From: Xanthobacteraceae bacterium
Lineage (GTDB): Bacteria; Pseudomonadota; Alphaproteobacteria; Rhizobiales; Xanthobacteraceae
Direction: 5' to 3'
NCBI GenBank assembly: GCA_030037885.1
Contig: JASHPU010000027.1
Span: 1-64,000 of the forward strand
Length of the DNA stretch: 64,000 nt
The translations under genes and the position numbers were made by a program. The notes beneath the pieces were generated by a model. The model was not told the origin of the DNA. It made no database searches and saw only the letters and a list, made by a program, of their open reading frames with translations. Position 1 is the stretch's first letter; each line of letters starts with the position of its first letter. Below are positions 1 through 64,000 of the stretch, in pieces.

Positions 1-378
1 TCGCAGATCGACGCCCGTGCGAAGACAGGGACAGCTCCAGACGGAAATCCGGATATGCGGTCAAACACGCGAATAAGAGCAGGATCACCGACGTCTCAAG
101 GCTGCGCTCCCACTATTGCACGATCATCGCAGCAACGCTCTCTCACGAGAGAACGGGCTCACTCGTCTCCAACGCTTGACAAAGGACATAAGAGCGAAAC
201 CCGGGGTTCAATGTTATGGCCGCATCGCCGTCGCCGGATTTCGCTTTGCTCAATCCGGGCTACTTGCTGGCGCTCAAGCGCGTCCCGGAGCCGCTCGATA
301 GTCTCAACCGGGGCAAGATCGTCGATCGAGACCTAGGTCAGGCCGCGTCCTTATAAATCCGGCTTCGTCGGCGGCGGG

Positions 379-1686
379 TCAGGCCGTGGTCTTTCGCAAC
401 GAATGCTTCGCCCGCAGCAAGCAAGCTCGTCGCTTGAATTTGAGCCAGGCGACGCGAATATTGCTCCAACCGCCGTAGTGCCCGATCGTTTCGTCGACCT
501 TGCGCTGCCAGTTGAATCGTCGAGCGACAAACCGGGGACCGTGCGCGCGGGCGTCTTGCCGCAGAAGCGGATCGGCCAGCACCACCGCAACCGCGTTGGC
601 CAGCCGCGCGGCAGCGCGGCTCGCGACGACAACGCCGGTCAAGCCATCGAGGATGGTTTCTCGGGTGCCGCCGACGTCCGGCGCGACCACGGGCACTCCG
701 GCAGCCTGGGCTTCGATCAAGACGTTTGGCGTGCCTTCGTAATGCGAGGTCATCAGGAACACGTCGAGGCAGGCATAAATGGCGCCGATGTCGATCGTGG
801 CGCCGAGCAGGACGAGGCGCTGCGATAGGCCCATTTGCTTGAGCTTGACTGCAACATGTTCGGAAAGCGGGCCGTATCCGGCAAGCACGAACCAGACATC
901 CGGGCGGTCGGCGGCAATGAGGCGAGCGGTGTCGAGCCAAAGATCCGGATCCTTCTCGGGCGCAAAGCGCATGATGGCGCCGACCGTCGGCGCGTCGAGC
1001 GGGATGCCGAGGCTCCGCCGGCAAGCTTTGGCCTCCTCCGCGGTGCGAACCCGCATGCTGTCGGGGACAAAGCCGTTACGCAGCAGCTTGACCGTGCCGC
1101 GTGGAATTTCCAGCCATTGCTCGAGATTTCGCGCATTGACGGCGCTGATGTTGAGCAGTCGGACGTTCGCGCTGCTTAACAGCCTGCGGTAGGCTTCGCA
1201 GTAAAGCGCCACGTCCGGCTGGTTTTGCTGGAACGGCGGCACGTTGACGAGTTGGATCACAATCTTGCGCACGTCAAGCGACACCGCGACAAGACCTCCG
1301 ATCACGCTCGAAGGCTCCGACCAACAATGAACGATCGAGGGCTGGAAGCGGCGAATCGCCTGTTCGAGGGCCCGGCCCAAGTGGACAACGTTGAGGTGCT
1401 GCAGGATCGGCGTGAACCGTGCCAGGCCATGCGGGTCGCCGCCGTCCGGCGGCGGCAAACGCGTGTCGCCGAAGTCGCTGGCACAGCTCGTGCTGATCGG
1501 GAGTGCGGCGAATTCGGCTTCGAAGCTGGTGTCGCCACGCGGTCCAACGTCGAGCTTGAAAATCTCGATGACATAGCCCCAGTCCAGGAGGCCGCGAGCG
1601 GTCGCCAGCAATTGTCGTTCGCAGCCACCCCGGGCGAGCACGGAAATGACCATCAGTACGCGTTTATCGGGCGGACGAGCGGGCAT
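379..1686 (-). CDS. Glycosyltransferase family 4-like protein
   Basis: 435-aa ORF; N-terminal KRVLMVISVLARGGCERQLLATARGL and C-terminal SHYEGTPNVLIEAQAAGVPVVAPDVGGTRE typical of GT4 enzymes. Confidence 0.85.
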   Translation of the reverse strand: MPARPPDKRVLMVISVLARGGCERQLLATARGLLDWGYVIEIFKLDVGPRGDTSFEAEFAALPISTSCASDFGDTRLPPPDGGDPHGLARFTPILQHLNVVHLGRALEQAIRRFQPSIVHCWSEPSSVIGGLVAVSLDVRKIVIQLVNVPPFQQNQPDVALYCEAYRRLLSSANVRLLNISAVNARNLEQWLEIPRGTVKLLRNGFVPDSMRVRTAEEAKACRRSLGIPLDAPTVGAIMRFAPEKDPDLWLDTARLIAADRPDVWFVLAGYGPLSEHVAVKLKQMGLSQRLVLLGATIDIGAIYACLDVFLMTSHYEGTPNVLIEAQAAGVPVVAPDVGGTRETILDGLTGVVVASRAAARLANAVAVVLADPLLRQDARAHGPRFVARRFNWQRKVDETIGHYGGWSNIRVAWLKFKRRACLLRAKHSLRKTTA

Positions 1687-2030
1687 GATGCAATCGATTT
1701 CAGGAAGTCTGTTCTGGAAATGCGATGCGAAGCTCAGGAAAGCACCGGGAGCAGACTAACCCTCCGCCATACCGACGCTCAAGCGCGCCTCGACCCGCGG
1801 TGTTCTCGATGTGGACAAGAACGTCGGTCCCGAATTCGGCCGCTGGCGACATAGAATAGCCCGGAAGCCGGCGCACAGGCCGCCACCGGGGGCGTGTAGC
1901 GCTCCATCCGCGGACGGGCGGCGCTCGGCAGCGCCCGGTGGTGTTGGAAGACCCTGTAGCAGCGAACGTGCAAAGCACCGCGGCCTGGCTTAGGCTTGGC
2001 CGGTAAGTACGGGAGTTCGTACCGACAAGG

Positions 2031-5000
2031 GTGCGCGGAGACGCCGTGCAGACGACGCTGCTCGGACTGGCAATCGCGATCATCCTGGCGCTCGTTGCGG
2101 CGCTGGTGGCACCGCTCGTGGTCGATTGGAATCATTATCGTGCCGCGATCGAGAGCGAGGCGAGCCGGCTCACTGGGCTCGCCGTCCACGTCGACGGCGC
2201 GATCGACGCGCGGCTGTTGCCGTCGCCCTCGATCACGTTGCGCGACGTCGCCGTCGGCGAGCCCGGCCGGGCGCCGCAACTGCGTGCCGGCATGCTCAAG
2301 CTCGAACTGGCGCTGGGGCCATTGCTGCGCGGCAAGGTGCAGGCTTCCGAGGTGCGCCTGATCGGGCCGCAGCTTCGCCTCACGATCGATCGCTCCGGCG
2401 CGCTCGACTTGCCGAAATTGTCGCCGGCCTTCCGCCCCGAGGCGCTGTCGATCTCGCGCTTTGCCATCGAAGACGGCCGCGCGGTGCTGAGCGCTGCCGC
2501 GTCCGGCGCGCGGCTCGCATTGAAAAAACTTTACTTCAACGGCGACGTCCGCTCGTTCGACGGCCCGTTCAGCGGCGAAGGCGGCGCGGTCGTCGGCGAC
2601 GCGCTGTACGGCTATCGCATCGTCGGCACCGCTGTCGATGGTGGCGGCGGGATAAAACTGCGGCTCAACGTCGATCCGACGGATCGGCCGCTGACCAGCG
2701 TGTTCGACGGCACTCTCTCCTTCGATCGCGGCGTGCCGCACTTCGCCGGCACCATGGCTCTGGCGCGCCCGGTCGGCGCGACGCTCGCCAACGGCCAGCG
2801 CGTGGTCAGCGAGCCGTGGCGCGCCACGGCCGCGTTGCGCGCCGATCCGGCTGGCGCCGCGCTGAAGGACGTGGCGATCCATTACGGGCCGGAAGAACGA
2901 GCCGTCGTGTTCGACGGCACCGCCGACCTGACGTTCGCGCCGCAGCCGCACCTGAACGCCGATCTCGCGGCCATGCAGGTCAATCTCGACCGCGCCATGG
3001 CGGATCCGGATCTGACCGATCGGCCGCCGCTCGTCGCGCTGCGCAACGTGCTGCAGGCGTTCGCCGCTGACGCCCGGCTGCCGTTGCCGGCGCGGTTCGG
3101 GCTCTCGATCGGGGCGCTCACTGTCGGCGCCACCACGATCGAATCGCTGCATGGCGCGCTGGAGTTCGATCGGTCGGGTTGGCGCCTCGACGGCGTGCAG
3201 TTTCGCGCGCCCGGCATGACCGAGGTGAATCTGAGCGGACGTTTTTCCGGCACGCCGCAGGGCTTTGCCTTCCACGGCCCCGCCGCGCTCACGTCGGCCG
3301 ATGCCGGCATGCTGGCGGCGTGGCTCGACGGGCGCGACGGCGACCAGGCCGCTGGCGAGGCGAGTGCGCTCACCGCCCACGGCGATGTGACGATCGCCAA
3401 CGATCGGATCGCGGTCGACAAGCTGAGCGCGGCGCTCGGTCGCGAACAGGTTGATGGACGCTTTGCCTATGGCTGGCCGGCAGACAAGCGCCCGGCGCGG
3501 CTCGACGCCGATCTGCGCGCTGCGGACCTCGATCTCGACGCGATCCGGACCTTTGTCGTCGCCGCACTGGGCGGTGACGGACTGGCGCTGCCGCAGGAGG
3601 TTACGCTCGCGCTCGATATCGGCCGCGCCAGTTTCGCCGGCGTCGAGGCCAAGTCGATCGTCACGCAGGTGAAATTCGACGCCGGCAAGCTGCAGATCGA
3701 CCGGCTGTCGATCGGCGATTTGGGCGGCGCCAAGCTCGATATCGGCGGGCGGATCGACGAACTGTCGTCGCGGCCGCGCGGCCAGGTCACGCTCGATCTC
3801 GACGCCGGCGCGCTCGGCGGCTTGAGCGACATCGCGGCGAAATTCGCGCCGCGGGCCGCGGCGCCATTGCGGCGGCTCGCCGGCCGTTTGGCGCCCGCCA
3901 AGGTGCACGCGGTGCTCCACGTCGGGCACGCGGCGAGCGGCGGCAGCACCGCTGCGCTTTCGGTCAACGGCGATCTCGCCGCCATGCGGCTTGCCATTAC
4001 GGGAAAGGCGGACGGCGAGCCTTCCCATCTCGGCGCCGCAGCGATGCAGGTCGACGGCCGGATCGACGCCGACGACGGCAGCGCGCTGGTGGCGCTGCTC
4101 GGACTTGATCGCGTGATCGCGGTCGATCAGTTGCCGGGGCAGTTGACCTTTACGGCTGCGGGACCGCTCGGCGGCGGCATCCGCGTCGACGGCAAAGTCG
4201 GCGCCAGCGGCTTGGACGCCGCGGTGCACGGTACGCTGCGTATCGGCGGCGACTGCAAGCCCTCGGCGCAGCTGCAGGTGCAAGCCGCAGCCGGCGATTT
4301 GCGGCCACTGCAGCAAACCATGACGGGACAGCCCGGCCTCGCCGTTCCGGTCTCGGCAAAGGCGGCGCTCGCGATCGACGGCAGCAAACTCTCGTTCACC
4401 GACATCGCGGGCAGCGTCGGCAAAGCGTCGGTGCATGGGCGGCTTGCTGTCGATCTGGTCAGTCCGCTTGCCATTGACGGCCGCATCGATGCCGACAACG
4501 TCGACGCGCCGGAATCTCTCGCCATGCTGCTCGGGTTGCCGCGCAACGGCGGCAGCACCGCCGCATGGTCGGGCAGCACGATCGGCGCCGGCGCGTTCGG
4601 CGCGATGCATGGCGCGGTGGCGTTCAAGTTCGACAGCGCGTCTTTCACGCCGGCGCTGGTCATGCGCGATCTCGGCGGCGTGGTGCATTTTCAACCCGGT
4701 GCGATCAGCTTCGACGATATCGGCGGCAATTTCGGCGGTGGACGCTTAAGCGCTGCGCTGGCGTTTCGCCGCAATGCCGACATGCTGACCGCACATGCGA
4801 GTGTCGCGGTCACCGATGCCTCCGGTGCGACGCTATTAGGCCCGGCGATGAATATCGCCGGCGGACAGTTCGGCCTGACGCTCGAGGGCGACGGCCTCGG
4901 CACGACGCCGGCCGCGCTCGTCGGCTCGCTGCACGGCACCGCAACAGTGACGCTCAAGGATGCGCAGTTCGCCGGCCTCGATGCCGCGGCGTTCACGGCG

Positions 5001-5666
5001 GCGTTGCGGGCCGCCGGCGAGACCGCTCCGATCGATATGAATAAAGTGCAAGCCGCCGTTGCGGCCGCGTTGGCGAACGGCCGCGTTGCGGTGCCGGCCG
5101 CCAATGCCGCCGTTCCGATCGCCGGCGGAGCCGTCAATCTCAATCATCTGGTGCTCAAGGCCGGGCACGGCGCCGAGCTGGCGCTCGACGGCAACGTCGA
5201 CCTCGGCGCCGCCACGATCGACGCACGGTTGACGTTGTCGCAAGCGCCGCCGGCCAACGCGCTGATCGCCGCGCGGCCGGAACTCGCCGTCACCATCAAG
5301 GGTCCGCTCGGCGCGCCGAAGCGCACGCTCGACACATCGGCGCTGACGAGCTGGCTGACGCTGCACGCTACCGAGCTGCAGACCCGGCGCATCGAAGCGA
5401 TCGAGGCGAGCCGCCAGCAAGGGGCCGTCGCCCAGGCGCCGCATCCGGACGCGCCTGATCTGCGCCTGCGGCCGGCCGGCGGCGTGGTCGAATCGGCGGC
5501 GCCGGGGAATGGCTCGGCTGCATCGACGGCACGCGCGCTGGAGCGGCTGCAGCCGCTCGCCGCGCCGCCGCTCGTTCCGGACGGCAATCACCCGGCGTCC
5601 GGCAATGCCGTGCCGTCGCCGGCGGCGCCGATCCGGTCGCTGCTCAATATCTTTCGCACCGACTGA
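2031..5666 (+). CDS. AsmA family protein (large envelope-associated protein)
   Basis: 1211-aa ORF; N-terminal TM helix followed by VVDWNHYRAAIESEASRLTGLAVHVDGAIDARLLPSPSITLRDVAVG, typical AsmA start. Confidence 0.85.
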   Translation: MRGDAVQTTLLGLAIAIILALVAALVAPLVVDWNHYRAAIESEASRLTGLAVHVDGAIDARLLPSPSITLRDVAVGEPGRAPQLRAGMLKLELALGPLLRGKVQASEVRLIGPQLRLTIDRSGALDLPKLSPAFRPEALSISRFAIEDGRAVLSAAASGARLALKKLYFNGDVRSFDGPFSGEGGAVVGDALYGYRIVGTAVDGGGGIKLRLNVDPTDRPLTSVFDGTLSFDRGVPHFAGTMALARPVGATLANGQRVVSEPWRATAALRADPAGAALKDVAIHYGPEERAVVFDGTADLTFAPQPHLNADLAAMQVNLDRAMADPDLTDRPPLVALRNVLQAFAADARLPLPARFGLSIGALTVGATTIESLHGALEFDRSGWRLDGVQFRAPGMTEVNLSGRFSGTPQGFAFHGPAALTSADAGMLAAWLDGRDGDQAAGEASALTAHGDVTIANDRIAVDKLSAALGREQVDGRFAYGWPADKRPARLDADLRAADLDLDAIRTFVVAALGGDGLALPQEVTLALDIGRASFAGVEAKSIVTQVKFDAGKLQIDRLSIGDLGGAKLDIGGRIDELSSRPRGQVTLDLDAGALGGLSDIAAKFAPRAAAPLRRLAGRLAPAKVHAVLHVGHAASGGSTAALSVNGDLAAMRLAITGKADGEPSHLGAAAMQVDGRIDADDGSALVALLGLDRVIAVDQLPGQLTFTAAGPLGGGIRVDGKVGASGLDAAVHGTLRIGGDCKPSAQLQVQAAAGDLRPLQQTMTGQPGLAVPVSAKAALAIDGSKLSFTDIAGSVGKASVHGRLAVDLVSPLAIDGRIDADNVDAPESLAMLLGLPRNGGSTAAWSGSTIGAGAFGAMHGAVAFKFDSASFTPALVMRDLGGVVHFQPGAISFDDIGGNFGGGRLSAALAFRRNADMLTAHASVAVTDASGATLLGPAMNIAGGQFGLTLEGDGLGTTPAALVGSLHGTATVTLKDAQFAGLDAAAFTAALRAAGETAPIDMNKVQAAVAAALANGRVAVPAANAAVPIAGGAVNLNHLVLKAGHGAELALDGNVDLGAATIDARLTLSQAPPANALIAARPELAVTIKGPLGAPKRTLDTSALTSWLTLHATELQTRRIEAIEASRQQGAVAQAPHPDAPDLRLRPAGGVVESAAPGNGSAASTARALERLQPLAAPPLVPDGNHPASGNAVPSPAAPIRSLLNIFRTD

Positions 5667-5685
5667 AGCGTTCTGCGGTTGGTTG

Positions 5686-5976
5686 CTATTTCAGTGGCGG
5701 GGCTGCGGCGGCGGTTGCCGCCGTTTTGCCGCGGCCGCCTTCGCGCTCGATGTTTCCGCCCGTCGCCGCGCGACAATAATCGAGCACGAACAGGCGGATC
5801 GCTGACGACAGGTTGCCGTTCTGCCGACCCGCATCGATGGTCGCCACGAGTTCGGCGACGGTGCTGCCGCGGCTGGCGGCGATGTCCTTGAGCGCCGTCC
5901 AGAACGCATCTTCGACGCTGACGCTGGTCTTGTGTCCGGCGATCACGATCGAGCGCTTGACGATCGGCGACGTCAC
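5686..5976 (-). CDS. Ribbon-helix-helix domain protein
   Basis: KRSIVIAGHKTSVSVEDAFWTALKDIAASRGSTVAELVATID resembles the RHH_4 family. Confidence 0.75.
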   Translation of the reverse strand: MTSPIVKRSIVIAGHKTSVSVEDAFWTALKDIAASRGSTVAELVATIDAGRQNGNLSSAIRLFVLDYCRAATGGNIEREGGRGKTAATAAAAPPLK

Positions 5977-6161
5977 GATTCGTCCTCGCCTTCAATGCGG
6001 TGGCGATCAAGGTCTCGCTCGGCTTTTTCATCGCGCGACCGTTGCAGCGCCTGTTCGGCTTTGCTTCGGCCATGCGCCAGCCGCCGCTGCGCCGCCTCCT
6101 GCTCGACTTGGCGCCGCCTGGCCTGCTTACGCGCAAAGCGAAGGTTGACGATGTCGGCCAT
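5973..6161 (-). CDS. DUF4169-like small basic protein
   Basis: 62-aa MADIVNLRFARKQARRRQVEQEAAQRR... ; C-terminal part of the 5973..7496 track ORF; overlaps the RHH gene. Confidence 0.65.
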   Translation of the reverse strand: MADIVNLRFARKQARRRQVEQEAAQRRLAHGRSKAEQALQRSRDEKAERDLDRHRIEGEDES

Positions 6162-6163
6162 TT

Positions 6164-7660
6164 TCACTTGTCCGGCCGCGTCATCTTTTCCGGCCGCACC
6201 AGGCGGTCGAACTCCGCGCCCGACACATAGCCGAGGCGTACCGCCTCTTCGCGCAGCGTGGTGCCGTTCTGGTGTGCGGTTTTGGCGATCTGCGCCGCCT
6301 TGTCGTAGCCGATGCGCGGCGCCAGCGCCGTGACCAGCATCAGCGAGTTTTCCATGAGCTGCCGGATGCGCGGCGCGTTGGCGCGGATGCCGGCGACGCA
6401 ATGGTCGGTGAACGAGTTCGCCGCGTCGGCAAGCAGCCGGATCGATTGCAGCATCGCGTAGGCGATCACCGGCTTGAACACGTTGAGCTCGAAATGACCC
6501 TGGCTCGCCGCCACGCTGATCGTGGTGTGATTGCCGAACACCTGGCAGCACACCATGGTCAGCGCCTCGCATTGGGTGGGATTGACCTTGCCGGGCATGA
6601 TCGAGGAGCCGGGCTCGTTTTCCGGCAGGAGCAACTCGCCGAAGCCCGAGCGCGGGCCGGAGCCGAGAAAACGGATATCGTTGGCGATCTTGAACAGATC
6701 GGCGGCCAGCGCATCGAGCGCACCGTGGGCGAACAGGATGGCGCCATGCGAGGCGAGCGCTTCGAATTTGTTCGGCGCGCTGACGAACGGCAGGCCGGTC
6801 GCTGCCGCGACTTTTTGCGCAAACGGCTTGGCGAAGGACCGTTTGGAATTCAGTCCGGTGCCGACCGCGGTGCCGCCCTGTGCCAGCGCGAAAAGTCCGC
6901 CGAGGCCGGCCTTGACCCTGGCAATGCCGGATTTCACCTGCGCCGCATAGCCGGAAAATTCCTGGCCCAGCGTGAGCGGCGTCGCGTCCTGGGTGTGGGT
7001 GCGGCCGATCTTGACGATGCCCGCGAAAGCTTGGGTCTTCGCCTGCAGCGCGGCGTGCAGATGCGCGAGCGCCGGCAATAGACGCTGCACAATCTCCTGC
7101 GCGGCGGCGATGTGCATGGCGGTGGGAAAGCTGTCGTTCGACGACTGGCTCATGTTGACGTGATCGTTGGGGTGCACCGGCGCTTTGGCGCCGCGCCCGC
7201 CGCCGAGCATTTCGTTGGCGCGGTTGGCGATCACCTCGTTGACGTTCATGTTGGTCTGAGTGCCGGAGCCGGTCTGCCACACCGCGAGCGGAAACTCGCC
7301 ATCGCGCTTGCCGTCGATGATCTCCTGCGCCGCGGCGGCGATCGCCTTGGCGCGGCGCGCATCGAGCGAGCCGAGCAGCCGATTGGTCTGCGCCGCCGCA
7401 CGCTTGACGATGGCGAGCGCGACGATCAGCGGGGCCGGCATGCGCTCGTCGCCGATGCGGAAATTCCGCCGCGAGCGCTCGGTCTGCGCGCCCCAATAGC
7501 GCTCGGCGGGGACTTCGATCGGTCCGAAGGAGTCGGTCTCGGTGCGGGTCCTGTGAGCGGACGATGCTTGTCGCGCGACAGACGGAGCTGATTGCTGCCT
7601 GTCGTTTGGCGCGCGACCTCTCGCCCGATCTCTCGCCCGACCTCTCGCCTCTGTCTTCAT
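6164..7660 (-). CDS. fumC: Class II fumarate hydratase
   Basis: [28 protein letters not shown] ... [20 protein letters not shown] signature; true start probably downstream of the annotated one. Confidence 0.93.
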
Positions 7661-8181
7661 TTTTTCCTGAATCGATCGAGGCTTACGACTTCACCGCCGC
7701 CCGGCGGCGGTTCTTTCGCGGGTTCTGGAGCGGATGGTTCAGTCTTGACCTCGGCGGGGAGCTGCGCGGGCGGCACCGCAGCTTTCTCGGGCGCCTTCTC
7801 TTCGGCGCCTGGCACCGCCTCGCTGCCGATCGGCTCGAACTGAAAGCCGAATTGCACTGCCGGATCGACAAAGGCCATGACCGCCGCGAACGGCACCGTC
7901 AGCTTTTCGGCAATGCCGCCAAACGACAGGCCGACGTCGAAGGCCTCGTCGCGCACCGTCAAATCCCAGAACTGGTGCTGCAGGACGATGGTCATGGCCT
8001 GCGGATATTGCTGGCGCATCCGATCCGACAGCCGCACGCCGGGCGCGCCGGTGGCGAAGGTGATCTTGAAATGATGCGCGCCCGGCAGACCGTTCTTCGC
8101 CGCATCCGCCAGCACCGTGCGCACCACGCCGCGCAATGCGGCTTGGGCCAAGAGGTCGTAGCGGATGTGATCTTCAGGCAT
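7657..8181 (-). CDS. sspB: ClpXP adaptor SspB-like protein
   Basis: [37 protein letters not shown]...[31 protein letters not shown]; alphaproteobacterial SspB-like. Confidence 0.85.
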
Positions 8182-8186
8182 GAGGA

Positions 8187-8290
8187 GTCAGGTATCAGTA
8201 ATCAGATTACGCCCAGAAAGCCAAGCAGAAGGCCAAGCCACTGAAGTCCAACTCCCCAGGCGCTCTGATTACTGATGACTGATACCTGAC
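8187..8290. repeat. Interrupted inverted repeat between ssrA and sspB
   Basis: GTCAGGTATCAGTAATCAGA (8187-8206) versus TCTGATTACTGAT[GACTGAT]ACCTGAC (8264-8290). Confidence 0.85.
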
Positions 8291-8299
8291 CCCTGGAAA

Positions 8300-8640
8300 G
8301 TGGAGGCTTCTGTTGCCAGGTGCCTCCGAACCCCGCCTGACGCTGCTAAGACGCCAGGGCTTCAGTCGGTCTTTCGGACTGCGTTACGCAGCCAGAGCAA
8401 CCGGAGCATAGTTGTCGTTGGCAACTATGAATTTGGCCCGATAACGCCGGAACCATGCCGAGCAAAAGCGCGCCCTTTACGCCCTCGTCGATCCTATTTC
8501 GACCCCATATCAGGGATCAGGTCATCATCAGGAAGACAGCGCACTTTCGCCCTGATCCCTGAACTCCTGATGCCTGACTCCTGGAATTGGTGGAGTCGCC
8601 GGGTACCGCCCCCGGGTCCGAATGGTTTATGACGACGGCC
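8300..8640 (-). ncRNA. ssrA: tmRNA, circularly permuted two-piece form
   Basis: Tag frame at 8384-8422 (-) encodes ANDNYAPVALAA*; 5' GGGGTCG (8500-8506) pairs with CGACTCC before CCA (8588-8600); T-arm CCGGG-GGCGGTA-CCCGG; acceptor piece lies upstream of coding piece. Outer ends approximate. Confidence 0.93.
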
Positions 8641-8718
8641 ATTTATTGCCATAGTCGGCTTACGCCGGCACACCGAATATAGGCGCAAAAGGTTGCCGAA
8701 AAAAGAGCGAGCGGAAGC

Positions 8719-9234
8719 GTGCGGCTGATCTGCGGCGGCCAGTCCGGGGTGGACCGCGCTGCCCTCGACGTGGCGGTTGCCCGCGGCATGGCATATGGCG
8801 GCTGGTGTCCCAAGGGCGGCTGGGCCGAGGATTTTCCGCAGCCGCCGGGCCTGTTGGCCAAATACCCGCACCTCGCCGAGACCCCGCTCGCCGATCCGGC
8901 GCAGCGCACCGAATGGAACGTGCGTGACGCCGACGCATGCCTGATCATCGCCGATGCGGCCGGCCCCGAGGTCTCCGCCGGAACGGTGCTCGCCGGCGAA
9001 CTGGCGCATCGCTATCGCAAGCCGTTTTTCATCGCCCGGCTCGGCAACGCCGATGCGCTCGGCCAGGCCGCGCTGTGGCTGCGCGTCCAGCAGGCCAGGC
9101 ACGGCGCCGGGCTGACGCTTGCCATCGGCGGTCCTCGCGAAAGCGAGGCCCCGGGCATTTACCAGCGCGCCGCCACGTTCATCGCCGCGCTCATGGACGC
9201 GGTCGGCGACCGCGCACAAACTCCAACCGATTGA
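8719..9234 (+). CDS. Putative molybdenum carrier / SLOG-fold protein
   Basis: RLICGGQSGVDRAALDVAVARGMAYGGWCPKGGWAEDF; resembles the putative Mo-carrier family. Confidence 0.75.
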   Translation: MRLICGGQSGVDRAALDVAVARGMAYGGWCPKGGWAEDFPQPPGLLAKYPHLAETPLADPAQRTEWNVRDADACLIIADAAGPEVSAGTVLAGELAHRYRKPFFIARLGNADALGQAALWLRVQQARHGAGLTLAIGGPRESEAPGIYQRAATFIAALMDAVGDRAQTPTD

Positions 9235-9342
9235 GGATGGAGGGCCTTGTGCGCCGCGCTGTCCACCGCCGGCTTGCGCCGGCTTCGTCGCGTGCGCATT
9301 TGGCGATAGAATCGCAACGACTCGGCGGCAGGTTAAAAATCG

Positions 9343-10137
9343 ATGCGGCAATATCTCGACCTGATGCAACGTGTGCTCGATGAGGGCGTCGAAAAGCGCG
9401 ACCGCACCGGCGTCGGCACGTTGTCGATCTTCGGCCATCAGATGCGGTTCGATCTTGCCGAAGGCTTGCCGCTCGTCACCACCAAGAAGCTGCACGTCAA
9501 GTCGATCATCTACGAGCTGCTCTGGTTCCTGCGCGGCGATAGCAACGTCAAATATCTCAACGAACACGGCGTGCGCATCTGGGACGAATGGGCCGACGAG
9601 AACGGCGATCTCGGCCCGATCTACGGCCGGCAGTGGCGCTCGTGGCCGGCGCCGGACGGCAGCAGCATCGATCAGATGGCCGACGTCGTCGCCGCAATCC
9701 GCCGCAATCCGAACTCGCGCCGGCTGATCGTCACCGCCTGGAATCCGGCCGAGATCGAGGCCATGGCGCTGCCGCCGTGCCATTGCCTGTTTCAGTTCAA
9801 CGTTGCCGGCGGCGCGCTGTCGTGCCAGCTCTATCAGCGTTCGGCCGACGTGTTTCTGGGCGTGCCGTTCAACATCGCCTCGTACGCGCTGTTGACCTTG
9901 GCGGTCGCCCGGGTATCAGGGCTCAAGCCCGGCACGTTCATCCACTCTCTCGGCGACGCGCACCTTTATCTCAATCACCTTCCGCAGGCGCGGTTGCAAC
10001 TGACGCGTCAACCGCGGCCGCTGCCGACGCTGCGCATCGATGCCGCGGCCAAGGATTTGTTCGCGCTGCGCTACGAGGATTTCGTGCTCGAAGGCTACGA
10101 CCCGCATCCGCACATCAAGGCCGCGGTCGCGGTGTGA
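9343..10137 (+). CDS. thyA: Thymidylate synthase
   Basis: 264 aa; [50 protein letters not shown]. Confidence 0.97.
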
Positions 10138-10140
10138 CAC

Positions 10141-10563
10141 ATGCCTGACTTATCTAAAGCTTTCCTGATGGAGCTTGCGGAAACAAAGCTCAATGACGCA
10201 AAATTTCTGTTAGCCGGTGGACGCTCGGGCAATGCGTACTACCTTGCTGGCTATACGATCGAATTGCCGCTGAAGGCTGTACTGGCGTCGCGGTTTCGCG
10301 CCGATACCATTCCTACCCCAGAACTGGCGCGAGGCATATTTACTCATGACCTGAACAAACTTCTGAACTTGGCTGATTTGCGGTCGCGTTTGGCGGGTAA
10401 GCAGGATGACGATCCCGAGTTTAGAGCACGGTGGGAAATCGTGCTAAGATGGAACGAGGGAAGTCGATACGATCCGCGGCTCCGTGAGGTGGCCGAAGAG
10501 CTAATAGAGGCTATCGAAAATCCCGAGCATGGAGTTCTTCAGTGGTTGAAAACGATTACATGA
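10141..10563 (+). CDS. HEPN-domain-like protein
   Basis: YYLAGYTIELPLKAVLASRF...THDLNKLLNLADL resembles HEPN proteins; locally more AT-rich than flanks. Confidence 0.65.
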   Translation: MPDLSKAFLMELAETKLNDAKFLLAGGRSGNAYYLAGYTIELPLKAVLASRFRADTIPTPELARGIFTHDLNKLLNLADLRSRLAGKQDDDPEFRARWEIVLRWNEGSRYDPRLREVAEELIEAIENPEHGVLQWLKTIT

Positions 10564-10913
10564 GGGAAGAGCTCGCTACCGCAAGACGCCTCGTCGACTT
10601 TCTCGAGCAGGATGGCTATGGGCTTGAATCGGCGGTTTGGGTAGTGGAGGAGGAGGGCTCTGGCCGCTTGTATCTGGTCCCGCGAAAAAAAGGTGCCTCA
10701 GACTTGCAAGAAACGATCCGAGTTGCGTACACGATCTCTGCGCATAAAGAGGAATTACCGGCTCGGCACGATTTGCGCTATTCGATCGTCGGGACCCAGA
10801 ATCCGATCATCCAGGCAATTAGGTCGGCAACACGTCGGACCGGAATGGTGCGTGGGATATTTAAGAACGGGACGTATATCGACACGGCATATATTCTGCG
10901 TCCAGCCGCATAG
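10560..10913 (+). CDS. Hypothetical protein coupled to the HEPN-like gene
   Basis: ATGA overlap with the preceding stop (10560-10563); MREELATARRLVDFLEQDGYGLESAVWVVEEEGSGRLYLVP. Confidence 0.65.
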   Translation: MREELATARRLVDFLEQDGYGLESAVWVVEEEGSGRLYLVPRKKGASDLQETIRVAYTISAHKEELPARHDLRYSIVGTQNPIIQAIRSATRRTGMVRGIFKNGTYIDTAYILRPAA

Positions 10914-10918
10914 GCTTG

Positions 10919-11647
10919 TTATTGACTGCTACCGATCAGCGCCGCGCAGGCTGCGACCTGGGCCGGCAGCACGGCGCGTAGCGCAAACAGCGGGTCGGGA
11001 TCGGCAGCGGCGCGGCGGCAGGCCAGCGCCTGTTCGATCGAGGCGACGTCGAGGCCGGCCGGCGCCCGCTCGCGCAGGAAGCCGACCGCGTCGTCGTTCG
11101 AGCCCATGCGGCCGGTCGTATAGGCGTAGCAAAACCGCGCCGGATAGAGCAGCGCGCGCAAATAGGGCTTGCGGTCCTTCGGCTCGAGCGCGGCCGCGGT
11201 TGCGAAAGCGCGTGCACGCTCGGCCCAATCGGCGAACGGCGCGGCGCGCAGATAGGCGCGGATCTCTTGCAATGTCGGCCGCACCGGCTCGACGCGCTCG
11301 CGCTCCGAGAGCACGACCGGCCGCTCGATGTAGTCGATGCGGTCGAGCGGCGGAAAACGGCCGCTGGCAAAGCGTCGGTCGGCCCAGAACACCGACAGCT
11401 TCGGGCCCCACTCGGGCGACAGTGCCGCAGCCTCGGCACGCACCCGGTCGATCGTCTCGCCGCGCAGTCCGGCATCGGCGATCACCGCCATGTCGACATC
11501 GCTATAGTGCCGGCTGAACCCGCCATGCGCCAGGCTGCCGATGAGATAGACGCCCAGAAGCTCGCTCCCGAGCGCCGTCTGCCAATTGGCAACCAGACTG
11601 CGCGCAAAGTCAGCGGCGGCGTTGCCGGCAGTTTCGTCGGGCGACAT
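10919..11647 (-). CDS. Nucleotidyltransferase-domain protein
   Basis: GVYLIGSLAHGGFSRHYSDVDMAVIAD matches the GS-x(n)-DxD nucleotidyltransferase motif; start MSPDETAG at 11647. Confidence 0.75.
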   Translation of the reverse strand: MSPDETAGNAAADFARSLVANWQTALGSELLGVYLIGSLAHGGFSRHYSDVDMAVIADAGLRGETIDRVRAEAAALSPEWGPKLSVFWADRRFASGRFPPLDRIDYIERPVVLSERERVEPVRPTLQEIRAYLRAAPFADWAERARAFATAAALEPKDRKPYLRALLYPARFCYAYTTGRMGSNDDAVGFLRERAPAGLDVASIEQALACRRAAADPDPLFALRAVLPAQVAACAALIGSSQ

Positions 11648-11756
11648 TGGGGGTATCGTTTGATTGTTTCCCGGCAGAGGCAAATGACTTCTTGTATAGA
11701 GTGCCCGCTGAACGAAGAAGATGCATCGATCCAGCCCGCCCTTGCCGTGTGACAGC

Positions 11757-12269
11757 ATGGATATCGTGCTCCTCGCCGCCATCTCCGCCAACGGCGTCAT
11801 CGGCCGCGGCAATCGCTTGCCATGGCGGCTCAGATCGGACCTGCAGCATTTCCGCGCGCTCACCATGGGCAGGCCGATATTGATGGGGCGCAAGACCTTT
11901 TTGTCGATCGGCAAGCCGCTGCCAGGACGCACGACCATCGTGGCGAGCCGCGATCAAAGCTTCGCTGCGCCGGGCATCGTGGTCGCACCCGGCCTCGCGG
12001 CGGCCTTGGCGGTCGCGCGTGGCGATGCGTTGCGCCGCGGCGTCGATGAGATTTTCGTCGTCGGCGGCACCGACATCTATGTCCAGGCCATGGCGGCGGC
12101 CACGCGCCTTGCCATCACGGAAGTGCACAAGACCGTCGAGGGCGACGCGCGGTTCCCGCCCATCGATCGCAATGCCTGGCGCGAAATCGCTCGCGATGAG
12201 CATGAAGGCGGCGTCGGCGACGATGCCGCCTTCGCGTTCGTGACCTACCGGCGCGCTGCCGCATCCTGA
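11757..12269 (+). CDS. folA: Dihydrofolate reductase
   Basis: MDIVLLAAISANGVIGRGNRLPWRLRSDLQHFRALTMGRPILMGRKTF. Confidence 0.95.
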   Translation: MDIVLLAAISANGVIGRGNRLPWRLRSDLQHFRALTMGRPILMGRKTFLSIGKPLPGRTTIVASRDQSFAAPGIVVAPGLAAALAVARGDALRRGVDEIFVVGGTDIYVQAMAAATRLAITEVHKTVEGDARFPPIDRNAWREIARDEHEGGVGDDAAFAFVTYRRAAAS

Positions 12270-12425
12270 CCCGAATCGGGTGCAAATTCCTTCCGGCGGG
12301 TGGCGAAATCCGAGCCGGCAGCGCGCCGATCGCCGTACTTCGCGTTGCATCGCGCCTCACGCTCCCTTATATCCCCCGGAACCCGGGGCGCAGCGCCGGC
12401 CGGTCGGCGCTCAGGAGAGAATTGA

Positions 12426-13559
12426 ATGCCGTGGAGCAATCAGTCCGGCGGCCCGTGGAGTTCCGGGCCGCGCGGCCCCTGGGGCTCGGGCCCGCAGCAG
12501 CAAGGCCCTCGGCCGCCCGATCTCGAAGATTTTTTGCGCCGCAGCCAGGACAGATTGCGCAGCGTCATGCCGGGTAATTTTGGCGGTCGCGGCGCGGTCC
12601 TCCTGATCGCGTTCGCCATCGTCGTGCTGTGGCTGCTCTCCGGCTTCTACCGGGTCGAGCCGGACGAACTCGGCGTGGTGCTGCGCTTCGGCAAAGCGGT
12701 CAGCGTAGTGCAACCGGGACTGAATTATCATTTGCCTTATCCGATCGAGACTGCGCTCACCCCGCCGGCGCTACGCGTCAACAAGACCGACGTCGGCATG
12801 CGCCTTGCCGACGAAACGCCGCGCGGCGGCGCCGGGCGCGATGTGCCCGAGGAAAGCCTGATGCTGACCGGCGACGAGAATATCGTCGACGTCGAGTTCT
12901 CGGTGTTCTGGAGGGTGAAGCCCAACGGCGTCAGCGATTATCTGTTCAATATCCAAAATCCGGAGGGTACCGTCAAGGCGGTGGCGGAAAGCGCCATGCG
13001 TGAAGTGATCGGGCACTCCAACACCCAGCCGCTTCTTACCACGCTGCGCGAAACCGTTCAGACCTCGGTCCAGGATTTGATGCAGAAGATTCTCGACTCC
13101 TACGGTGCCGGCATCCTGATCCAGAACGTGCAGTTGCAGAAGGTCGATCCGCCGGCCGAAGTCATCGATTCGTTCCGCGACGTGCAGGCGGCGCGCTCCG
13201 ACCTCGAGCGTCTGGCCAACGAGGCGCAGACCTACGCCAACCGGGTGGTGCCGGAGGCGCGCGGCCGCGCCGCGAAGATCGTCCAGGACGCCGAGGCCTA
13301 TCGGGCGCAGACCGTCGCCGACGCCAAGGGCCAGACCTCGCGCTTCCTGCAAGTCTACGCGCAATATAAGAAAGCGCCGGACGTAACCCGCCAGCGCATG
13401 TATCTGGAAACGATGGAGCGCATTCTGGCCAATACGCCCAAGACGATCATCGATACCGGCAAGCAGGGGACCGGCGTGATCCCCTATCTGCCGCTCAATG
13501 CTCTCGGCAAGTCGTCGAAGCTGCCGGAATCCGACTCCAGCGCGGGAGGCAAGCCATGA
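12426..13559 (+). CDS. hflK: FtsH protease activity modulator HflK
   Basis: Gly/Pro-rich N-terminus, TM, SPFH domain YRVEPDELGVVLRFGKAV; followed by hflC. Confidence 0.95.
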   Translation: MPWSNQSGGPWSSGPRGPWGSGPQQQGPRPPDLEDFLRRSQDRLRSVMPGNFGGRGAVLLIAFAIVVLWLLSGFYRVEPDELGVVLRFGKAVSVVQPGLNYHLPYPIETALTPPALRVNKTDVGMRLADETPRGGAGRDVPEESLMLTGDENIVDVEFSVFWRVKPNGVSDYLFNIQNPEGTVKAVAESAMREVIGHSNTQPLLTTLRETVQTSVQDLMQKILDSYGAGILIQNVQLQKVDPPAEVIDSFRDVQAARSDLERLANEAQTYANRVVPEARGRAAKIVQDAEAYRAQTVADAKGQTSRFLQVYAQYKKAPDVTRQRMYLETMERILANTPKTIIDTGKQGTGVIPYLPLNALGKSSKLPESDSSAGGKP

Positions 13560-14572
13560 GGCTGAGCCTGACCGGCAGCGCGCTCGCCGTCATTCTGGTG
13601 CTGGCCGTCATTGTCGGCTTCGGCACGTTCTTCACCGTCGATCAGACCAGCCAGGCGCTCGTGGTGCGGCTCGGCAAGCCGGTGCGCGTCATTACCGAGC
13701 CCGGGCTCAACGTCAAAGTGCCGTTCATCGACAGCGTGATCTACGTCGACAAGCGCATCCTCGCCATCGAGTCGCAGGCGCAGGAAGTCAACGTGCAGAG
13801 CCAAGACAAGTCGACCGCCGCCGAAGTCGGCGAGCGCGTCGTGGTCGATGCCTTCGCCCGTTACCGCATTACCGACCCGCTGAAATACTATCAGTCGGTC
13901 GGCCCGACCGGCGCCAATTCGCAGCTCGGCACCCTGCTCAACTCGGCGCTGCGGCGCGTGCTCGGCGACGCGACGCTTGCCGACGTGGTGCGTAACAAGC
14001 GCGAGGATCTGATGGCGCAGATGCGCGATGAGCTCGACCGCAGGGCGCGGCAGTTCGGCATCAAGGTCGTCGACGCCCGCATCCGCCGCGCAGACCTGCC
14101 GCTCAAGAACAGCGAGGCGGTCTATGCCCGCATGAAGACCGAGCGGCAGCGCGAAGCGGCCGAGTTCCGCGCCGAGGGCAGTCAGAAGAGCCAGGAGATT
14201 AAGGCCAAGGCCGACCGCGACGTCACCGTCATCGTGGCCGATGCCAATCAGCAATCCGAGCAGATCCGCGGCCAGGGCGACGCCGACCGCAACCGCATCT
14301 TCGCCGACGCTTATACCCAGGATCCGAGCTTCTTCGCCTTCTATCGCTCCATGCAGGCCTACGAACGCAGCATGCAAAAGGGCGACACCAACCTGGTGCT
14401 GGCGCCGGATTCCGACTTCTTCCGCTATTTCGGCGATCCGGCGGGGCGCGGACCGGTGCAGGCCGGGGGCGGTTCCACGGCTCCGGCCAAGACCGGCGCA
14501 CAGGCCGGCATCCCACTCCCGGCGCTCGGCCCGGCCGACACACGTGCCGCCGCGACCGCGCCTGCCAAGTGA
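13556..14572 (+). CDS. hflC: Protease modulator HflC
   Basis: VDQTSQALVVRLGKPVRVITEPGLNVKVPFIDSVIYVDKRIL; overlaps the hflK stop. Confidence 0.95.
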   Translation: MRLSLTGSALAVILVLAVIVGFGTFFTVDQTSQALVVRLGKPVRVITEPGLNVKVPFIDSVIYVDKRILAIESQAQEVNVQSQDKSTAAEVGERVVVDAFARYRITDPLKYYQSVGPTGANSQLGTLLNSALRRVLGDATLADVVRNKREDLMAQMRDELDRRARQFGIKVVDARIRRADLPLKNSEAVYARMKTERQREAAEFRAEGSQKSQEIKAKADRDVTVIVADANQQSEQIRGQGDADRNRIFADAYTQDPSFFAFYRSMQAYERSMQKGDTNLVLAPDSDFFRYFGDPAGRGPVQAGGGSTAPAKTGAQAGIPLPALGPADTRAAATAPAK

Positions 14573-14652
14573 CTTTCAAGTAATAAGTGACTTTCAAGTA
14601 ACTTGCACGACAGTTTCCGCCCATCGACGGGCGCCGCCAAGAGGCGCGGTCA

Positions 14653-14838
14653 ATGTCCGATTTCCTTGCCGCGCTCGGCCTGTTCTTCGCGATCGAGGGC
14701 ATCTGCCTCGCTGCCTTCCCGTCGAGCGCCAAACGCGCCATGGCCGCGGCGCTGGCGACGCCGGAGGGTCCGCTGCGGATCGGCGGCATCGTGTCGGCGC
14801 TGGTCGGCGTTCTGATCGTCTGGTTTGTCCGCGGCTAG
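14653..14838 (+). CDS. DUF2065 family small membrane protein
   Basis: 61 aa, two TM segments, MSDFLAALGLFFAIEGICLAAFPSSAKRAM; usual position between hflC and degP. Confidence 0.8.
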   Translation: MSDFLAALGLFFAIEGICLAAFPSSAKRAMAAALATPEGPLRIGGIVSALVGVLIVWFVRG

Positions 14839-15020
14839 TTTTTTTCGGTAACGCGCACGGCTGTTGTGCGTTGATGGTTGTGCGTGCCTGCCGGGGTGGG
14901 TCGCTTTTCCGCCCCAAAAATGCGGTTCACTACGACCCGACGGCCGGTTACTCCCTTGCGTCGCCGACGCGCCGGGCGCACTTTTCGCCGGAGCCAAGGA
15001 TTTCAGGAGCGCTGACAGCC

Positions 15021-16520
15021 ATGTCTCGCTATTTCGCCGTCGGTCCAATGTGCCGCCTCGTTCGCTACCAGGCGGCGATCGCCGCCTTTGCCGCCGCCAT
15101 CGCCATCCTGCCGGCGCGGCCCGCCGCGGCGCGCGGACCGGACAACATCGCCGACGTTGCCGAACAGGTCATCGACGCCGTGGTCAACGTGTCGACCTCG
15201 CAGAAGATCGATGCGCATATCGGCAATCTGCCCGATCTGCCGCCCGGCTCGCCGATGGAGAAATTCTTCGAGGATTTTTTTAAGCACCACCGCGGCGAGG
15301 GCGGCGACCAGGACCAGGACGAGCCGCGCCGCGTCAACTCGCTCGGCTCCGGCTTCATCATCGATCCGTCCGGTCTGGTGGTGACCAACAATCACGTCAT
15401 CGACGGCGCCGACGAGATCAACGTCATCCTCAACGACGGCACCAAGCTCAAGGCCGAATTGGTCGGCAAGGACACCAAGAGCGACCTCGCGCTGTTGCGC
15501 GTGCATGCCGACAAGCCGCTGCACGCGGTCAAGTTCGGCGATTCCGACAAGCTGCGGCTCGGCGAATGGGTGATCGCGATCGGCAACCCGTTCAGCCTGG
15601 GCGGCACGGTAACCGCCGGCATCGTCTCGGCGCGCAACCGCGACATCAATTCGGGTCCGTACGACAACTACATTCAGACCGACGCCGCCATCAATCGCGG
15701 CAATTCGGGCGGCCCGCTGTTCAATCTCAACGGCGAAGTGATCGGCATCAACACCGCGATCATCTCGCCGTCCGGCGGCTCGATCGGCATCGGCTTTGCC
15801 ATTCCCTCCGACAGCGCGACGCCGGTGATCGATCAGCTGCAAAAATACGGCGAGGCGCGCCGCGGCTGGCTCGGCGTGCGCATCCAGGAGGTGACCGACG
15901 AACTCGCCGAGAGCCTCAACCTCGGCACGCCGCGCGGCGCGCTGGTCGCCGGCGTCGACGACAAGGGGCCGGCCAAGCCCGCCGGCATCCAGGCCGGCGA
16001 CGTGGTCGTGAAGTTCGACGGCCACGACATCAAGGAGATGCGCGACCTGCCGCGCATCGTCGCCGACACGCCGGTCGGCAAGGAGGTCGACGTCGTCCTC
16101 ATCCGCAAGGGCCAGGAGGAGACCCACAAGGTGACGATCGGCCGCCTCAAGGAGGACGCGAAAGTGGCGTCGGCGGATGACAAGAAGGACAATCCGCCGC
16201 CGGAAAAGTCCGTGGTGCAGAAGACGCTCGGTCTCGCATTGTCGAGCCTGACCGACGATCTGCGCCGCCGCTTCAAGATCCGCGACAACGTCAAGGGCGT
16301 GCTGATTACCGGCGTCGATCCGAACGCGGCCAACGACGCTCCCGACAAGCATTTGGCGCCAGGCGACGTGATCGCCGAAGTGCAGTACCAGGCCGTCAAT
16401 ACGCCGGCCGATCTGCAGAAGCGCGTCGACCAGCTCCGCCAACAGGGCAAGAAGGTCGCGGTGCTGTTGGTCGCCAACGGCGACGGCGAGACGCGGTTCG
16501 TGGCGCTGAGCTTGCAATAG
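15021..16520 (+). CDS. degP: Do family serine endopeptidase (DegP/HtrA)
   Basis: VVTNNHVI (His), SDLALL (Asp), INRGNSGGPLFN (Ser); two PDZ regions. Confidence 0.95.
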   Translation: MSRYFAVGPMCRLVRYQAAIAAFAAAIAILPARPAAARGPDNIADVAEQVIDAVVNVSTSQKIDAHIGNLPDLPPGSPMEKFFEDFFKHHRGEGGDQDQDEPRRVNSLGSGFIIDPSGLVVTNNHVIDGADEINVILNDGTKLKAELVGKDTKSDLALLRVHADKPLHAVKFGDSDKLRLGEWVIAIGNPFSLGGTVTAGIVSARNRDINSGPYDNYIQTDAAINRGNSGGPLFNLNGEVIGINTAIISPSGGSIGIGFAIPSDSATPVIDQLQKYGEARRGWLGVRIQEVTDELAESLNLGTPRGALVAGVDDKGPAKPAGIQAGDVVVKFDGHDIKEMRDLPRIVADTPVGKEVDVVLIRKGQEETHKVTIGRLKEDAKVASADDKKDNPPPEKSVVQKTLGLALSSLTDDLRRRFKIRDNVKGVLITGVDPNAANDAPDKHLAPGDVIAEVQYQAVNTPADLQKRVDQLRQQGKKVAVLLVANGDGETRFVALSLQ

Positions 16521-16604
16521 AGAGCGAATAGCGAATAGCGAGTGGCGAATAGCGAATAGAAGAATATCCATTCGCCATTCGCTATTTCGCCATTCGCGAT
16601 TTCG
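16521..16604. repeat. Palindromic dispersed repeat, copy 1
   Basis: GCGAATAGCGAATAGCGAGTGGCGAATAGCGAATAG...CATTCGCCATTCGCTATTTCGCCATTCGC; related copy at 26737-26818. Confidence 0.85.
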
Positions 16605-16612
16605 GTTAGTTC

Positions 16613-17830
16613 CTAATCCAACACGTGGCTCACCATGCCGTCGGCGAGCTTCGGCTCGAACCAGGTCGATTTCGGCGGCATGATCGCGCCGGCGTCGGCG
16701 ACCGCCATCAGGTCATCCATCTGCGTCGGATAGAGCGCGAATGCCGCCGCCGCTTGGCCGGATGCGACGAGCCGCTCCAATTCGGAAAGGCCGCGGCCGC
16801 CGCCGACGAAATCGATGCGCTTGTCGGTGCGCGGGTCGGCGATGCCGAAAATCGGCGCGATGACGTTGCGCGTGAGCAGCGTGATCGGCAGCCGCTCGAT
16901 CGGATCGGTGGATGATACCTCGGCGCGCAGCACGAGCCGATACCAGCGTGCGCCGAGAACCATGCCGACTTCGCGCGCGTGCGCCGGCCGCACCGGCGCG
17001 GCGCTCGGTGCAATCGTATATTTGTCGCGCAGGTCGGCGAGCAACTGATCGGGACTGCGCCCGTTCAGATCGCGCAGCACGCGATTGTAGTCGAGGATGG
17101 TCATCGCGCTCTGCGGAAACAGCACCGCCAGGAAATAGCGGTGCGGCCCGTTGCTGCCGCGCGCCTGTGCGACGCGCAATGCTGCCGCCGAACGGTGATG
17201 GCCGTCGGCGATATAGAGCGCTGGCAAGGCGTCGACGGCGTGCGTCACACTGGCGATGGCCGCATCGGCGTCGATCACCCAGAGCTGGTGACGCACGCCG
17301 TCGTCGGCAGTGACGTCCACCGCGGCGGCGCCGGCGGCGGCTTGCGCCAGGATCGCGTCGAGTTGCGGCGCCGCCGGGTAAGCAAGCATCACCGGCCCGG
17401 TCTGCGCGTTGACCGCCTCGATCTGGCGTACGCGGTCGTCTTCCTTGGCGGGCGTGGTCAGTTCGTGCTTGCGGATGCGGTTCTTCGCATAAGCATCGAG
17501 CGAAGCGACGGCGGCGAGCCCGGTCTGCGTGCGGCCTCGCCATGTCAGCCGGTAAGCGTAATAGCAAGGCTCGCTGTCGCGCGTCAGCACGCCGGCGTCG
17601 ATCATGGCGCGCAGGTTGGCGGCCGCCTTGGCGTAGACCGCTGCGTCGTACGGCTCGGTCGACGGCGCAAGGTCGATCTCGGCCTTGGAGACGTGCAAAA
17701 AGCTCCACGGCTTGCCTTTGGCGCGCTCGCGCGCCTCGGCGCTGGAGAGCACGTCATAGGGCGGCGCCAAGACCTCGGCGGCGCGCCCCGGCGCCGGCCG
17801 CAGCGCGCGGAAGGGTTTTATCAGGGTCAC
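16613..17830 (-). CDS. DUF1015 family protein
   Basis: IKPFRALRPAPGRAAEVLAPPYDVLSSAEARE...IADGHHRSAAALR. Confidence 0.9.
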   Translation of the reverse strand: MTLIKPFRALRPAPGRAAEVLAPPYDVLSSAEARERAKGKPWSFLHVSKAEIDLAPSTEPYDAAVYAKAAANLRAMIDAGVLTRDSEPCYYAYRLTWRGRTQTGLAAVASLDAYAKNRIRKHELTTPAKEDDRVRQIEAVNAQTGPVMLAYPAAPQLDAILAQAAAGAAAVDVTADDGVRHQLWVIDADAAIASVTHAVDALPALYIADGHHRSAAALRVAQARGSNGPHRYFLAVLFPQSAMTILDYNRVLRDLNGRSPDQLLADLRDKYTIAPSAAPVRPAHAREVGMVLGARWYRLVLRAEVSSTDPIERLPITLLTRNVIAPIFGIADPRTDKRIDFVGGGRGLSELERLVASGQAAAAFALYPTQMDDLMAVADAGAIMPPKSTWFEPKLADGMVSHVLD

Positions 17831-17924
17831 GTGGCCTCGTTTCTCGAATCGTCGAGCAGCGCGGTGCTGTTGTTCCGGCGCGTGGGCGTTTTAATTCGCG
17901 CTAAAGCGCATTACGTCAACCCCC

Positions 17925-18854
17925 GTGAGCAGCCCGGAACAGATCGTCCTCATTGCCGGTCCGACTGCCAGCGGCAAGTCGGCGCTGGCGATGCAGCTTG
18001 CCGAAAAACTGGGCGGTGTCGTCATCAATGCCGATTCGATGCAGGTCTATCGCGACCTGCGCATCATCACGGCGCGGCCGAGCGTCGAGGACGAGCGGCG
18101 CGTGCCGCATCGGCTCTACGGCCACGTCGATGCGGCCGAGAATTACTCGGTCGGCCGCTGGTGCGAGGAGGCCGCGGCAGCGCTCGCGGTGACGGCGCGC
18201 ACCGCGCAGAGCGCGATCCTGGTCGGCGGCACCGGGCTTTATTTCAGCGCGCTCACCCGCGGGCTTGCCGCGGTGCCGCCGATCCCGCCGGAAATTCGCG
18301 ACGAGGTGCGCGCGCGGCTCTTAAGCGACGGCGTCGCCGCGCTGCACGCCGAGCTGAAATGGCGCGATCCGGCCGCGGCGGCGCGGCTGATGCCGGGCGA
18401 TCGCGCCCGCATCACCCGCGCCCTCGAAGTGGTCCTGGCCACCGGCCGCTCGCTGATCGGCTGGCACGAGACCAACAAGCCGCCCGGGCTCGACGCCGCG
18501 CGCGCCGCCAAGATTTTTCTGATGCCCGACCGCGACGACCTGTTGCGCCGCATCGATGCGCGCTTCGACGCCATGATGGCGGCCGGCGCGCTCGACGAGG
18601 TGCGGGCGCTCGCGCCGCGCCGCCTGGATCCGGCGCTGCCGGCCATGAAGGCGCACGGCGTGCCGTGGCTGATCCGGCATCTGGCCGGCGACTTGACGCT
18701 CGATGCGGCGGTCGCGGAAGCCAAGCGCGACACCCGCCAATACACCAAGCGGCAGGCCACCTGGTTCCGCAACCAGCTGCCCGATTTCGCCTGGGTCGAG
18801 CCGGACCGCGCGCTGGCGGCGATCGAGGCGCGGTTGCGTGATCAATCGGCCTGA
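17925..18854 (+). CDS. miaA: tRNA dimethylallyltransferase
   Basis: [36 protein letters not shown]. Confidence 0.97.
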
Positions 18855-18864
18855 CCGAGCACCG

Positions 18865-19194
18865 TTACGGGGTCCAATCGAGCTTAACCACGCGATTGCC
18901 GGCCTGCTCGTTAAAGTCGATGGCGTGCTGGCGCATCGATCCTATGGCAGCAGCATCGCCGCGGGGGCACTGCACCGCCTCGTACTGGACGCGCGCATTT
19001 TCGAGCGCGTGTGCAAACGCGTTCTCTATCGTATCCATTGGCGCGGAGCTCATGAAAACCGGCGACAGATAGATGGCGTGCCGGGCGGGGGCAGGTGCGA
19101 TGCAATAGCGCCAATCGAACAGATTGGCGGCGCTAACCGCCGTAGACCAGGCAAGGAGAGCGGCGCCCATCAGCGTCAACGAAGCCTGTTTCAT
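18865..19194 (-). CDS. Small secreted hypothetical protein
   Basis: Signal peptide MKQASLTLMGAALLAWSTAVSAANLFDWRYCIAPAPARHAIYLS. Confidence 0.6.
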   Translation of the reverse strand: MKQASLTLMGAALLAWSTAVSAANLFDWRYCIAPAPARHAIYLSPVFMSSAPMDTIENAFAHALENARVQYEAVQCPRGDAAAIGSMRQHAIDFNEQAGNRVVKLDWTP

Positions 19195-19418
19195 GGCACT
19201 CCCGCAAACGAATCGAATCATTCGTCCGAGGGTAATAATCCGGCAAACGTTGGCTACTGTCATTTGTCCCAATGCGGCTGAACGATCCGTATCTGCCGCT
19301 GTAGGCGGCGTGACCGCAGTATTGCCGCCCGACCTGTCCGACGAAGAGCGCGGCGGCCTCGATAAAAGCGCCGACAGCCTGCGCCAAGCCCTCCAGCGCG
19401 TCAGCTAAGACTAACGTT

Positions 19419-19627
19419 CACCTCATCCTGAGGTGGCCGCGAAGCGGCCCTCGAAGGATGCAGGCATCCAAATCGGCTATTAGCCGATTTGGACACTAAA
19501 ACTTGCCGAAATCGGGCATGCCCGATTTCGGATGCGCTGTGGCCTCGCCCTTCGAGGCTCGGCGCGGAGCTTGTCATCGGGCCGGCCGAAGGCCGGACCC
19601 GTTGGCGCCGAGCACCTCAGGGTGAGG
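19419..19627. repeat. Composite palindromic repeat element
   Basis: Terminal inverted CACCTCATCCTGAGG/CACCTCAGGGTGAGG plus palindromes at 19468-19492 and 19506-19531. Confidence 0.8.
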
Positions 19628-19659
19628 ACGTTGAGCAGCAAAAAGCGTGCTGCCGCTGC

Positions 19660-19897
19660 TATGGCACCTGCCGAGAAACTCGAGCGTGAGGCGCACGCAT
19701 TCGTCCGGCTTTTCGATCTGCAACAGGTGCCCGGCGCCGGCGATGAAGCTGTAATCGTAACCGACCTCGGCGGCTGCCGTGGCTGACAAAGAGCCGCGGC
19801 CCGCCGGCCAAGCCGTGCCCCGCACCGCGATTTTGGCGCCATCGTCGAGCGCGCGGCAGGTCAACGCGAGCCCGCATTCCCGGTAAGGCGCGATCAA
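19660..19897 (-). pseudogene. Possible remnant of an alpha/beta-hydrolase C-terminus
   Basis: YSFIAGAGHLLQIEKPDECVRLTLEFL resembles the catalytic-His C-terminal segment; no N-terminal catalytic part present. Confidence 0.45.
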
Positions 19898-20013
19898 GGT
19901 TAGCGAATTGTTTCGCCGCCGCGGCCTGTTTCACAACCGTAAAGTAACAAAGATATGCCAGACACGGATAGCTTGACGAACGAACGAGCGGCGGCGGCGC
20001 CGAACTCCGCGAC

Positions 20014-22698
20014 ATGACCAAGTGGCTTCAGGCGTTCCGGCAGACCACGACCTACCTGGGCGTCGCGGTGCTTGCAGTCGTTTGGGGCGGCATTTATCTG
20101 CTCGCCAGCCAGGAGCACGAGCGCGCCTATCAGGACGCGGTGCGCCAGGGTGACAATCTCAACCGTGTGCTCGAAGAATATATCCGGCGGGTCGTCGAGG
20201 AGACCGATGACGCTCTCTTGTCGCTGCGGCGCGCCTATCAGAGCGATCCGCAGCATTTCGACATCGTGCGCTGGGCGGCCGAGACGCAATCCAACAACAG
20301 CATAGCCGTACAATTTTCCATCACCGACCGTGAGGGCTTTGTCACGCGCTCCAGCCGCAAGCCGGTGACCCATCCGGTTTATATCGGCGGCCGCGCGCCG
20401 TTCACCGTGCAGCGCGATGCCACGGAGGACAGGCTTTACATCAGCGTGCCGCTCCTCGGCCAGGTCAGCAAAAAGCTGAGCATCGAATTCACCCGGCGGC
20501 TCACCAGGCCGGACGGCAGCTTCGCCGGCACGGTGGCATGTGCCATCGACGTCGCCCAGCTCGAGGATTTTTTCAGCTCGCTCGACATCGGGCGTAGCAG
20601 CGTCGTTGCGCTGGTGGGCAGCGACGGCGTGGTGCGCGCGCGGGGCGGCCCCAACGCGGCGACGCGCAGCTTGGTCGGAGGAGCGGTGCCGAGTTCGCCG
20701 CTGCTTCACCATTTGCAGCAAAGTCCGCAAGGCAGCTACTGGAATACGGCGGCGAGCGCCGCGCTTTTCGGAGGCGCACACAAGCTTATATCATACCGGC
20801 AAATCGCCGGCGTTCCGCTCGTCGCGCTGGTCGGCATGGCGAGGCACGACATCTTCCAGCATGCCGATGAGACGGCGCGGAAATACGCAATCGCCGGCGC
20901 CACGTTGAGCCTGATGGTGCTGATCGTGGTCTTTCTCGGCGCCGGCCGGCAGGCCCGCGTTCTGGCCACCGCGGCGGAACTCGAGAGTTCGAAGCAATCG
21001 CTGGACGAAACCCACAAATTTCTCGATTCGATCATCGAGAACATTCCGGCGGCGGTCGTCGTCAAGGACGCCGCGACGCGCCGCTACATTCTGGTCAATC
21101 GCGCCTTCGAGGCTATGCTCGACGTACCGCGCAGCGAGCTTTTAGGCCGCACCGTTTTCGACATTCATAACCAGCGCGACGCCAAGAGCATCGCCGACGC
21201 CGACGACGAATCGATTCGAAGCGACGCCGGTATCACCTATAAGGAAATCGAGATCGACATGTTGCGGCGCGGGCCGCGCATGCAGTCGACCAGGCGCATC
21301 GTCATCGGCAACAGCCAGGGCGAGGCGAAGTATCTGATCGCCGTCATCGAGGATGTCACCGAAAGCAAGAAGGCCGAGCAGCGCATCGCCTTCCTGGCGC
21401 ATCACGACGCCCTGACCGGGCTCGCCAATCGCGCCGCCTTGGCGCAGAAAATCGAGGAAGCCGCCGCGCGCCAGCGCCGCCGCGACGAGCCGTTCACGGT
21501 TCTGCTCCTGGATCTCGACCGCTTCAAGCAGGTCAACGATACGCTCGGCCATCCGGCCGGCGACACCCTGCTGATCGAAGTGGCGACACGGCTGAAATCG
21601 CTGTTGCGCGAGACCGACGTGTTGGCGCGCCTCGGCGGCGACGAGTTCGCCATCATTCAGGCCGGCGAAACCGACCAGCGCGAGGCGGCAAGGTCGTTGG
21701 CGGAGCGCATCATCGCCGTGCTGGGCAAGCCGTTTGCCATCGACGGCGCCGACATCAACATCGGCACCAGCATCGGCATCGCGCTCGCGCCCAAGCCCGA
21801 GCACGGCACCGCCTCCGACAGCTTGTTGAAAATGGCGGACTTGGCACTCTATCGCGCCAAGTCGGCCGGCCGCAACGGCTACTGTTTCTTCGCTCCGGAA
21901 ATGAGCGAGATCGCCAGCGCCCGTCAGGAGATCGAGGGCGATCTGCGCCGCGCCATCCAGCAGAACGAACTGGAGCTGCATTACCAGCCGATCGTCGACG
22001 CCAAGACGCGCCGGATTTGCAGCGTCGAGGCGCTGGTGCGCTGGCGCCATCCGACCAAAGGCCTGATCGCGCCCGACCTGTTCATTCCGTTGGCCGAGGA
22101 AAGCGGCCTGATCGCCCAGATCGGCGATTGGGTGCTGCGCACGGCCTGCGCCGAAGCGGTCAAATGGCCGGCCGAGGTCAAGGTCGCGGTCAATCTGTCG
22201 CTGGTGCAGTTCCGCAAGACCGATCTGCCGGACATGGTGGGGCATTCGCTGGTCGATGCCGGGCTCCGCCCCGAGCGGCTGGAGCTGGAAATCACCGAGA
22301 CCGCGCTCATCGAATCGGCGGCCGAATGCCTGCCGGCGCTACGCCAGTTCAAGGCGCTCGGCATCACCGTCGTGCTCGACGATTTCGGCACCGGCTATTC
22401 GTCGCTCAGCCAGTTGGCGATGTTCCCGTTCGACCGCATCAAGATCGACAAGTCGTTCACCCAGAACATGACCAAGCGCAGCGAATGCGCCGCCATCATT
22501 TCGGCGACGCTGACCTTGGCGCAGAGCCTCGACATCCAGACCACCGCCGAGGGCGTGGAAACGGTGGATCAGTACCGGTTGCTGCGATTGGCCGGCGTCA
22601 GCTCGCTGCAGGGTTTCCTGTTCAAGCGGCCGGGGCCGGCGTCGGAGCTTGACTTCGACCGTGTCTTCGGCGATCCGTCGATCGAGCAGGCGGCATAG
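20014..22698 (+). CDS. Sensor-PAS-GGDEF-EAL protein (c-di-GMP turnover)
   Basis: RLGGDEFAI motif; YQPIVDAKTRRICSVEALVRWRHP (EAL as EAL); DDFGTGYSSL; N-terminal TM sensor. Confidence 0.95.
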   Translation: MTKWLQAFRQTTTYLGVAVLAVVWGGIYLLASQEHERAYQDAVRQGDNLNRVLEEYIRRVVEETDDALLSLRRAYQSDPQHFDIVRWAAETQSNNSIAVQFSITDREGFVTRSSRKPVTHPVYIGGRAPFTVQRDATEDRLYISVPLLGQVSKKLSIEFTRRLTRPDGSFAGTVACAIDVAQLEDFFSSLDIGRSSVVALVGSDGVVRARGGPNAATRSLVGGAVPSSPLLHHLQQSPQGSYWNTAASAALFGGAHKLISYRQIAGVPLVALVGMARHDIFQHADETARKYAIAGATLSLMVLIVVFLGAGRQARVLATAAELESSKQSLDETHKFLDSIIENIPAAVVVKDAATRRYILVNRAFEAMLDVPRSELLGRTVFDIHNQRDAKSIADADDESIRSDAGITYKEIEIDMLRRGPRMQSTRRIVIGNSQGEAKYLIAVIEDVTESKKAEQRIAFLAHHDALTGLANRAALAQKIEEAAARQRRRDEPFTVLLLDLDRFKQVNDTLGHPAGDTLLIEVATRLKSLLRETDVLARLGGDEFAIIQAGETDQREAARSLAERIIAVLGKPFAIDGADINIGTSIGIALAPKPEHGTASDSLLKMADLALYRAKSAGRNGYCFFAPEMSEIASARQEIEGDLRRAIQQNELELHYQPIVDAKTRRICSVEALVRWRHPTKGLIAPDLFIPLAEESGLIAQIGDWVLRTACAEAVKWPAEVKVAVNLSLVQFRKTDLPDMVGHSLVDAGLRPERLELEITETALIESAAECLPALRQFKALGITVVLDDFGTGYSSLSQLAMFPFDRIKIDKSFTQNMTKRSECAAIISATLTLAQSLDIQTTAEGVETVDQYRLLRLAGVSSLQGFLFKRPGPASELDFDRVFGDPSIEQAA

Positions 22699-22876
22699 CG
22701 CGGCCGGGTCGTTTGAATCAACAAACAATTACTCCTACCCGGCGATCCGCATTCCGGCACGACGGCATCCGCGCTGCAGAGAGCGGCTGCCAACTATCCT
22801 CGAAAAACCAGTTGACACTGCCGTTGCCGCATCTGCATTCTAGATTTGCACATATCCGCGCTCAGGGGGGCTGACG

Positions 22877-23248
22877 ATGCGTCGCGTGCGATCGATTGCA
22901 AAGATGTTGCTCGGCGTGGGGATTGCGGCGCTGATGTCGCAAGCGGCCGCGGCCAGGGATATCACGATCGGCGATATCGTCGGCCGCTGGTGCGGAGAAC
23001 AATCCAATTATACCTTCTCGCGCACCGATATGGTCGTCACGCCGCGGGGCAATGTGAAGCTCACCCACGCGCCGCACTGGGTGATCGACAAGGTCGAGGC
23101 GAACGGCAACCACATCCAGGTGTTCTGGACGCCGGCCAGGCCGGGCAACAGCACCGCCTTCGAACTCGGCGGCGACCGGCGCACGTTGATTCAGCAGCCG
23201 CAGACCGCGGGCGACAAGGGGCCACGGCGCGTGTTTCATCGCTGCTGA
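22877..23248 (+). CDS. Secreted hypothetical protein
   Basis: Signal peptide then DITIGDIVGRWCGEQSNYTFSRTDMVVTPRG. Confidence 0.6.
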   Translation: MRRVRSIAKMLLGVGIAALMSQAAAARDITIGDIVGRWCGEQSNYTFSRTDMVVTPRGNVKLTHAPHWVIDKVEANGNHIQVFWTPARPGNSTAFELGGDRRTLIQQPQTAGDKGPRRVFHRC

Positions 23249-23408
23249 AAGCGGCGGAGCGCTCGACTCGCAGGACGATCTACCGTCATAGCCAAGTGCG
23301 AGCCGCAAGCGCCTCGCTTCGTGCCGTTGCAATCGACGGCTTTCCCTGATCGCCGCCGACCAATGGCGTGTTTCGACATTCCCGGATTGCTTCGCGAGTT
23401 TCCGACCG

Positions 23409-24485
23409 TCAGTGCGACATATACTGCAGTCCGGCCGAATAGGCCGCGCCGCCGATCACGCAGGGCAGGCCGAGCTCGATCTGGCCGGTCGCCGCGGCGA
23501 CGATGCAGCCCATCGACAGCGCGCCCTCGCCGATCTGGCCCATGCCGGTCAGCTCGCGCTTGGAGTCCGGCCCTTTCTGCTTCAGCTCCTCGATGGCGGC
23601 GAGCGATTCGCGGCGCATGCGTCCGGTGTCGACGTCCTCGGCGGTCTCGATCACGTCGTTGAGCACCTTGGCGGTGTCCTTCGGCTGGGTCTTGACCGAC
23701 CATTTGAGCATGGCGAGCAGGTTGAGATCGCGCACCGCGTTGCTGGCCAGCGTGAACTTGGCGGCGCTGCCGGTGGTGAGATTGTCGACGTTGTCCTTGT
23801 CCCCGGCGAGCGGCAACAGCTTGATGATCTTGTCGACCGGCTTGTAGGCGCCGGTTGCGAGGTAATAGCCCCACAGCACGTCGATCAACTGCGGCGTCGG
23901 CTCCAGCGCCACCTCTTTGCTGTTGTCGCTCTTGATCCGGAACGCGATCTTGATCTTGTCGAGCACGCCCGGCTTGGCGGTATGGTAGGCGATCTGGTCG
24001 AGCGTGGGCAGCTTGCCTTCGAGATAGCGATTGATCATCTCGCGTCGCTCCGGCATGCGGTCGCCGACCGCGACGAGCAGATCCTTCCAGTTCGGCAGGC
24101 CCGAATAGGCGATGGCGCGCACCAGGACCCAGCGGTCGGCCGGCGCGATCGACAGCATTTCGGCCGCGAGCCGCTCGGCGCGCCCCGGATTGGTGCCGAG
24201 CACGCCGGCGATGAAGCCGATATAGGCGCCGCAGGTCTCGGAATCCTTGAATGCCTGCAGCGCGCTCAATGCCCGCACCAGCGCCGGCAGCCGATCGGGA
24301 TCCGGCTTGTGCCGGTAATCGTTGATCCATCGCAGAATCCCGTCAGTGGAGAGTCGCGCTGTGACGGATGCGGCGCGCGCCGGCGCCTCTGCCGCCGCCG
24401 GCGCGGGCACGGCGAGCGCCAGCGCGGCCATGGCCGAAGCCGCCAAAACCGCCACCGCGACGTTGCGCAACAATACTGTAACCAT
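23409..24485 (-). CDS. Secreted hypothetical protein
   Basis: MVTVLLRNVAVAVLAASAMAALALAVPAPAAAEA signal; long conserved-looking ORF. Confidence 0.65.
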   Translation of the reverse strand: MVTVLLRNVAVAVLAASAMAALALAVPAPAAAEAPARAASVTARLSTDGILRWINDYRHKPDPDRLPALVRALSALQAFKDSETCGAYIGFIAGVLGTNPGRAERLAAEMLSIAPADRWVLVRAIAYSGLPNWKDLLVAVGDRMPERREMINRYLEGKLPTLDQIAYHTAKPGVLDKIKIAFRIKSDNSKEVALEPTPQLIDVLWGYYLATGAYKPVDKIIKLLPLAGDKDNVDNLTTGSAAKFTLASNAVRDLNLLAMLKWSVKTQPKDTAKVLNDVIETAEDVDTGRMRRESLAAIEELKQKGPDSKRELTGMGQIGEGALSMGCIVAAATGQIELGLPCVIGGAAYSAGLQYMSH

Positions 24486-24717
24486 GATCCCCTCCGGCCC
24501 TGGAGTGGCGCCGCGCGGCTGGCGCGCGGTTTCCTCGCTGGAACAGGAATGCAGCAGAGCGCCGGGGCATTTTGCGGGCCGGCACGTTGCAAAATCGCGG
24601 CTGCGCTGTGGCCTTGCGCCCAAGCTTAACGGTCTTGCCGCATGCGGATTTTTCGCACTCCGCCGATTTCAAACGCATGTTTGAAGCCGGCCGTGCCCCG
24701 ATCCGGCCGCATTTTGC

Positions 24718-24746
24718 TTGACCCGGCCTGCCGCAATGCTTATAAA
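24718..24746 (+). promoter_or_regulatory. Candidate sigma70-type promoter for the ilvB leader
   Basis: TTGACC - 17 nt - TATAAA. Confidence 0.6.
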
Positions 24747-24794
24747 TCCGGTCGGAATAGCAAGGGCCCGCAAGGGACACACAAGGGCACACAC

Positions 24795-24857
24795 GTGCGG
24801 ACCGTCGTGGCAAAGTCATTGATTCTCGTAGTAGGACGCACCGCCGTGGGTGGATGA
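24795..24857 (+). promoter_or_regulatory. Candidate ilvB leader peptide (attenuator)
   Basis: GTG-started ORF (M)RTVVAKSLILVVGRTAVGG*, clustered Val/Leu/Ile codons, immediately before hairpins and a terminator. Confidence 0.75.
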
Positions 24858-24889
24858 TCCACCCGCGCGACGCGGCGGTGCGTAATCCA

Positions 24890-24915
24890 GGGGCCTTCGA
24901 GCCCCTTTTTTATTT
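24890..24915 (+). terminator. Rho-independent terminator in the ilvB leader
   Basis: GGGGC-CTTCGA-GCCCC followed by TTTTTTATTT. Confidence 0.85.
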
Positions 24916-24976
24916 CCCGAACCTTGGCGCCGCAGACAGCGGAAACGGCAGCGGCGGCGATAGTGGAGCAGGTGCG

Positions 24977-26734
24977 ATGAGCGAAATGACCGGCGCGGAA
25001 ATGGTGATGGCGGCGCTTGCCGATCAGGGCGTCGAGCACGTTTTCGGCTACCCGGGCGGCGCGGTGCTGCCGATCTATGATGCGCTGTTCCAGCAGGACA
25101 AGGTGCAGCATATCCTGGTGCGCCATGAGCAGGGCGCCGTGCACGCCGCCGAAGGCTATGCCCGCTCGACCGGCAAGGTCGGCACCGTGCTGGTCACCTC
25201 CGGCCCCGGCGCCACCAACGCCGTCACCGGCCTGACCGACGCCTTGTGCGATTCCGTGCCGCTCGTCGTCATCACCGGCCAGGTGCCGACGCATCTGATC
25301 GGCAACGACGCCTTCCAGGAATGCGACACAGTCGGCATCACGCGGCCGTGCACCAAATACAATTATCTGGTCAAAAGCGTCGGCGATCTGCCGCGCGTGC
25401 TGCACGAGGCGTTCCATATCGCGGCGAGCGGGCGTCCGGGGCCGGTGGTGGTCGATATCCCGAAGGACGTGCAGTTCGCCACCGGCAATTACTTCAAGCC
25501 CAAGGAGTTCCAGCACAAGGGCTACCGGCCGAAGCTCAAGGGCGACCCCGACAAGATCCGCCGGGCCGTCGAGATGATGGCTGCCGCCAAGCGGCCGGTG
25601 TTCTACACCGGCGGCGGGGTGGTCAATTCCGGCCGCGCCGCGAGCGAATCGCTGCGCGAACTGGCCAAGCTCACCGGCTTCCCGGTGACCTCGACCCTGA
25701 TGGGGCTCGGCGCCTTTCCGGCCGCCGATCCGCAATGGCTCGGCATGCTCGGCATGCACGGCACCTGGGAAGCCAATTGGGCGATGCACGATTGCGACCT
25801 GATGATCGCGGTCGGCTCGCGTTTCGACGACCGCATCACCGGGCGGCTCGACGCGTTCTCGCCCGGCTCGAAGAAAATCCACATCGATATCGATCCGTCC
25901 TCGATCAACAAGAATGTCAAGATCGACCTCGGCATCGTCGGCGACTGCGGCCACGTGCTCGACAACATGGTGCGGCTGTGGCGTTCCGGCGGCCATAAGG
26001 CCGACAACAAGGCGCTCGAAGCCTGGTGGGCGCAGATCAAGAAATGGCGCGCCAAAAATTCGCTCGCCTATCGCAATTCCAACGAAATCATCAAGCCGCA
26101 ATATGCCATCCAGCGGCTCTACGAGCTGACCAAGGACCGCGACACCTACATCACCACCGAGGTCGGCCAGCATCAGATGTGGGCGGCGCAGTTCTATCAA
26201 TTCCAGCAACCGACCCGCTGGATGACCTCCGGCGGACTCGGCACCATGGGCTACGGCCTGCCGGCCTCGGTCGGCGTGCAGCTGGCGCATCCCAAGTCGC
26301 TGGTGGTCGACATCGCCGGCGAAGCGTCGGTGCTGATGACCATGCAGGAAATGTCGACCGCGGTGCAGTACGACCTGCCGATCAAGATTTTCGTCATCGA
26401 CAATCAGTATATGGGCATGGTGCGGCAGTGGCAGGAACTGCTGCACGGCGGCCGCTACTCCCATTCCTACACCGAAGCGCTGCCCGACTTCGTCAAGCTG
26501 GCCGAGGCCTATCACGCCCACGGCATTCGCTGCGAACATCCGGGCGAGCTCGACGAAAAGATCCGCGAGATGATCGAGGTGAAGCGGCCGGTGATCTTCG
26601 ACTGCGTGGTCGATCCGGCGGAAAACTGCTTCCCGATGATCCCGTCCGGCCGCGCCCACAACGAGATGCTGCTCGGCGATGCCACCACGCGCGTCGAGGA
26701 CGCGGTGACGGATGAAGGTAAGGTGATGGTGTAG
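24977..26734 (+). CDS. ilvB: Acetolactate synthase large subunit
   Basis: GAEMVMAALADQGVEHVFGYPGGAVLPIYDAL; TPP-binding GEASVLMTMQEM. Confidence 0.97.
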   Translation: MSEMTGAEMVMAALADQGVEHVFGYPGGAVLPIYDALFQQDKVQHILVRHEQGAVHAAEGYARSTGKVGTVLVTSGPGATNAVTGLTDALCDSVPLVVITGQVPTHLIGNDAFQECDTVGITRPCTKYNYLVKSVGDLPRVLHEAFHIAASGRPGPVVVDIPKDVQFATGNYFKPKEFQHKGYRPKLKGDPDKIRRAVEMMAAAKRPVFYTGGGVVNSGRAASESLRELAKLTGFPVTSTLMGLGAFPAADPQWLGMLGMHGTWEANWAMHDCDLMIAVGSRFDDRITGRLDAFSPGSKKIHIDIDPSSINKNVKIDLGIVGDCGHVLDNMVRLWRSGGHKADNKALEAWWAQIKKWRAKNSLAYRNSNEIIKPQYAIQRLYELTKDRDTYITTEVGQHQMWAAQFYQFQQPTRWMTSGGLGTMGYGLPASVGVQLAHPKSLVVDIAGEASVLMTMQEMSTAVQYDLPIKIFVIDNQYMGMVRQWQELLHGGRYSHSYTEALPDFVKLAEAYHAHGIRCEHPGELDEKIREMIEVKRPVIFDCVVDPAENCFPMIPSGRAHNEMLLGDATTRVEDAVTDEGKVMV

Positions 26735-26736
26735 GA

Positions 26737-26818
26737 CGCGAATGGCGAAATGGCGAATAGCGAATGGGGCCATGGAGTAACTTCCCTATTCGCTATTTCG
26801 CCATTCGCGCCATTCGCT
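26737..26818. repeat. Palindromic dispersed repeat, copy 2
   Basis: GCGAATGGCGAAATGGCGAATAGCGAATGG...CTATTCGCTATTTCGCCATTCGCGCCATTCGC, between ilvB and ilvH. Confidence 0.85.
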
Positions 26819-26840
26819 GTCCGCCCCGAAGGAGCACGCC

Positions 26841-27389
26841 ATGAGCAGCAAACCAGCGACCACGCACTATCCGGCCGCCCCGACCAGCGAGCGCGTCGAG
26901 AGCCGCACCCTGTGCGTGCTGGTCGACAACGAGCCCGGCGTGCTGGCCCGTGTTATCGGGCTATTCGCCGGCCGCGGCTACAACATCGATTCGCTGACTG
27001 TTTCAGAAACCGAGCACGAAAAACATCTCTCCCGCATCACCATCGTCACCCGCGGCACGCCGATGGTTCTGGAGCAGATCAAGAATCAGCTCGACCGGCT
27101 GGTGCCGGTGCATCGCGTGATCGATCTGACCACGGCCGGGCCGGCGATCGCCCGCGAACTGGCGATGGTCAAGGTGCGCGGCACCGGCGATCACCGCATG
27201 GAAGCGCTGCGGATGGCCGACGCGTTCCGCGCCCGCGTCATCGACGCCACCACCGAAAGCTTCGTGTTCGAGATCACCGGCGCCTCCGACAAGATCGAAA
27301 GCTTCATCAACTTGATGCTGCCGGTCGGTCTGGTCGAAGTCTCCCGCACCGGAATCGTCGCCATCGCGCGCGGCCCGGAGGGGATGTAA
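26841..27389 (+). CDS. ilvH: Acetolactate synthase small subunit
   Basis: LCVLVDNEPGVLARVIGLFAGRGYNIDSLTVSETE (ACT domain). Confidence 0.96.
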   Translation: MSSKPATTHYPAAPTSERVESRTLCVLVDNEPGVLARVIGLFAGRGYNIDSLTVSETEHEKHLSRITIVTRGTPMVLEQIKNQLDRLVPVHRVIDLTTAGPAIARELAMVKVRGTGDHRMEALRMADAFRARVIDATTESFVFEITGASDKIESFINLMLPVGLVEVSRTGIVAIARGPEGM

Positions 27390-27403
27390 ATCTCTGCCCG
27401 CTC

Positions 27404-27470
27404 ATTCCCGCGAAAGCGGGAATCCAGAAAAGGCCCGCGGGATCTGGGTCCCCGCTTTCGCGGGTGACGA
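27404..27470. repeat. Inverted repeat of the CCCGCTTTCGCGGG type
   Basis: ATTCCCGCGAAAGCGGGAATCCAG ... CTGGGTCCCCGCTTTCGCGGGTGACGA. Confidence 0.8.
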
Positions 27471-27484
27471 GCGGAGGAAGCAGC

Positions 27485-28072
27485 TTACGCCGCCGCGGCT
27501 TGCTTCGCTGCCGGTGCCAGCCTTTCAACCAGCGTCGCGAACCGGTCGACAAAGCCTTGCAGAAATTTCGCCGTGCTGGCGTCGCCGATAGCGCCGCGCT
27601 CGTCGATCAGGTTCGGCTTGAAGGTCACATAGGCATCGCCGCCCAGCAGGATGGCGCCGAGGCTGACCAAAATGTTGCGCAAATGCTGCTGCGCCAGCGC
27701 GCTACCGATGGCGCCGGGCGAGGTGCCGGTGATGAACGCGGGCTTGTCGGCCCAGACGCTGGTGCCGTAAGGCCGCGCGCCCCAGTCGATGGCGTTTTTC
27801 AGCGCCGCCGGTATCGAGCGGTCGTGCTCCGGCGTGACGAACAGCACCCCGTCGGCGCGCGCGATCTCCTGCTTGAAGCGCACGACCTCGGCTGGCGGGT
27901 TGCCTTCGTTGTCCTGATTGAACATGGACAGGTCGTCGAGGCGGGCGAAATACGCTTCGAATCTTCCGGCGCCAAGCCGCACCAGCGCGCGGGCGAGCCT
28001 GCGGTTGATCGAATCGCGGCGGTTCGAGCCGACGATGACGGCGATCTGGGGCAGGCCGGCTTGTGCGGTCAT
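27485..28072 (-). CDS. NADPH-dependent FMN reductase family protein
   Basis: IAVIVGSNRRDSINRRLARAL ... DGVLFVTPEHDRSIPAALKNAIDW. Confidence 0.9.
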   Translation of the reverse strand: MTAQAGLPQIAVIVGSNRRDSINRRLARALVRLGAGRFEAYFARLDDLSMFNQDNEGNPPAEVVRFKQEIARADGVLFVTPEHDRSIPAALKNAIDWGARPYGTSVWADKPAFITGTSPGAIGSALAQQHLRNILVSLGAILLGGDAYVTFKPNLIDERGAIGDASTAKFLQGFVDRFATLVERLAPAAKQAAAA

Positions 28073-28148
28073 GTTGCGCTCCTTAGTTAGAATTTGTAAC
28101 TAGAGCTAGGATGGTGACCGCGAGGAAACCGCGCAAGAAGGCACAGCG

Positions 28149-28547
28149 ATGAAACCTAGACACAGCCATTTGCCCGGCGACTGCCGCGCCATCGGCGATG
28201 TGCTCGCCCGGGTCGGCGACAAGTGGTCGGTGCTGGTGGTCACCCGGCTCGGCGACGGACCGAAGCGCTTCAACGAGCTCAAGCGGTCGATCGGCGGCAT
28301 CTCGCAGCGCATGCTGACCTTGACGTTGCGCGGCCTCGAGCGCGACGGTTTGGTGACGCGCACGGCGTTCCCGACCATCCCGCCGCGGGTCGATTATGCG
28401 CTCACCCCGCTCGGCCGCGATCTGTTACAGCCGGTCTCCGCGCTCGGCGCCTGGGCCATCCGCAACCAGGCGAACATCGCCCGCGCCCGGGAACGGTTCG
28501 ATGGGGCCGAGCCGACGCGGCCGGCGGCGCTCGGCGCGTCGGCATAG
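28149..28547 (+). CDS. HxlR family transcriptional regulator
   Basis: DCRAIGDVLARVGDKWSVLVVTRLGDGPKRFNELKRSIGGISQRMLTLTLRGLERDGLV. Confidence 0.9.
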   Translation: MKPRHSHLPGDCRAIGDVLARVGDKWSVLVVTRLGDGPKRFNELKRSIGGISQRMLTLTLRGLERDGLVTRTAFPTIPPRVDYALTPLGRDLLQPVSALGAWAIRNQANIARARERFDGAEPTRPAALGASA

Positions 28548-28597
28548 ACAAGGCGGGTGCTCGGATATACATTGTATATTCGAAAAAGGCAGTCGCC

Positions 28598-28945
28598 ATG
28601 AAGACCAAAGTTGCGAAATGGGGCAACAGCCTTGCGGTGCGCTTGCCGAAGCCGCTCGTTGACGATCTCGGCCTGAGACCCGGCCGCGAAGTCGAGCTTC
28701 GTCAGGACGGCACGCGTTTAACGCTGGAAATGATTTCTGCCCGAGAAATCCCACGATATCGGCTGGAGGACCTTTTGGCGCAAATCAAGCCGGGGCAAAA
28801 ACCGCCGCCGTTTGAGGATTGGTCCGCGGTCGAGCCGCCTTGGCCCGACGACGACTGGAGCGACATCGCTCCGACCAATGAAGAATGGGCTGCCATGAAG
28901 CGGAAGGCGGAGATAAAAGGTGCCGAACGAAAGCGCCGCAGTTGA
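28598..28945 (+). CDS. mazE: AbrB/MazE-type antitoxin
   Basis: MKTKVAKWGNSLAVRLPKPLVDDLGLRPGREVEL. Confidence 0.85.
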   Translation: MKTKVAKWGNSLAVRLPKPLVDDLGLRPGREVELRQDGTRLTLEMISAREIPRYRLEDLLAQIKPGQKPPPFEDWSAVEPPWPDDDWSDIAPTNEEWAAMKRKAEIKGAERKRRS

Positions 28946-29276
28946 TGCTGGTGACATTCTTTGGATCGATTTCGGAAAGCCGGTCGGTCATGAACAGGGC
29001 GGCCGGCGGCCGGCAGTTGTCCTAACCCGGCGGGACTACAATGTGCGTTCGTCGGTTCTCCTGGTCTGCCCAATCACTCGAAAAAGCAGGAACTGGCCAT
29101 TCGAGGTTAGCCTTCCCGCTGCTGGGGGATTGAGCGGTGTCGTGCTCGTGGACCAGATCAGAGTTGTCGACCCGGTCGCGCGACCAGTCGGGCGCGGCGG
29201 AAGCTTGCCGAATGAGGTATTCGGCGAAGTAAAGGCAAAGCTGGCCGCGCTGCTCGGAATTACTGTTTCCTTCTGA
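28920..29276 (+). CDS. mazF: MazF/PemK-type endoribonuclease toxin
   Basis: [44 protein letters not shown]...[11 protein letters not shown]; overlaps mazE. Confidence 0.9.
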
Positions 29277-29320
29277 TCTTTTCCAAGCTACACGCACGAT
29301 CGCAAACGGAGTGTAAGACC

Positions 29321-30340
29321 ATGCGCGTTTACTACGACCAAGACGCCGACCTGAACCTGATCAAGGGCAAGAAGGTCGCCATCATCGGCTACGGCAGCCA
29401 GGGCCATGCCCATGCGCTCAATCTGCGCGATTCCGGCGTCAAGGAGGTCGCAGTGGCGCTGCGCAAGACCTCGCAGGGCGTCAAGAAGGCCGAGGGCGAA
29501 AAGCTGCCGGTCAAGGAGGTCGCCGAGGCCGCCAGATGGGCCGACGTGATGATGATGCTCACGCCGGACGAGCTGCAGGCCGACATCTATGCCAATCAGC
29601 TGCACGGCAACATGAAAGAGGGCGCGGCCTTGATGTTCGCGCACGGGCTCAACATCCATTTCAACCTGATCGAGCCGCGCGCCGATCTCGACGTCATGAT
29701 GATCGCGCCCAAGGGGCCGGGCCACACGGTGCGCTCAGAGTATCAGCGCGGCGCCGGCGTGCCGTGCCTCTTGGCGGTCCATCGCGACGCCTCGGGCAAC
29801 GCTCACGATCTGTGCCTGTCCTACGGCGCGGCGATCGGCGGCGGCCGCGCCGGCATCATCGAGACCACGTTCCGCGAGGAATGCGAGACCGATCTGTTCG
29901 GCGAGCAGACCGTGCTGTGCGGCGGCGTGGTCGAGCTGATGAAGGCCGGCTACGACACGCTGGTGGCAGCCGGCTACGCGCCCGAAATGGCCTATTTCGA
30001 GTGCATTCACGAAATGAAGCTGATCGTCGACCTGATCTACGAGGGCGGCATCGCCAACATGAACTATTCGGTGTCGAACACCGCCGAGTACGGCGAATAC
30101 GTCTGTGGGCCGCGCGTCATCGACGACGCAACCCGCGCCGAGATGAAAAAAATCCTGGCCGACATCCAGTCTGGCAAGTTCGTCAAGGAATGGATGCTGG
30201 AGAACAAGGTCAACCAGACCTCGTTCAAGGCGATGCGGACGAAGCTCGCCACGCATCCGGCCGAGGCGGTCGGCGCCACGCTGCGCGAGATGATGCCGTG
30301 GATCAAGCAGCGCGCGCTCGTTGATCGCAGTAGGAATTGA
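29321..30340 (+). CDS. ilvC: Ketol-acid reductoisomerase
   Basis: [39 protein letters not shown]; 339 aa. Confidence 0.97.
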
Positions 30341-30362
30341 TCCACGGCATTTTGTAAGAAGA

Positions 30363-30386
30363 CGGGCTCGCGGGGCGAGCCCTTTT
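30363..30386 (+). terminator. Rho-independent terminator after ilvC
   Basis: GGGCTCGC-GGG-GCGAGCCC followed by TTTT. Confidence 0.75.
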
Positions 30387-30389
30387 GGG

Positions 30390-30428
30390 ATCAAACAGCG
30401 CGCGCTGGTCGACCGCTCGCGCAATTGA
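30390..30428 (+). pseudogene. Second copy of the ilvC 3' end
   Basis: ATCAAACAGCGCGCGCTGGTCGACCGCTCGCGCAATTGA encodes [12 protein letters not shown], identical to the ilvC C-terminus at 30302-30340 with synonymous differences. Confidence 0.85.
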
Positions 30429-30535
30429 CGGAACGGACCTGCGCTGACCGGCCGTGAGACCGTCCGCAAAGCGCCCTTGATCTCGCAATTTGGCCCGCTA
30501 CACTCCTCACCCGAAATAAGCAGGGAGCACGTAAT

Positions 30536-31138
30536 ATGTCTGCCAAGCGATACCTGTTCGCTGCCGCAGCCGCGGCTTTGGCGCTCGGCCTGGTCGGCAC
30601 CAGCGCGAACGCGGCCGGTCTTTTCACGCTGGCATCGAAGACCTTCAAGGACGGCCAATTGATGCCGAAGAAGGTGTCCAACGCGAATCCGACGGGCAAA
30701 GCCCCGAACTGCGTCGGTGAGAACGTGTCGCCGGAACTGCATTGGAGCAACGTGCCGGACGGCACCAAGAGCCTGGTGCTGTTGATGTTCGATCCCGAGG
30801 GCCGCGCCCCGTTCGGCGTCAGCCACTGGGTCGCCTATGGCATCGACCCGACCAAGGTCACCGGCTTTGCCGAAGGCGCCGCCAGCAAGGATTCGGACCA
30901 ATATGTCGGCGGCAAGAGCCTGATGGGGGTCGGCCATTATTCCGGGCCGTGCACCCCGCCGGGGCAGACCGCGCATCACTACACGTTCACGCTGATCGCC
31001 ACCGATTTCGCGCCGAACGAATTGCCGCCCGGGTTGACGCGCGAGCAGGTGACCGAAAAATTCGGCTCGCCGCCGTCGCCGCACGTGAAGGGGGTGACCG
31101 GCCTGATCGGCCTGTTCGTCAATCCATACCCGAAGTAA
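30536..31138 (+). CDS. YbhB/YbcL (PEBP) family protein
   Basis: NVSPELHWSNVPDGTKSLVLLMFDPEGRAPFGVSHWVAYGI...GHYSGPCTPPGQTAHHYTFTLIA. Confidence 0.9.
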   Translation: MSAKRYLFAAAAAALALGLVGTSANAAGLFTLASKTFKDGQLMPKKVSNANPTGKAPNCVGENVSPELHWSNVPDGTKSLVLLMFDPEGRAPFGVSHWVAYGIDPTKVTGFAEGAASKDSDQYVGGKSLMGVGHYSGPCTPPGQTAHHYTFTLIATDFAPNELPPGLTREQVTEKFGSPPSPHVKGVTGLIGLFVNPYPK

Positions 31139-31362
31139 GCGCGGATCTCGGCAGGCTTTTGCGGTCGGCGCCGCGCGCTTGCGGCGCCGCACGCTTTTCC
31201 GCTACAAGAGGGTGCCGTCAATATCCGGGTTAACGCGGAATTCACCTTGTTCCGCGACCTTGGCGAGTAAAGGCTAAAGCGAGGGCGAAAGCCGTGTCGA
31301 CGCGCTGCGATCATGTCCGCGCGATGACCCCCGGAGCCGGTTCGGCCGCCGGCGCCGCTCTC

Positions 31363-31410
31363 ATGCCTTGTGCGATTCTTCGCGGGCTCCTGCTCCTTAG
31401 CGCCCCCTGA
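31363..31410 (+). promoter_or_regulatory. Candidate leuA leader peptide (attenuator)
   Basis: ATG ORF MPCAILRGLLLLSAP* with four consecutive Leu codons, upstream of leuA. Confidence 0.8.
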
Positions 31411-31453
31411 GGGCCGGCTGGGCCGTTGCGCGCCTGGGCACTCAGGGGTTTTT
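31404..31453 (+). terminator. Candidate attenuator terminator upstream of leuA
   Basis: CCCCTGAG (31404-31411) / CTCAGGGG (31441-31448) followed by TTTTT. Confidence 0.7.
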
Positions 31454-31538
31454 CCTAAGCCACGGAACCCAGGAGCGCCCGAACCGCCTCCCCCCCGATC
31501 GGGAGGAAAGGCGGGCGCCAGCGAAAAGGACCAGTTTC

Positions 31539-33206
<1,668 letters not shown>

Positions 33207-33294
33207 GGCTTCCGGCCCGCCGCCGCGCCCGGCGCTTGGCATCGCGCCCGCAATGTCATAGATACGCTCGCGGTGGCCGTCGCTTACGGTTTTC

Positions 33295-33370
<76 letters not shown>

Positions 33371-33427
33371 AAGATTCCAATGAGTTAGACGCCGGTCAAA
33401 ATTTCATTCTGACAACGGGGCCAGCGG

Positions 33428-34726
33428 CTATTCTGACAAATCGGCCCTTTTCGTTCTTTCGGCCCGGCGCTTCTTCGCGACCGAGATCAGCTGCTTGCGC
33501 GTGCGCTTGGCGTAGGTCGGGAGCTGCCGCGCCGATCGATGCCGGCCGGCCGCACGCAACTCGGCATCGGTCATATCGGCGTCGGCGCCCTCGGTGAAGC
33601 CGCCGTGCCGGAACGACGTGAATGAGAGCGTGTCGCGCAGGCCTGCGGCACGAATGATCTCCTTCACAACGTCACGGAAGTACCGCAGATCGCCCTTCGG
33701 CGTAATCCATGGCTTCGGCACCTTGCCACGGCGGTGCGCATGGCCGCGCCGGAAGATCAGGCCGTCGAGCCCCACGACAGCACCGTCCTTGATCGCGTCG
33801 AGCTCCGCCATCAACTCGGGGAATAGCGGAAAGTCTTCGGGCCGCTTCTGTGTCTCATCGAACAGTGGCCACCACGCCTCCTCGCCATTCTTTGGATGTA
33901 CGACGCGCACCGCGTTCGGCCGCTCTTTCGGCCGATAGTGTGAAAGCGCAAACGAGCCGAGCAAATGCTCCTCGCGCTGCAGCCATTCCCATGTCGCGAG
34001 CGCCGCGGTGGCGATCGACTGGTAGCCGAGCAAGATCGCTTCGGTGCGGAAGGCGGCCAGTTCGTCCCAGGTCGCGGTCGGCGTCTCGCGCACCTGTTCG
34101 CCGGGACCGCGCTTTTTCAGCCCCATCTTGGCGAACGGATTGACCTCGGGGACGATCTTCTCCTGCGCGCGCTTGCCGATATTCCAGGCGCGCCGGCAAG
34201 CCGTCATTGCAGCATTGGCGAAGCGCCTGCGTTTCCGTTTGACGGTTTTGCCATGTGCATCCTGCTCCTCGACGGTGAGCAGCTTCGCGTAGGTCGCATC
34301 AACAAAACCGCGAGTGAAGTCAGCGAGCTTTTGCGAGCCGACACGCGCGCCGTTTTTCAAGACATGATCGGCGAACAGCTCTAGCCCCTGCGAATAGAGA
34401 CGCTTCGTTTTGTGGTCTAGATCGCCCCATGCCACCTCATTGCCTTTGAAGATTGTCACCAGCCAATCGAACGTCCCGACCCCTGGGCCAATTGGCACCA
34501 TATCGCTGAGGCCGCCGGTGCGCCAAGAATCGAACGCCGGCAACAAAACGTCTTCGGCGCGCCTAACTGCGGCGTCGTAGTCCATGCCGAGCGGCTCGCC
34601 CTCCACAGGACAGCCCGCGTTGCGAGCCCATGACGGCGGATTGAAAAAATAAGCCCATTGCCCGCCAGCCAGAGGCTTGCGCAGCGTGTATCGCGGCAGC
34701 GGTCTTGCGGATTTGGGCGGCTTCAT
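33428..34726 (-). CDS. int: Tyrosine-type site-specific integrase
   Basis: C-terminal SFTSFRHGGFTEGADADMTDAELRAAGRHRSARQLPTYAKRTRKQ; location beside the tRNA. Confidence 0.85.
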   Translation of the reverse strand: MKPPKSARPLPRYTLRKPLAGGQWAYFFNPPSWARNAGCPVEGEPLGMDYDAAVRRAEDVLLPAFDSWRTGGLSDMVPIGPGVGTFDWLVTIFKGNEVAWGDLDHKTKRLYSQGLELFADHVLKNGARVGSQKLADFTRGFVDATYAKLLTVEEQDAHGKTVKRKRRRFANAAMTACRRAWNIGKRAQEKIVPEVNPFAKMGLKKRGPGEQVRETPTATWDELAAFRTEAILLGYQSIATAALATWEWLQREEHLLGSFALSHYRPKERPNAVRVVHPKNGEEAWWPLFDETQKRPEDFPLFPELMAELDAIKDGAVVGLDGLIFRRGHAHRRGKVPKPWITPKGDLRYFRDVVKEIIRAAGLRDTLSFTSFRHGGFTEGADADMTDAELRAAGRHRSARQLPTYAKRTRKQLISVAKKRRAERTKRADLSE

Positions 34727-35007
34727 ACGAGTGACCGAAGGTGCTCCTTGGCTAGTTCCCCTCCATCCTGCCGGTCCATCGCGATCGGCGCAATGTAGCG
34801 ATCGAGGTCATCACGATTCCAAATAGGCTCCCGGCTTCGGCCTTTGCCCCGGAGCGACGATGGAGCAGGGGCATCGTGGCGCACGATCGCGGCTGCAAAA
34901 TCGGCGGTATCGCGATAATCGAGATATGCCGCTGCCATGTCGGCACGCATCTGCGCCGGCCATGTGCCGGTCGGCGGATAACGGGCAGGCAGGGCGGAGC
35001 GGGTCAT
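34723..35007 (-). CDS. Small putative HTH/excisionase-like protein
   Basis: MRADMAAAYLDYRDTADFAAAI...REPIWNRDDLDRYIAP; overlaps the integrase start. Confidence 0.5.
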   Translation of the reverse strand: MTRSALPARYPPTGTWPAQMRADMAAAYLDYRDTADFAAAIVRHDAPAPSSLRGKGRSREPIWNRDDLDRYIAPIAMDRQDGGELAKEHLRSLV

Positions 35008-35034
35008 TCGTGCAAAACCGCTTTTTCCGGTTTT

Positions 35035-35955
35035 CTATTGTTCTTTGCTAAGGTGCTTGGCTGCCGCAGCGATTGCATCGGCGAGCGACGTGGACGCGGA
35101 GACGAAATTGGCGGCGAACGTCGCGCACTCGACCATGTTCAAATTCTCGACGAGGTTGCCTTGCTCGTCGCGCCAGTTGCCGTCCCATGCGATGCGGTCG
35201 CCGCACCAAATGCGCTCGATCAAAGTCGGGATCTTCACCTTGGGCCGCGCGAACTCGCCGCGGGGCGCTGCCGGCAGCATGCGCCTGGTCCAGGCGAAGA
35301 CCGGAATTTCATGGGCTACGGCCGCGCCGATCTCGAAAGCGATGACAGGATTGAGATGCGGCGAGCCGCGGAACGGCGTGATCTCCGCGACCACGGCGCG
35401 GCATCCGAGTATTTTGTACCACCACTTGTGCGCCATCCGGCCCACCGCCGGATCATCGATCGGCAGCCCGACCCTGACGCGCATCGCGACCGTCGTACCG
35501 GAGGGAAACAAAAAATGCTCGGACGGCCACTCGGCGACTAGGCCATGCCGATCGCAAATCTCCTCGGCGACCTCGCGCTGGCGCACCGCATCGATGCGCA
35601 GCCGCGAATTGTCGGCAAGATAAATCTTCGGCAGAGAGGCCGCGGCGATGGCATCCGGGGACATCGGCCAACGCCTGCCGGCGAAACCGCGGCTACGCCG
35701 CACAGGCTCAGCTATGATGGTCCGGCCATCCGCGCCGTCACTCTCACAGGATGCGTAAATTTGCGCACCCTCTAACACGCCATCGTCCGCCGCCGCGCCT
35801 CCGCCAATTGGCGGAGCCGTGATCTCGCCCTGGTCGCTGCCGCGGTTTCGCAGGCACGCGAGCGCACGGTCTAAGATTGCTCGCACTGACAGGCGGTTGC
35901 CGAACATCATCATCGTTTTCAAACTCCCCTGTTCACCTCGGCAAGCCCATCCCAA
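35035..35955 (-). CDS. Nucleoside 2-deoxyribosyltransferase-like protein
   Basis: KIYLADNSRLRIDAVRQREVAEEICDRHGL ... CRAVVAEITPFRGSPHLNPVIAFEIGAAVAHEIPVFAW. Confidence 0.75.
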   Translation of the reverse strand: MGWACRGEQGSLKTMMMFGNRLSVRAILDRALACLRNRGSDQGEITAPPIGGGAAADDGVLEGAQIYASCESDGADGRTIIAEPVRRSRGFAGRRWPMSPDAIAAASLPKIYLADNSRLRIDAVRQREVAEEICDRHGLVAEWPSEHFLFPSGTTVAMRVRVGLPIDDPAVGRMAHKWWYKILGCRAVVAEITPFRGSPHLNPVIAFEIGAAVAHEIPVFAWTRRMLPAAPRGEFARPKVKIPTLIERIWCGDRIAWDGNWRDEQGNLVENLNMVECATFAANFVSASTSLADAIAAAAKHLSKEQ

Positions 35956-38029
35956 TAATCGCGCCGGCGAGGAGGCGGCGGCGGCGGAGTAATCTGCGCT
36001 TGCTCCGGATTCTCCGCAGCGGTTGAAGCCGCCATTTCCGCTTCATCGGATTGCGGCGGCAAATCCTGCACATGTGCAGGGTTTGCCGCGGCCGATGCCG
36101 GCGCCGCGACCCGCGAAAGCGGATTGAATAGATCGGGTGCGATCAGGTCTTGCGGCACGCCGCGTTCACGCGCGATGCGCGCCCAATCCTCGGCGGTCAA
36201 ACCGACGAAATAGGCGTTCGCCAGGGCAGTGTTACCGATGCGGCAGTCCAAAAAATGATTGTCGCGATGCGAGCGCAGCTTCCACACCACACCTTGCGAA
36301 CGCGCCCGCGAAATTTTTCTTCGTCAAGATATTCGGATGTAAGCTGCTGAAAATAATTCTCGTCGAGGAACTGGCCGAAATGGCAGAAGCCCGGCGGGTA
36401 AATGATGGTCGAGCCGCGCGCGATCGGCTGCAGCGCGGCGTAAGTATAGAACTTCGATTTCAGCGGCCACGTGCCGATCAGCCGCAGCTTGGCGCCGCCC
36501 TTGATCTTACGGCCGCGGTAGTCGACGTCCTGGTCGCTCGCTGTGCCAAGTGGCACCTTGGCCCAGCCGTCGATGCCTTTGGTTGCTTTCGCCCCAGGAT
36601 GCCGGCGCGTCCATTCGTACACAACGTCTGTGCGATAGCCGGAATCGACGCCAATTTCGTCGAGCCGCCAGCGGTTGCCAAACCCGTCGGGCCATTCCCG
36701 CATATAGATTTTTGTGAGCTCGGCGAAGGCGCCGGCATCAACGTCGGTCGTGGCACCATCGAGATAGTCGGCGAAGAGCGTCCAGCTTTGCTGATCGGGC
36801 GCCCAAGCCACAACCTCCACATAGATGCCGCGCATTTGCACGTCGGCGAAGGCGGTGAGGAGGAGCGCACCGAGCGGAACGGTACCGGCGCTATAGTCCT
36901 CGCGCCGAGCAAACAACCGTTCATGGTCGGGCGCGTCGCCGGCGATGTCATAGGGCAAGCCGAGGGTGAGATTCCAGAAAGCTTTGAGCTGCGTTGGATC
37001 ATCGCCAGCCGCGACGTAATCATTAGCGATCTGGTCCCAGGTTGAGAATGGTGCGGAGATTTCGTCGAAATGATAGGAAGGGAATTTGCCCGGCCCCGGC
37101 GCGGTCGCTTGCCAGCGGCCGGTCAGATAAACGGCCGTCTTCTGCCACGCTTCGATCACGGCGCCGCAGCACGGTGGAACATAGTGCGCGTGATGCGGAA
37201 AGGTCTTTTCGAACTTAAGTCCCCACGTCGATTTGTCGTACGGTGAGTTCCAGCCGAACACGATGCGGGCGCGACAATGCGGACATTTGACGTGCCACCG
37301 GCGCTGATCGCCGGCCTTGAATTTTTTGTCAATCTTCGACGCGCCCTCGACCGTCGGCGTCGAGATATAGGCGCGTTTCCAGGTGCCGGATGCGACAAAC
37401 GATTTTTGCGCGCGGGCTATCAGCGTGAGCGGGTCGCCCTGGTCTTCGAGATCGTCCTCGTATTCATCAACCTCGTCACAGAGAATTTTTTTGACCGTCA
37501 GCATGCGCAGCTGCGACGGCGACGACGCGAGGAGGAGATTGAGCGCACCGCGCGGAAACTTTTTCTCGTTCGTGGTCGAGCCACGCGCCGATCGCGAGGT
37601 CTGCGGATACACCTTGCCACCGCGGCCATTCTTGCCGCCGAGCGCCTCGGTCAGCTCGATCGTTCGGCTTAGCTTTGTTGAATTGAATTTGGTTAAGGCC
37701 GCTTCGGTCGGCAGCACCACCGCTATATCGCAGGGATCGCGGTCGATCGTGTAGCCGACCGAACAGAGCAGCATGGTGGTGAAGGCCGTCTGGCCGCTTT
37801 TCATGACGGCGAGTTCATTGCAGGCCGCATCCGGGCCGAGTAGGTCAAGTGGCTCGACAATGTGCGGCGTGCGGGCCAGGTCGATCTTTTGCCCGGCATA
37901 TTCGCCGTCCGGCAGCACCATGTGTTCGGCCGCCCATGCCGACGGCGCGATCGGCGCCGCGGGCTCGAATATCGCCGCTGCAACGCCAGCGACAAGCGTG
38001 AGGAGCGAGCAGGGCAGCGCGATCTTCAC
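35919..38029 (-). pseudogene. Phage terminase large subunit (GpA-like), frameshifted
   Basis: ORF 36197-38029 ends out of frame after FRGRVRKVW; conserved-looking C-terminus VWKLRSHRDNHFLDCRIGNTALANAYFV continues in 35919-36290; 5-bp tandem duplication at 36282-36293. Confidence 0.8.
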
Positions 38030-38763
38030 TGCAGCTCCTCCTCCGGCAATTGCAAATCGACCTGGACGCCGCCGCCGTCGTGCTCTTTGCCGAGCGTTTC
38101 AAGGTCGCGCCACGAGGCTGCGACCGTCGCTTTCAGCTTGAACACGGCGTCTTTGAGCACCAGGCGCACGCCGCCGACACCATCACGGACCGCGGCTGCG
38201 GCGATCTCGTCGGCGCGCAGCGCCAGCGCGTCGATCGCCGCGAGCTGCGGCTCGAGCATCCGCTCAATGACGCTCTTCACCTCGTCGATCGCGACGAGCT
38301 GCGCGGAGCGCTCGCCGAAGTCGAGTGCCTTGATCGCCGCCTCGTATTGCGTCTTGCGCTTCTGCGCTTCGGAAAACGTTTCGCCCGATCCGTCCTTCTG
38401 TGGCGACGCGATGCCACTTTGCGACGCTGCCGCAGATTGCGGTAGCGTTGACACCGCAGCCGCAGTTTGAGGTAGCGCGCTGTCGGCTCCGTCATCGGCG
38501 CGCAGCGCCCGCACGGTAGACGCCGCCTGCACTTTCGATAGATCGCTCGTTTCCCCGACCAGCCGATCATATTGCGCTACGTTGACGAGCTTCACGCCGC
38601 TAGAGCCCGGGCGCGTCTGCAATCCTCTATCGCGTACGAGCCTCGCAACCTTTTCGCTGATCGTCTGCTTCGTGACGCCCTTCGCTTTGGCGAGATCACT
38701 CACGGACAGCCACGGACCGCCGTTGGTGTCGCTTGCGCTGATCGTTTGCTCGCCCACGGTCAT
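38026..38763 (-). CDS. Phage DNA-packaging / terminase small-subunit-like protein
   Basis: N-terminal wHTH WLSVSDLAKAKGVTKQTISEKVARLVRDRGL; immediately upstream of the large subunit. Confidence 0.65.
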   Translation of the reverse strand: MTVGEQTISASDTNGGPWLSVSDLAKAKGVTKQTISEKVARLVRDRGLQTRPGSSGVKLVNVAQYDRLVGETSDLSKVQAASTVRALRADDGADSALPQTAAAVSTLPQSAAASQSGIASPQKDGSGETFSEAQKRKTQYEAAIKALDFGERSAQLVAIDEVKSVIERMLEPQLAAIDALALRADEIAAAAVRDGVGGVRLVLKDAVFKLKATVAASWRDLETLGKEHDGGGVQVDLQLPEEELQ

Positions 38764-39373
38764 TGCGACGGTCCCGCCAAGCTCGACGCGCGCGGCAGCG
38801 CGATCAAAAAAGGCGCTAGCAGGCAGCAAGGGCTAACCGGACCACGACGCGCGGCGCTTATCCCTCCCCACGCGGAAGGGCTAGCACCGGTGTCGCTCAA
38901 TCGACTTGTCAGGTTGCCGTCAGGCAACAAGGCGTCAGTCCTGTAAGGCGCGTCAGGGCAGCTTTTTGATGATTTAACTAGCGCTTTGTCGGGCCGCCGC
39001 GCGTGCGCATGGGGCGGGGGTGCAGGAAGGACCCGCGCCACTTTTTTTCGCTCCGCCAGAGGGGCGCCGGGGCTGTGACCGGCGCCTTCGATCGCGGAAC
39101 GCCGCTGAGCACGATTGCGCGACGGGGCGCCGCGGAGCACGATTGCGCGACGGGCCGGCCCTTCCGTAGCTCCGGCCGCGATCGCGCCTGATGCCACGCT
39201 AATGCCGACGCGGCGGACACAAGCGGGCGAAAGGCAGTGCCGCCGAGATTTGCAAGCCCATGGGGAGGGTGACCCTCCCATGAGCATCGGACCGTGGGGG
39301 AATGGCCTGCGCGACAACGCGCCAGAGCGTGCGCACCATCGCGCCGATAGAAAATTAGCGTGATAACCCCCGA

Positions 39374-40129
39374 TCATTCGCCGGCTCCCACGCTGAGACG
39401 CTTCGGCGGAAACAAGCTCGGAAGCCAAAAGCCACGGCGGCGTTCGCCTCCTACGATCGCCTCATCAACAGGCGGCATGCCATCGAGACCACGGAAGGCA
39501 TTCCATGCGATAGCAGCCTTTGAGCCTTCCCAAACAAACCGGCAGCCGCCGTCTTGAGCTGCTCTCCCAAACAGGGTCAGTGCTTCCTCGCCAAGCCCTT
39601 CTTCGGGAAGACACGCTTGCGCCGCCGTGGGGGAAACTTTTGAAAGGGGTTTTATAGATTCGTTATTTTTTAGATTATTTCCTTTATATGCATGCGGGTT
39701 AACCGCTTGCGGTTCAGCCGCTTGCGGTTCAGCCGCTTGCGGTTTACCCGCTTCCGGTTCAACCGCGGAAAACCCATTGGACTCAATCACATCTACTGCA
39801 GCCTTCACGTCTTCAGGCATGCCGACAAGATAAGCAAAGGCTCCCCACAGACCGCTGTCCTGGCGCGTCTGGTAACGGGCCATGTATCCCGCGGCAGTCG
39901 CTTCGCGGAACATCCGGGCCATTTTTTCCCGACCAAGCTGCCCGACGGATTCGTGAGCCAGTTCCTTCGCCAGCGCGGGCGGCCGAATGCGCCATCCCTT
40001 CGGCTTTGATAGGATCAACGCCACCATCGTTCTCGTATCCGCACTGAGACGACGGTCGCGCAGAAGTGTATTCGGCAGCACCGTGTAGGGCTGGCCTTTT
40101 GCAGGCCGAATGATCGCGCCGTCGTTCAT
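39374..40129 (-). CDS. Phage replication-like helix-turn-helix protein
   Basis: YTVLPNTLLRDRRLSADTRTMVALILSKPKGWRIRPPALAKEL; internal AEPQA-type repeats. Confidence 0.6.
   Translation of the reverse strand: MNDGAIIRPAKGQPYTVLPNTLLRDRRLSADTRTMVALILSKPKGWRIRPPALAKELAHESVGQLGREKMARMFREATAAGYMARYQTRQDSGLWGAFAYLVGMPEDVKAAVDVIESNGFSAVEPEAGKPQAAEPQAAEPQAVNPHAYKGNNLKNNESIKPLSKVSPTAAQACLPEEGLGEEALTLFGRAAQDGGCRFVWEGSKAAIAWNAFRGLDGMPPVDEAIVGGERRRGFWLPSLFPPKRLSVGAGE
39703..39762. repeat. Four-copy 15-bp tandem repeat
   Basis: CCGCTTGCGGTTCAG x2, CCGCTTGCGGTTTAC, CCGCTTCCGGTTCAA. Confidence 0.9.
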
Positions 40130-40770
40130 TTGCCGGGCAGGCGGGTCGCCTCGCCCTCCTCGATCGCGGAAGGCAGCGCGGCGGCCATAGGAACGCCGCG
40201 AGCGGGCTTTGCCGCACCGGGGCAACTGTCAGCACTCCCGTTCGCGCTCGCGAGCCGGCGCCGTTCTGGCGCGGCTCGCGCCGGGAGATCGGCCGAAGCG
40301 GCAAACTCCGCCGCCACGCCGATCTCGGTTAGAAATCGCGCGCGCATTGTCTTGCGGGCCTTCGCCCAGGCTATATGCAGCGCGGCGAGTTCGCGTTGCC
40401 GAAGCTTCTCTTGCCCCAACTTGCCACCGGCCCGCATGCGGTCGATTGCGGCAGCGCCGGCACGCGCCATGCCGGCGCGCGTGCCGAGCGCAATGCGCTG
40501 GATAACGTCGGGCCGCATCCTGGAGCGCCGAATACCCTCAGTTTGGCGCTGTCGGACGGCAGGATCGGCAAGGAGCGCGCGCGTGCGTGCGCCGGCAGCG
40601 GCGCGGGCTTCTGCCGTCCACTGCGTGGCGGCACGCTCTGCCGCGATAGCGCGCGCCTCAGGCGTCCATCGCGCCATGGCCCGTGCCCGCGCTGCTTCGC
40701 GGAAAGCTTCCGTCTTGCGGCCGTCTATTTTTGCCGGGACGCTTGTCATTGTTTTGCCGCCCCGTGACAC
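40126..40770 (-). CDS. Hypothetical phage protein (Ala/Arg-rich)
   Basis: 214 aa; ARWTPEARAIAAERAATQWTAEARAAAGARTRALLADPAVRQRQ. Confidence 0.5.
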   Translation of the reverse strand: MSRGGKTMTSVPAKIDGRKTEAFREAARARAMARWTPEARAIAAERAATQWTAEARAAAGARTRALLADPAVRQRQTEGIRRSRMRPDVIQRIALGTRAGMARAGAAAIDRMRAGGKLGQEKLRQRELAALHIAWAKARKTMRARFLTEIGVAAEFAASADLPARAAPERRRLASANGSADSCPGAAKPARGVPMAAALPSAIEEGEATRLPGK

Positions 40771-41144
40771 GCACGCGCGACAACCGCGTCAGCCCATTCC
40801 TTCATGCGCGCGCAGAGCGCCGTGGCCTGCGCACCATCGGGCGAAAGCAAAAACTCTTCCGCGCGAGCGTCCGACATGGGCGCGCCGTTGTTGCGCAGAA
40901 TTTCCGCCACGTGCTCGGCATAGTCGGCGTATTGTTCAGCGCTTGTGATCGGCGGTGTGTGGCCGAACAACCAGATCATGCGCAAGAATTGCGGCGCAAG
41001 AGCTCGCTCGGCAGGATCCGTGATCCGATCCTGAAAATGTGCCAGCGCGCCGACCACCCGATCGGCGACCGCGGCATCGAACGTTACGGGCTTTAGCTCC
41101 GCCTCATCGGGGCTTGCGGTGTTTTTTTTCGCTGGCCGTGGCAT
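40746..41144 (-). CDS. Hypothetical phage protein
   Basis: 132-aa ORF tightly packed in the minus-strand gene series. Confidence 0.5.
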   Translation of the reverse strand: MPRPAKKNTASPDEAELKPVTFDAAVADRVVGALAHFQDRITDPAERALAPQFLRMIWLFGHTPPITSAEQYADYAEHVAEILRNNGAPMSDARAEEFLLSPDGAQATALCARMKEWADAVVARACHGAAKQ

Positions 41145-41153
41145 GTAGCCATC

Positions 41154-43043
41154 CTAACGGCCAACGTCCGGCCAGCTGCGGCCCAGATCGCCGGTCGTGC
41201 CGCGGACCTTAACGCCCGAAATGTCGCCGTCGAGATAAGTGTCGGCCCAGGTATTCAGGTCATGGTCGATCGTGACGTGGACATTGAGCGTGGCGTCGCC
41301 GGCGAGCTGCGCCTTCGGCGTTTCGGCCGGGGACGCCATGGCAACCGGCTGATCGCTTTCCCAAAGCCCCTTCGCCCAAGGCGCGCCTTGATAGTGTCGC
41401 GCCAGAGTTTCATCGATCTGTTTGGTGCCTTGAGCAAAGGCATCCTGTGTTGCCAGATAGAAAGGCAACGCCGGCCCCTCGACGCCAAACCGCGCAAATT
41501 TAAGCGGCGCGCGCATGACGGTGCCCAGCCAAGTTTCCGCAGTGGCAAACCGGCCCAGAAGATTGATTGCGACCGCGTCGAGCCCGAGGCCCGCGCCAGC
41601 GCTGCCGACGGCCAGGCCGCGAGAAAGCGCTTGTTGCACCGCCGGCGACTTCGCCGCGGCATCGGCCATGTGCCCCATGCTCGACGCGAGATAATTCATG
41701 GCATCGATCGCCGGCGGCATCAGTGGACCACCGGCGACTTGCAGCAAATTCTTGAGCTGCGCCGTAAAGCTCGATAAGGCGACATACGGATCTTTGTTCA
41801 TGAACGTATCGGCGGCTGCCAAGCCCTCCGCGCCCGCGGATATGCGCCAGTCTTTCTCGATCCGCGGTTGTTGCGTCTCGAGGACATCCATGAATTGCTG
41901 CGCGGTTTGATCGCGGAACACGATCGCAGTCTCGGAAAGGATTTTCTGCCGATCAGTGATACCCTTACGGGTCAATGCCGGAAGCCAAATTTCCTGCGCC
42001 CAACGGTACGGGTCGGTCGCGAACAATTCCCAGCCCTTGACCGCACCTGGGCGCCATTTCGTGACAATGCCCGCCTTCGAAGTTTGGTAGGTGCCCGGGT
42101 TGAGAAGATCGAGATTCTTCAGCTCGTTATAGGCGACGGCGCGCCCTCTGCCGCCGACGATCGTGGCATACGCGGTGCCGAACGCCTTGCCGGCCGAGGA
42201 GCCGCCCATTTCCTGAGCGAATGTCGGCGCCGTCTTTAGAAAAAACTCATCCGACAGCGACTGCGATGCCCCGCGGGCATATTTGACCATGGCGTAGAAG
42301 TCGGTCGGGCGCAGCGTATCGCCGAAAGCATTGAGCGCCTTTGCCATCAGGTCCATGTTTTTGGTGAACCGTGGCAGATCCCGCGTGGCGCCCTTGATTT
42401 CCTCGCTCTTGATGAGCTTGTCAAAATCCTCGTCGAGTTCCTCCTTTTGCTCCGGATGGGCGCCTTCGGCGACGACGCGCAGCTTGGCGAGCGGTTCGAT
42501 CAGCTTCGCGGCTTCCTCGTAGGAGCCGACGATGGAACGCGCATTACGCAGCATATGGAGCGCCGTGGTCTGCGACACCGCCGGTACTTCGGCGGAGACT
42601 TTGGCGGCAGCCTTTTCCGCTTCGCCGATCTCGCCGGGAGTCATTCCCGCCGTTTCCATCCGCACGCGCTCGTGCTGGCGGGTCGCCGCGGCACTTGCGG
42701 TGGCCTCGACGGTCCTTTCGACGGCCGTATACGCAGTCATCGCCGCAATGCCGGAGCCGAGTGCGCGGCTGAAACCGGAAATGCTCGCCATGTTCCTGCC
42801 GAATATCTTGTCCAGGCGCGCCATGCGGCCGTGCAGCGTATCGGCGGCGCGCGCTGCGCGGCCGAGCGACGCCTCATTGCGATCGACCGCCGACGCGACA
42901 TTGAGAAAGTCGCGGCCAACGCCGCCGATGCGCTTGCCGGCCGCAGCGAGCCGATCGAACCGCGCCCCGACTTTGTCGAACACCGCGCCGGTCTTGTCCG
43001 CCGCGGAAATGACAAGCTCGGCCTGCAGTTTCTTCTCAGCCAC
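41154..43043 (-). CDS. Phage tail tape-measure-like protein
   Basis: AELVISAADKTGAVFDKVGARFDRLAAAGKRIGGVGRDF plus long helical/hydrophobic segments. Confidence 0.75.
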   Translation of the reverse strand: MAEKKLQAELVISAADKTGAVFDKVGARFDRLAAAGKRIGGVGRDFLNVASAVDRNEASLGRAARAADTLHGRMARLDKIFGRNMASISGFSRALGSGIAAMTAYTAVERTVEATASAAATRQHERVRMETAGMTPGEIGEAEKAAAKVSAEVPAVSQTTALHMLRNARSIVGSYEEAAKLIEPLAKLRVVAEGAHPEQKEELDEDFDKLIKSEEIKGATRDLPRFTKNMDLMAKALNAFGDTLRPTDFYAMVKYARGASQSLSDEFFLKTAPTFAQEMGGSSAGKAFGTAYATIVGGRGRAVAYNELKNLDLLNPGTYQTSKAGIVTKWRPGAVKGWELFATDPYRWAQEIWLPALTRKGITDRQKILSETAIVFRDQTAQQFMDVLETQQPRIEKDWRISAGAEGLAAADTFMNKDPYVALSSFTAQLKNLLQVAGGPLMPPAIDAMNYLASSMGHMADAAAKSPAVQQALSRGLAVGSAGAGLGLDAVAINLLGRFATAETWLGTVMRAPLKFARFGVEGPALPFYLATQDAFAQGTKQIDETLARHYQGAPWAKGLWESDQPVAMASPAETPKAQLAGDATLNVHVTIDHDLNTWADTYLDGDISGVKVRGTTGDLGRSWPDVGR

Positions 43044-43301
43044 AGCGTCCTCCCGACGTTGGTCCGCCCGCGGCGAAGCCCGCGCGGCGCCGAGGGGCCG
43101 TGTTCCTTAACCCCCAGCGCCGCGCTGCGCAGCGCGTTGCGTGCCGTCGCGTCATCCGCACGCGGCGGCAGCCCGGGCAGCTGGCGGCTCGGATCAAAGC
43201 GAGGCGCAACGCGCGGACCTGAACATGTGCGGCGCATGCGCTTCGATCAAAAAATCCGGCGATCATTGCCATCGTCACGAAGCCTTTCTATTTGCACGTA
43301 C

Positions 43302-45506
43302 TCAATAAGTGAAATGCGCAACGACTATGATGTGGCCCGCCGCGCCATTGCCGCCGGCGGAGCCATTCGACCCAGACGCGCCCGTCCCGCCGGCGCCGAC
43401 CGCGTATGTGTAGCTGGAGGCGAGCGAATAGATGATTATCTTGAAGGTTGCCCCGGCACTGCCGCCTGCGCCCGAGTTCGCCTGCGTAGCGTCCATCACG
43501 CCACCGCCACCGCCACCGGAGCCAGTATTTGCTGCTGCGCTTTGTCCGGAACCATTGGGACCGGCGCCGCCGCCGGCGCCGCCGAGGGTGCTGTTGCCGC
43601 CGGCCCCGCCGGCCTGATCTTCGTTGTCTGTGGGGGCATTCTGTGGGCCTCCGGAGCCCGTGCCGCCATTGACTTCTAAGATGTTAATCACACCAATAAT
43701 GCCGCTCCCGGAGGATATCCCGCCAGCGCCTATGGCATTACCGTCGCCGCCGCCGCCGCCTCCTCCAGCTTCATAATTCGGCGACGTGCACGCCGCCCCC
43801 GACGCGCTCCAGCACGTATTGCCGCCGCCCGTTCCGGCTGTCGCATTATTGCCGCCGCCGCCGCCGCCGCCGCCGCCGATCAGCGTCACTTCAAGCCACA
43901 GCGCGCCAGTCGGCGTCGTGTAGGTACCGTTGTCCGCCGAGCCGTAAACGCCGAAGTTGCACTCCGTCGCCGTCGTCGAAATGATATCGCAGACTTGCGG
44001 AATGGACGTGCTCTGATTTTGCAGCGCCACGTTCGCCATGCACGGCATGGTGCTTGAGCAGCCGCTGTTGGTGATGCCGACGACATCGCCAGCGGTGCCG
44101 CCTGAAACCGTCGTGGTGTTGACGGTGACCCCGGTCGCCACACCGCCAATCGCTGACAACTTGCCGCCACTCGCCGTGATCGTCGTGCCATCGGGTTCGC
44201 ATGCGCCGAGCTGCGTCGCCGAGCAGGTCGTGGCGTTGAGCGTCGTGCCGGACCAATTGAGCGTCGAGCCGAGCGTGACCTGTTCGGCGTTCGCCGCCGA
44301 GCCGGTCGGATTGGCCCAGATCGCGCCGGCGGCAAGCTGCGGCAGGTTGCCCAGCGTAACAAAATTGGCACCGGAGAATGTCGGCGTACCGGCAATCGTG
44401 CCGGAGAGTGTACCGCCCGAGAACGTGCCGCCGCTGATCGTCGGGGCCGTGCCGAGCACGATGGAGCCGGAGCCGGTGACGCCGTTGGCGAGGTTCGCCG
44501 CCGCGATCTGGCTGCCGGCGATCTGATACTGGCCGCTGATGTTGACGTTGCCGGTAGCCGGCGCACTCTCGTTGACCCCCAGCGCGCTGACATTGACGCT
44601 ATTGCAGTTGAGCTGCTGGCTGCCCGTGCCGACATTGCAGACGGACTGCCCGTTCTTGTTCTGCAAATAGATATCGTAGGCCGAGCCATATCCGGTGAGG
44701 ACCGCGCCGTTCGTGCTCGACCCAGCGATCGTGCCGGCGCCGTTGGCGAGGCTCGGCACGCCGCCGGTGAACAGGGTGCCGCCGCTGAAAGTGCTAGCGC
44801 CGGAATAGGTGTTGTTGCCGTTGAGCAGCGGCACCGTGGCGCCGCTGGTGCCGATATTGACGGCCGCGGCCGAGCCGAAGCCGGCGAGGCCATTGCCGTA
44901 GCCGAGATCGGCGCCGCCGAACTGATATTGCCCGGTTCCCGTCACATTGACGTTGGCATTGCTGACAGTTTGGGTGGCGGTCCAAACATTGGCGTTGTTG
45001 AGATTGAGCGAGACGATGCCGAGACTGCTGATGAAGAGCGTCGCGTTGTCGCCCTGCACGCAGCCGACCGCGCTGACCGTCGCCGCGGGACACTGTGCCG
45101 GCGCGAGGCCGCCGGACAGCGCGCTGAACGGCAGGGACCCCCACGCCGCCGCGGCCGATGAGCCTGCGACCGGCACATTGCCGGCGGCCGGCGTGCCGCT
45201 GATGGCGACGCCATTGAGTTTCAGGACCGACGGATTGGGATAAGCGCCGCCGAGGTCGCCGCCCGCGGCGCCGCCCTTCTGTACGAAGGTGCCGAGGATG
45301 GGATTGAGATAATCGTCGACCCACGACCCGAACGAGCCGGTGCCGGCGTCAGGCAGCGGCAGCGCCGGTTGCGCCAGCGCCGCACCAGCGCTCATGATGA
45401 TCTGCCAGCAGATCAGCCAGGGGATAATTCTGCGCATGTTCGCCAGGCCTTTCAGTTTGACGTTTTCGGGACCGATCGTCGGCACTTGCGCGCGTTGGGG
45501 CGCCAA
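43302..45506 (-). CDS. Gly-rich phage tail-fibre/receptor-binding-like protein
   Basis: 734 aa with NGVAISGTPAAGNVPV, repeated FSGGTLSG-type motifs and a C-terminal poly-Gly domain. Confidence 0.7.
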   Translation of the reverse strand: MAPQRAQVPTIGPENVKLKGLANMRRIIPWLICWQIIMSAGAALAQPALPLPDAGTGSFGSWVDDYLNPILGTFVQKGGAAGGDLGGAYPNPSVLKLNGVAISGTPAAGNVPVAGSSAAAAWGSLPFSALSGGLAPAQCPAATVSAVGCVQGDNATLFISSLGIVSLNLNNANVWTATQTVSNANVNVTGTGQYQFGGADLGYGNGLAGFGSAAAVNIGTSGATVPLLNGNNTYSGASTFSGGTLFTGGVPSLANGAGTIAGSSTNGAVLTGYGSAYDIYLQNKNGQSVCNVGTGSQQLNCNSVNVSALGVNESAPATGNVNISGQYQIAGSQIAAANLANGVTGSGSIVLGTAPTISGGTFSGGTLSGTIAGTPTFSGANFVTLGNLPQLAAGAIWANPTGSAANAEQVTLGSTLNWSGTTLNATTCSATQLGACEPDGTTITASGGKLSAIGGVATGVTVNTTTVSGGTAGDVVGITNSGCSSTMPCMANVALQNQSTSIPQVCDIISTTATECNFGVYGSADNGTYTTPTGALWLEVTLIGGGGGGGGGNNATAGTGGGNTCWSASGAACTSPNYEAGGGGGGGDGNAIGAGGISSGSGIIGVINILEVNGGTGSGGPQNAPTDNEDQAGGAGGNSTLGGAGGGAGPNGSGQSAAANTGSGGGGGGVMDATQANSGAGGSAGATFKIIIYSLASSYTYAVGAGGTGASGSNGSAGGNGAAGHIIVVAHFTY

Positions 45507-45706
45507 ATATCAGGCGCCGCAAAGACATCAGATAACGACCAGGCGTCACAGGCTGCACGCCGGGGTGCGCGCGGGCCGTTTGCTTGATGGTGAGCCCATG
45601 GTTGCGAACGCCCATCGGCGGCCTTGTTTTGTGCCAGCGTCGGCAACGCTGCGAGTAGCGCAGCGCCGAACAGCAAAGCGATCTTCTTCATTTTTGGACG
45701 CCCCCT

Positions 45707-46486
45707 TCAGGTCGCCGCGGCCACGCCGGCCGCGGTTAGGGTGAAGACCGGATCAAACAAATTCGCACCGCTCGGCCGGACCCAGCCTTGCGAAAAGGCG
45801 TAGGCGTAGCCCGCGATCAGATCTTCAGGCGCAAACGTGTTGTCGCCGACCGTGCCGATGAAAGCCGGAGCAATTGCCGAGAGCTCGAACACGCCGCTCA
45901 GCGCCGCGCCGCCCTGGGCAACGGCGGCGTCGACGAGTCGCTGCCCGGATGCGGCCGATGTCGGCGCGGTGCCCGACGCCGCGGCGAAGCCGGCTTGTTC
46001 GAGCGTGTACGTCGTCACGCCGTTGAGCGTGTGCCCTTGCGTGAGCCAGGCGGCATTGACGGCAAAGGCGAGCCCGGCGACGAGATCGGTCAGGCTGTAG
46101 CCCGCGGCGAAGAATGCGGACTGCACCGCGCCGGCAAAATTCTTTGGCACGGCCGCGGGATCGTGGATAAACAACAGGTCGGCGTTGCCGGCACTGGCAC
46201 TGCCCGCCTGCACCGGGCCGAAAGTCATCGGCCCAAGCGTGAGCACTTTGCCGGTCCAGTCTTGCACCTGAGCGATCGCGGTATCGGTATCCAGATCGAA
46301 GATTTGCATGCCCTTGGCGACTGAGCCGGGATTCGCCGACTGCATCTGGATCGAAGTCGACGACGCCACGAACCGGCCGGCAGTGACGAAAACGCCGGGA
46401 ATGAAAAACGGAGACGGCCGTCCTGGCCGGCCACCGGCATTGACTATTTGCGTGAGCAGCGCTTGCGCGGATTGCTGTGCTGACAT
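45707..46486 (-). CDS. Hypothetical phage structural-like protein
   Basis: 259-aa ORF upstream of the fibre gene. Confidence 0.5.
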   Translation of the reverse strand: MSAQQSAQALLTQIVNAGGRPGRPSPFFIPGVFVTAGRFVASSTSIQMQSANPGSVAKGMQIFDLDTDTAIAQVQDWTGKVLTLGPMTFGPVQAGSASAGNADLLFIHDPAAVPKNFAGAVQSAFFAAGYSLTDLVAGLAFAVNAAWLTQGHTLNGVTTYTLEQAGFAAASGTAPTSAASGQRLVDAAVAQGGAALSGVFELSAIAPAFIGTVGDNTFAPEDLIAGYAYAFSQGWVRPSGANLFDPVFTLTAAGVAAAT

Positions 46487-46501
46487 GGTTCTAGGCCTCC
46501 C

Positions 46502-46957
46502 CTATCGCCTTGCCGCCGCGAGCACGCGCCCGCGTGGCGTCCATGGCGTCGCCGCGCTTCGCGCACCGCCGCTCCGCCCCGCTTTCAGGTTGCGCACATG
46601 CTCGATCGCGGGCGCGGCCTTTGCCGTTGACTGAGGAAATTGCGCCAAAAGCTGGCGTGCGACGGCCTTGGCCAAGCCAACGTCACGGCCGTCCGCCGCG
46701 TCCGGTGCGACCTCCCGGTGAATCGCTTCAATGTCACCCAACAGGGCTGGACCAGCACCCGACGCCTGCAGCGCGATTTGACGCTGCACGGCCTCGGCAA
46801 GGCCGCCAGCACTGCGCTCCGGTTCGCCGCGTCCAGGTGCCGCGGCCGGCATCGCATCGCGAATAGCAGCTGGATCGATACCCCGCGTTCGATCCGCGGT
46901 CGCCAATTGCGGCAATGCCGCATGCGCGTGGATAAATGCTAGGCCGTGGCGCATCAT
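46502..46957 (-). CDS. Hypothetical protein
   Basis: 151 aa, ATGA-type overlap with the upstream ORF. Confidence 0.4.
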   Translation of the reverse strand: MMRHGLAFIHAHAALPQLATADRTRGIDPAAIRDAMPAAAPGRGEPERSAGGLAEAVQRQIALQASGAGPALLGDIEAIHREVAPDAADGRDVGLAKAVARQLLAQFPQSTAKAAPAIEHVRNLKAGRSGGARSAATPWTPRGRVLAAARR

Positions 46958-47811
46958 TCTGACTCCGGTTCGGTTTTTTGATCGGGCCGCACCGGTCGAC
47001 CGACAACGGTGCGCACCAGATTGATCGGCCGCTCGACCTGGGGCTCTTCCGCCAGCCCGCGCGGCATCGCGACGAATTTTGGTTGCTGATAGCCGCTGGC
47101 CTCTTGCGGAGCCGGTGCTGCGGCAGGCGCTGCAGGAGGCTTGGGGGGCGGCTCCTCACTCGGAAGGTTTTTTGGCACTTCAAATGTGAGTCCGAAGGCC
47201 CTCGCGACATCACGCAGCTCGTCCCAAGTGTGACGGATAACACGGGGGCGAAATTTGTATTCGCTCCGCTCCACGAAACCGACGCGCTCATTAGAGGTTT
47301 GATTGAACGCGACCTCTTCGCTGTCGTAGCCCCAGAGTTCGCTTGCGATCTTAATCGCGTCGGCAAGGTGCCCTATGCACTCTTTTTGACGCGCCACGAT
47401 CACGGCCCCCCGAGAGATTAACTCCTCACGCCTCGACTTCTTTTTGCTCTCCCATTCCACGTTGCGGACCTGATGCAACTGAACCAGCAGCAACGAAATG
47501 ACTTTCTGCCCGCTCTCGATCTCGCTCTCGAATACTCTCTCGCGCTCGTCGAATTGCCTGATTCGCTCAACGGTTATATCGGAGCCGGATTTTTCCCAGA
47601 CGGCTCGCTCCTCCTTAAACGCATTGAAGCGAGCCAAGCGGTCTCGCTCAGCAACTAGCGCATTGTCGATTTCTTTTTGAATATCGGCCGCAGGGCGAGG
47701 CCCAGCTGCTGCGTCGCGCACCGGAAGCACGCTTGATCGATTCGACACCGGGGAGCCTCCCTTTGCGGCGCCGGATCGTTTTTTCGGCGCGCGGGAAGCG
47801 CTTTCCCACAC
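46954..47811 (-). CDS. Hypothetical protein with coiled-coil region
   Basis: 285 aa; Glu/Arg-rich helical segment and Pro/Ala linker. Confidence 0.5.
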   Translation of the reverse strand: MWESASRAPKKRSGAAKGGSPVSNRSSVLPVRDAAAGPRPAADIQKEIDNALVAERDRLARFNAFKEERAVWEKSGSDITVERIRQFDERERVFESEIESGQKVISLLLVQLHQVRNVEWESKKKSRREELISRGAVIVARQKECIGHLADAIKIASELWGYDSEEVAFNQTSNERVGFVERSEYKFRPRVIRHTWDELRDVARAFGLTFEVPKNLPSEEPPPKPPAAPAAAPAPQEASGYQQPKFVAMPRGLAEEPQVERPINLVRTVVGRPVRPDQKTEPESE

Positions 47812-47870
47812 ATTTGGGGAACGTTACCTACGGAAACCCCTGCTCAACTTACGAAAAAGGTTTTCGTAGG

Positions 47871-48737
47871 TTATAAGGCCTTGTTTTGTTTGAGGAAGCT
47901 GTTCCACCAGCCACGGTATTCTAATTTCAGAAACTCGGTCGCCGCTCGCGTTGCGCTCTCCAAATCGTAATCGCCCGGCGGTTCCCGACCGCTGTTGCGT
48001 TCCATGTAATCGATGCGCGCGAGCTGTCCGGCAAGTCCGCCCCTGGTGGGTGATTGCGTCTGCCGTGACCATTTGAGTAATTGGTCAAAGCAATTGCTGA
48101 ACGCATATTTTGGAGGGCGCCCTCTAACTTTCGCGTCCACCGCCGCGGTTGGCTCGCCCAAACCATCAATCTCATCGCCGGCGCCTGCTGGCCGCACGAC
48201 AGCCGAGGAAGCAAGCGCTTCTGCAGAATAAATGCGGATATCTATGAAGCGCGCGCCGCCGACATCCTCGGTAGCGACGCCCCTCGTTAGATTGACCGCC
48301 GTGATGTAATCCCAAAAACTCGCCTCGATCCTCTGCAGCGGTGCGGCGACACTGTTCAATCTGCCCTCAGCAATCCATTTGCCTGATCGAAAAAGGTCCC
48401 AGAAAGGTCGATAGATTAAAATTTCCGCTCGCTCCTCCTCGATGGACCCCGCAACATCACCGTCACCTACGCGCACGATCTCACCGTGTTTGCTGTCAAT
48501 CAGAGCGAGCGTGCAACAGGCGTCATTGGTTAGAACGCGAGCGCCATTAGCAATGCTCGCCAGTTCGCGATTGGAAAAATATGCGTCTAAGAAGCTGTCA
48601 AACGCGACCTGCAGGGACGCACCGGCAAGCGTAGGCGGGTTAATATCGCCGCGCTCTTGCTGCTCCTGTCGTTCCTTCGCCAGCATTTTTTTCGCCTCCC
48701 GCATTAGCGCTCCGCATCTGAGAAATCCGCGCGGCAA
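47871..48737 (-). CDS. Hypothetical protein
   Basis: 288 aa, typical codon usage, in the minus-strand series. Confidence 0.5.
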   Translation of the reverse strand: MPRGFLRCGALMREAKKMLAKERQEQQERGDINPPTLAGASLQVAFDSFLDAYFSNRELASIANGARVLTNDACCTLALIDSKHGEIVRVGDGDVAGSIEEERAEILIYRPFWDLFRSGKWIAEGRLNSVAAPLQRIEASFWDYITAVNLTRGVATEDVGGARFIDIRIYSAEALASSAVVRPAGAGDEIDGLGEPTAAVDAKVRGRPPKYAFSNCFDQLLKWSRQTQSPTRGGLAGQLARIDYMERNSGREPPGDYDLESATRAATEFLKLEYRGWWNSFLKQNKAL

Positions 48738-48796
48738 TCGAGGTGCGGTCCCCGACTTTCGGCCCGTCGGCCTAGCCGCGCGAATCGGATTCTAGC

Positions 48797-49096
48797 TCAC
48801 TTGCCGGCCAAGCCGCTCGCGATCAGACGGAGCTTCCACGTTTCTATGCGGTCGCTTATCCGATCGAGTGGCAGCAGAGGCGCCCTGTTCTCCATAAGGC
48901 ACGCAATCAAATCCTGCAGCGCCGAGCAAACGTCGCCGCGCGCCTCGTTCATCGGTCCGGGATCAGGGAAATGCACGCTGTTTCGGAGCGCGATCAGATT
49001 TGCTGCACGCAACGCGCCGATGACCTGGAGCGGCGTGGTCATTCCCGATCGAAGTTCTTGAACCCTCCGCCGCACGCTTCGCCGCCTCCAATTCAT
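48797..49096 (-). CDS. Hypothetical protein
   Basis: 99 aa; start uncertain (MTTPLQVIGALRAANLIALR looks like a plausible internal start). Confidence 0.4.
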   Translation of the reverse strand: MNWRRRSVRRRVQELRSGMTTPLQVIGALRAANLIALRNSVHFPDPGPMNEARGDVCSALQDLIACLMENRAPLLPLDRISDRIETWKLRLIASGLAGK

Positions 49097-49376
49097 CTGC
49101 GATCATCGACATGCTCGGGAGGCCCTTCCGCCGCTTTCCGCGAATCGCTCGCCCGAAGCACGATTTTACATGGGTTGCCGCAGCGCCGGCGAACGCGCCA
49201 GCGCTGCGTTTTCCACATTTTTTTGTTGCGACTAGGCTCCGCCAAATTGGGGCCGGGGAAATTCCCGGCGGGCCCCATTTTGCACTGGCCTACGCTGCCG
49301 CTGCGTCGGCGGATCCGCCAATTGGCGGAGCCGCGGCGATGACCGACGTCTCCTGGTCGGCATCCGTGCGGCCGGG

Positions 49377-50186
49377 TTATTTCACGGCCAGCTGCGCGAC
49401 CTCTTCGGCTATCAAACCGGTAAGCAGCGGTCGGATGACACCGAGAAGACGCGGTGCCAGCTCGGCGGAGCCGTCTTCTTTGATACCGGCATACCTATAC
49501 CTCGCTTCGATCAGCAACAAAGCGCCGACCAAGTTAGGCGTCGCCGGCGCGAAAGCCACGATCTCCTCTTCGATCCTGTCTTTCTCCTCCCATGCAAGAT
49601 CGGCGGCTTGTTCGAGCGCGGGGATGTTCAGCTTGCATTCCGCAGCCTCGCGGCGTGAGAGGGCCTCGTCGCGGCGAGCCAATATCCAGCGCCGCCATCT
49701 GTCAGCTTTGGCCGCTCCAAAGTCACGGCAATAGTACTCGTAATACTGTTCGATGTAGTCATCGCAAGGTCTTACTGCGCGGACATCAGGACCGTGATAA
49801 TTCCAGACGCCGGCCGTCTTTTTGCTTTTCAATTCGATCGGCGGGCAGTACGCCAAGTCCCCGTATTCTCTGCCGTGCAAATCGGTGAACATACGTCCAC
49901 ACTTGGCCCAAGCCGGCAGCCGATCCGTCGCGGCCTCACTTTCACGGTCTGCGGCTCGCGCCGCAGCTTCGGCAGCGCGGAAGCGCCGCCACAGTGCGAA
50001 CAGGCGCTCGTCAGCGTCGGCGCCTGTCGGCCAAAGGGTTCCGGCATTCGCGTCAGAGACGATTTGCGGGGCAAGGGAAGCAGCGGACATTATGGTACTC
50101 ATCGCAAGAACTCCTCTACGAGATACACGCGCACCGTGCGCGGGCGAGCGATCGTCGCACGCGCTGATGGTTTTTTGATGCGTCAT
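49377..50186 (-). CDS. Hypothetical protein with Tat-like N-terminus
   Basis: SRRGVLAMSTIMSAASLAPQIVSDANA twin-Arg-like signal; helical remainder. Confidence 0.55.
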   Translation of the reverse strand: MTHQKTISACDDRSPAHGARVSRRGVLAMSTIMSAASLAPQIVSDANAGTLWPTGADADERLFALWRRFRAAEAAARAADRESEAATDRLPAWAKCGRMFTDLHGREYGDLAYCPPIELKSKKTAGVWNYHGPDVRAVRPCDDYIEQYYEYYCRDFGAAKADRWRRWILARRDEALSRREAAECKLNIPALEQAADLAWEEKDRIEEEIVAFAPATPNLVGALLLIEARYRYAGIKEDGSAELAPRLLGVIRPLLTGLIAEEVAQLAVK

Positions 50187-50460
50187 CGGTGGACTCTTCG
50201 GAATGGCCTTTCAGGGCCGATGCCGGGACGGCCGGCAGCCGGGAGCTGAAAACCTGCCGAAGAGACAGGCGGCGCGCCTTTAGGCTTTCGCCCTGGACAT
50301 AGCAGCGCCCTCCCGGCCATAATGGCCAGGTCGGCGCCGCCGCCAAGCGGCGCTCTACGCCTCCGCAAGCAACGGCGCGGAGAGCATTTCGGCAGCCGCC
50401 CGCGCCAACGGACGCGCCGCCTATCTTCGGTCAGGGTTTTCAGGCCCAGAATCAGCATAC

Positions 50461-50505
50461 AGGGAAAAGCCGGCGTTGTGAATCGCCGGCCGGCTCCCTT
50501 TTTGT
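50461..50505. terminator. Candidate bidirectional terminator hairpin
   Basis: AGGGAAAAGCCGGCG-TTGTGAAT-CGCCGGCCGGCTCCCTTTTT; T-runs on both strands. Confidence 0.5.
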
Positions 50506-50892
50506 GTTTTCCGGAAACTCCGCAGGATCAACAGGCTCTTTCGCCGCCGGGGCTTGTGCACAACGCTGCGGAAGAGCCTTTGTCCGGCACTGCCACCTGA
50601 GCGATGATGGCCAATGCCGCGCCGCCGTAAAGAGGAACACATTCGACGAACGGCCAATAAGGCCGGTGCGCCCGCGTCGCGGGAAGGGGCATCATTCCGT
50701 GCACGGCTCTACGCTGCGATGGGAGTGCCGGAGATGGAGCGGGCGCCAGACAAAAAAATGCTTCGGCTATCGCTTGTTGAGCTGCGCGACCGATCAATGA
50801 TAGCACGATTGCGCGAGACGTTAAGATTGCTGGCTACGCTGATCGGCGACAGTTTCAGCAATTCAGCAAACGGCGCATGGGTCGAACCTGCC

Positions 50893-51240
50893 CTAAATCA
50901 AAGACGCAACGGGTTCTGCTTTCGAGTCCCGCCGGCTGCGCTGCCGCGTAGGAGCGAGCGCGCGGGACACGGCCTCGGGTTCTTTCCTGATGACTTGGAG
51001 CAGCACGCGAGCCGCGCCGTCCGGTTGGCGACGATTCTGCTCCCACTCCCTCACAGTCGCTGCAGGCAAGCCGAACCGTGCCGCGAACTGCGCCTGGCTT
51101 AGCTCGAGAGCATTGCGGATTGCGCGGACATCCACTTCCGCGGGCACGAACACGCGGTAAGAATTGGGATTCGCCTCACCGCGAGCAATAGCGCGACCTT
51201 CCCGCGCCGCCTTGATCAATCGGCTACCAAGCTTGCTCAT
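50893..51240 (-). CDS. XRE-family antitoxin-like regulator
   Basis: DVRAIRNALELSQAQFAARFGLPAATVREWEQNRRQPDGAARVLLQVI. Confidence 0.85.
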   Translation of the reverse strand: MSKLGSRLIKAAREGRAIARGEANPNSYRVFVPAEVDVRAIRNALELSQAQFAARFGLPAATVREWEQNRRQPDGAARVLLQVIRKEPEAVSRALAPTRQRSRRDSKAEPVASLI

Positions 51241-51617
51241 GATCTTCCTCTTGCTCTCAGGGTGACGACACGTTTTCTGACACTCGCACGATAATCGCTG
51301 GCGTAACCGGCCAGTTCCTTCCGCAGCTCGTTCCGCTCGGCATTGGACAAGTCGGCGCGCTCACCCTTGTTAATCAGCGCAAGCAGCAACACAGGTACAT
51401 CCTCGCCCGCATAATAGCTGACGGTTCGGTAACCGCCCGATTTGCCTTTGCCGCGGCCAGCGAACCGCCGCTTCCGTGCGCCGCCAGTGCCGGGGATTAT
51501 GTCGCCGATCAACGGCTCCAATGAGATTGCCCGGATGATTTCGGCCACCTCGTCGTCAGAGAGCCCGCCGTCATGACAATCCGCGATGAAGGTCGGCGTT
51601 TCGATCACCGAGTGCAT
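51237..51617 (-). CDS. RelE/HigB-type toxin
   Basis: GGARKRRFAGRGKGKSGGYRTVSYYAGEDVPVLLLALINKGERADLSNAERNELRKEL; overlaps the antitoxin start. Confidence 0.87.
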   Translation of the reverse strand: MHSVIETPTFIADCHDGGLSDDEVAEIIRAISLEPLIGDIIPGTGGARKRRFAGRGKGKSGGYRTVSYYAGEDVPVLLLALINKGERADLSNAERNELRKELAGYASDYRASVRKRVVTLRARGRS

Positions 51618-51962
51618 GTTCCTATATACGGCAGTGCCGTACAGACGTCAAGGGCTCGCTCTGCCGCCGCCCAGAGGAGCACGGATCAGAGGTCCAAAGC
51701 GCTGGTAAGAGAAGCGGCGCGGCGCGAGAATCGTCGGCGCTCGTCGCGCCGAAATGAGGGCGGAAAAAAAGTCGCACTCGTCATCCGCCTCCGATCCCGC
51801 AGCGACCCCGCGGCTTCCGGTTCGGGCAGCAGCGACGGCGCCAGTCCGCCAATTGGCGGAGACGCAGCCATTCTGACATTCGGAATTTGCCCTTATCGAT
51901 CAAGGCGGCTCAAAGCGCGAACGTGTCAGAACGCGCCTTGATGCGGAACAAATCTCCTGCGC

Positions 51963-52007
51963 CTCTTAATCAGCGGGTCCAAGGTTCGAGTCCTTGTGCG
52001 CCCACCA
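51963..52007 (+). repeat. Attachment-site repeat (attR)
   Basis: Exact second copy of the 45-bp tRNA-Lys 3' sequence. Confidence 0.93.
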
Positions 52008-52058
52008 TCCAGGCCGTGTGTGCAGAGCGCCGTACCGTCATTCCCGCCGGGAGGACAC

Positions 52059-52468
52059 GTGCATCCGCCATCAATTACCGCCGCCTATCTCGCGGTTTTT
52101 GCTTTGCTCTACGCGGGGCTGAGCCTTCAAGTCGTGCGCTTGCGCCGCAAATTTCGATTTGCTTTCGGGGACGGTGGTAACAACGAGCTGCGCAATGCGA
52201 TCCGAGCGCACTCCCACTTTGCCGAATACGTGCCCATCATTGCACTGATGGTCGCGATGCTTGAAATCACCGGCCTGCCGAGAATATGGGGGTACACATG
52301 GCGATGGGAGCACTTCTCATTGCGCGGCTTCTCCACCCATTTGGCATGTACGCCAAGCCACGGACCACGCAATTCCAGATCGGCCGTGCAGGCGGTATGA
52401 TGATCACAACCCTGGTGATGATCGGCGCTGCAGCGCTCATTCTCTGGCGGCTCGCGCTGGTCCGATAG
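52059..52468 (+). pseudogene. MAPEG family protein, frameshifted
   Basis: VHPPSITAAYLAVFALLYAGLSLQVVRLRRKFRFAFGDGGNNELRNAIRAHSHFAEYVPIIALMVAMLEITGLPRIW then VHMAMGALLIARLLHPFGMYAKP in another frame; G5 run at 52288-52292. Confidence 0.75.
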
Positions 52469-52756
52469 CGCGCCGGCAATGTCGGGGTTCGGGGTCCCGG
52501 CATGGCGCTGCCGAATCCCGATGTCCGTTGTCGTGGCAGCTTTGGCGATAAGCGGATCTCACCCTGTCGTTCCCGGCTGACGCTCGCCTGGAGGTCCGAC
52601 CTTGTGTCTGTCCGCCCGAACGATCGCGACGGAAGCGACTCGGAGAGAATCAAACTTGCGGAACGGGCAGGCGGAACGTACCGTCAACACCCAGGATGAG
52701 GCGCACGGTCGAGGATCGGTCGACGAGCGACTATCCATTGATCAGGAGTCACGACG

Positions 52757-53245
52757 ATGTTCAGCATCCTCATGTCAAGCTCGCGGTCGCGCGCGGGTTT
52801 GCTGGCATCCGCTCTGGCTTTGGCCGGCGCCGGTGTTACCAATCCGGCTTTCGCCGGTTCGCCTTATGACGGCAATTGGAGCGTGGTGATCACGACGCGC
52901 GTCGGGGCGTGCGACCCGACCGCCCGCTATCGCCTGCAAATATCGAACGGCGCGGTCGTAAACGGAAGCGACAACGACATTAAGGTCCATGGCCAAGTCA
53001 GCCATGGCGGCATGGTCAACGTCTCGGTGCGCTCCGGCGATGCATGGGCCGTCGCGTCCGGTCGTCTCAGCGGAGAGACCGGCAGCGGCACATGGAAAGG
53101 CCAGGGATCGAGCGGCGCCTGCGAAGGCACCTGGGTGGCGGAACGGCGCGGCGCTGCGGCGCTATCCTCGCTGCTCAGACCGGCGGCATTCGGCAGCAGG
53201 TTACGATCGGCTTCCGGGTCGGCCGGAGGCGTCTTTACACCTTGA
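52757..53245 (+). CDS. Secreted hypothetical protein
   Basis: Signal peptide then SPYDGNWSVVITTRVGACDPTARYRLQISNG. Confidence 0.65.
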   Translation: MFSILMSSSRSRAGLLASALALAGAGVTNPAFAGSPYDGNWSVVITTRVGACDPTARYRLQISNGAVVNGSDNDIKVHGQVSHGGMVNVSVRSGDAWAVASGRLSGETGSGTWKGQGSSGACEGTWVAERRGAAALSSLLRPAAFGSRLRSASGSAGGVFTP

Positions 53246-53479
53246 ACCTTGCGCCTCGTCTTTCTGCCGATGCTCACGGCAGAGGATGATGCCGTGGACG
53301 GCGCGTTGCCGGTGTCGATGCGCCGCCCTCTCATGCTTAAGGCGCAACGCTGCCATGATCTCGGCGTGCCTCGCTTCATAGACCGCCGTTCATATTTTTG
53401 CTCGTAACTGCGCCGGATCGAAGCGCCGCCGATCAGGGAGAGGACTGATTGCGCTGAATTTCAGCGTGCGAGGTGGCGC

Positions 53480-54442
53480 TTGGATCGTTTCACCGGAATG
53501 GCTGTTTTTTCCAAGGTCGTCGACACCGCCAGCTTTGCCGCGGCGGCGCGCTACTTCGGCATGTCGCCCGCCATGGTCAGCAAGCACGTGCAGACGCTCG
53601 AAGAGCGGCTCGGTGTGCGGCTGCTCAACCGCACGACGCGCCGGGTCAGCGCGACCGAAGTGGGCCAGAATTATTACGAGCGCTGCCTGCGTATTTTGTC
53701 CGAGTTGGAGGACGCCGAGCGCGCCGCCGGCGACCTGCAAGCTGCGCCACGCGGCCTGCTGCGCGTGACCGCGCCGGTGTCATTCAGCTTCCGTCACATC
53801 ACTCCGGCAATCGCCGATTACCTCGCTGCCTATCCCGAAGTTTCGGTCGATTTGAATCTCAATGATCATTACGTCGATCTACTCGAGGAACGTTTCGACG
53901 TCGCCGTCCGCGTTGGTCACCTTGCCGATTCGAGCCTGATGTCGCGGAAGCTGGGTTCAATCACGACGGCGGTATGCGCCTCGCCAACCTACCTCAAGGC
54001 GAACGGAGTACCCAGGCAGCCCAGCGATCTCACCAAACACAATTGCCTCATCTATACTTATGCCATGCACCAAAGTGCATGGCGCTTCGTCGATCGCGAC
54101 CGCCGGGAATACGTCGTGCGGGTGACCGGGCGGTTCCTCGCCAACAATGGCGACACGCTTCGCGCGCTCGCAATCAAGGACGCCGGCGTGGTCCTCGCGC
54201 CCGACTTCATCGTCGAAGAGGACTTGCAGGCCGGCCGCCTGATCCGACTCTTGTCCGAATACGCGACCGGAGAGACGCCGGTGCACGCCGTCTATCCGCA
54301 CAGCACGTATCTTTCGGTGAAGACCAGGACGTTCATCGACTTTCTGGCGGCGCGTTGGACTCGCTCGCCGCAGATCAAGGGCAACGGCGCGGACGGCAAG
54401 AGCAACGTGCGTACCACGCTGGCGCTCAACGCCGCTTGCTGA
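53480..54442 (+). CDS. LysR family transcriptional regulator
   Basis: MDRFTGMAVFSKVVDTASFAAAARYFGMSPAMVSKHVQTLEERLGVRLLNRTTRRVS. Confidence 0.95.
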   Translation: MDRFTGMAVFSKVVDTASFAAAARYFGMSPAMVSKHVQTLEERLGVRLLNRTTRRVSATEVGQNYYERCLRILSELEDAERAAGDLQAAPRGLLRVTAPVSFSFRHITPAIADYLAAYPEVSVDLNLNDHYVDLLEERFDVAVRVGHLADSSLMSRKLGSITTAVCASPTYLKANGVPRQPSDLTKHNCLIYTYAMHQSAWRFVDRDRREYVVRVTGRFLANNGDTLRALAIKDAGVVLAPDFIVEEDLQAGRLIRLLSEYATGETPVHAVYPHSTYLSVKTRTFIDFLAARWTRSPQIKGNGADGKSNVRTTLALNAAC

Positions 54443-54614
54443 CGCTGTGGCGTGCGCGGCCAATCATTATTCATCGTGGCGTAATAGACTGTTTCTCATC
54501 CGCTCCATAGTCGAACTGTAGCAGCGTTCACATCTTCCGGCAGCAGCGCGCAGCAGATTGCGGCGCGCGCGGGGCGCCCAAGGTCGGGGCCCAGTCGCCA
54601 AAAGGAGATGTGAC

Positions 54615-54845
54615 ATGAAGTCGTTCAGAAAACACACAGTCGCTGCGGCGTTGGCATTCGCCGCTGTGGCCGTTGGCTCTGCGCCGGCATTTGCTCAGAG
54701 CGCTTACCAAGTCTATGCAAGGCAGCAGCACCATCAGGTGCAGCCGCAGGCGCGCGGCTACTCCGCTTACGATTACGTGGCGCCACCGGCCGCAGATCCG
54801 GCGCCGACGTTCACGGCGCCCGGCGGATGGAAGGATCTGCACTGA
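54615..54845 (+). CDS. Small secreted hypothetical protein
   Basis: MKSFRKHTVAAALAFAAVAVGSAPAFAQ signal; RBS aaaggag upstream. Confidence 0.6.
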   Translation: MKSFRKHTVAAALAFAAVAVGSAPAFAQSAYQVYARQQHHQVQPQARGYSAYDYVAPPAADPAPTFTAPGGWKDLH

Positions 54846-55096
54846 CGCCGACAATGGTTACGCGGGGCCAACAGCGGCCTCTTGGCGGCGGTCGGGCGAT
54901 CAGCTTCACAAACCTTGGAAGCTTTCGCCCGATCGCCGCCGAAATTCGGAGCATTGCCCGATCGGACTGCATCAGCGGCGTCATTGCGAGGCGGCGCATG
55001 CAGCGGGATCCAGGCTACTTCGTTCCTGCAAATTCAAAACGCGTTCGTTGGCGGGAATGAGCCGCACCCTCTAATCTTCGCTACCGCTTGCGATCA

Positions 55097-56806
55097 TCAT
55101 CTCGCGAGCTCGCGCGCATCTTCCGCGGCCGCTTCGCGCTTGGCCAATTCCTCCGCCACCAGTTCTTTCTTCGACAGTTTGCCGACCGGCGTCTTTGGCA
55201 GACTGGCGCGGAATTCGATCTCCGCCGGCATTTCATATTTTGCGAGCTTGTCGGCGAGAAAGGTCTTGAGTTCCTCGAAGCTGAAAGCCGGCTGCCCGGG
55301 CTTGAGCGCGATGAAGGCCTTGGCCGATTGGCCGCGGTAAGCGTCTGGGATGCCGATCACGGTGACTTCCGCGACCGCCGGGTGCTCGTAGATCGCTTCC
55401 TCGATGGTGCGGGGGAAGACGTTGAATCCGCCAGTCAGGATCATGTCCTTCTTGCGGTCGACCAGGGTGACGTAACCGTCGGCATCGATGAAGCCGATGT
55501 CACCGGTGTGAAATCGCCCGCCGTGGAAGGCATCCGCGGTCGCTTCCGGCTTGTTCCAATAGCCTTTCATGACTTGTGGGCCGGTGATGCAGATCTCGCC
55601 CTTCTCGCCGGCTGGCAGCACGCGCGTTCCGGTCTCGAGGTCGACGAACTCGATGAGAGTATGCGGCGCCGGCAGCCCGACCGTTCCGGGGTGCGGCGCG
55701 GCGTTATTCACCTGCAGGGTGGCGAGTGGCGCCGTTTCGGTCAGGCCGTAGCCTTCGCGCGGGGTGGCGCCGGTGAGCCCGCGAAAGCGCTGCAGCACTT
55801 CAACCGGCAACGGCGCGCCGCCCGACGCGCATTGCCGCAGCGATGACAGGTCGAACTCGCTGATCTTCGGATGATTGACCAGCGCCGTATACATCGTCGG
55901 CACGCCGGCGAAGATCGTGATCTTCTTGCGCGCGATGTCGGCCAGCGCGCGATCGGGGTCGAAGCGCATATGCATGATCATCCGCGTGCCGGACTTCACG
56001 GACAGCAGCATGATGAAGGAAAGTCCGAAAATGTGGAACAGCGGCAATACGACCAGCGACCTGTCGTCGGCGTTCAACGGGCTCGCGCCGATCCAATGAT
56101 TGTAGATGTCGAGCACAGCCGAAAAATTCGCGTGCGTGAGCATCGCGCCTTTCGGCTCGCCGGTGGTGCCGCCGGTATATTGCAGAACCGCCACCTCATC
56201 GGCGAGCGGGCCATGCGGGTGCCTGACATAGGCGCCGTCTGCGTCAAGCAACGCACCGAAATCGATCTCCCGACCGGCGCCGCCGATTCGTTCGACCGGC
56301 GGGCCGACGATCGCCCGTACCACCGGCTCGGGCAGAAAGTCTTCCAGATGACAGACCACCAGGGTCCTCAATTTGGCCGTGCCGTTGAGACCCGCGATCT
56401 GCGGATAGAGCGCCTGGATGCCGAGCGTCACCATCACCTCGACTTCGGAATCGGCGATCTGGTACTTGAGCTCGCGGGGCGCCGCCAGCGGACTGAAATT
56501 GGCGACGCGGCCGCCGGCCATCAGCACGGCAAAAAAACAGACGACGTAATGCGGTGTGTTGGGAAGATGCAGCCCGACATTGACGCCCGGGCTGACGCCG
56601 AGCGCCTGCAGGCCTTTGGCGGCGCGCGCCGCGAGATCGTGCAGCTGCGCGAAGGTCAAAGTTTTGTCGTAGAAATCGATCGCCAACTTGTCGGGCCAGC
56701 TTGTCGCTGCTGTCTCGAGGATGGTTTCGATCGCGACCGCCGGCGGCAGCGGCGTGTTCCAGGCCACACCCGATGGATAAGACTTTTCCCATAAGTGAGA
56801 GGCCAT
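55097..56806 (-). CDS. Long-chain fatty-acid--CoA ligase (AMP-binding)
   Basis: AVLQYTGGTTGEPKGAMLTHANF; MKGYWNKPEATADAF; DRKKDMILTGGFNVFP. Confidence 0.95.
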   Translation of the reverse strand: MASHLWEKSYPSGVAWNTPLPPAVAIETILETAATSWPDKLAIDFYDKTLTFAQLHDLAARAAKGLQALGVSPGVNVGLHLPNTPHYVVCFFAVLMAGGRVANFSPLAAPRELKYQIADSEVEVMVTLGIQALYPQIAGLNGTAKLRTLVVCHLEDFLPEPVVRAIVGPPVERIGGAGREIDFGALLDADGAYVRHPHGPLADEVAVLQYTGGTTGEPKGAMLTHANFSAVLDIYNHWIGASPLNADDRSLVVLPLFHIFGLSFIMLLSVKSGTRMIMHMRFDPDRALADIARKKITIFAGVPTMYTALVNHPKISEFDLSSLRQCASGGAPLPVEVLQRFRGLTGATPREGYGLTETAPLATLQVNNAAPHPGTVGLPAPHTLIEFVDLETGTRVLPAGEKGEICITGPQVMKGYWNKPEATADAFHGGRFHTGDIGFIDADGYVTLVDRKKDMILTGGFNVFPRTIEEAIYEHPAVAEVTVIGIPDAYRGQSAKAFIALKPGQPAFSFEELKTFLADKLAKYEMPAEIEFRASLPKTPVGKLSKKELVAEELAKREAAAEDARELAR

Positions 56807-57146
56807 CGATGAACTCCCGGGAGGAGATTTGTGTTTTCTTAAATCGGCAAACCAGCGATCGGTGCGCGCACGGTGCGGCCGACGGTGCCCTAACTGCGCG
56901 ATCGGGTGATTTTTATATTCGCGTGTTTCCGGCTCTCCCGCAAGCTGATGCGCCGGATCTGACGCGCCGGATCGACACGCCGCTCGGTAGCCATAGGCGG
57001 CGACCTCAACGCAGCACGGAATCGCCGGACTGGGGCAAAATGCGAAGCGACCGCACAAGCAGACATTGGCGGCCGCAGCAACGTGCCAACGCCCACTCCC
57101 GGTGGGGTGGATCATTGTGGTAACCTGAACCAACCGGAAGCATCAA

Positions 57147-58265
57147 ATGGAGCAAACGAACGTTGCCGTCATTGGCGCCGGTCCGGCCGGTCTTGCGGTC
57201 GGTGCCTGCCTGCGAAAAGCGGCTGTCGACTTCATCATCCTGGAAAAAGGAGAACAGGTCGGCGCTGCCTGGCGTCGCCATTACCAGAGGCTCCACCTGC
57301 ATACGATCAAGCGCTTTTCATCGCTGCCGTTCCAGCCCTTTGACCGGAGCTATCCGCGTTACATTCCGCGGGCGGAATTGGTTCGATATCTGGAAAGCTA
57401 CGCGGCCCACTTCGATATAAAGCCTCGATTTGGCGAGACCGTTCGCTCGGTCCGACGTGATGCAAATGCCTGGATCGTAGAAAGCGCGTCGGGTTCTTTT
57501 CACGCCGAGTCTGTGGTGATTGCCTCAGGGATGAATGCTGCCCCGGTCATGCCGGACTTTTCGGGACGAGAAAATTTCAAGGGACGGGTCGTGCACAGCG
57601 CAGACTACGCCGATGCCACGCCATTTCGGCGCCAGCGTGTTTTGGTCGTCGGAATGGGTAATACAGGAGCAGAGATCGCGCTCGATTTACTGGAGGGTGG
57701 CGCAGAACCGACCATTTCGGTGAGAAACGGCGTTCACATCGTCCCTCGCGATCTCTTTGGCATCCCGATTCAGGTGGTGGCGATGGCCGCAAGTACGCTG
57801 CCGTCAAGAGCCAACGATACGTTATTTCCGTTCATTCTCGACCTTGCGCTCGGAGATTTGGCGAAATTCGGAATCAAGCGGCCGCAGCAGGGTATCCTGG
57901 AGCAGGCGGCGAAATCGCACAAGATTCCCGTCCTTGACATTGGCACGGCTAAAAAGATTTCCGAGGGGGCGATCACGGTGATGCCGGGCATATCGACGAT
58001 GACCGGCGACGGCGTCGTCTTCGCTAACGGCGAGAAGCGCTTGTTTGACGTCATTATTTTCGCCACCGGATATCGCCCGAGCTACCGAAGCTTTTTGGCA
58101 AGCGACGATATTGCGCCCGACGTTGAGCGGAACGAGGATAATGCAGGGATTTACTTCGTTGGTTTTCATGTCCCGATAACCGGTCAGCTCCGCCAAATAG
58201 GCAAAGAGGCCCTTAGCGTTGCAAACGACATCGCTCGTCGGAGCAATGCGCGCGCGGCGCGCTGA
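57147..58265 (+). CDS. Flavin-containing monooxygenase-like protein
   Basis: VAVIGAGPAGLAVGACLRKA (FAD) and VLVVGMGNTGAEIALDL (NADPH) motifs; YUCCA-type arrangement. Confidence 0.85.
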   Translation: MEQTNVAVIGAGPAGLAVGACLRKAAVDFIILEKGEQVGAAWRRHYQRLHLHTIKRFSSLPFQPFDRSYPRYIPRAELVRYLESYAAHFDIKPRFGETVRSVRRDANAWIVESASGSFHAESVVIASGMNAAPVMPDFSGRENFKGRVVHSADYADATPFRRQRVLVVGMGNTGAEIALDLLEGGAEPTISVRNGVHIVPRDLFGIPIQVVAMAASTLPSRANDTLFPFILDLALGDLAKFGIKRPQQGILEQAAKSHKIPVLDIGTAKKISEGAITVMPGISTMTGDGVVFANGEKRLFDVIIFATGYRPSYRSFLASDDIAPDVERNEDNAGIYFVGFHVPITGQLRQIGKEALSVANDIARRSNARAAR

Positions 58266-58632
58266 CGCCGCCTTTGACCTTAATGGCCGCACATACGACG
58301 CACGCGCGAGGAGACGGAGCCAGAGCCAGTCACGGTTAACATTTCCCTCGTGATCGAGATTTAATGCGCCGGCTGGAATTCGGATAGTTTCGCCGGTGGA
58401 AAATCCTTCCGCGGCTATCTCGGGAGATAGCACATTGCCTACGACAAACCGCTGCCACGCGCATGAATTTTTTCGACTCTGGCGGAGCACACCGGCATTA
58501 GGCCGCGGCGATAGTTGCGATCAAAAAGTTCACGACATATTGTTTGCTGGTCGCGGCTTGCTGGCCGCGCGATTGCAACGACACACCGTCGCTTTGAACT
58601 TTTCGCAACCGAGGCAAAGAACGAGGCAAAGC

Positions 58633-59058
58633 ATGGCCAATTTCACTCCGACCTCTGCGGCGATCGGCGGCGCGCTGATCGGACTTGCTGCCGTCCTGCT
58701 GATGCGCCTTAACGGCCGCATCGCCGGAATAACCGGCATCGTTGCCGGTCTGCTGGAACCGCAAGGCAGCGATCGGGCCTGGCGCGCGGCCTTCATCGTC
58801 GGCCTATTGGCGGCGCCGCTTTCCGCCGCGCTCATCGGCTACGCGGTGCCAATTCCGCGGCTGCCGTCGAATTTCGCCGTCATTGCCGCCGCCGGTCTTC
58901 TGGTCGGCTTCGGCACCAGGCTCGGCAACGGCTGCACCTCGGGCCACGGCATCTGCGGCATCGCCCGGTTGTCGCCGCGTTCGATCATCGCGACCGGTAT
59001 CTTCATGGCCGCGGCGATGATCGTCGTCGCGCTGACGCGACACCTGGTCGGAGGTTGA
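58633..59058 (+). CDS. YeeE/YedE family transporter subunit
   Basis: LVGFGTRLGNGCTSGHGICGIARLSPRSI. Confidence 0.85.
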   Translation: MANFTPTSAAIGGALIGLAAVLLMRLNGRIAGITGIVAGLLEPQGSDRAWRAAFIVGLLAAPLSAALIGYAVPIPRLPSNFAVIAAAGLLVGFGTRLGNGCTSGHGICGIARLSPRSIIATGIFMAAAMIVVALTRHLVGG

Positions 59059-59061
59059 GCC

Positions 59062-59529
59062 GTGCGCGCACTCGCAAGTCTGTTCTGCGGCTTCATGTTC
59101 GGCTGGGGCTTGTTGATCTCCGGCATGATCCGGCCCGATAAGGTGCTGGGCTTCCTCGACGTATTGGCAATCCCGAGCGGCAATTGGGACCCCAGCCTAG
59201 CCGTGGTGATGGCGGCCGCGCTTGCGGTGACCGTCCCGGGCTACGCGCTCGCCCGGCGGCGCTCGCCGCTTTTCGCAACGCAAAACCAATGGCCGAAGCA
59301 GACGGCGATTGATCGCCCGCTCCTCGCCGGCGCGGCGTTGTTCGGCATCGGCTGGGGCTTGGTCGGACTTTGTCCAGGACCGGGCGTCGAAAATTTGGCG
59401 ACGGGCTCGCCGTCCGTGGTCGTGTTTGTCGCCGCCATGGCGATCGGAATGTTCGCCCACCATCTATGGGAAACACGCGGTGCCGCATCGGTCGCTCGCG
59501 CCGTGACGGTCGCGCCTCCGGACGGATGA
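59062..59529 (+). CDS. YeeE/YedE family transporter subunit (second half)
   Basis: FGWGLLISGMIRPDKVLGFLDV ... GIGWGLVGLCPGPGVENLATG. Confidence 0.85.
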   Translation: MRALASLFCGFMFGWGLLISGMIRPDKVLGFLDVLAIPSGNWDPSLAVVMAAALAVTVPGYALARRRSPLFATQNQWPKQTAIDRPLLAGAALFGIGWGLVGLCPGPGVENLATGSPSVVVFVAAMAIGMFAHHLWETRGAASVARAVTVAPPDG

Positions 59530-61094
59530 CGAAAGCCATGACGCTGCAGGACCTGTCGGCGCGCGAAATCGCGCGTCGCATTGCCGCCGGCGATCTGTCG
59601 TCTTCCGAGGTCGTCGAATACTTCATTGCCCGGCTTAACGCGGTCAACGGCAAGCTCAACGCCGTCACCGTCGAGCTGTTCGACAGCGCGCGGCAAACCG
59701 CGGCGGAGGTCGACAAGGCGGTGGCGCGGCGCGAGAAGCTTGCGCCGCTCGCCGGCCTGCCGGTGACGATCAAGGAATGTTTCGATCTCGCCGGCACCGC
59801 ATCGACCTTCGGCTTGCCATCGCGGCGCAATCTGATCGAAAGCGCGGACGACCCCTACGTGGCGGCGTTGCGCGCCGCCGGCGCTATCCCGATCGCCAAG
59901 ACCAACGTCCCGCAGCTCCTCATCTACACCGAAACCGACAATCCGCTCTACGGACGCACCAACAATCCGTGGAATCCGGAAAGGTCGTGCGGCGGCAGTT
60001 CGGGCGGCGAAGCGGCGATGATCGCCGCCGGCGCTTCGCCGCTCGGGCTCGGCAACGACATCGGCGGCTCGTTGCGCGTGCCGGCAGCGTTCTGCGGCAT
60101 TTGCTCGATCCGCCCCACCGCTGGCCGCACGCCCGATCATTGCGGCCACGGTTTGCCCGTCGGCCAGCGCGGCATCGTCAGCCAGGTCGGACCGATGGCA
60201 CGGCACGTCGAAGATCTCGCGCTGGCGCTGCGCGTGCTTGACCGGGTGCGCAACCCGGTGATCGATCCAGGACCGGAACTCGGCGATCCGGCAAGCGTCG
60301 ATCTGAACACCTTGCGTTTTGCTACGGTCATCGACGACGGCGAGTTTCCGGCCGCACCGGCGGCGCGGCGTGCCGTGATCGAGGCGGCGCAAATCCTCAT
60401 CACGGCCGGCGCCAAGGCGGCGGATTGGCAGCCGCCGCCATTGCGCCGCGTGAGCGATTTTCTATTCGCCTGCCTCTCCAGCGATCGTGGCGAAGCCATA
60501 CGACGGATGCTGCGCGCCGACCGCCGCGATCCCCATATCCGCCAATTGCTGCTCACGGCCGCGATTCCCGTTTGGCTGCGCGGCGCCGTGAGCGCGCTGC
60601 TCGACGCCGCCGGCCAGCGGCGTTCCGCCGCGACCCTGCGGCGGCTCGCCTCCGGCCGCGCCGATGACTATTGGCAAGCGATCGCGGCGATGTTGAATTT
60701 CCGCAGCGATTTGCTGGGCTCGCTCGAAGCGGCCGAGGGTGGCCCGATTGATCTCATTCTTTGTCCCGCTTACCCGCTGCCGGCGGTGCGCCACGGCGCC
60801 AACGTCATGATGCCGATGCCCGGCAATTACACGCCGCTTGCCAATGTCACCGGCTTCCCCGCCGGCGTGGTGCCGGTCACGAGCGTGCGCGCGGACGAGG
60901 AAAGCGACCGCGCGTCAAGTCGTGATCTCGTCGATCGCATCGCCCGCGACACCGAGCGCGGTAGCGCCGGGCTGCCGATTGCGGTGCAGGTCATCGCGCA
61001 GCCCTGGCGCGACCACGTCGCGCTCGCCGCCATGGCCAAGATCGAGGCCGCAGCGCGGATGCAGCCGGACTATCCGGCGCGGCCGACGCTGTGA
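59526..61094 (+). CDS. Amidase family protein
   Basis: PVTIKECFDLAGTASTFGL; CGGSSGGEAAMIAAGASPLGLGNDIGGSLRVPAAFCGI. Confidence 0.93.
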   Translation: MTKAMTLQDLSAREIARRIAAGDLSSSEVVEYFIARLNAVNGKLNAVTVELFDSARQTAAEVDKAVARREKLAPLAGLPVTIKECFDLAGTASTFGLPSRRNLIESADDPYVAALRAAGAIPIAKTNVPQLLIYTETDNPLYGRTNNPWNPERSCGGSSGGEAAMIAAGASPLGLGNDIGGSLRVPAAFCGICSIRPTAGRTPDHCGHGLPVGQRGIVSQVGPMARHVEDLALALRVLDRVRNPVIDPGPELGDPASVDLNTLRFATVIDDGEFPAAPAARRAVIEAAQILITAGAKAADWQPPPLRRVSDFLFACLSSDRGEAIRRMLRADRRDPHIRQLLLTAAIPVWLRGAVSALLDAAGQRRSAATLRRLASGRADDYWQAIAAMLNFRSDLLGSLEAAEGGPIDLILCPAYPLPAVRHGANVMMPMPGNYTPLANVTGFPAGVVPVTSVRADEESDRASSRDLVDRIARDTERGSAGLPIAVQVIAQPWRDHVALAAMAKIEAAARMQPDYPARPTL

Positions 61095-62212
61095 GCGAAC
61101 CGCTTTCCGCGATGCCGGAACTTCCAGCAAACATGCGCGCGACGGATGGATCAATTGAAAGGCCGTTGCACGGTCTGAGAGTCATCGAGTTTGAGGCCAT
61201 TGGTCCGGGTCCACTGGCGGGGCGCATGTTGCGAGATTTGGGAGCGCACGTCACCGTAGTCGCCCGCCCAACTAAGTCGTCGGTCGATCGCGCTTTGATC
61301 GGCGAAGACACCGAAAATCCGCTGCGACAGGGAAAAGAAATCATCACCCTTGATCTGAAGACCGCCAACGGGGTGACCGCGGCGCTTGACCTTATTGCCG
61401 ATGCCGAAGCCCTCATCGAGGGCAACCGCCCAGGAGTGATGGAGCGCTTGGGACTTGGACCCGCCGCGTGCGCGGTCCGCAATCCGCGCCTCGTTTACGG
61501 GCGAATGACAGGCTGGGGACAGACTGGCCCGCTGGCGCAGGCTGCGGGCCACGATCTCAACTACATCGCCGTGACCGGGTTGCTGTCGCTGTCAGCGCGA
61601 TCGGGTACGGCGCCCATCGTGCCGCCGACCGTCCTTGGCGACGCGGCAGGAGCACTGGGTCTCTGTTTCGGTGTGGTCAGTGCCGTACTCGATGCCCGCA
61701 GCAGTGGCCGCGGGCGCGTGGTCGACGCCGCCGTCGTCGATGTCGTCGCCATGCTCGGTATGATCGTGCAAGGGATTCGCGCCAACGGTCAGATCGACGG
61801 CGCCGAGCCGAGCCCGTTTTACGATTCTCCTTTCTACGACGCGTACGTCTGTGCGGACGGGCGCTTCATCACAATCGGCGCGCTGGAGCCGCAGTTCTAC
61901 GCCCTATTATTGAAAAAGCTGCAGCTCGATGACATCGATCCGGCCGCACAGTACGACCGCAATCAGTGGCGCAGTTTGAAGGCACGGTTCTCTCAGCTGT
62001 TCGCAAGGTATCCCAGCGACCATTGGTGTCGCCTGCTCGAGGGAAGCGACGTCTGTTTTGGACGGGTGCTGACTATCGAAGAGGCGGTTGACCATCCCCA
62101 CAACAAAGCGCGCGGGCTCTACCAGAAGACCGAGTCCGGACTGGTTCGAACCCGCGGCGCACCGCGATTTCTGTCGCTTGCAGCGGAATGCGCTGTCGAT
62201 CGACGTTCGTGA
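61091..62212 (+). CDS. CaiB/BaiF CoA-transferase family protein
   Basis: LHGLRVIEFEAIGPGPLAGRMLRDLGAHVTVVARP; LVYGRMTGWGQTGPLAQAAGHDLNYIAVTG. Confidence 0.93.
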   Translation: MSEPLSAMPELPANMRATDGSIERPLHGLRVIEFEAIGPGPLAGRMLRDLGAHVTVVARPTKSSVDRALIGEDTENPLRQGKEIITLDLKTANGVTAALDLIADAEALIEGNRPGVMERLGLGPAACAVRNPRLVYGRMTGWGQTGPLAQAAGHDLNYIAVTGLLSLSARSGTAPIVPPTVLGDAAGALGLCFGVVSAVLDARSSGRGRVVDAAVVDVVAMLGMIVQGIRANGQIDGAEPSPFYDSPFYDAYVCADGRFITIGALEPQFYALLLKKLQLDDIDPAAQYDRNQWRSLKARFSQLFARYPSDHWCRLLEGSDVCFGRVLTIEEAVDHPHNKARGLYQKTESGLVRTRGAPRFLSLAAECAVDRRS

Positions 62213-62335
62213 CGTCACTCGCCCAAAAAGTGGAGCAGCCCCGACACGATCGGCGTGGCGCGAACGTTGTCCAAAACCTCCGCGGGATACGGCGCCGGCG
62301 CCGCGGGGCAACGCCGGGTGCCGGCGCCGCAGCAA

Positions 62336-63556
62336 TCAGCTGCCGGATGCGGAGATCACTCCGCCGAACAGTTGCCAAGTGGTGCCGTTGAACTTCGCCA
62401 AGTGCATCTGCTTGATCGGCGCGTAGTTGGTCGGACTTGTCGACACCACGATGCCGGGCAGCAGCATTGGCAGCTTCTCGTCGTGAATGGCGGTCGCCTG
62501 CTTCATGATGTTTTCGCGGGTGAGATCGTCGCCCGCGGCCTTGAGCACGTCGACCATTGTCTGTGCGACGGAGTATCCGTACACGGCGTTTTCATCGGCG
62601 ACGTTGGCCGAGGTGTTGTATTTTTTCATCCACGCCAGCCAAGCCTTGTATTCGGGCGTGTTTTGCCACTGCGGATCGGTCGGCTCTTTCAGGTAGGCCG
62701 AGGTAATGATGCCCACGGCCTTATCAAGTCCGGCCGGCTGCAGGGCCGCTTTGACCGACGCCGAAACGTTCGAAAGGAAATGCGTCGGCTTCCAGCCGAT
62801 GTCGTAGACCTTGCGGATCGCCTGAGCGGCGAACTTCGGAATGGCCGCAGTCAGCAAGACGTTGGCGCCGCTTGCCTGTAACGCAACGATCTGCGAATCA
62901 ACGGTCGGATCGGTGGTCTCATAGGACTGCGTGGCGACGATCATCTTGTCGGCCTTGGCACCAAGCCCTTCGCGCAAGCCGGTCAGGTAATCCTTGCCAA
63001 AATCGTCATTCTGATAGAGCACGGCGATCTTGGCGTTCGGTATGTGCGCCAGGATGTAGTTGGCATAGATGTGCGCTTCGATCTGATAGCTTGGCTGCCA
63101 GCCGATGGTCCATGGGAAGTGCTTCGGATCGTTCCACTTGGCGGCGCCGGTGGCGACGAACAGCTGCGGCACCTTATGGTCGTTGAGGTAGCCCTGGATC
63201 GCCGAGTTGGGCGGCGTTCCGAGCGTCTGGAACAGGAATGCCACATGGTCCTGTTCGACCAACTGGCGCACCTCTTCGACGGTCTTCGGCGGGCTGTAGC
63301 CGTCGTCGCGGCTGATGAAGTTGATCTTACGGCCGTTGATGCCGCCATGGTCGTTGACCATGGCGAAATATGCGGCAATCGATTTGCCGATGACGCCGTA
63401 ACTCGATGCCGGTCCGCTATAAGGATTGGTATTGCCGATCGTGATTTCCGTGGCGCTGGTGCCCGGTCCATATTGGCCGGCGGCAAGCGCGAGCCCGCCC
63501 GCCAGGACGAGTCCAGCCGCCGACAGGCCGGCCAGTGTGGTCCATTTCGCGGTCAT
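62336..63556 (-). CDS. Branched-chain amino acid ABC transporter substrate-binding protein
   Basis: Signal peptide; EITIGNTNPYSGPASSYGVIGKSIAAYFAMVNDHGGINGRKINFISRDDGYSPPKTVEEVRQLVE. Confidence 0.93.
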   Translation of the reverse strand: MTAKWTTLAGLSAAGLVLAGGLALAAGQYGPGTSATEITIGNTNPYSGPASSYGVIGKSIAAYFAMVNDHGGINGRKINFISRDDGYSPPKTVEEVRQLVEQDHVAFLFQTLGTPPNSAIQGYLNDHKVPQLFVATGAAKWNDPKHFPWTIGWQPSYQIEAHIYANYILAHIPNAKIAVLYQNDDFGKDYLTGLREGLGAKADKMIVATQSYETTDPTVDSQIVALQASGANVLLTAAIPKFAAQAIRKVYDIGWKPTHFLSNVSASVKAALQPAGLDKAVGIITSAYLKEPTDPQWQNTPEYKAWLAWMKKYNTSANVADENAVYGYSVAQTMVDVLKAAGDDLTRENIMKQATAIHDEKLPMLLPGIVVSTSPTNYAPIKQMHLAKFNGTTWQLFGGVISASGS

Positions 63557-63807
63557 GATTTCCTCCTTTTGTCGTCTTCATTACTTCCACAAAACCCCCG
63601 GGATTCCCCCGGATCAATCCCCCAATCTGGCGGGATGGTAGTGGTTTTCCGGGCTTTCCGGAAGATGCGAACCCGTGCATCTGGTCGCAGCCCTTCGGCT
63701 TCATCGCCTTTTTGCTCTGGACGCGCTTTCCTCGGTCGCGCAGCCGCGAAGCATCCCCGCCGGCGCTTTGGCGATGCTAAGGTCGGGACAGTCAGGGAGA
63801 GGCACTC

Positions 63808-64000
63808 ATGGACTTCTCGATCTCGGACCAGCAGAAGCATTGGCGCGACCGCGTCGTCGCCTTCATGGACGCCCATGTCTATCCGGCGGTCGAGACCTAC
63901 GAGGCGCAGCACGCCGAAGGCGAGCGCTGGAAGGTCATTCCGGTCGTCGAACAGCTGAAGGTCAAGGCGAAGGCGGCCGGGCTGTGGAATCTGTTCCTGC
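63808..64000 (+). CDS. Acyl-CoA dehydrogenase, N-terminal part (truncated by window edge)
   Basis: MDFSISDQQKHWRDRVVAFMDAHVYPAVETYEAQHAEGERW. Confidence 0.8.
   Translation, partial: MDFSISDQQKHWRDRVVAFMDAHVYPAVETYEAQHAEGERWKVIPVVEQLKVKAKAAGLWNLFL

Follow-up and report, generated by a model that had tools for sequence, protein, structure and literature searches.

The stretch of DNA analysed here, called the window, is 64,000 nucleotides long and carries leuA, the regulated gene, which encodes 2-isopropylmalate synthase, at 31539-33206 on the plus strand. A leader open reading frame of 38 amino acids precedes it on the same strand (31294-31410; MSTRCDHVRAMTPGAGSAAGAALMPCAILRGLLLLSAP), with a GTG start at 31294, a Shine-Dalgarno-like GAGGG 5′ of that start and a TGA stop at 31408-31410. 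The preliminary description had begun this frame at the ATG at 31363, and from there to 31410 the window reads ATG CCT TGT GCG ATT CTT CGC GGG CTC CTG CTC CTT AGC GCC CCC TGA. The four consecutive leucine codons (CTC CTG CTC CTT, 31387-31398) and the stop were found as described, but the sequence suggests that this ATG is probably internal and that the GTG is the start, since a leader frame of 34-38 amino acids is common to the relatives, where the homologues start with ATG. It is the only frame that is kept open: in 99% of 84 leaders of the window's family it stays open over 30 codons or more, and 56/84 have a start preceded by a Shine-Dalgarno sequence, compared with 6/84 and 0/84 for the remaining two frames. 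The leader is presumably translated in the cell.

Further plus-strand elements lie between the leucine codons and leuA. A hairpin, P2 (31404-31448), carries the stop codon of the leader within its 5′ arm and is followed by a run of five T (31449-31453). The two sides of a proposed helix, P1, are an anti-Shine-Dalgarno tract at 31379-31398, which includes the leucine run, and the leuA ribosome-binding region at 31511-31532, with the Shine-Dalgarno core AAGGA at 31526-31530. In addition, an inverted repeat, CGCGGAA...TTCCGCG (31234-31256), lies in the presumed 5′ UTR; relatives keep it upstream of the leader, and leader L015 shows an apparent compensation (CGCCA...TGGCG).

The window contains another leader upstream of ilvB (24796-24912), consisting of a small GTG-start frame, MRTVVAKSLILVVGRTAVGG, and then GGGGCCTTCGAGCCCC with a run of six T. 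The Rfam family Atu_C8 matches 24809-24921 at this leader; therefore, the Atu_C8 sRNA family looks like an ilvB attenuator. The ilvB leader is similar to that of leuA in that codons for branched-chain amino acids stand before a branched-chain biosynthesis gene. It differs in its GC-rich hairpin with six T directly after it, which is a standard intrinsic terminator, and the organism thus does use U-tracts. Coordination of leuA and ilvB is plausible, with different mechanisms at the two leaders.

Distribution of the leader element

An unbiased set was obtained by choosing the leuA upstream regions of relatives through a LeuA protein match alone. The first 30 leuA loci included 28 with an upstream region, and 28/28 carried a frame ending in a leucine run, two further residues and proline, with the stop in the 5′ arm of P2 (TGG instead in L016). 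Another 20 leuA loci came almost entirely from different families of the same order, and 18 of them possessed the element. The preliminary description had staked its proposal on conservation of the leucine codons in orthologous leaders, and the LLL(L)xxP-stop pattern indeed stands before leuA in 46 of the 48 protein-selected loci in total.

A covariance model of the hairpin matched 187/200 genomes of the window's family and 87/387 genomes across the class Alphaproteobacteria, where 83/88 matches were upstream of leuA and the remainder were weak. In a phylum-wide sample of 398 Pseudomonadota genomes, all the model matches fell within the same class and none outside Alphaproteobacteria. Furthermore, 72/80 matches of an exact-pattern scan of named genomes were immediately upstream of leuA. 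The element stands before leuA in Methylobacterium, Gluconobacter, Asaia, Acetobacter, Rhodoblastus, Devosia, Kaistia, Hyphomicrobium, Methyloligella, Rhodovibrio and other genera. Judged by sequence comparison, the leucine-rich peptide end and the stop-codon hairpin are genuine, with conservation far above the chance level.

A large family of the same order, f24, gave zero matches in the phylum sample; six of its genomes (G059, G503, G637, G623, G686 and G738) have only distant LeuA relatives, with 25-32% identity. Two copies of the leader element per genome were observed in members of the window's family (G028, G827, G839, G842, G862 and G874), which possibly reflects two leuA genes or duplicated contigs.

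Hairpin P2 and the run of T

The preliminary description had placed the stop codon inside CCCCTGAG, paired this with CTCAGGGG and noted the five T behind it. All of this was confirmed: CCCCTGAG at 31404-31411 is complementary to CTCAGGGG at 31441-31448, and the T run begins at the next base. Single-sequence folding of the window leader was no better than that of shuffled sequences (z = -0.33), so the case rests on comparison. Covariation across leuA leaders, the check proposed at the outset, was clear in the lower stem of P2, which in the first alignment scored above each of 500 shuffles and above all the slid controls. An alignment drawn chiefly from other families had changes on both sides in 7/12 P2 pairs (19 cells, compared with 8.2 in shuffles); its covariation score was 0.291, where shuffles gave 0.180 and slid versions no more than 0.126. 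Moreover, where the stop is TAG or TAA in place of TGA, a matching change is found in the 3′ arm of P2. The stop codon and the stem therefore both appear to be selected. In six leaders (L016, L074, L094, L109, L319 and L331), TGG stands in the place of the stop codon and the leader frame continues into the hairpin.

In a classical transcription attenuator, P2 and the T run would form an intrinsic terminator. Its formation would be prevented by a ribosome stalled for leucine, either by masking of the 5′ arm or by way of an antiterminator. The window fits this in several respects: its P2 is strong (-28.4 kcal/mol) with five T directly after it, a ribosome on the last leucine codon would extend into the 5′ arm, and the ilvB leader in the same window is of such a type. 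However, a U-tract, defined as four or more T no further than eight bases from P2, was present in only 3/84 family leaders, those of the window and the two relatives nearest to it, and in only 12/234 leaders overall, so that 81/84 and 222/234, respectively, lacked it. The antiterminator put forward in the preliminary description, CCTGGG (31433-31438) with CCCAGG (31468-31473), is complementary in the window; the pairing was exact in 2/84 family leaders, and no co-evolution was seen among the 84 (p = 0.47), so it was rejected as a switch. In addition, a ribosome stalled at the first leucine codons would leave P2 free to form. Transcription attenuation is accordingly an unlikely account of the element.

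A leucine attenuator upstream of leuA, as the preliminary description had proposed, thus holds in part. The best reading retains a ribosome-based sensor of leucine but not the terminator and antiterminator, since neither U-tract nor pairing is conserved. The TTTTT is present in the window but lineage-specific. On the sequences compared, a conserved terminator role for P2 is not supported, as the hairpin is kept in nearly all relatives without a U-tract. For the window and the two relatives closest to it, the five T may add transcription termination, and transcription attenuation could be an extra layer in this small lineage.

Predicted pairing of the leucine tract with the leuA ribosome-binding region

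In the window, 31379-31393 pairs with 31511-31525 as P1, and UCCUU at 31394-31398 is complementary to the Shine-Dalgarno core. Near-perfect complements of the leader's own leuA Shine-Dalgarno region were also spotted by eye in L063, L105, L069, L090 and L058. The pairing was examined by a duplex test of the last 27 nt of each leader before P2 against positions -28 to -1 of its own leuA, with GC-matched partners from other genomes as controls; the test takes no account of intramolecular competition. In 139 non-redundant leaders, cognate pairs averaged -15.45 kcal/mol and non-cognate pairs -12.72 kcal/mol (p = 2.7e-12). No signal came from a different leader segment tested against the Shine-Dalgarno region (p = 0.33) or from the leucine tract tested against the leuA coding sequence (p = 0.67). 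GC bias as the source was ruled out by the GC matching and these two negative controls.

A scan confined the signal to leader positions -24 to -6 and leuA positions -22 to -4 (p about 1e-6 to 5e-9), fading to both sides. In the window's family alone, the leucine tract with the Shine-Dalgarno region (p = 6.4e-6) was the clear one among 19 combinations. Alternative partners (other leader segments, the middle of the spacer and leuA codons) were null, except for a weaker family signal right after P2 (p = 1.6e-3). Three rows of the family test, for leader positions -80 to -53, include an artefact, probably from an empty string, which skews their mean energies and hardly affects the rank tests. The signal was also obtained with the 46 leuA-selected loci alone (p = 1.7e-4), and it was not significant in the 18 additional order-level loci alone (p = 0.23). 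A strong P1 is not present in every genome.

Folding models gave a corresponding picture. The mean accessibility of the Shine-Dalgarno sequence rose from 0.37 to 0.49 with the last leucine codons covered as by a stalled ribosome (p = 6e-13), stayed at 0.39 with an upstream stretch covered (p = 0.13), and reached 0.44 with a scrambled leucine tract (p = 6e-8). For the window alone, the modelled value changed little, from 0.55 to 0.64, with 0.61 under the control mask, and its best P1 adjoins the core AAGGA rather than covering it. The switch predicted in the window itself is weak, and the mechanism there consequently rests mainly on orthology. Because the leucine codons co-evolve with the leuA Shine-Dalgarno region, translation of leuA is taken as the control point.

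The last leucine codon was CTT in 226/234 leaders, CTA in 7 and ATT in 1, and CTT accounts for 5% of the leucine codons within leuA itself. Part of the 234-leader set was chosen by a pattern or model favouring CTTA; the unbiased loci also had CTT, in 28/28 and 18/18. The next base is nearly always A (31396-31399 in the window). The codon CTC would use the same tRNA as CTT. Pairing with the Shine-Dalgarno sequence does not fully explain the near-invariance, and a search for a pairing partner of the invariant CUUA found none that was convincing. A +1 frameshift at CUU-A was also considered and dropped, because in the CUA-A variants such a shift would lead to a stop codon.

The proline before the stop is similarly near-invariant (CCC in 231/234), and proline directly before a stop is a slow-termination context. 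This would suit an arrest peptide of the TnaC type, stalling at its Pro-stop end on free leucine, with the leucine codons incidental. However, the CCCC required for P2 fully explains the proline, the residues between leucine and proline vary freely (Ser, Ile, Thr, Met and Arg), and the conserved features, the CUU codon, the stem and the Shine-Dalgarno pairing, are at the nucleotide level; such a peptide is therefore very unlikely. Inside the window's family, the primary sequence of P2 is very highly conserved and the CUUA upstream of it is invariant, as might be expected if P2 and its flank were the site of an RNA-binding protein, with leader translation secondary; a protein has also been proposed for the actinobacterial LEU element (PMC1262725). 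Nevertheless, the upper part of P2 and its loop vary freely outside the family, and a protein site would leave the leucine codons, the position of the stop codon and the co-evolution of leucine tract and Shine-Dalgarno region unexplained, which makes it very unlikely.

Proposed mechanism and comparison with known systems

We consider it probable that the element is a leucine-responsive, ribosome-mediated translational attenuator. Its sensing codons would themselves be the anti-Shine-Dalgarno sequence, with the stop-codon hairpin as the bridge between them and the Shine-Dalgarno sequence. The comparison of leaders shows the conserved leucine run, P2 with its compensated stop codon and the co-evolution of the leucine tract with the Shine-Dalgarno region; from these we infer ribosome stalling, the direction of switching and the effect on expression. 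With leucyl-tRNA plentiful, a ribosome translating the leader would pass the leucine codons, terminate at the stop in the 5′ arm of P2 and leave. P2 would then fold and bring the leucine tract beside the leuA ribosome-binding site, the tract and the Shine-Dalgarno sequence would pair as P1, and leuA, its Shine-Dalgarno sequence hidden, would be off. When leucine is short, the ribosome would stall on the leucine codons and cover the anti-Shine-Dalgarno tract, so that no P1 would form and leuA would be translated.

Wherever in the run the ribosome stalled, P1 would be blocked, so that exact positioning would not be needed. In contrast, masking the 5′ arm of a terminator would require a stall at the last codons. 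The overlap between stem and stop codon, which had been puzzling, would also be resolved, because P2 would form after the ribosome has terminated and departed.

Among published designs, the LEU element that precedes leuA in Actinobacteria comes closest; it was described computationally by Seliverstov et al. in 2005, who left its mode of action unresolved and doubted leader-peptide attenuation (PMC1262725). According to the published description, LEU likewise has an upstream frame with a run of leucine codons, pairing of this run with the leuA Shine-Dalgarno sequence as a basal stem, and no terminator (PMC1262725). It differs in being a pseudoknot or alternative hairpin, compared with the simple stop-codon hairpin in Alphaproteobacteria, and the co-evolution evidence for the pairing comes from the alphaproteobacterial element, unlike LEU.

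The attenuator of the enterobacterial leu operon (Rfam Leu_leader) also has a leucine-codon leader peptide before leuA, but it works by termination and antitermination, whereas in the present element neither a U-tract nor an antiterminator is conserved, and Rfam gives no match. Leu_leader gave no match at the gathering cut-off in the window, nor at E ≤ 5 in five relatives, and no family of Rfam 15 matched the leuA leader element in the window or, at a permissive E-value, in the five relatives. The erm and cat leaders are translational attenuators that sense antibiotics. There, too, a stalled leader ribosome frees a hidden Shine-Dalgarno sequence; here, in contrast, the amino-acid codons themselves are the anti-Shine-Dalgarno sequence. 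No description of the element for Alphaproteobacteria was found among the open-access papers that were searched.

On balance, we lean slightly towards a class-wide, uncatalogued alphaproteobacterial RNA regulator of leuA, in which the leucine codons are the anti-Shine-Dalgarno sequence and codon choice, with its nearly invariant CUU, and riboregulation are one object, convergent with LEU, with the terminator tail gained in the window's lineage. If so, leucine synthesis in much of Alphaproteobacteria, including methylobacteria, acetic acid bacteria and hyphomicrobia, would be under a leader RNA absent from Rfam 15. It would be an unusually simple attenuator, with one hairpin and a single codon run that would both act as the sensor and repress the gene that follows. 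Furthermore, it would provide a testable account of the unresolved LEU element and a route to translational attenuators that terminator-based searches overlook.

Close to leuA, the window also contains a tRNA (33295-33367) and, on the minus strand, an integrase-like gene (33428-34726) and a terminase-like frame (36197-38029), both assigned from the translations of open reading frames only. The region 33295-38029 is an apparent prophage or integrated element adjoining leuA. In addition, an Rfam int-alpA RNA match is located at 48715-48782 on the minus strand.
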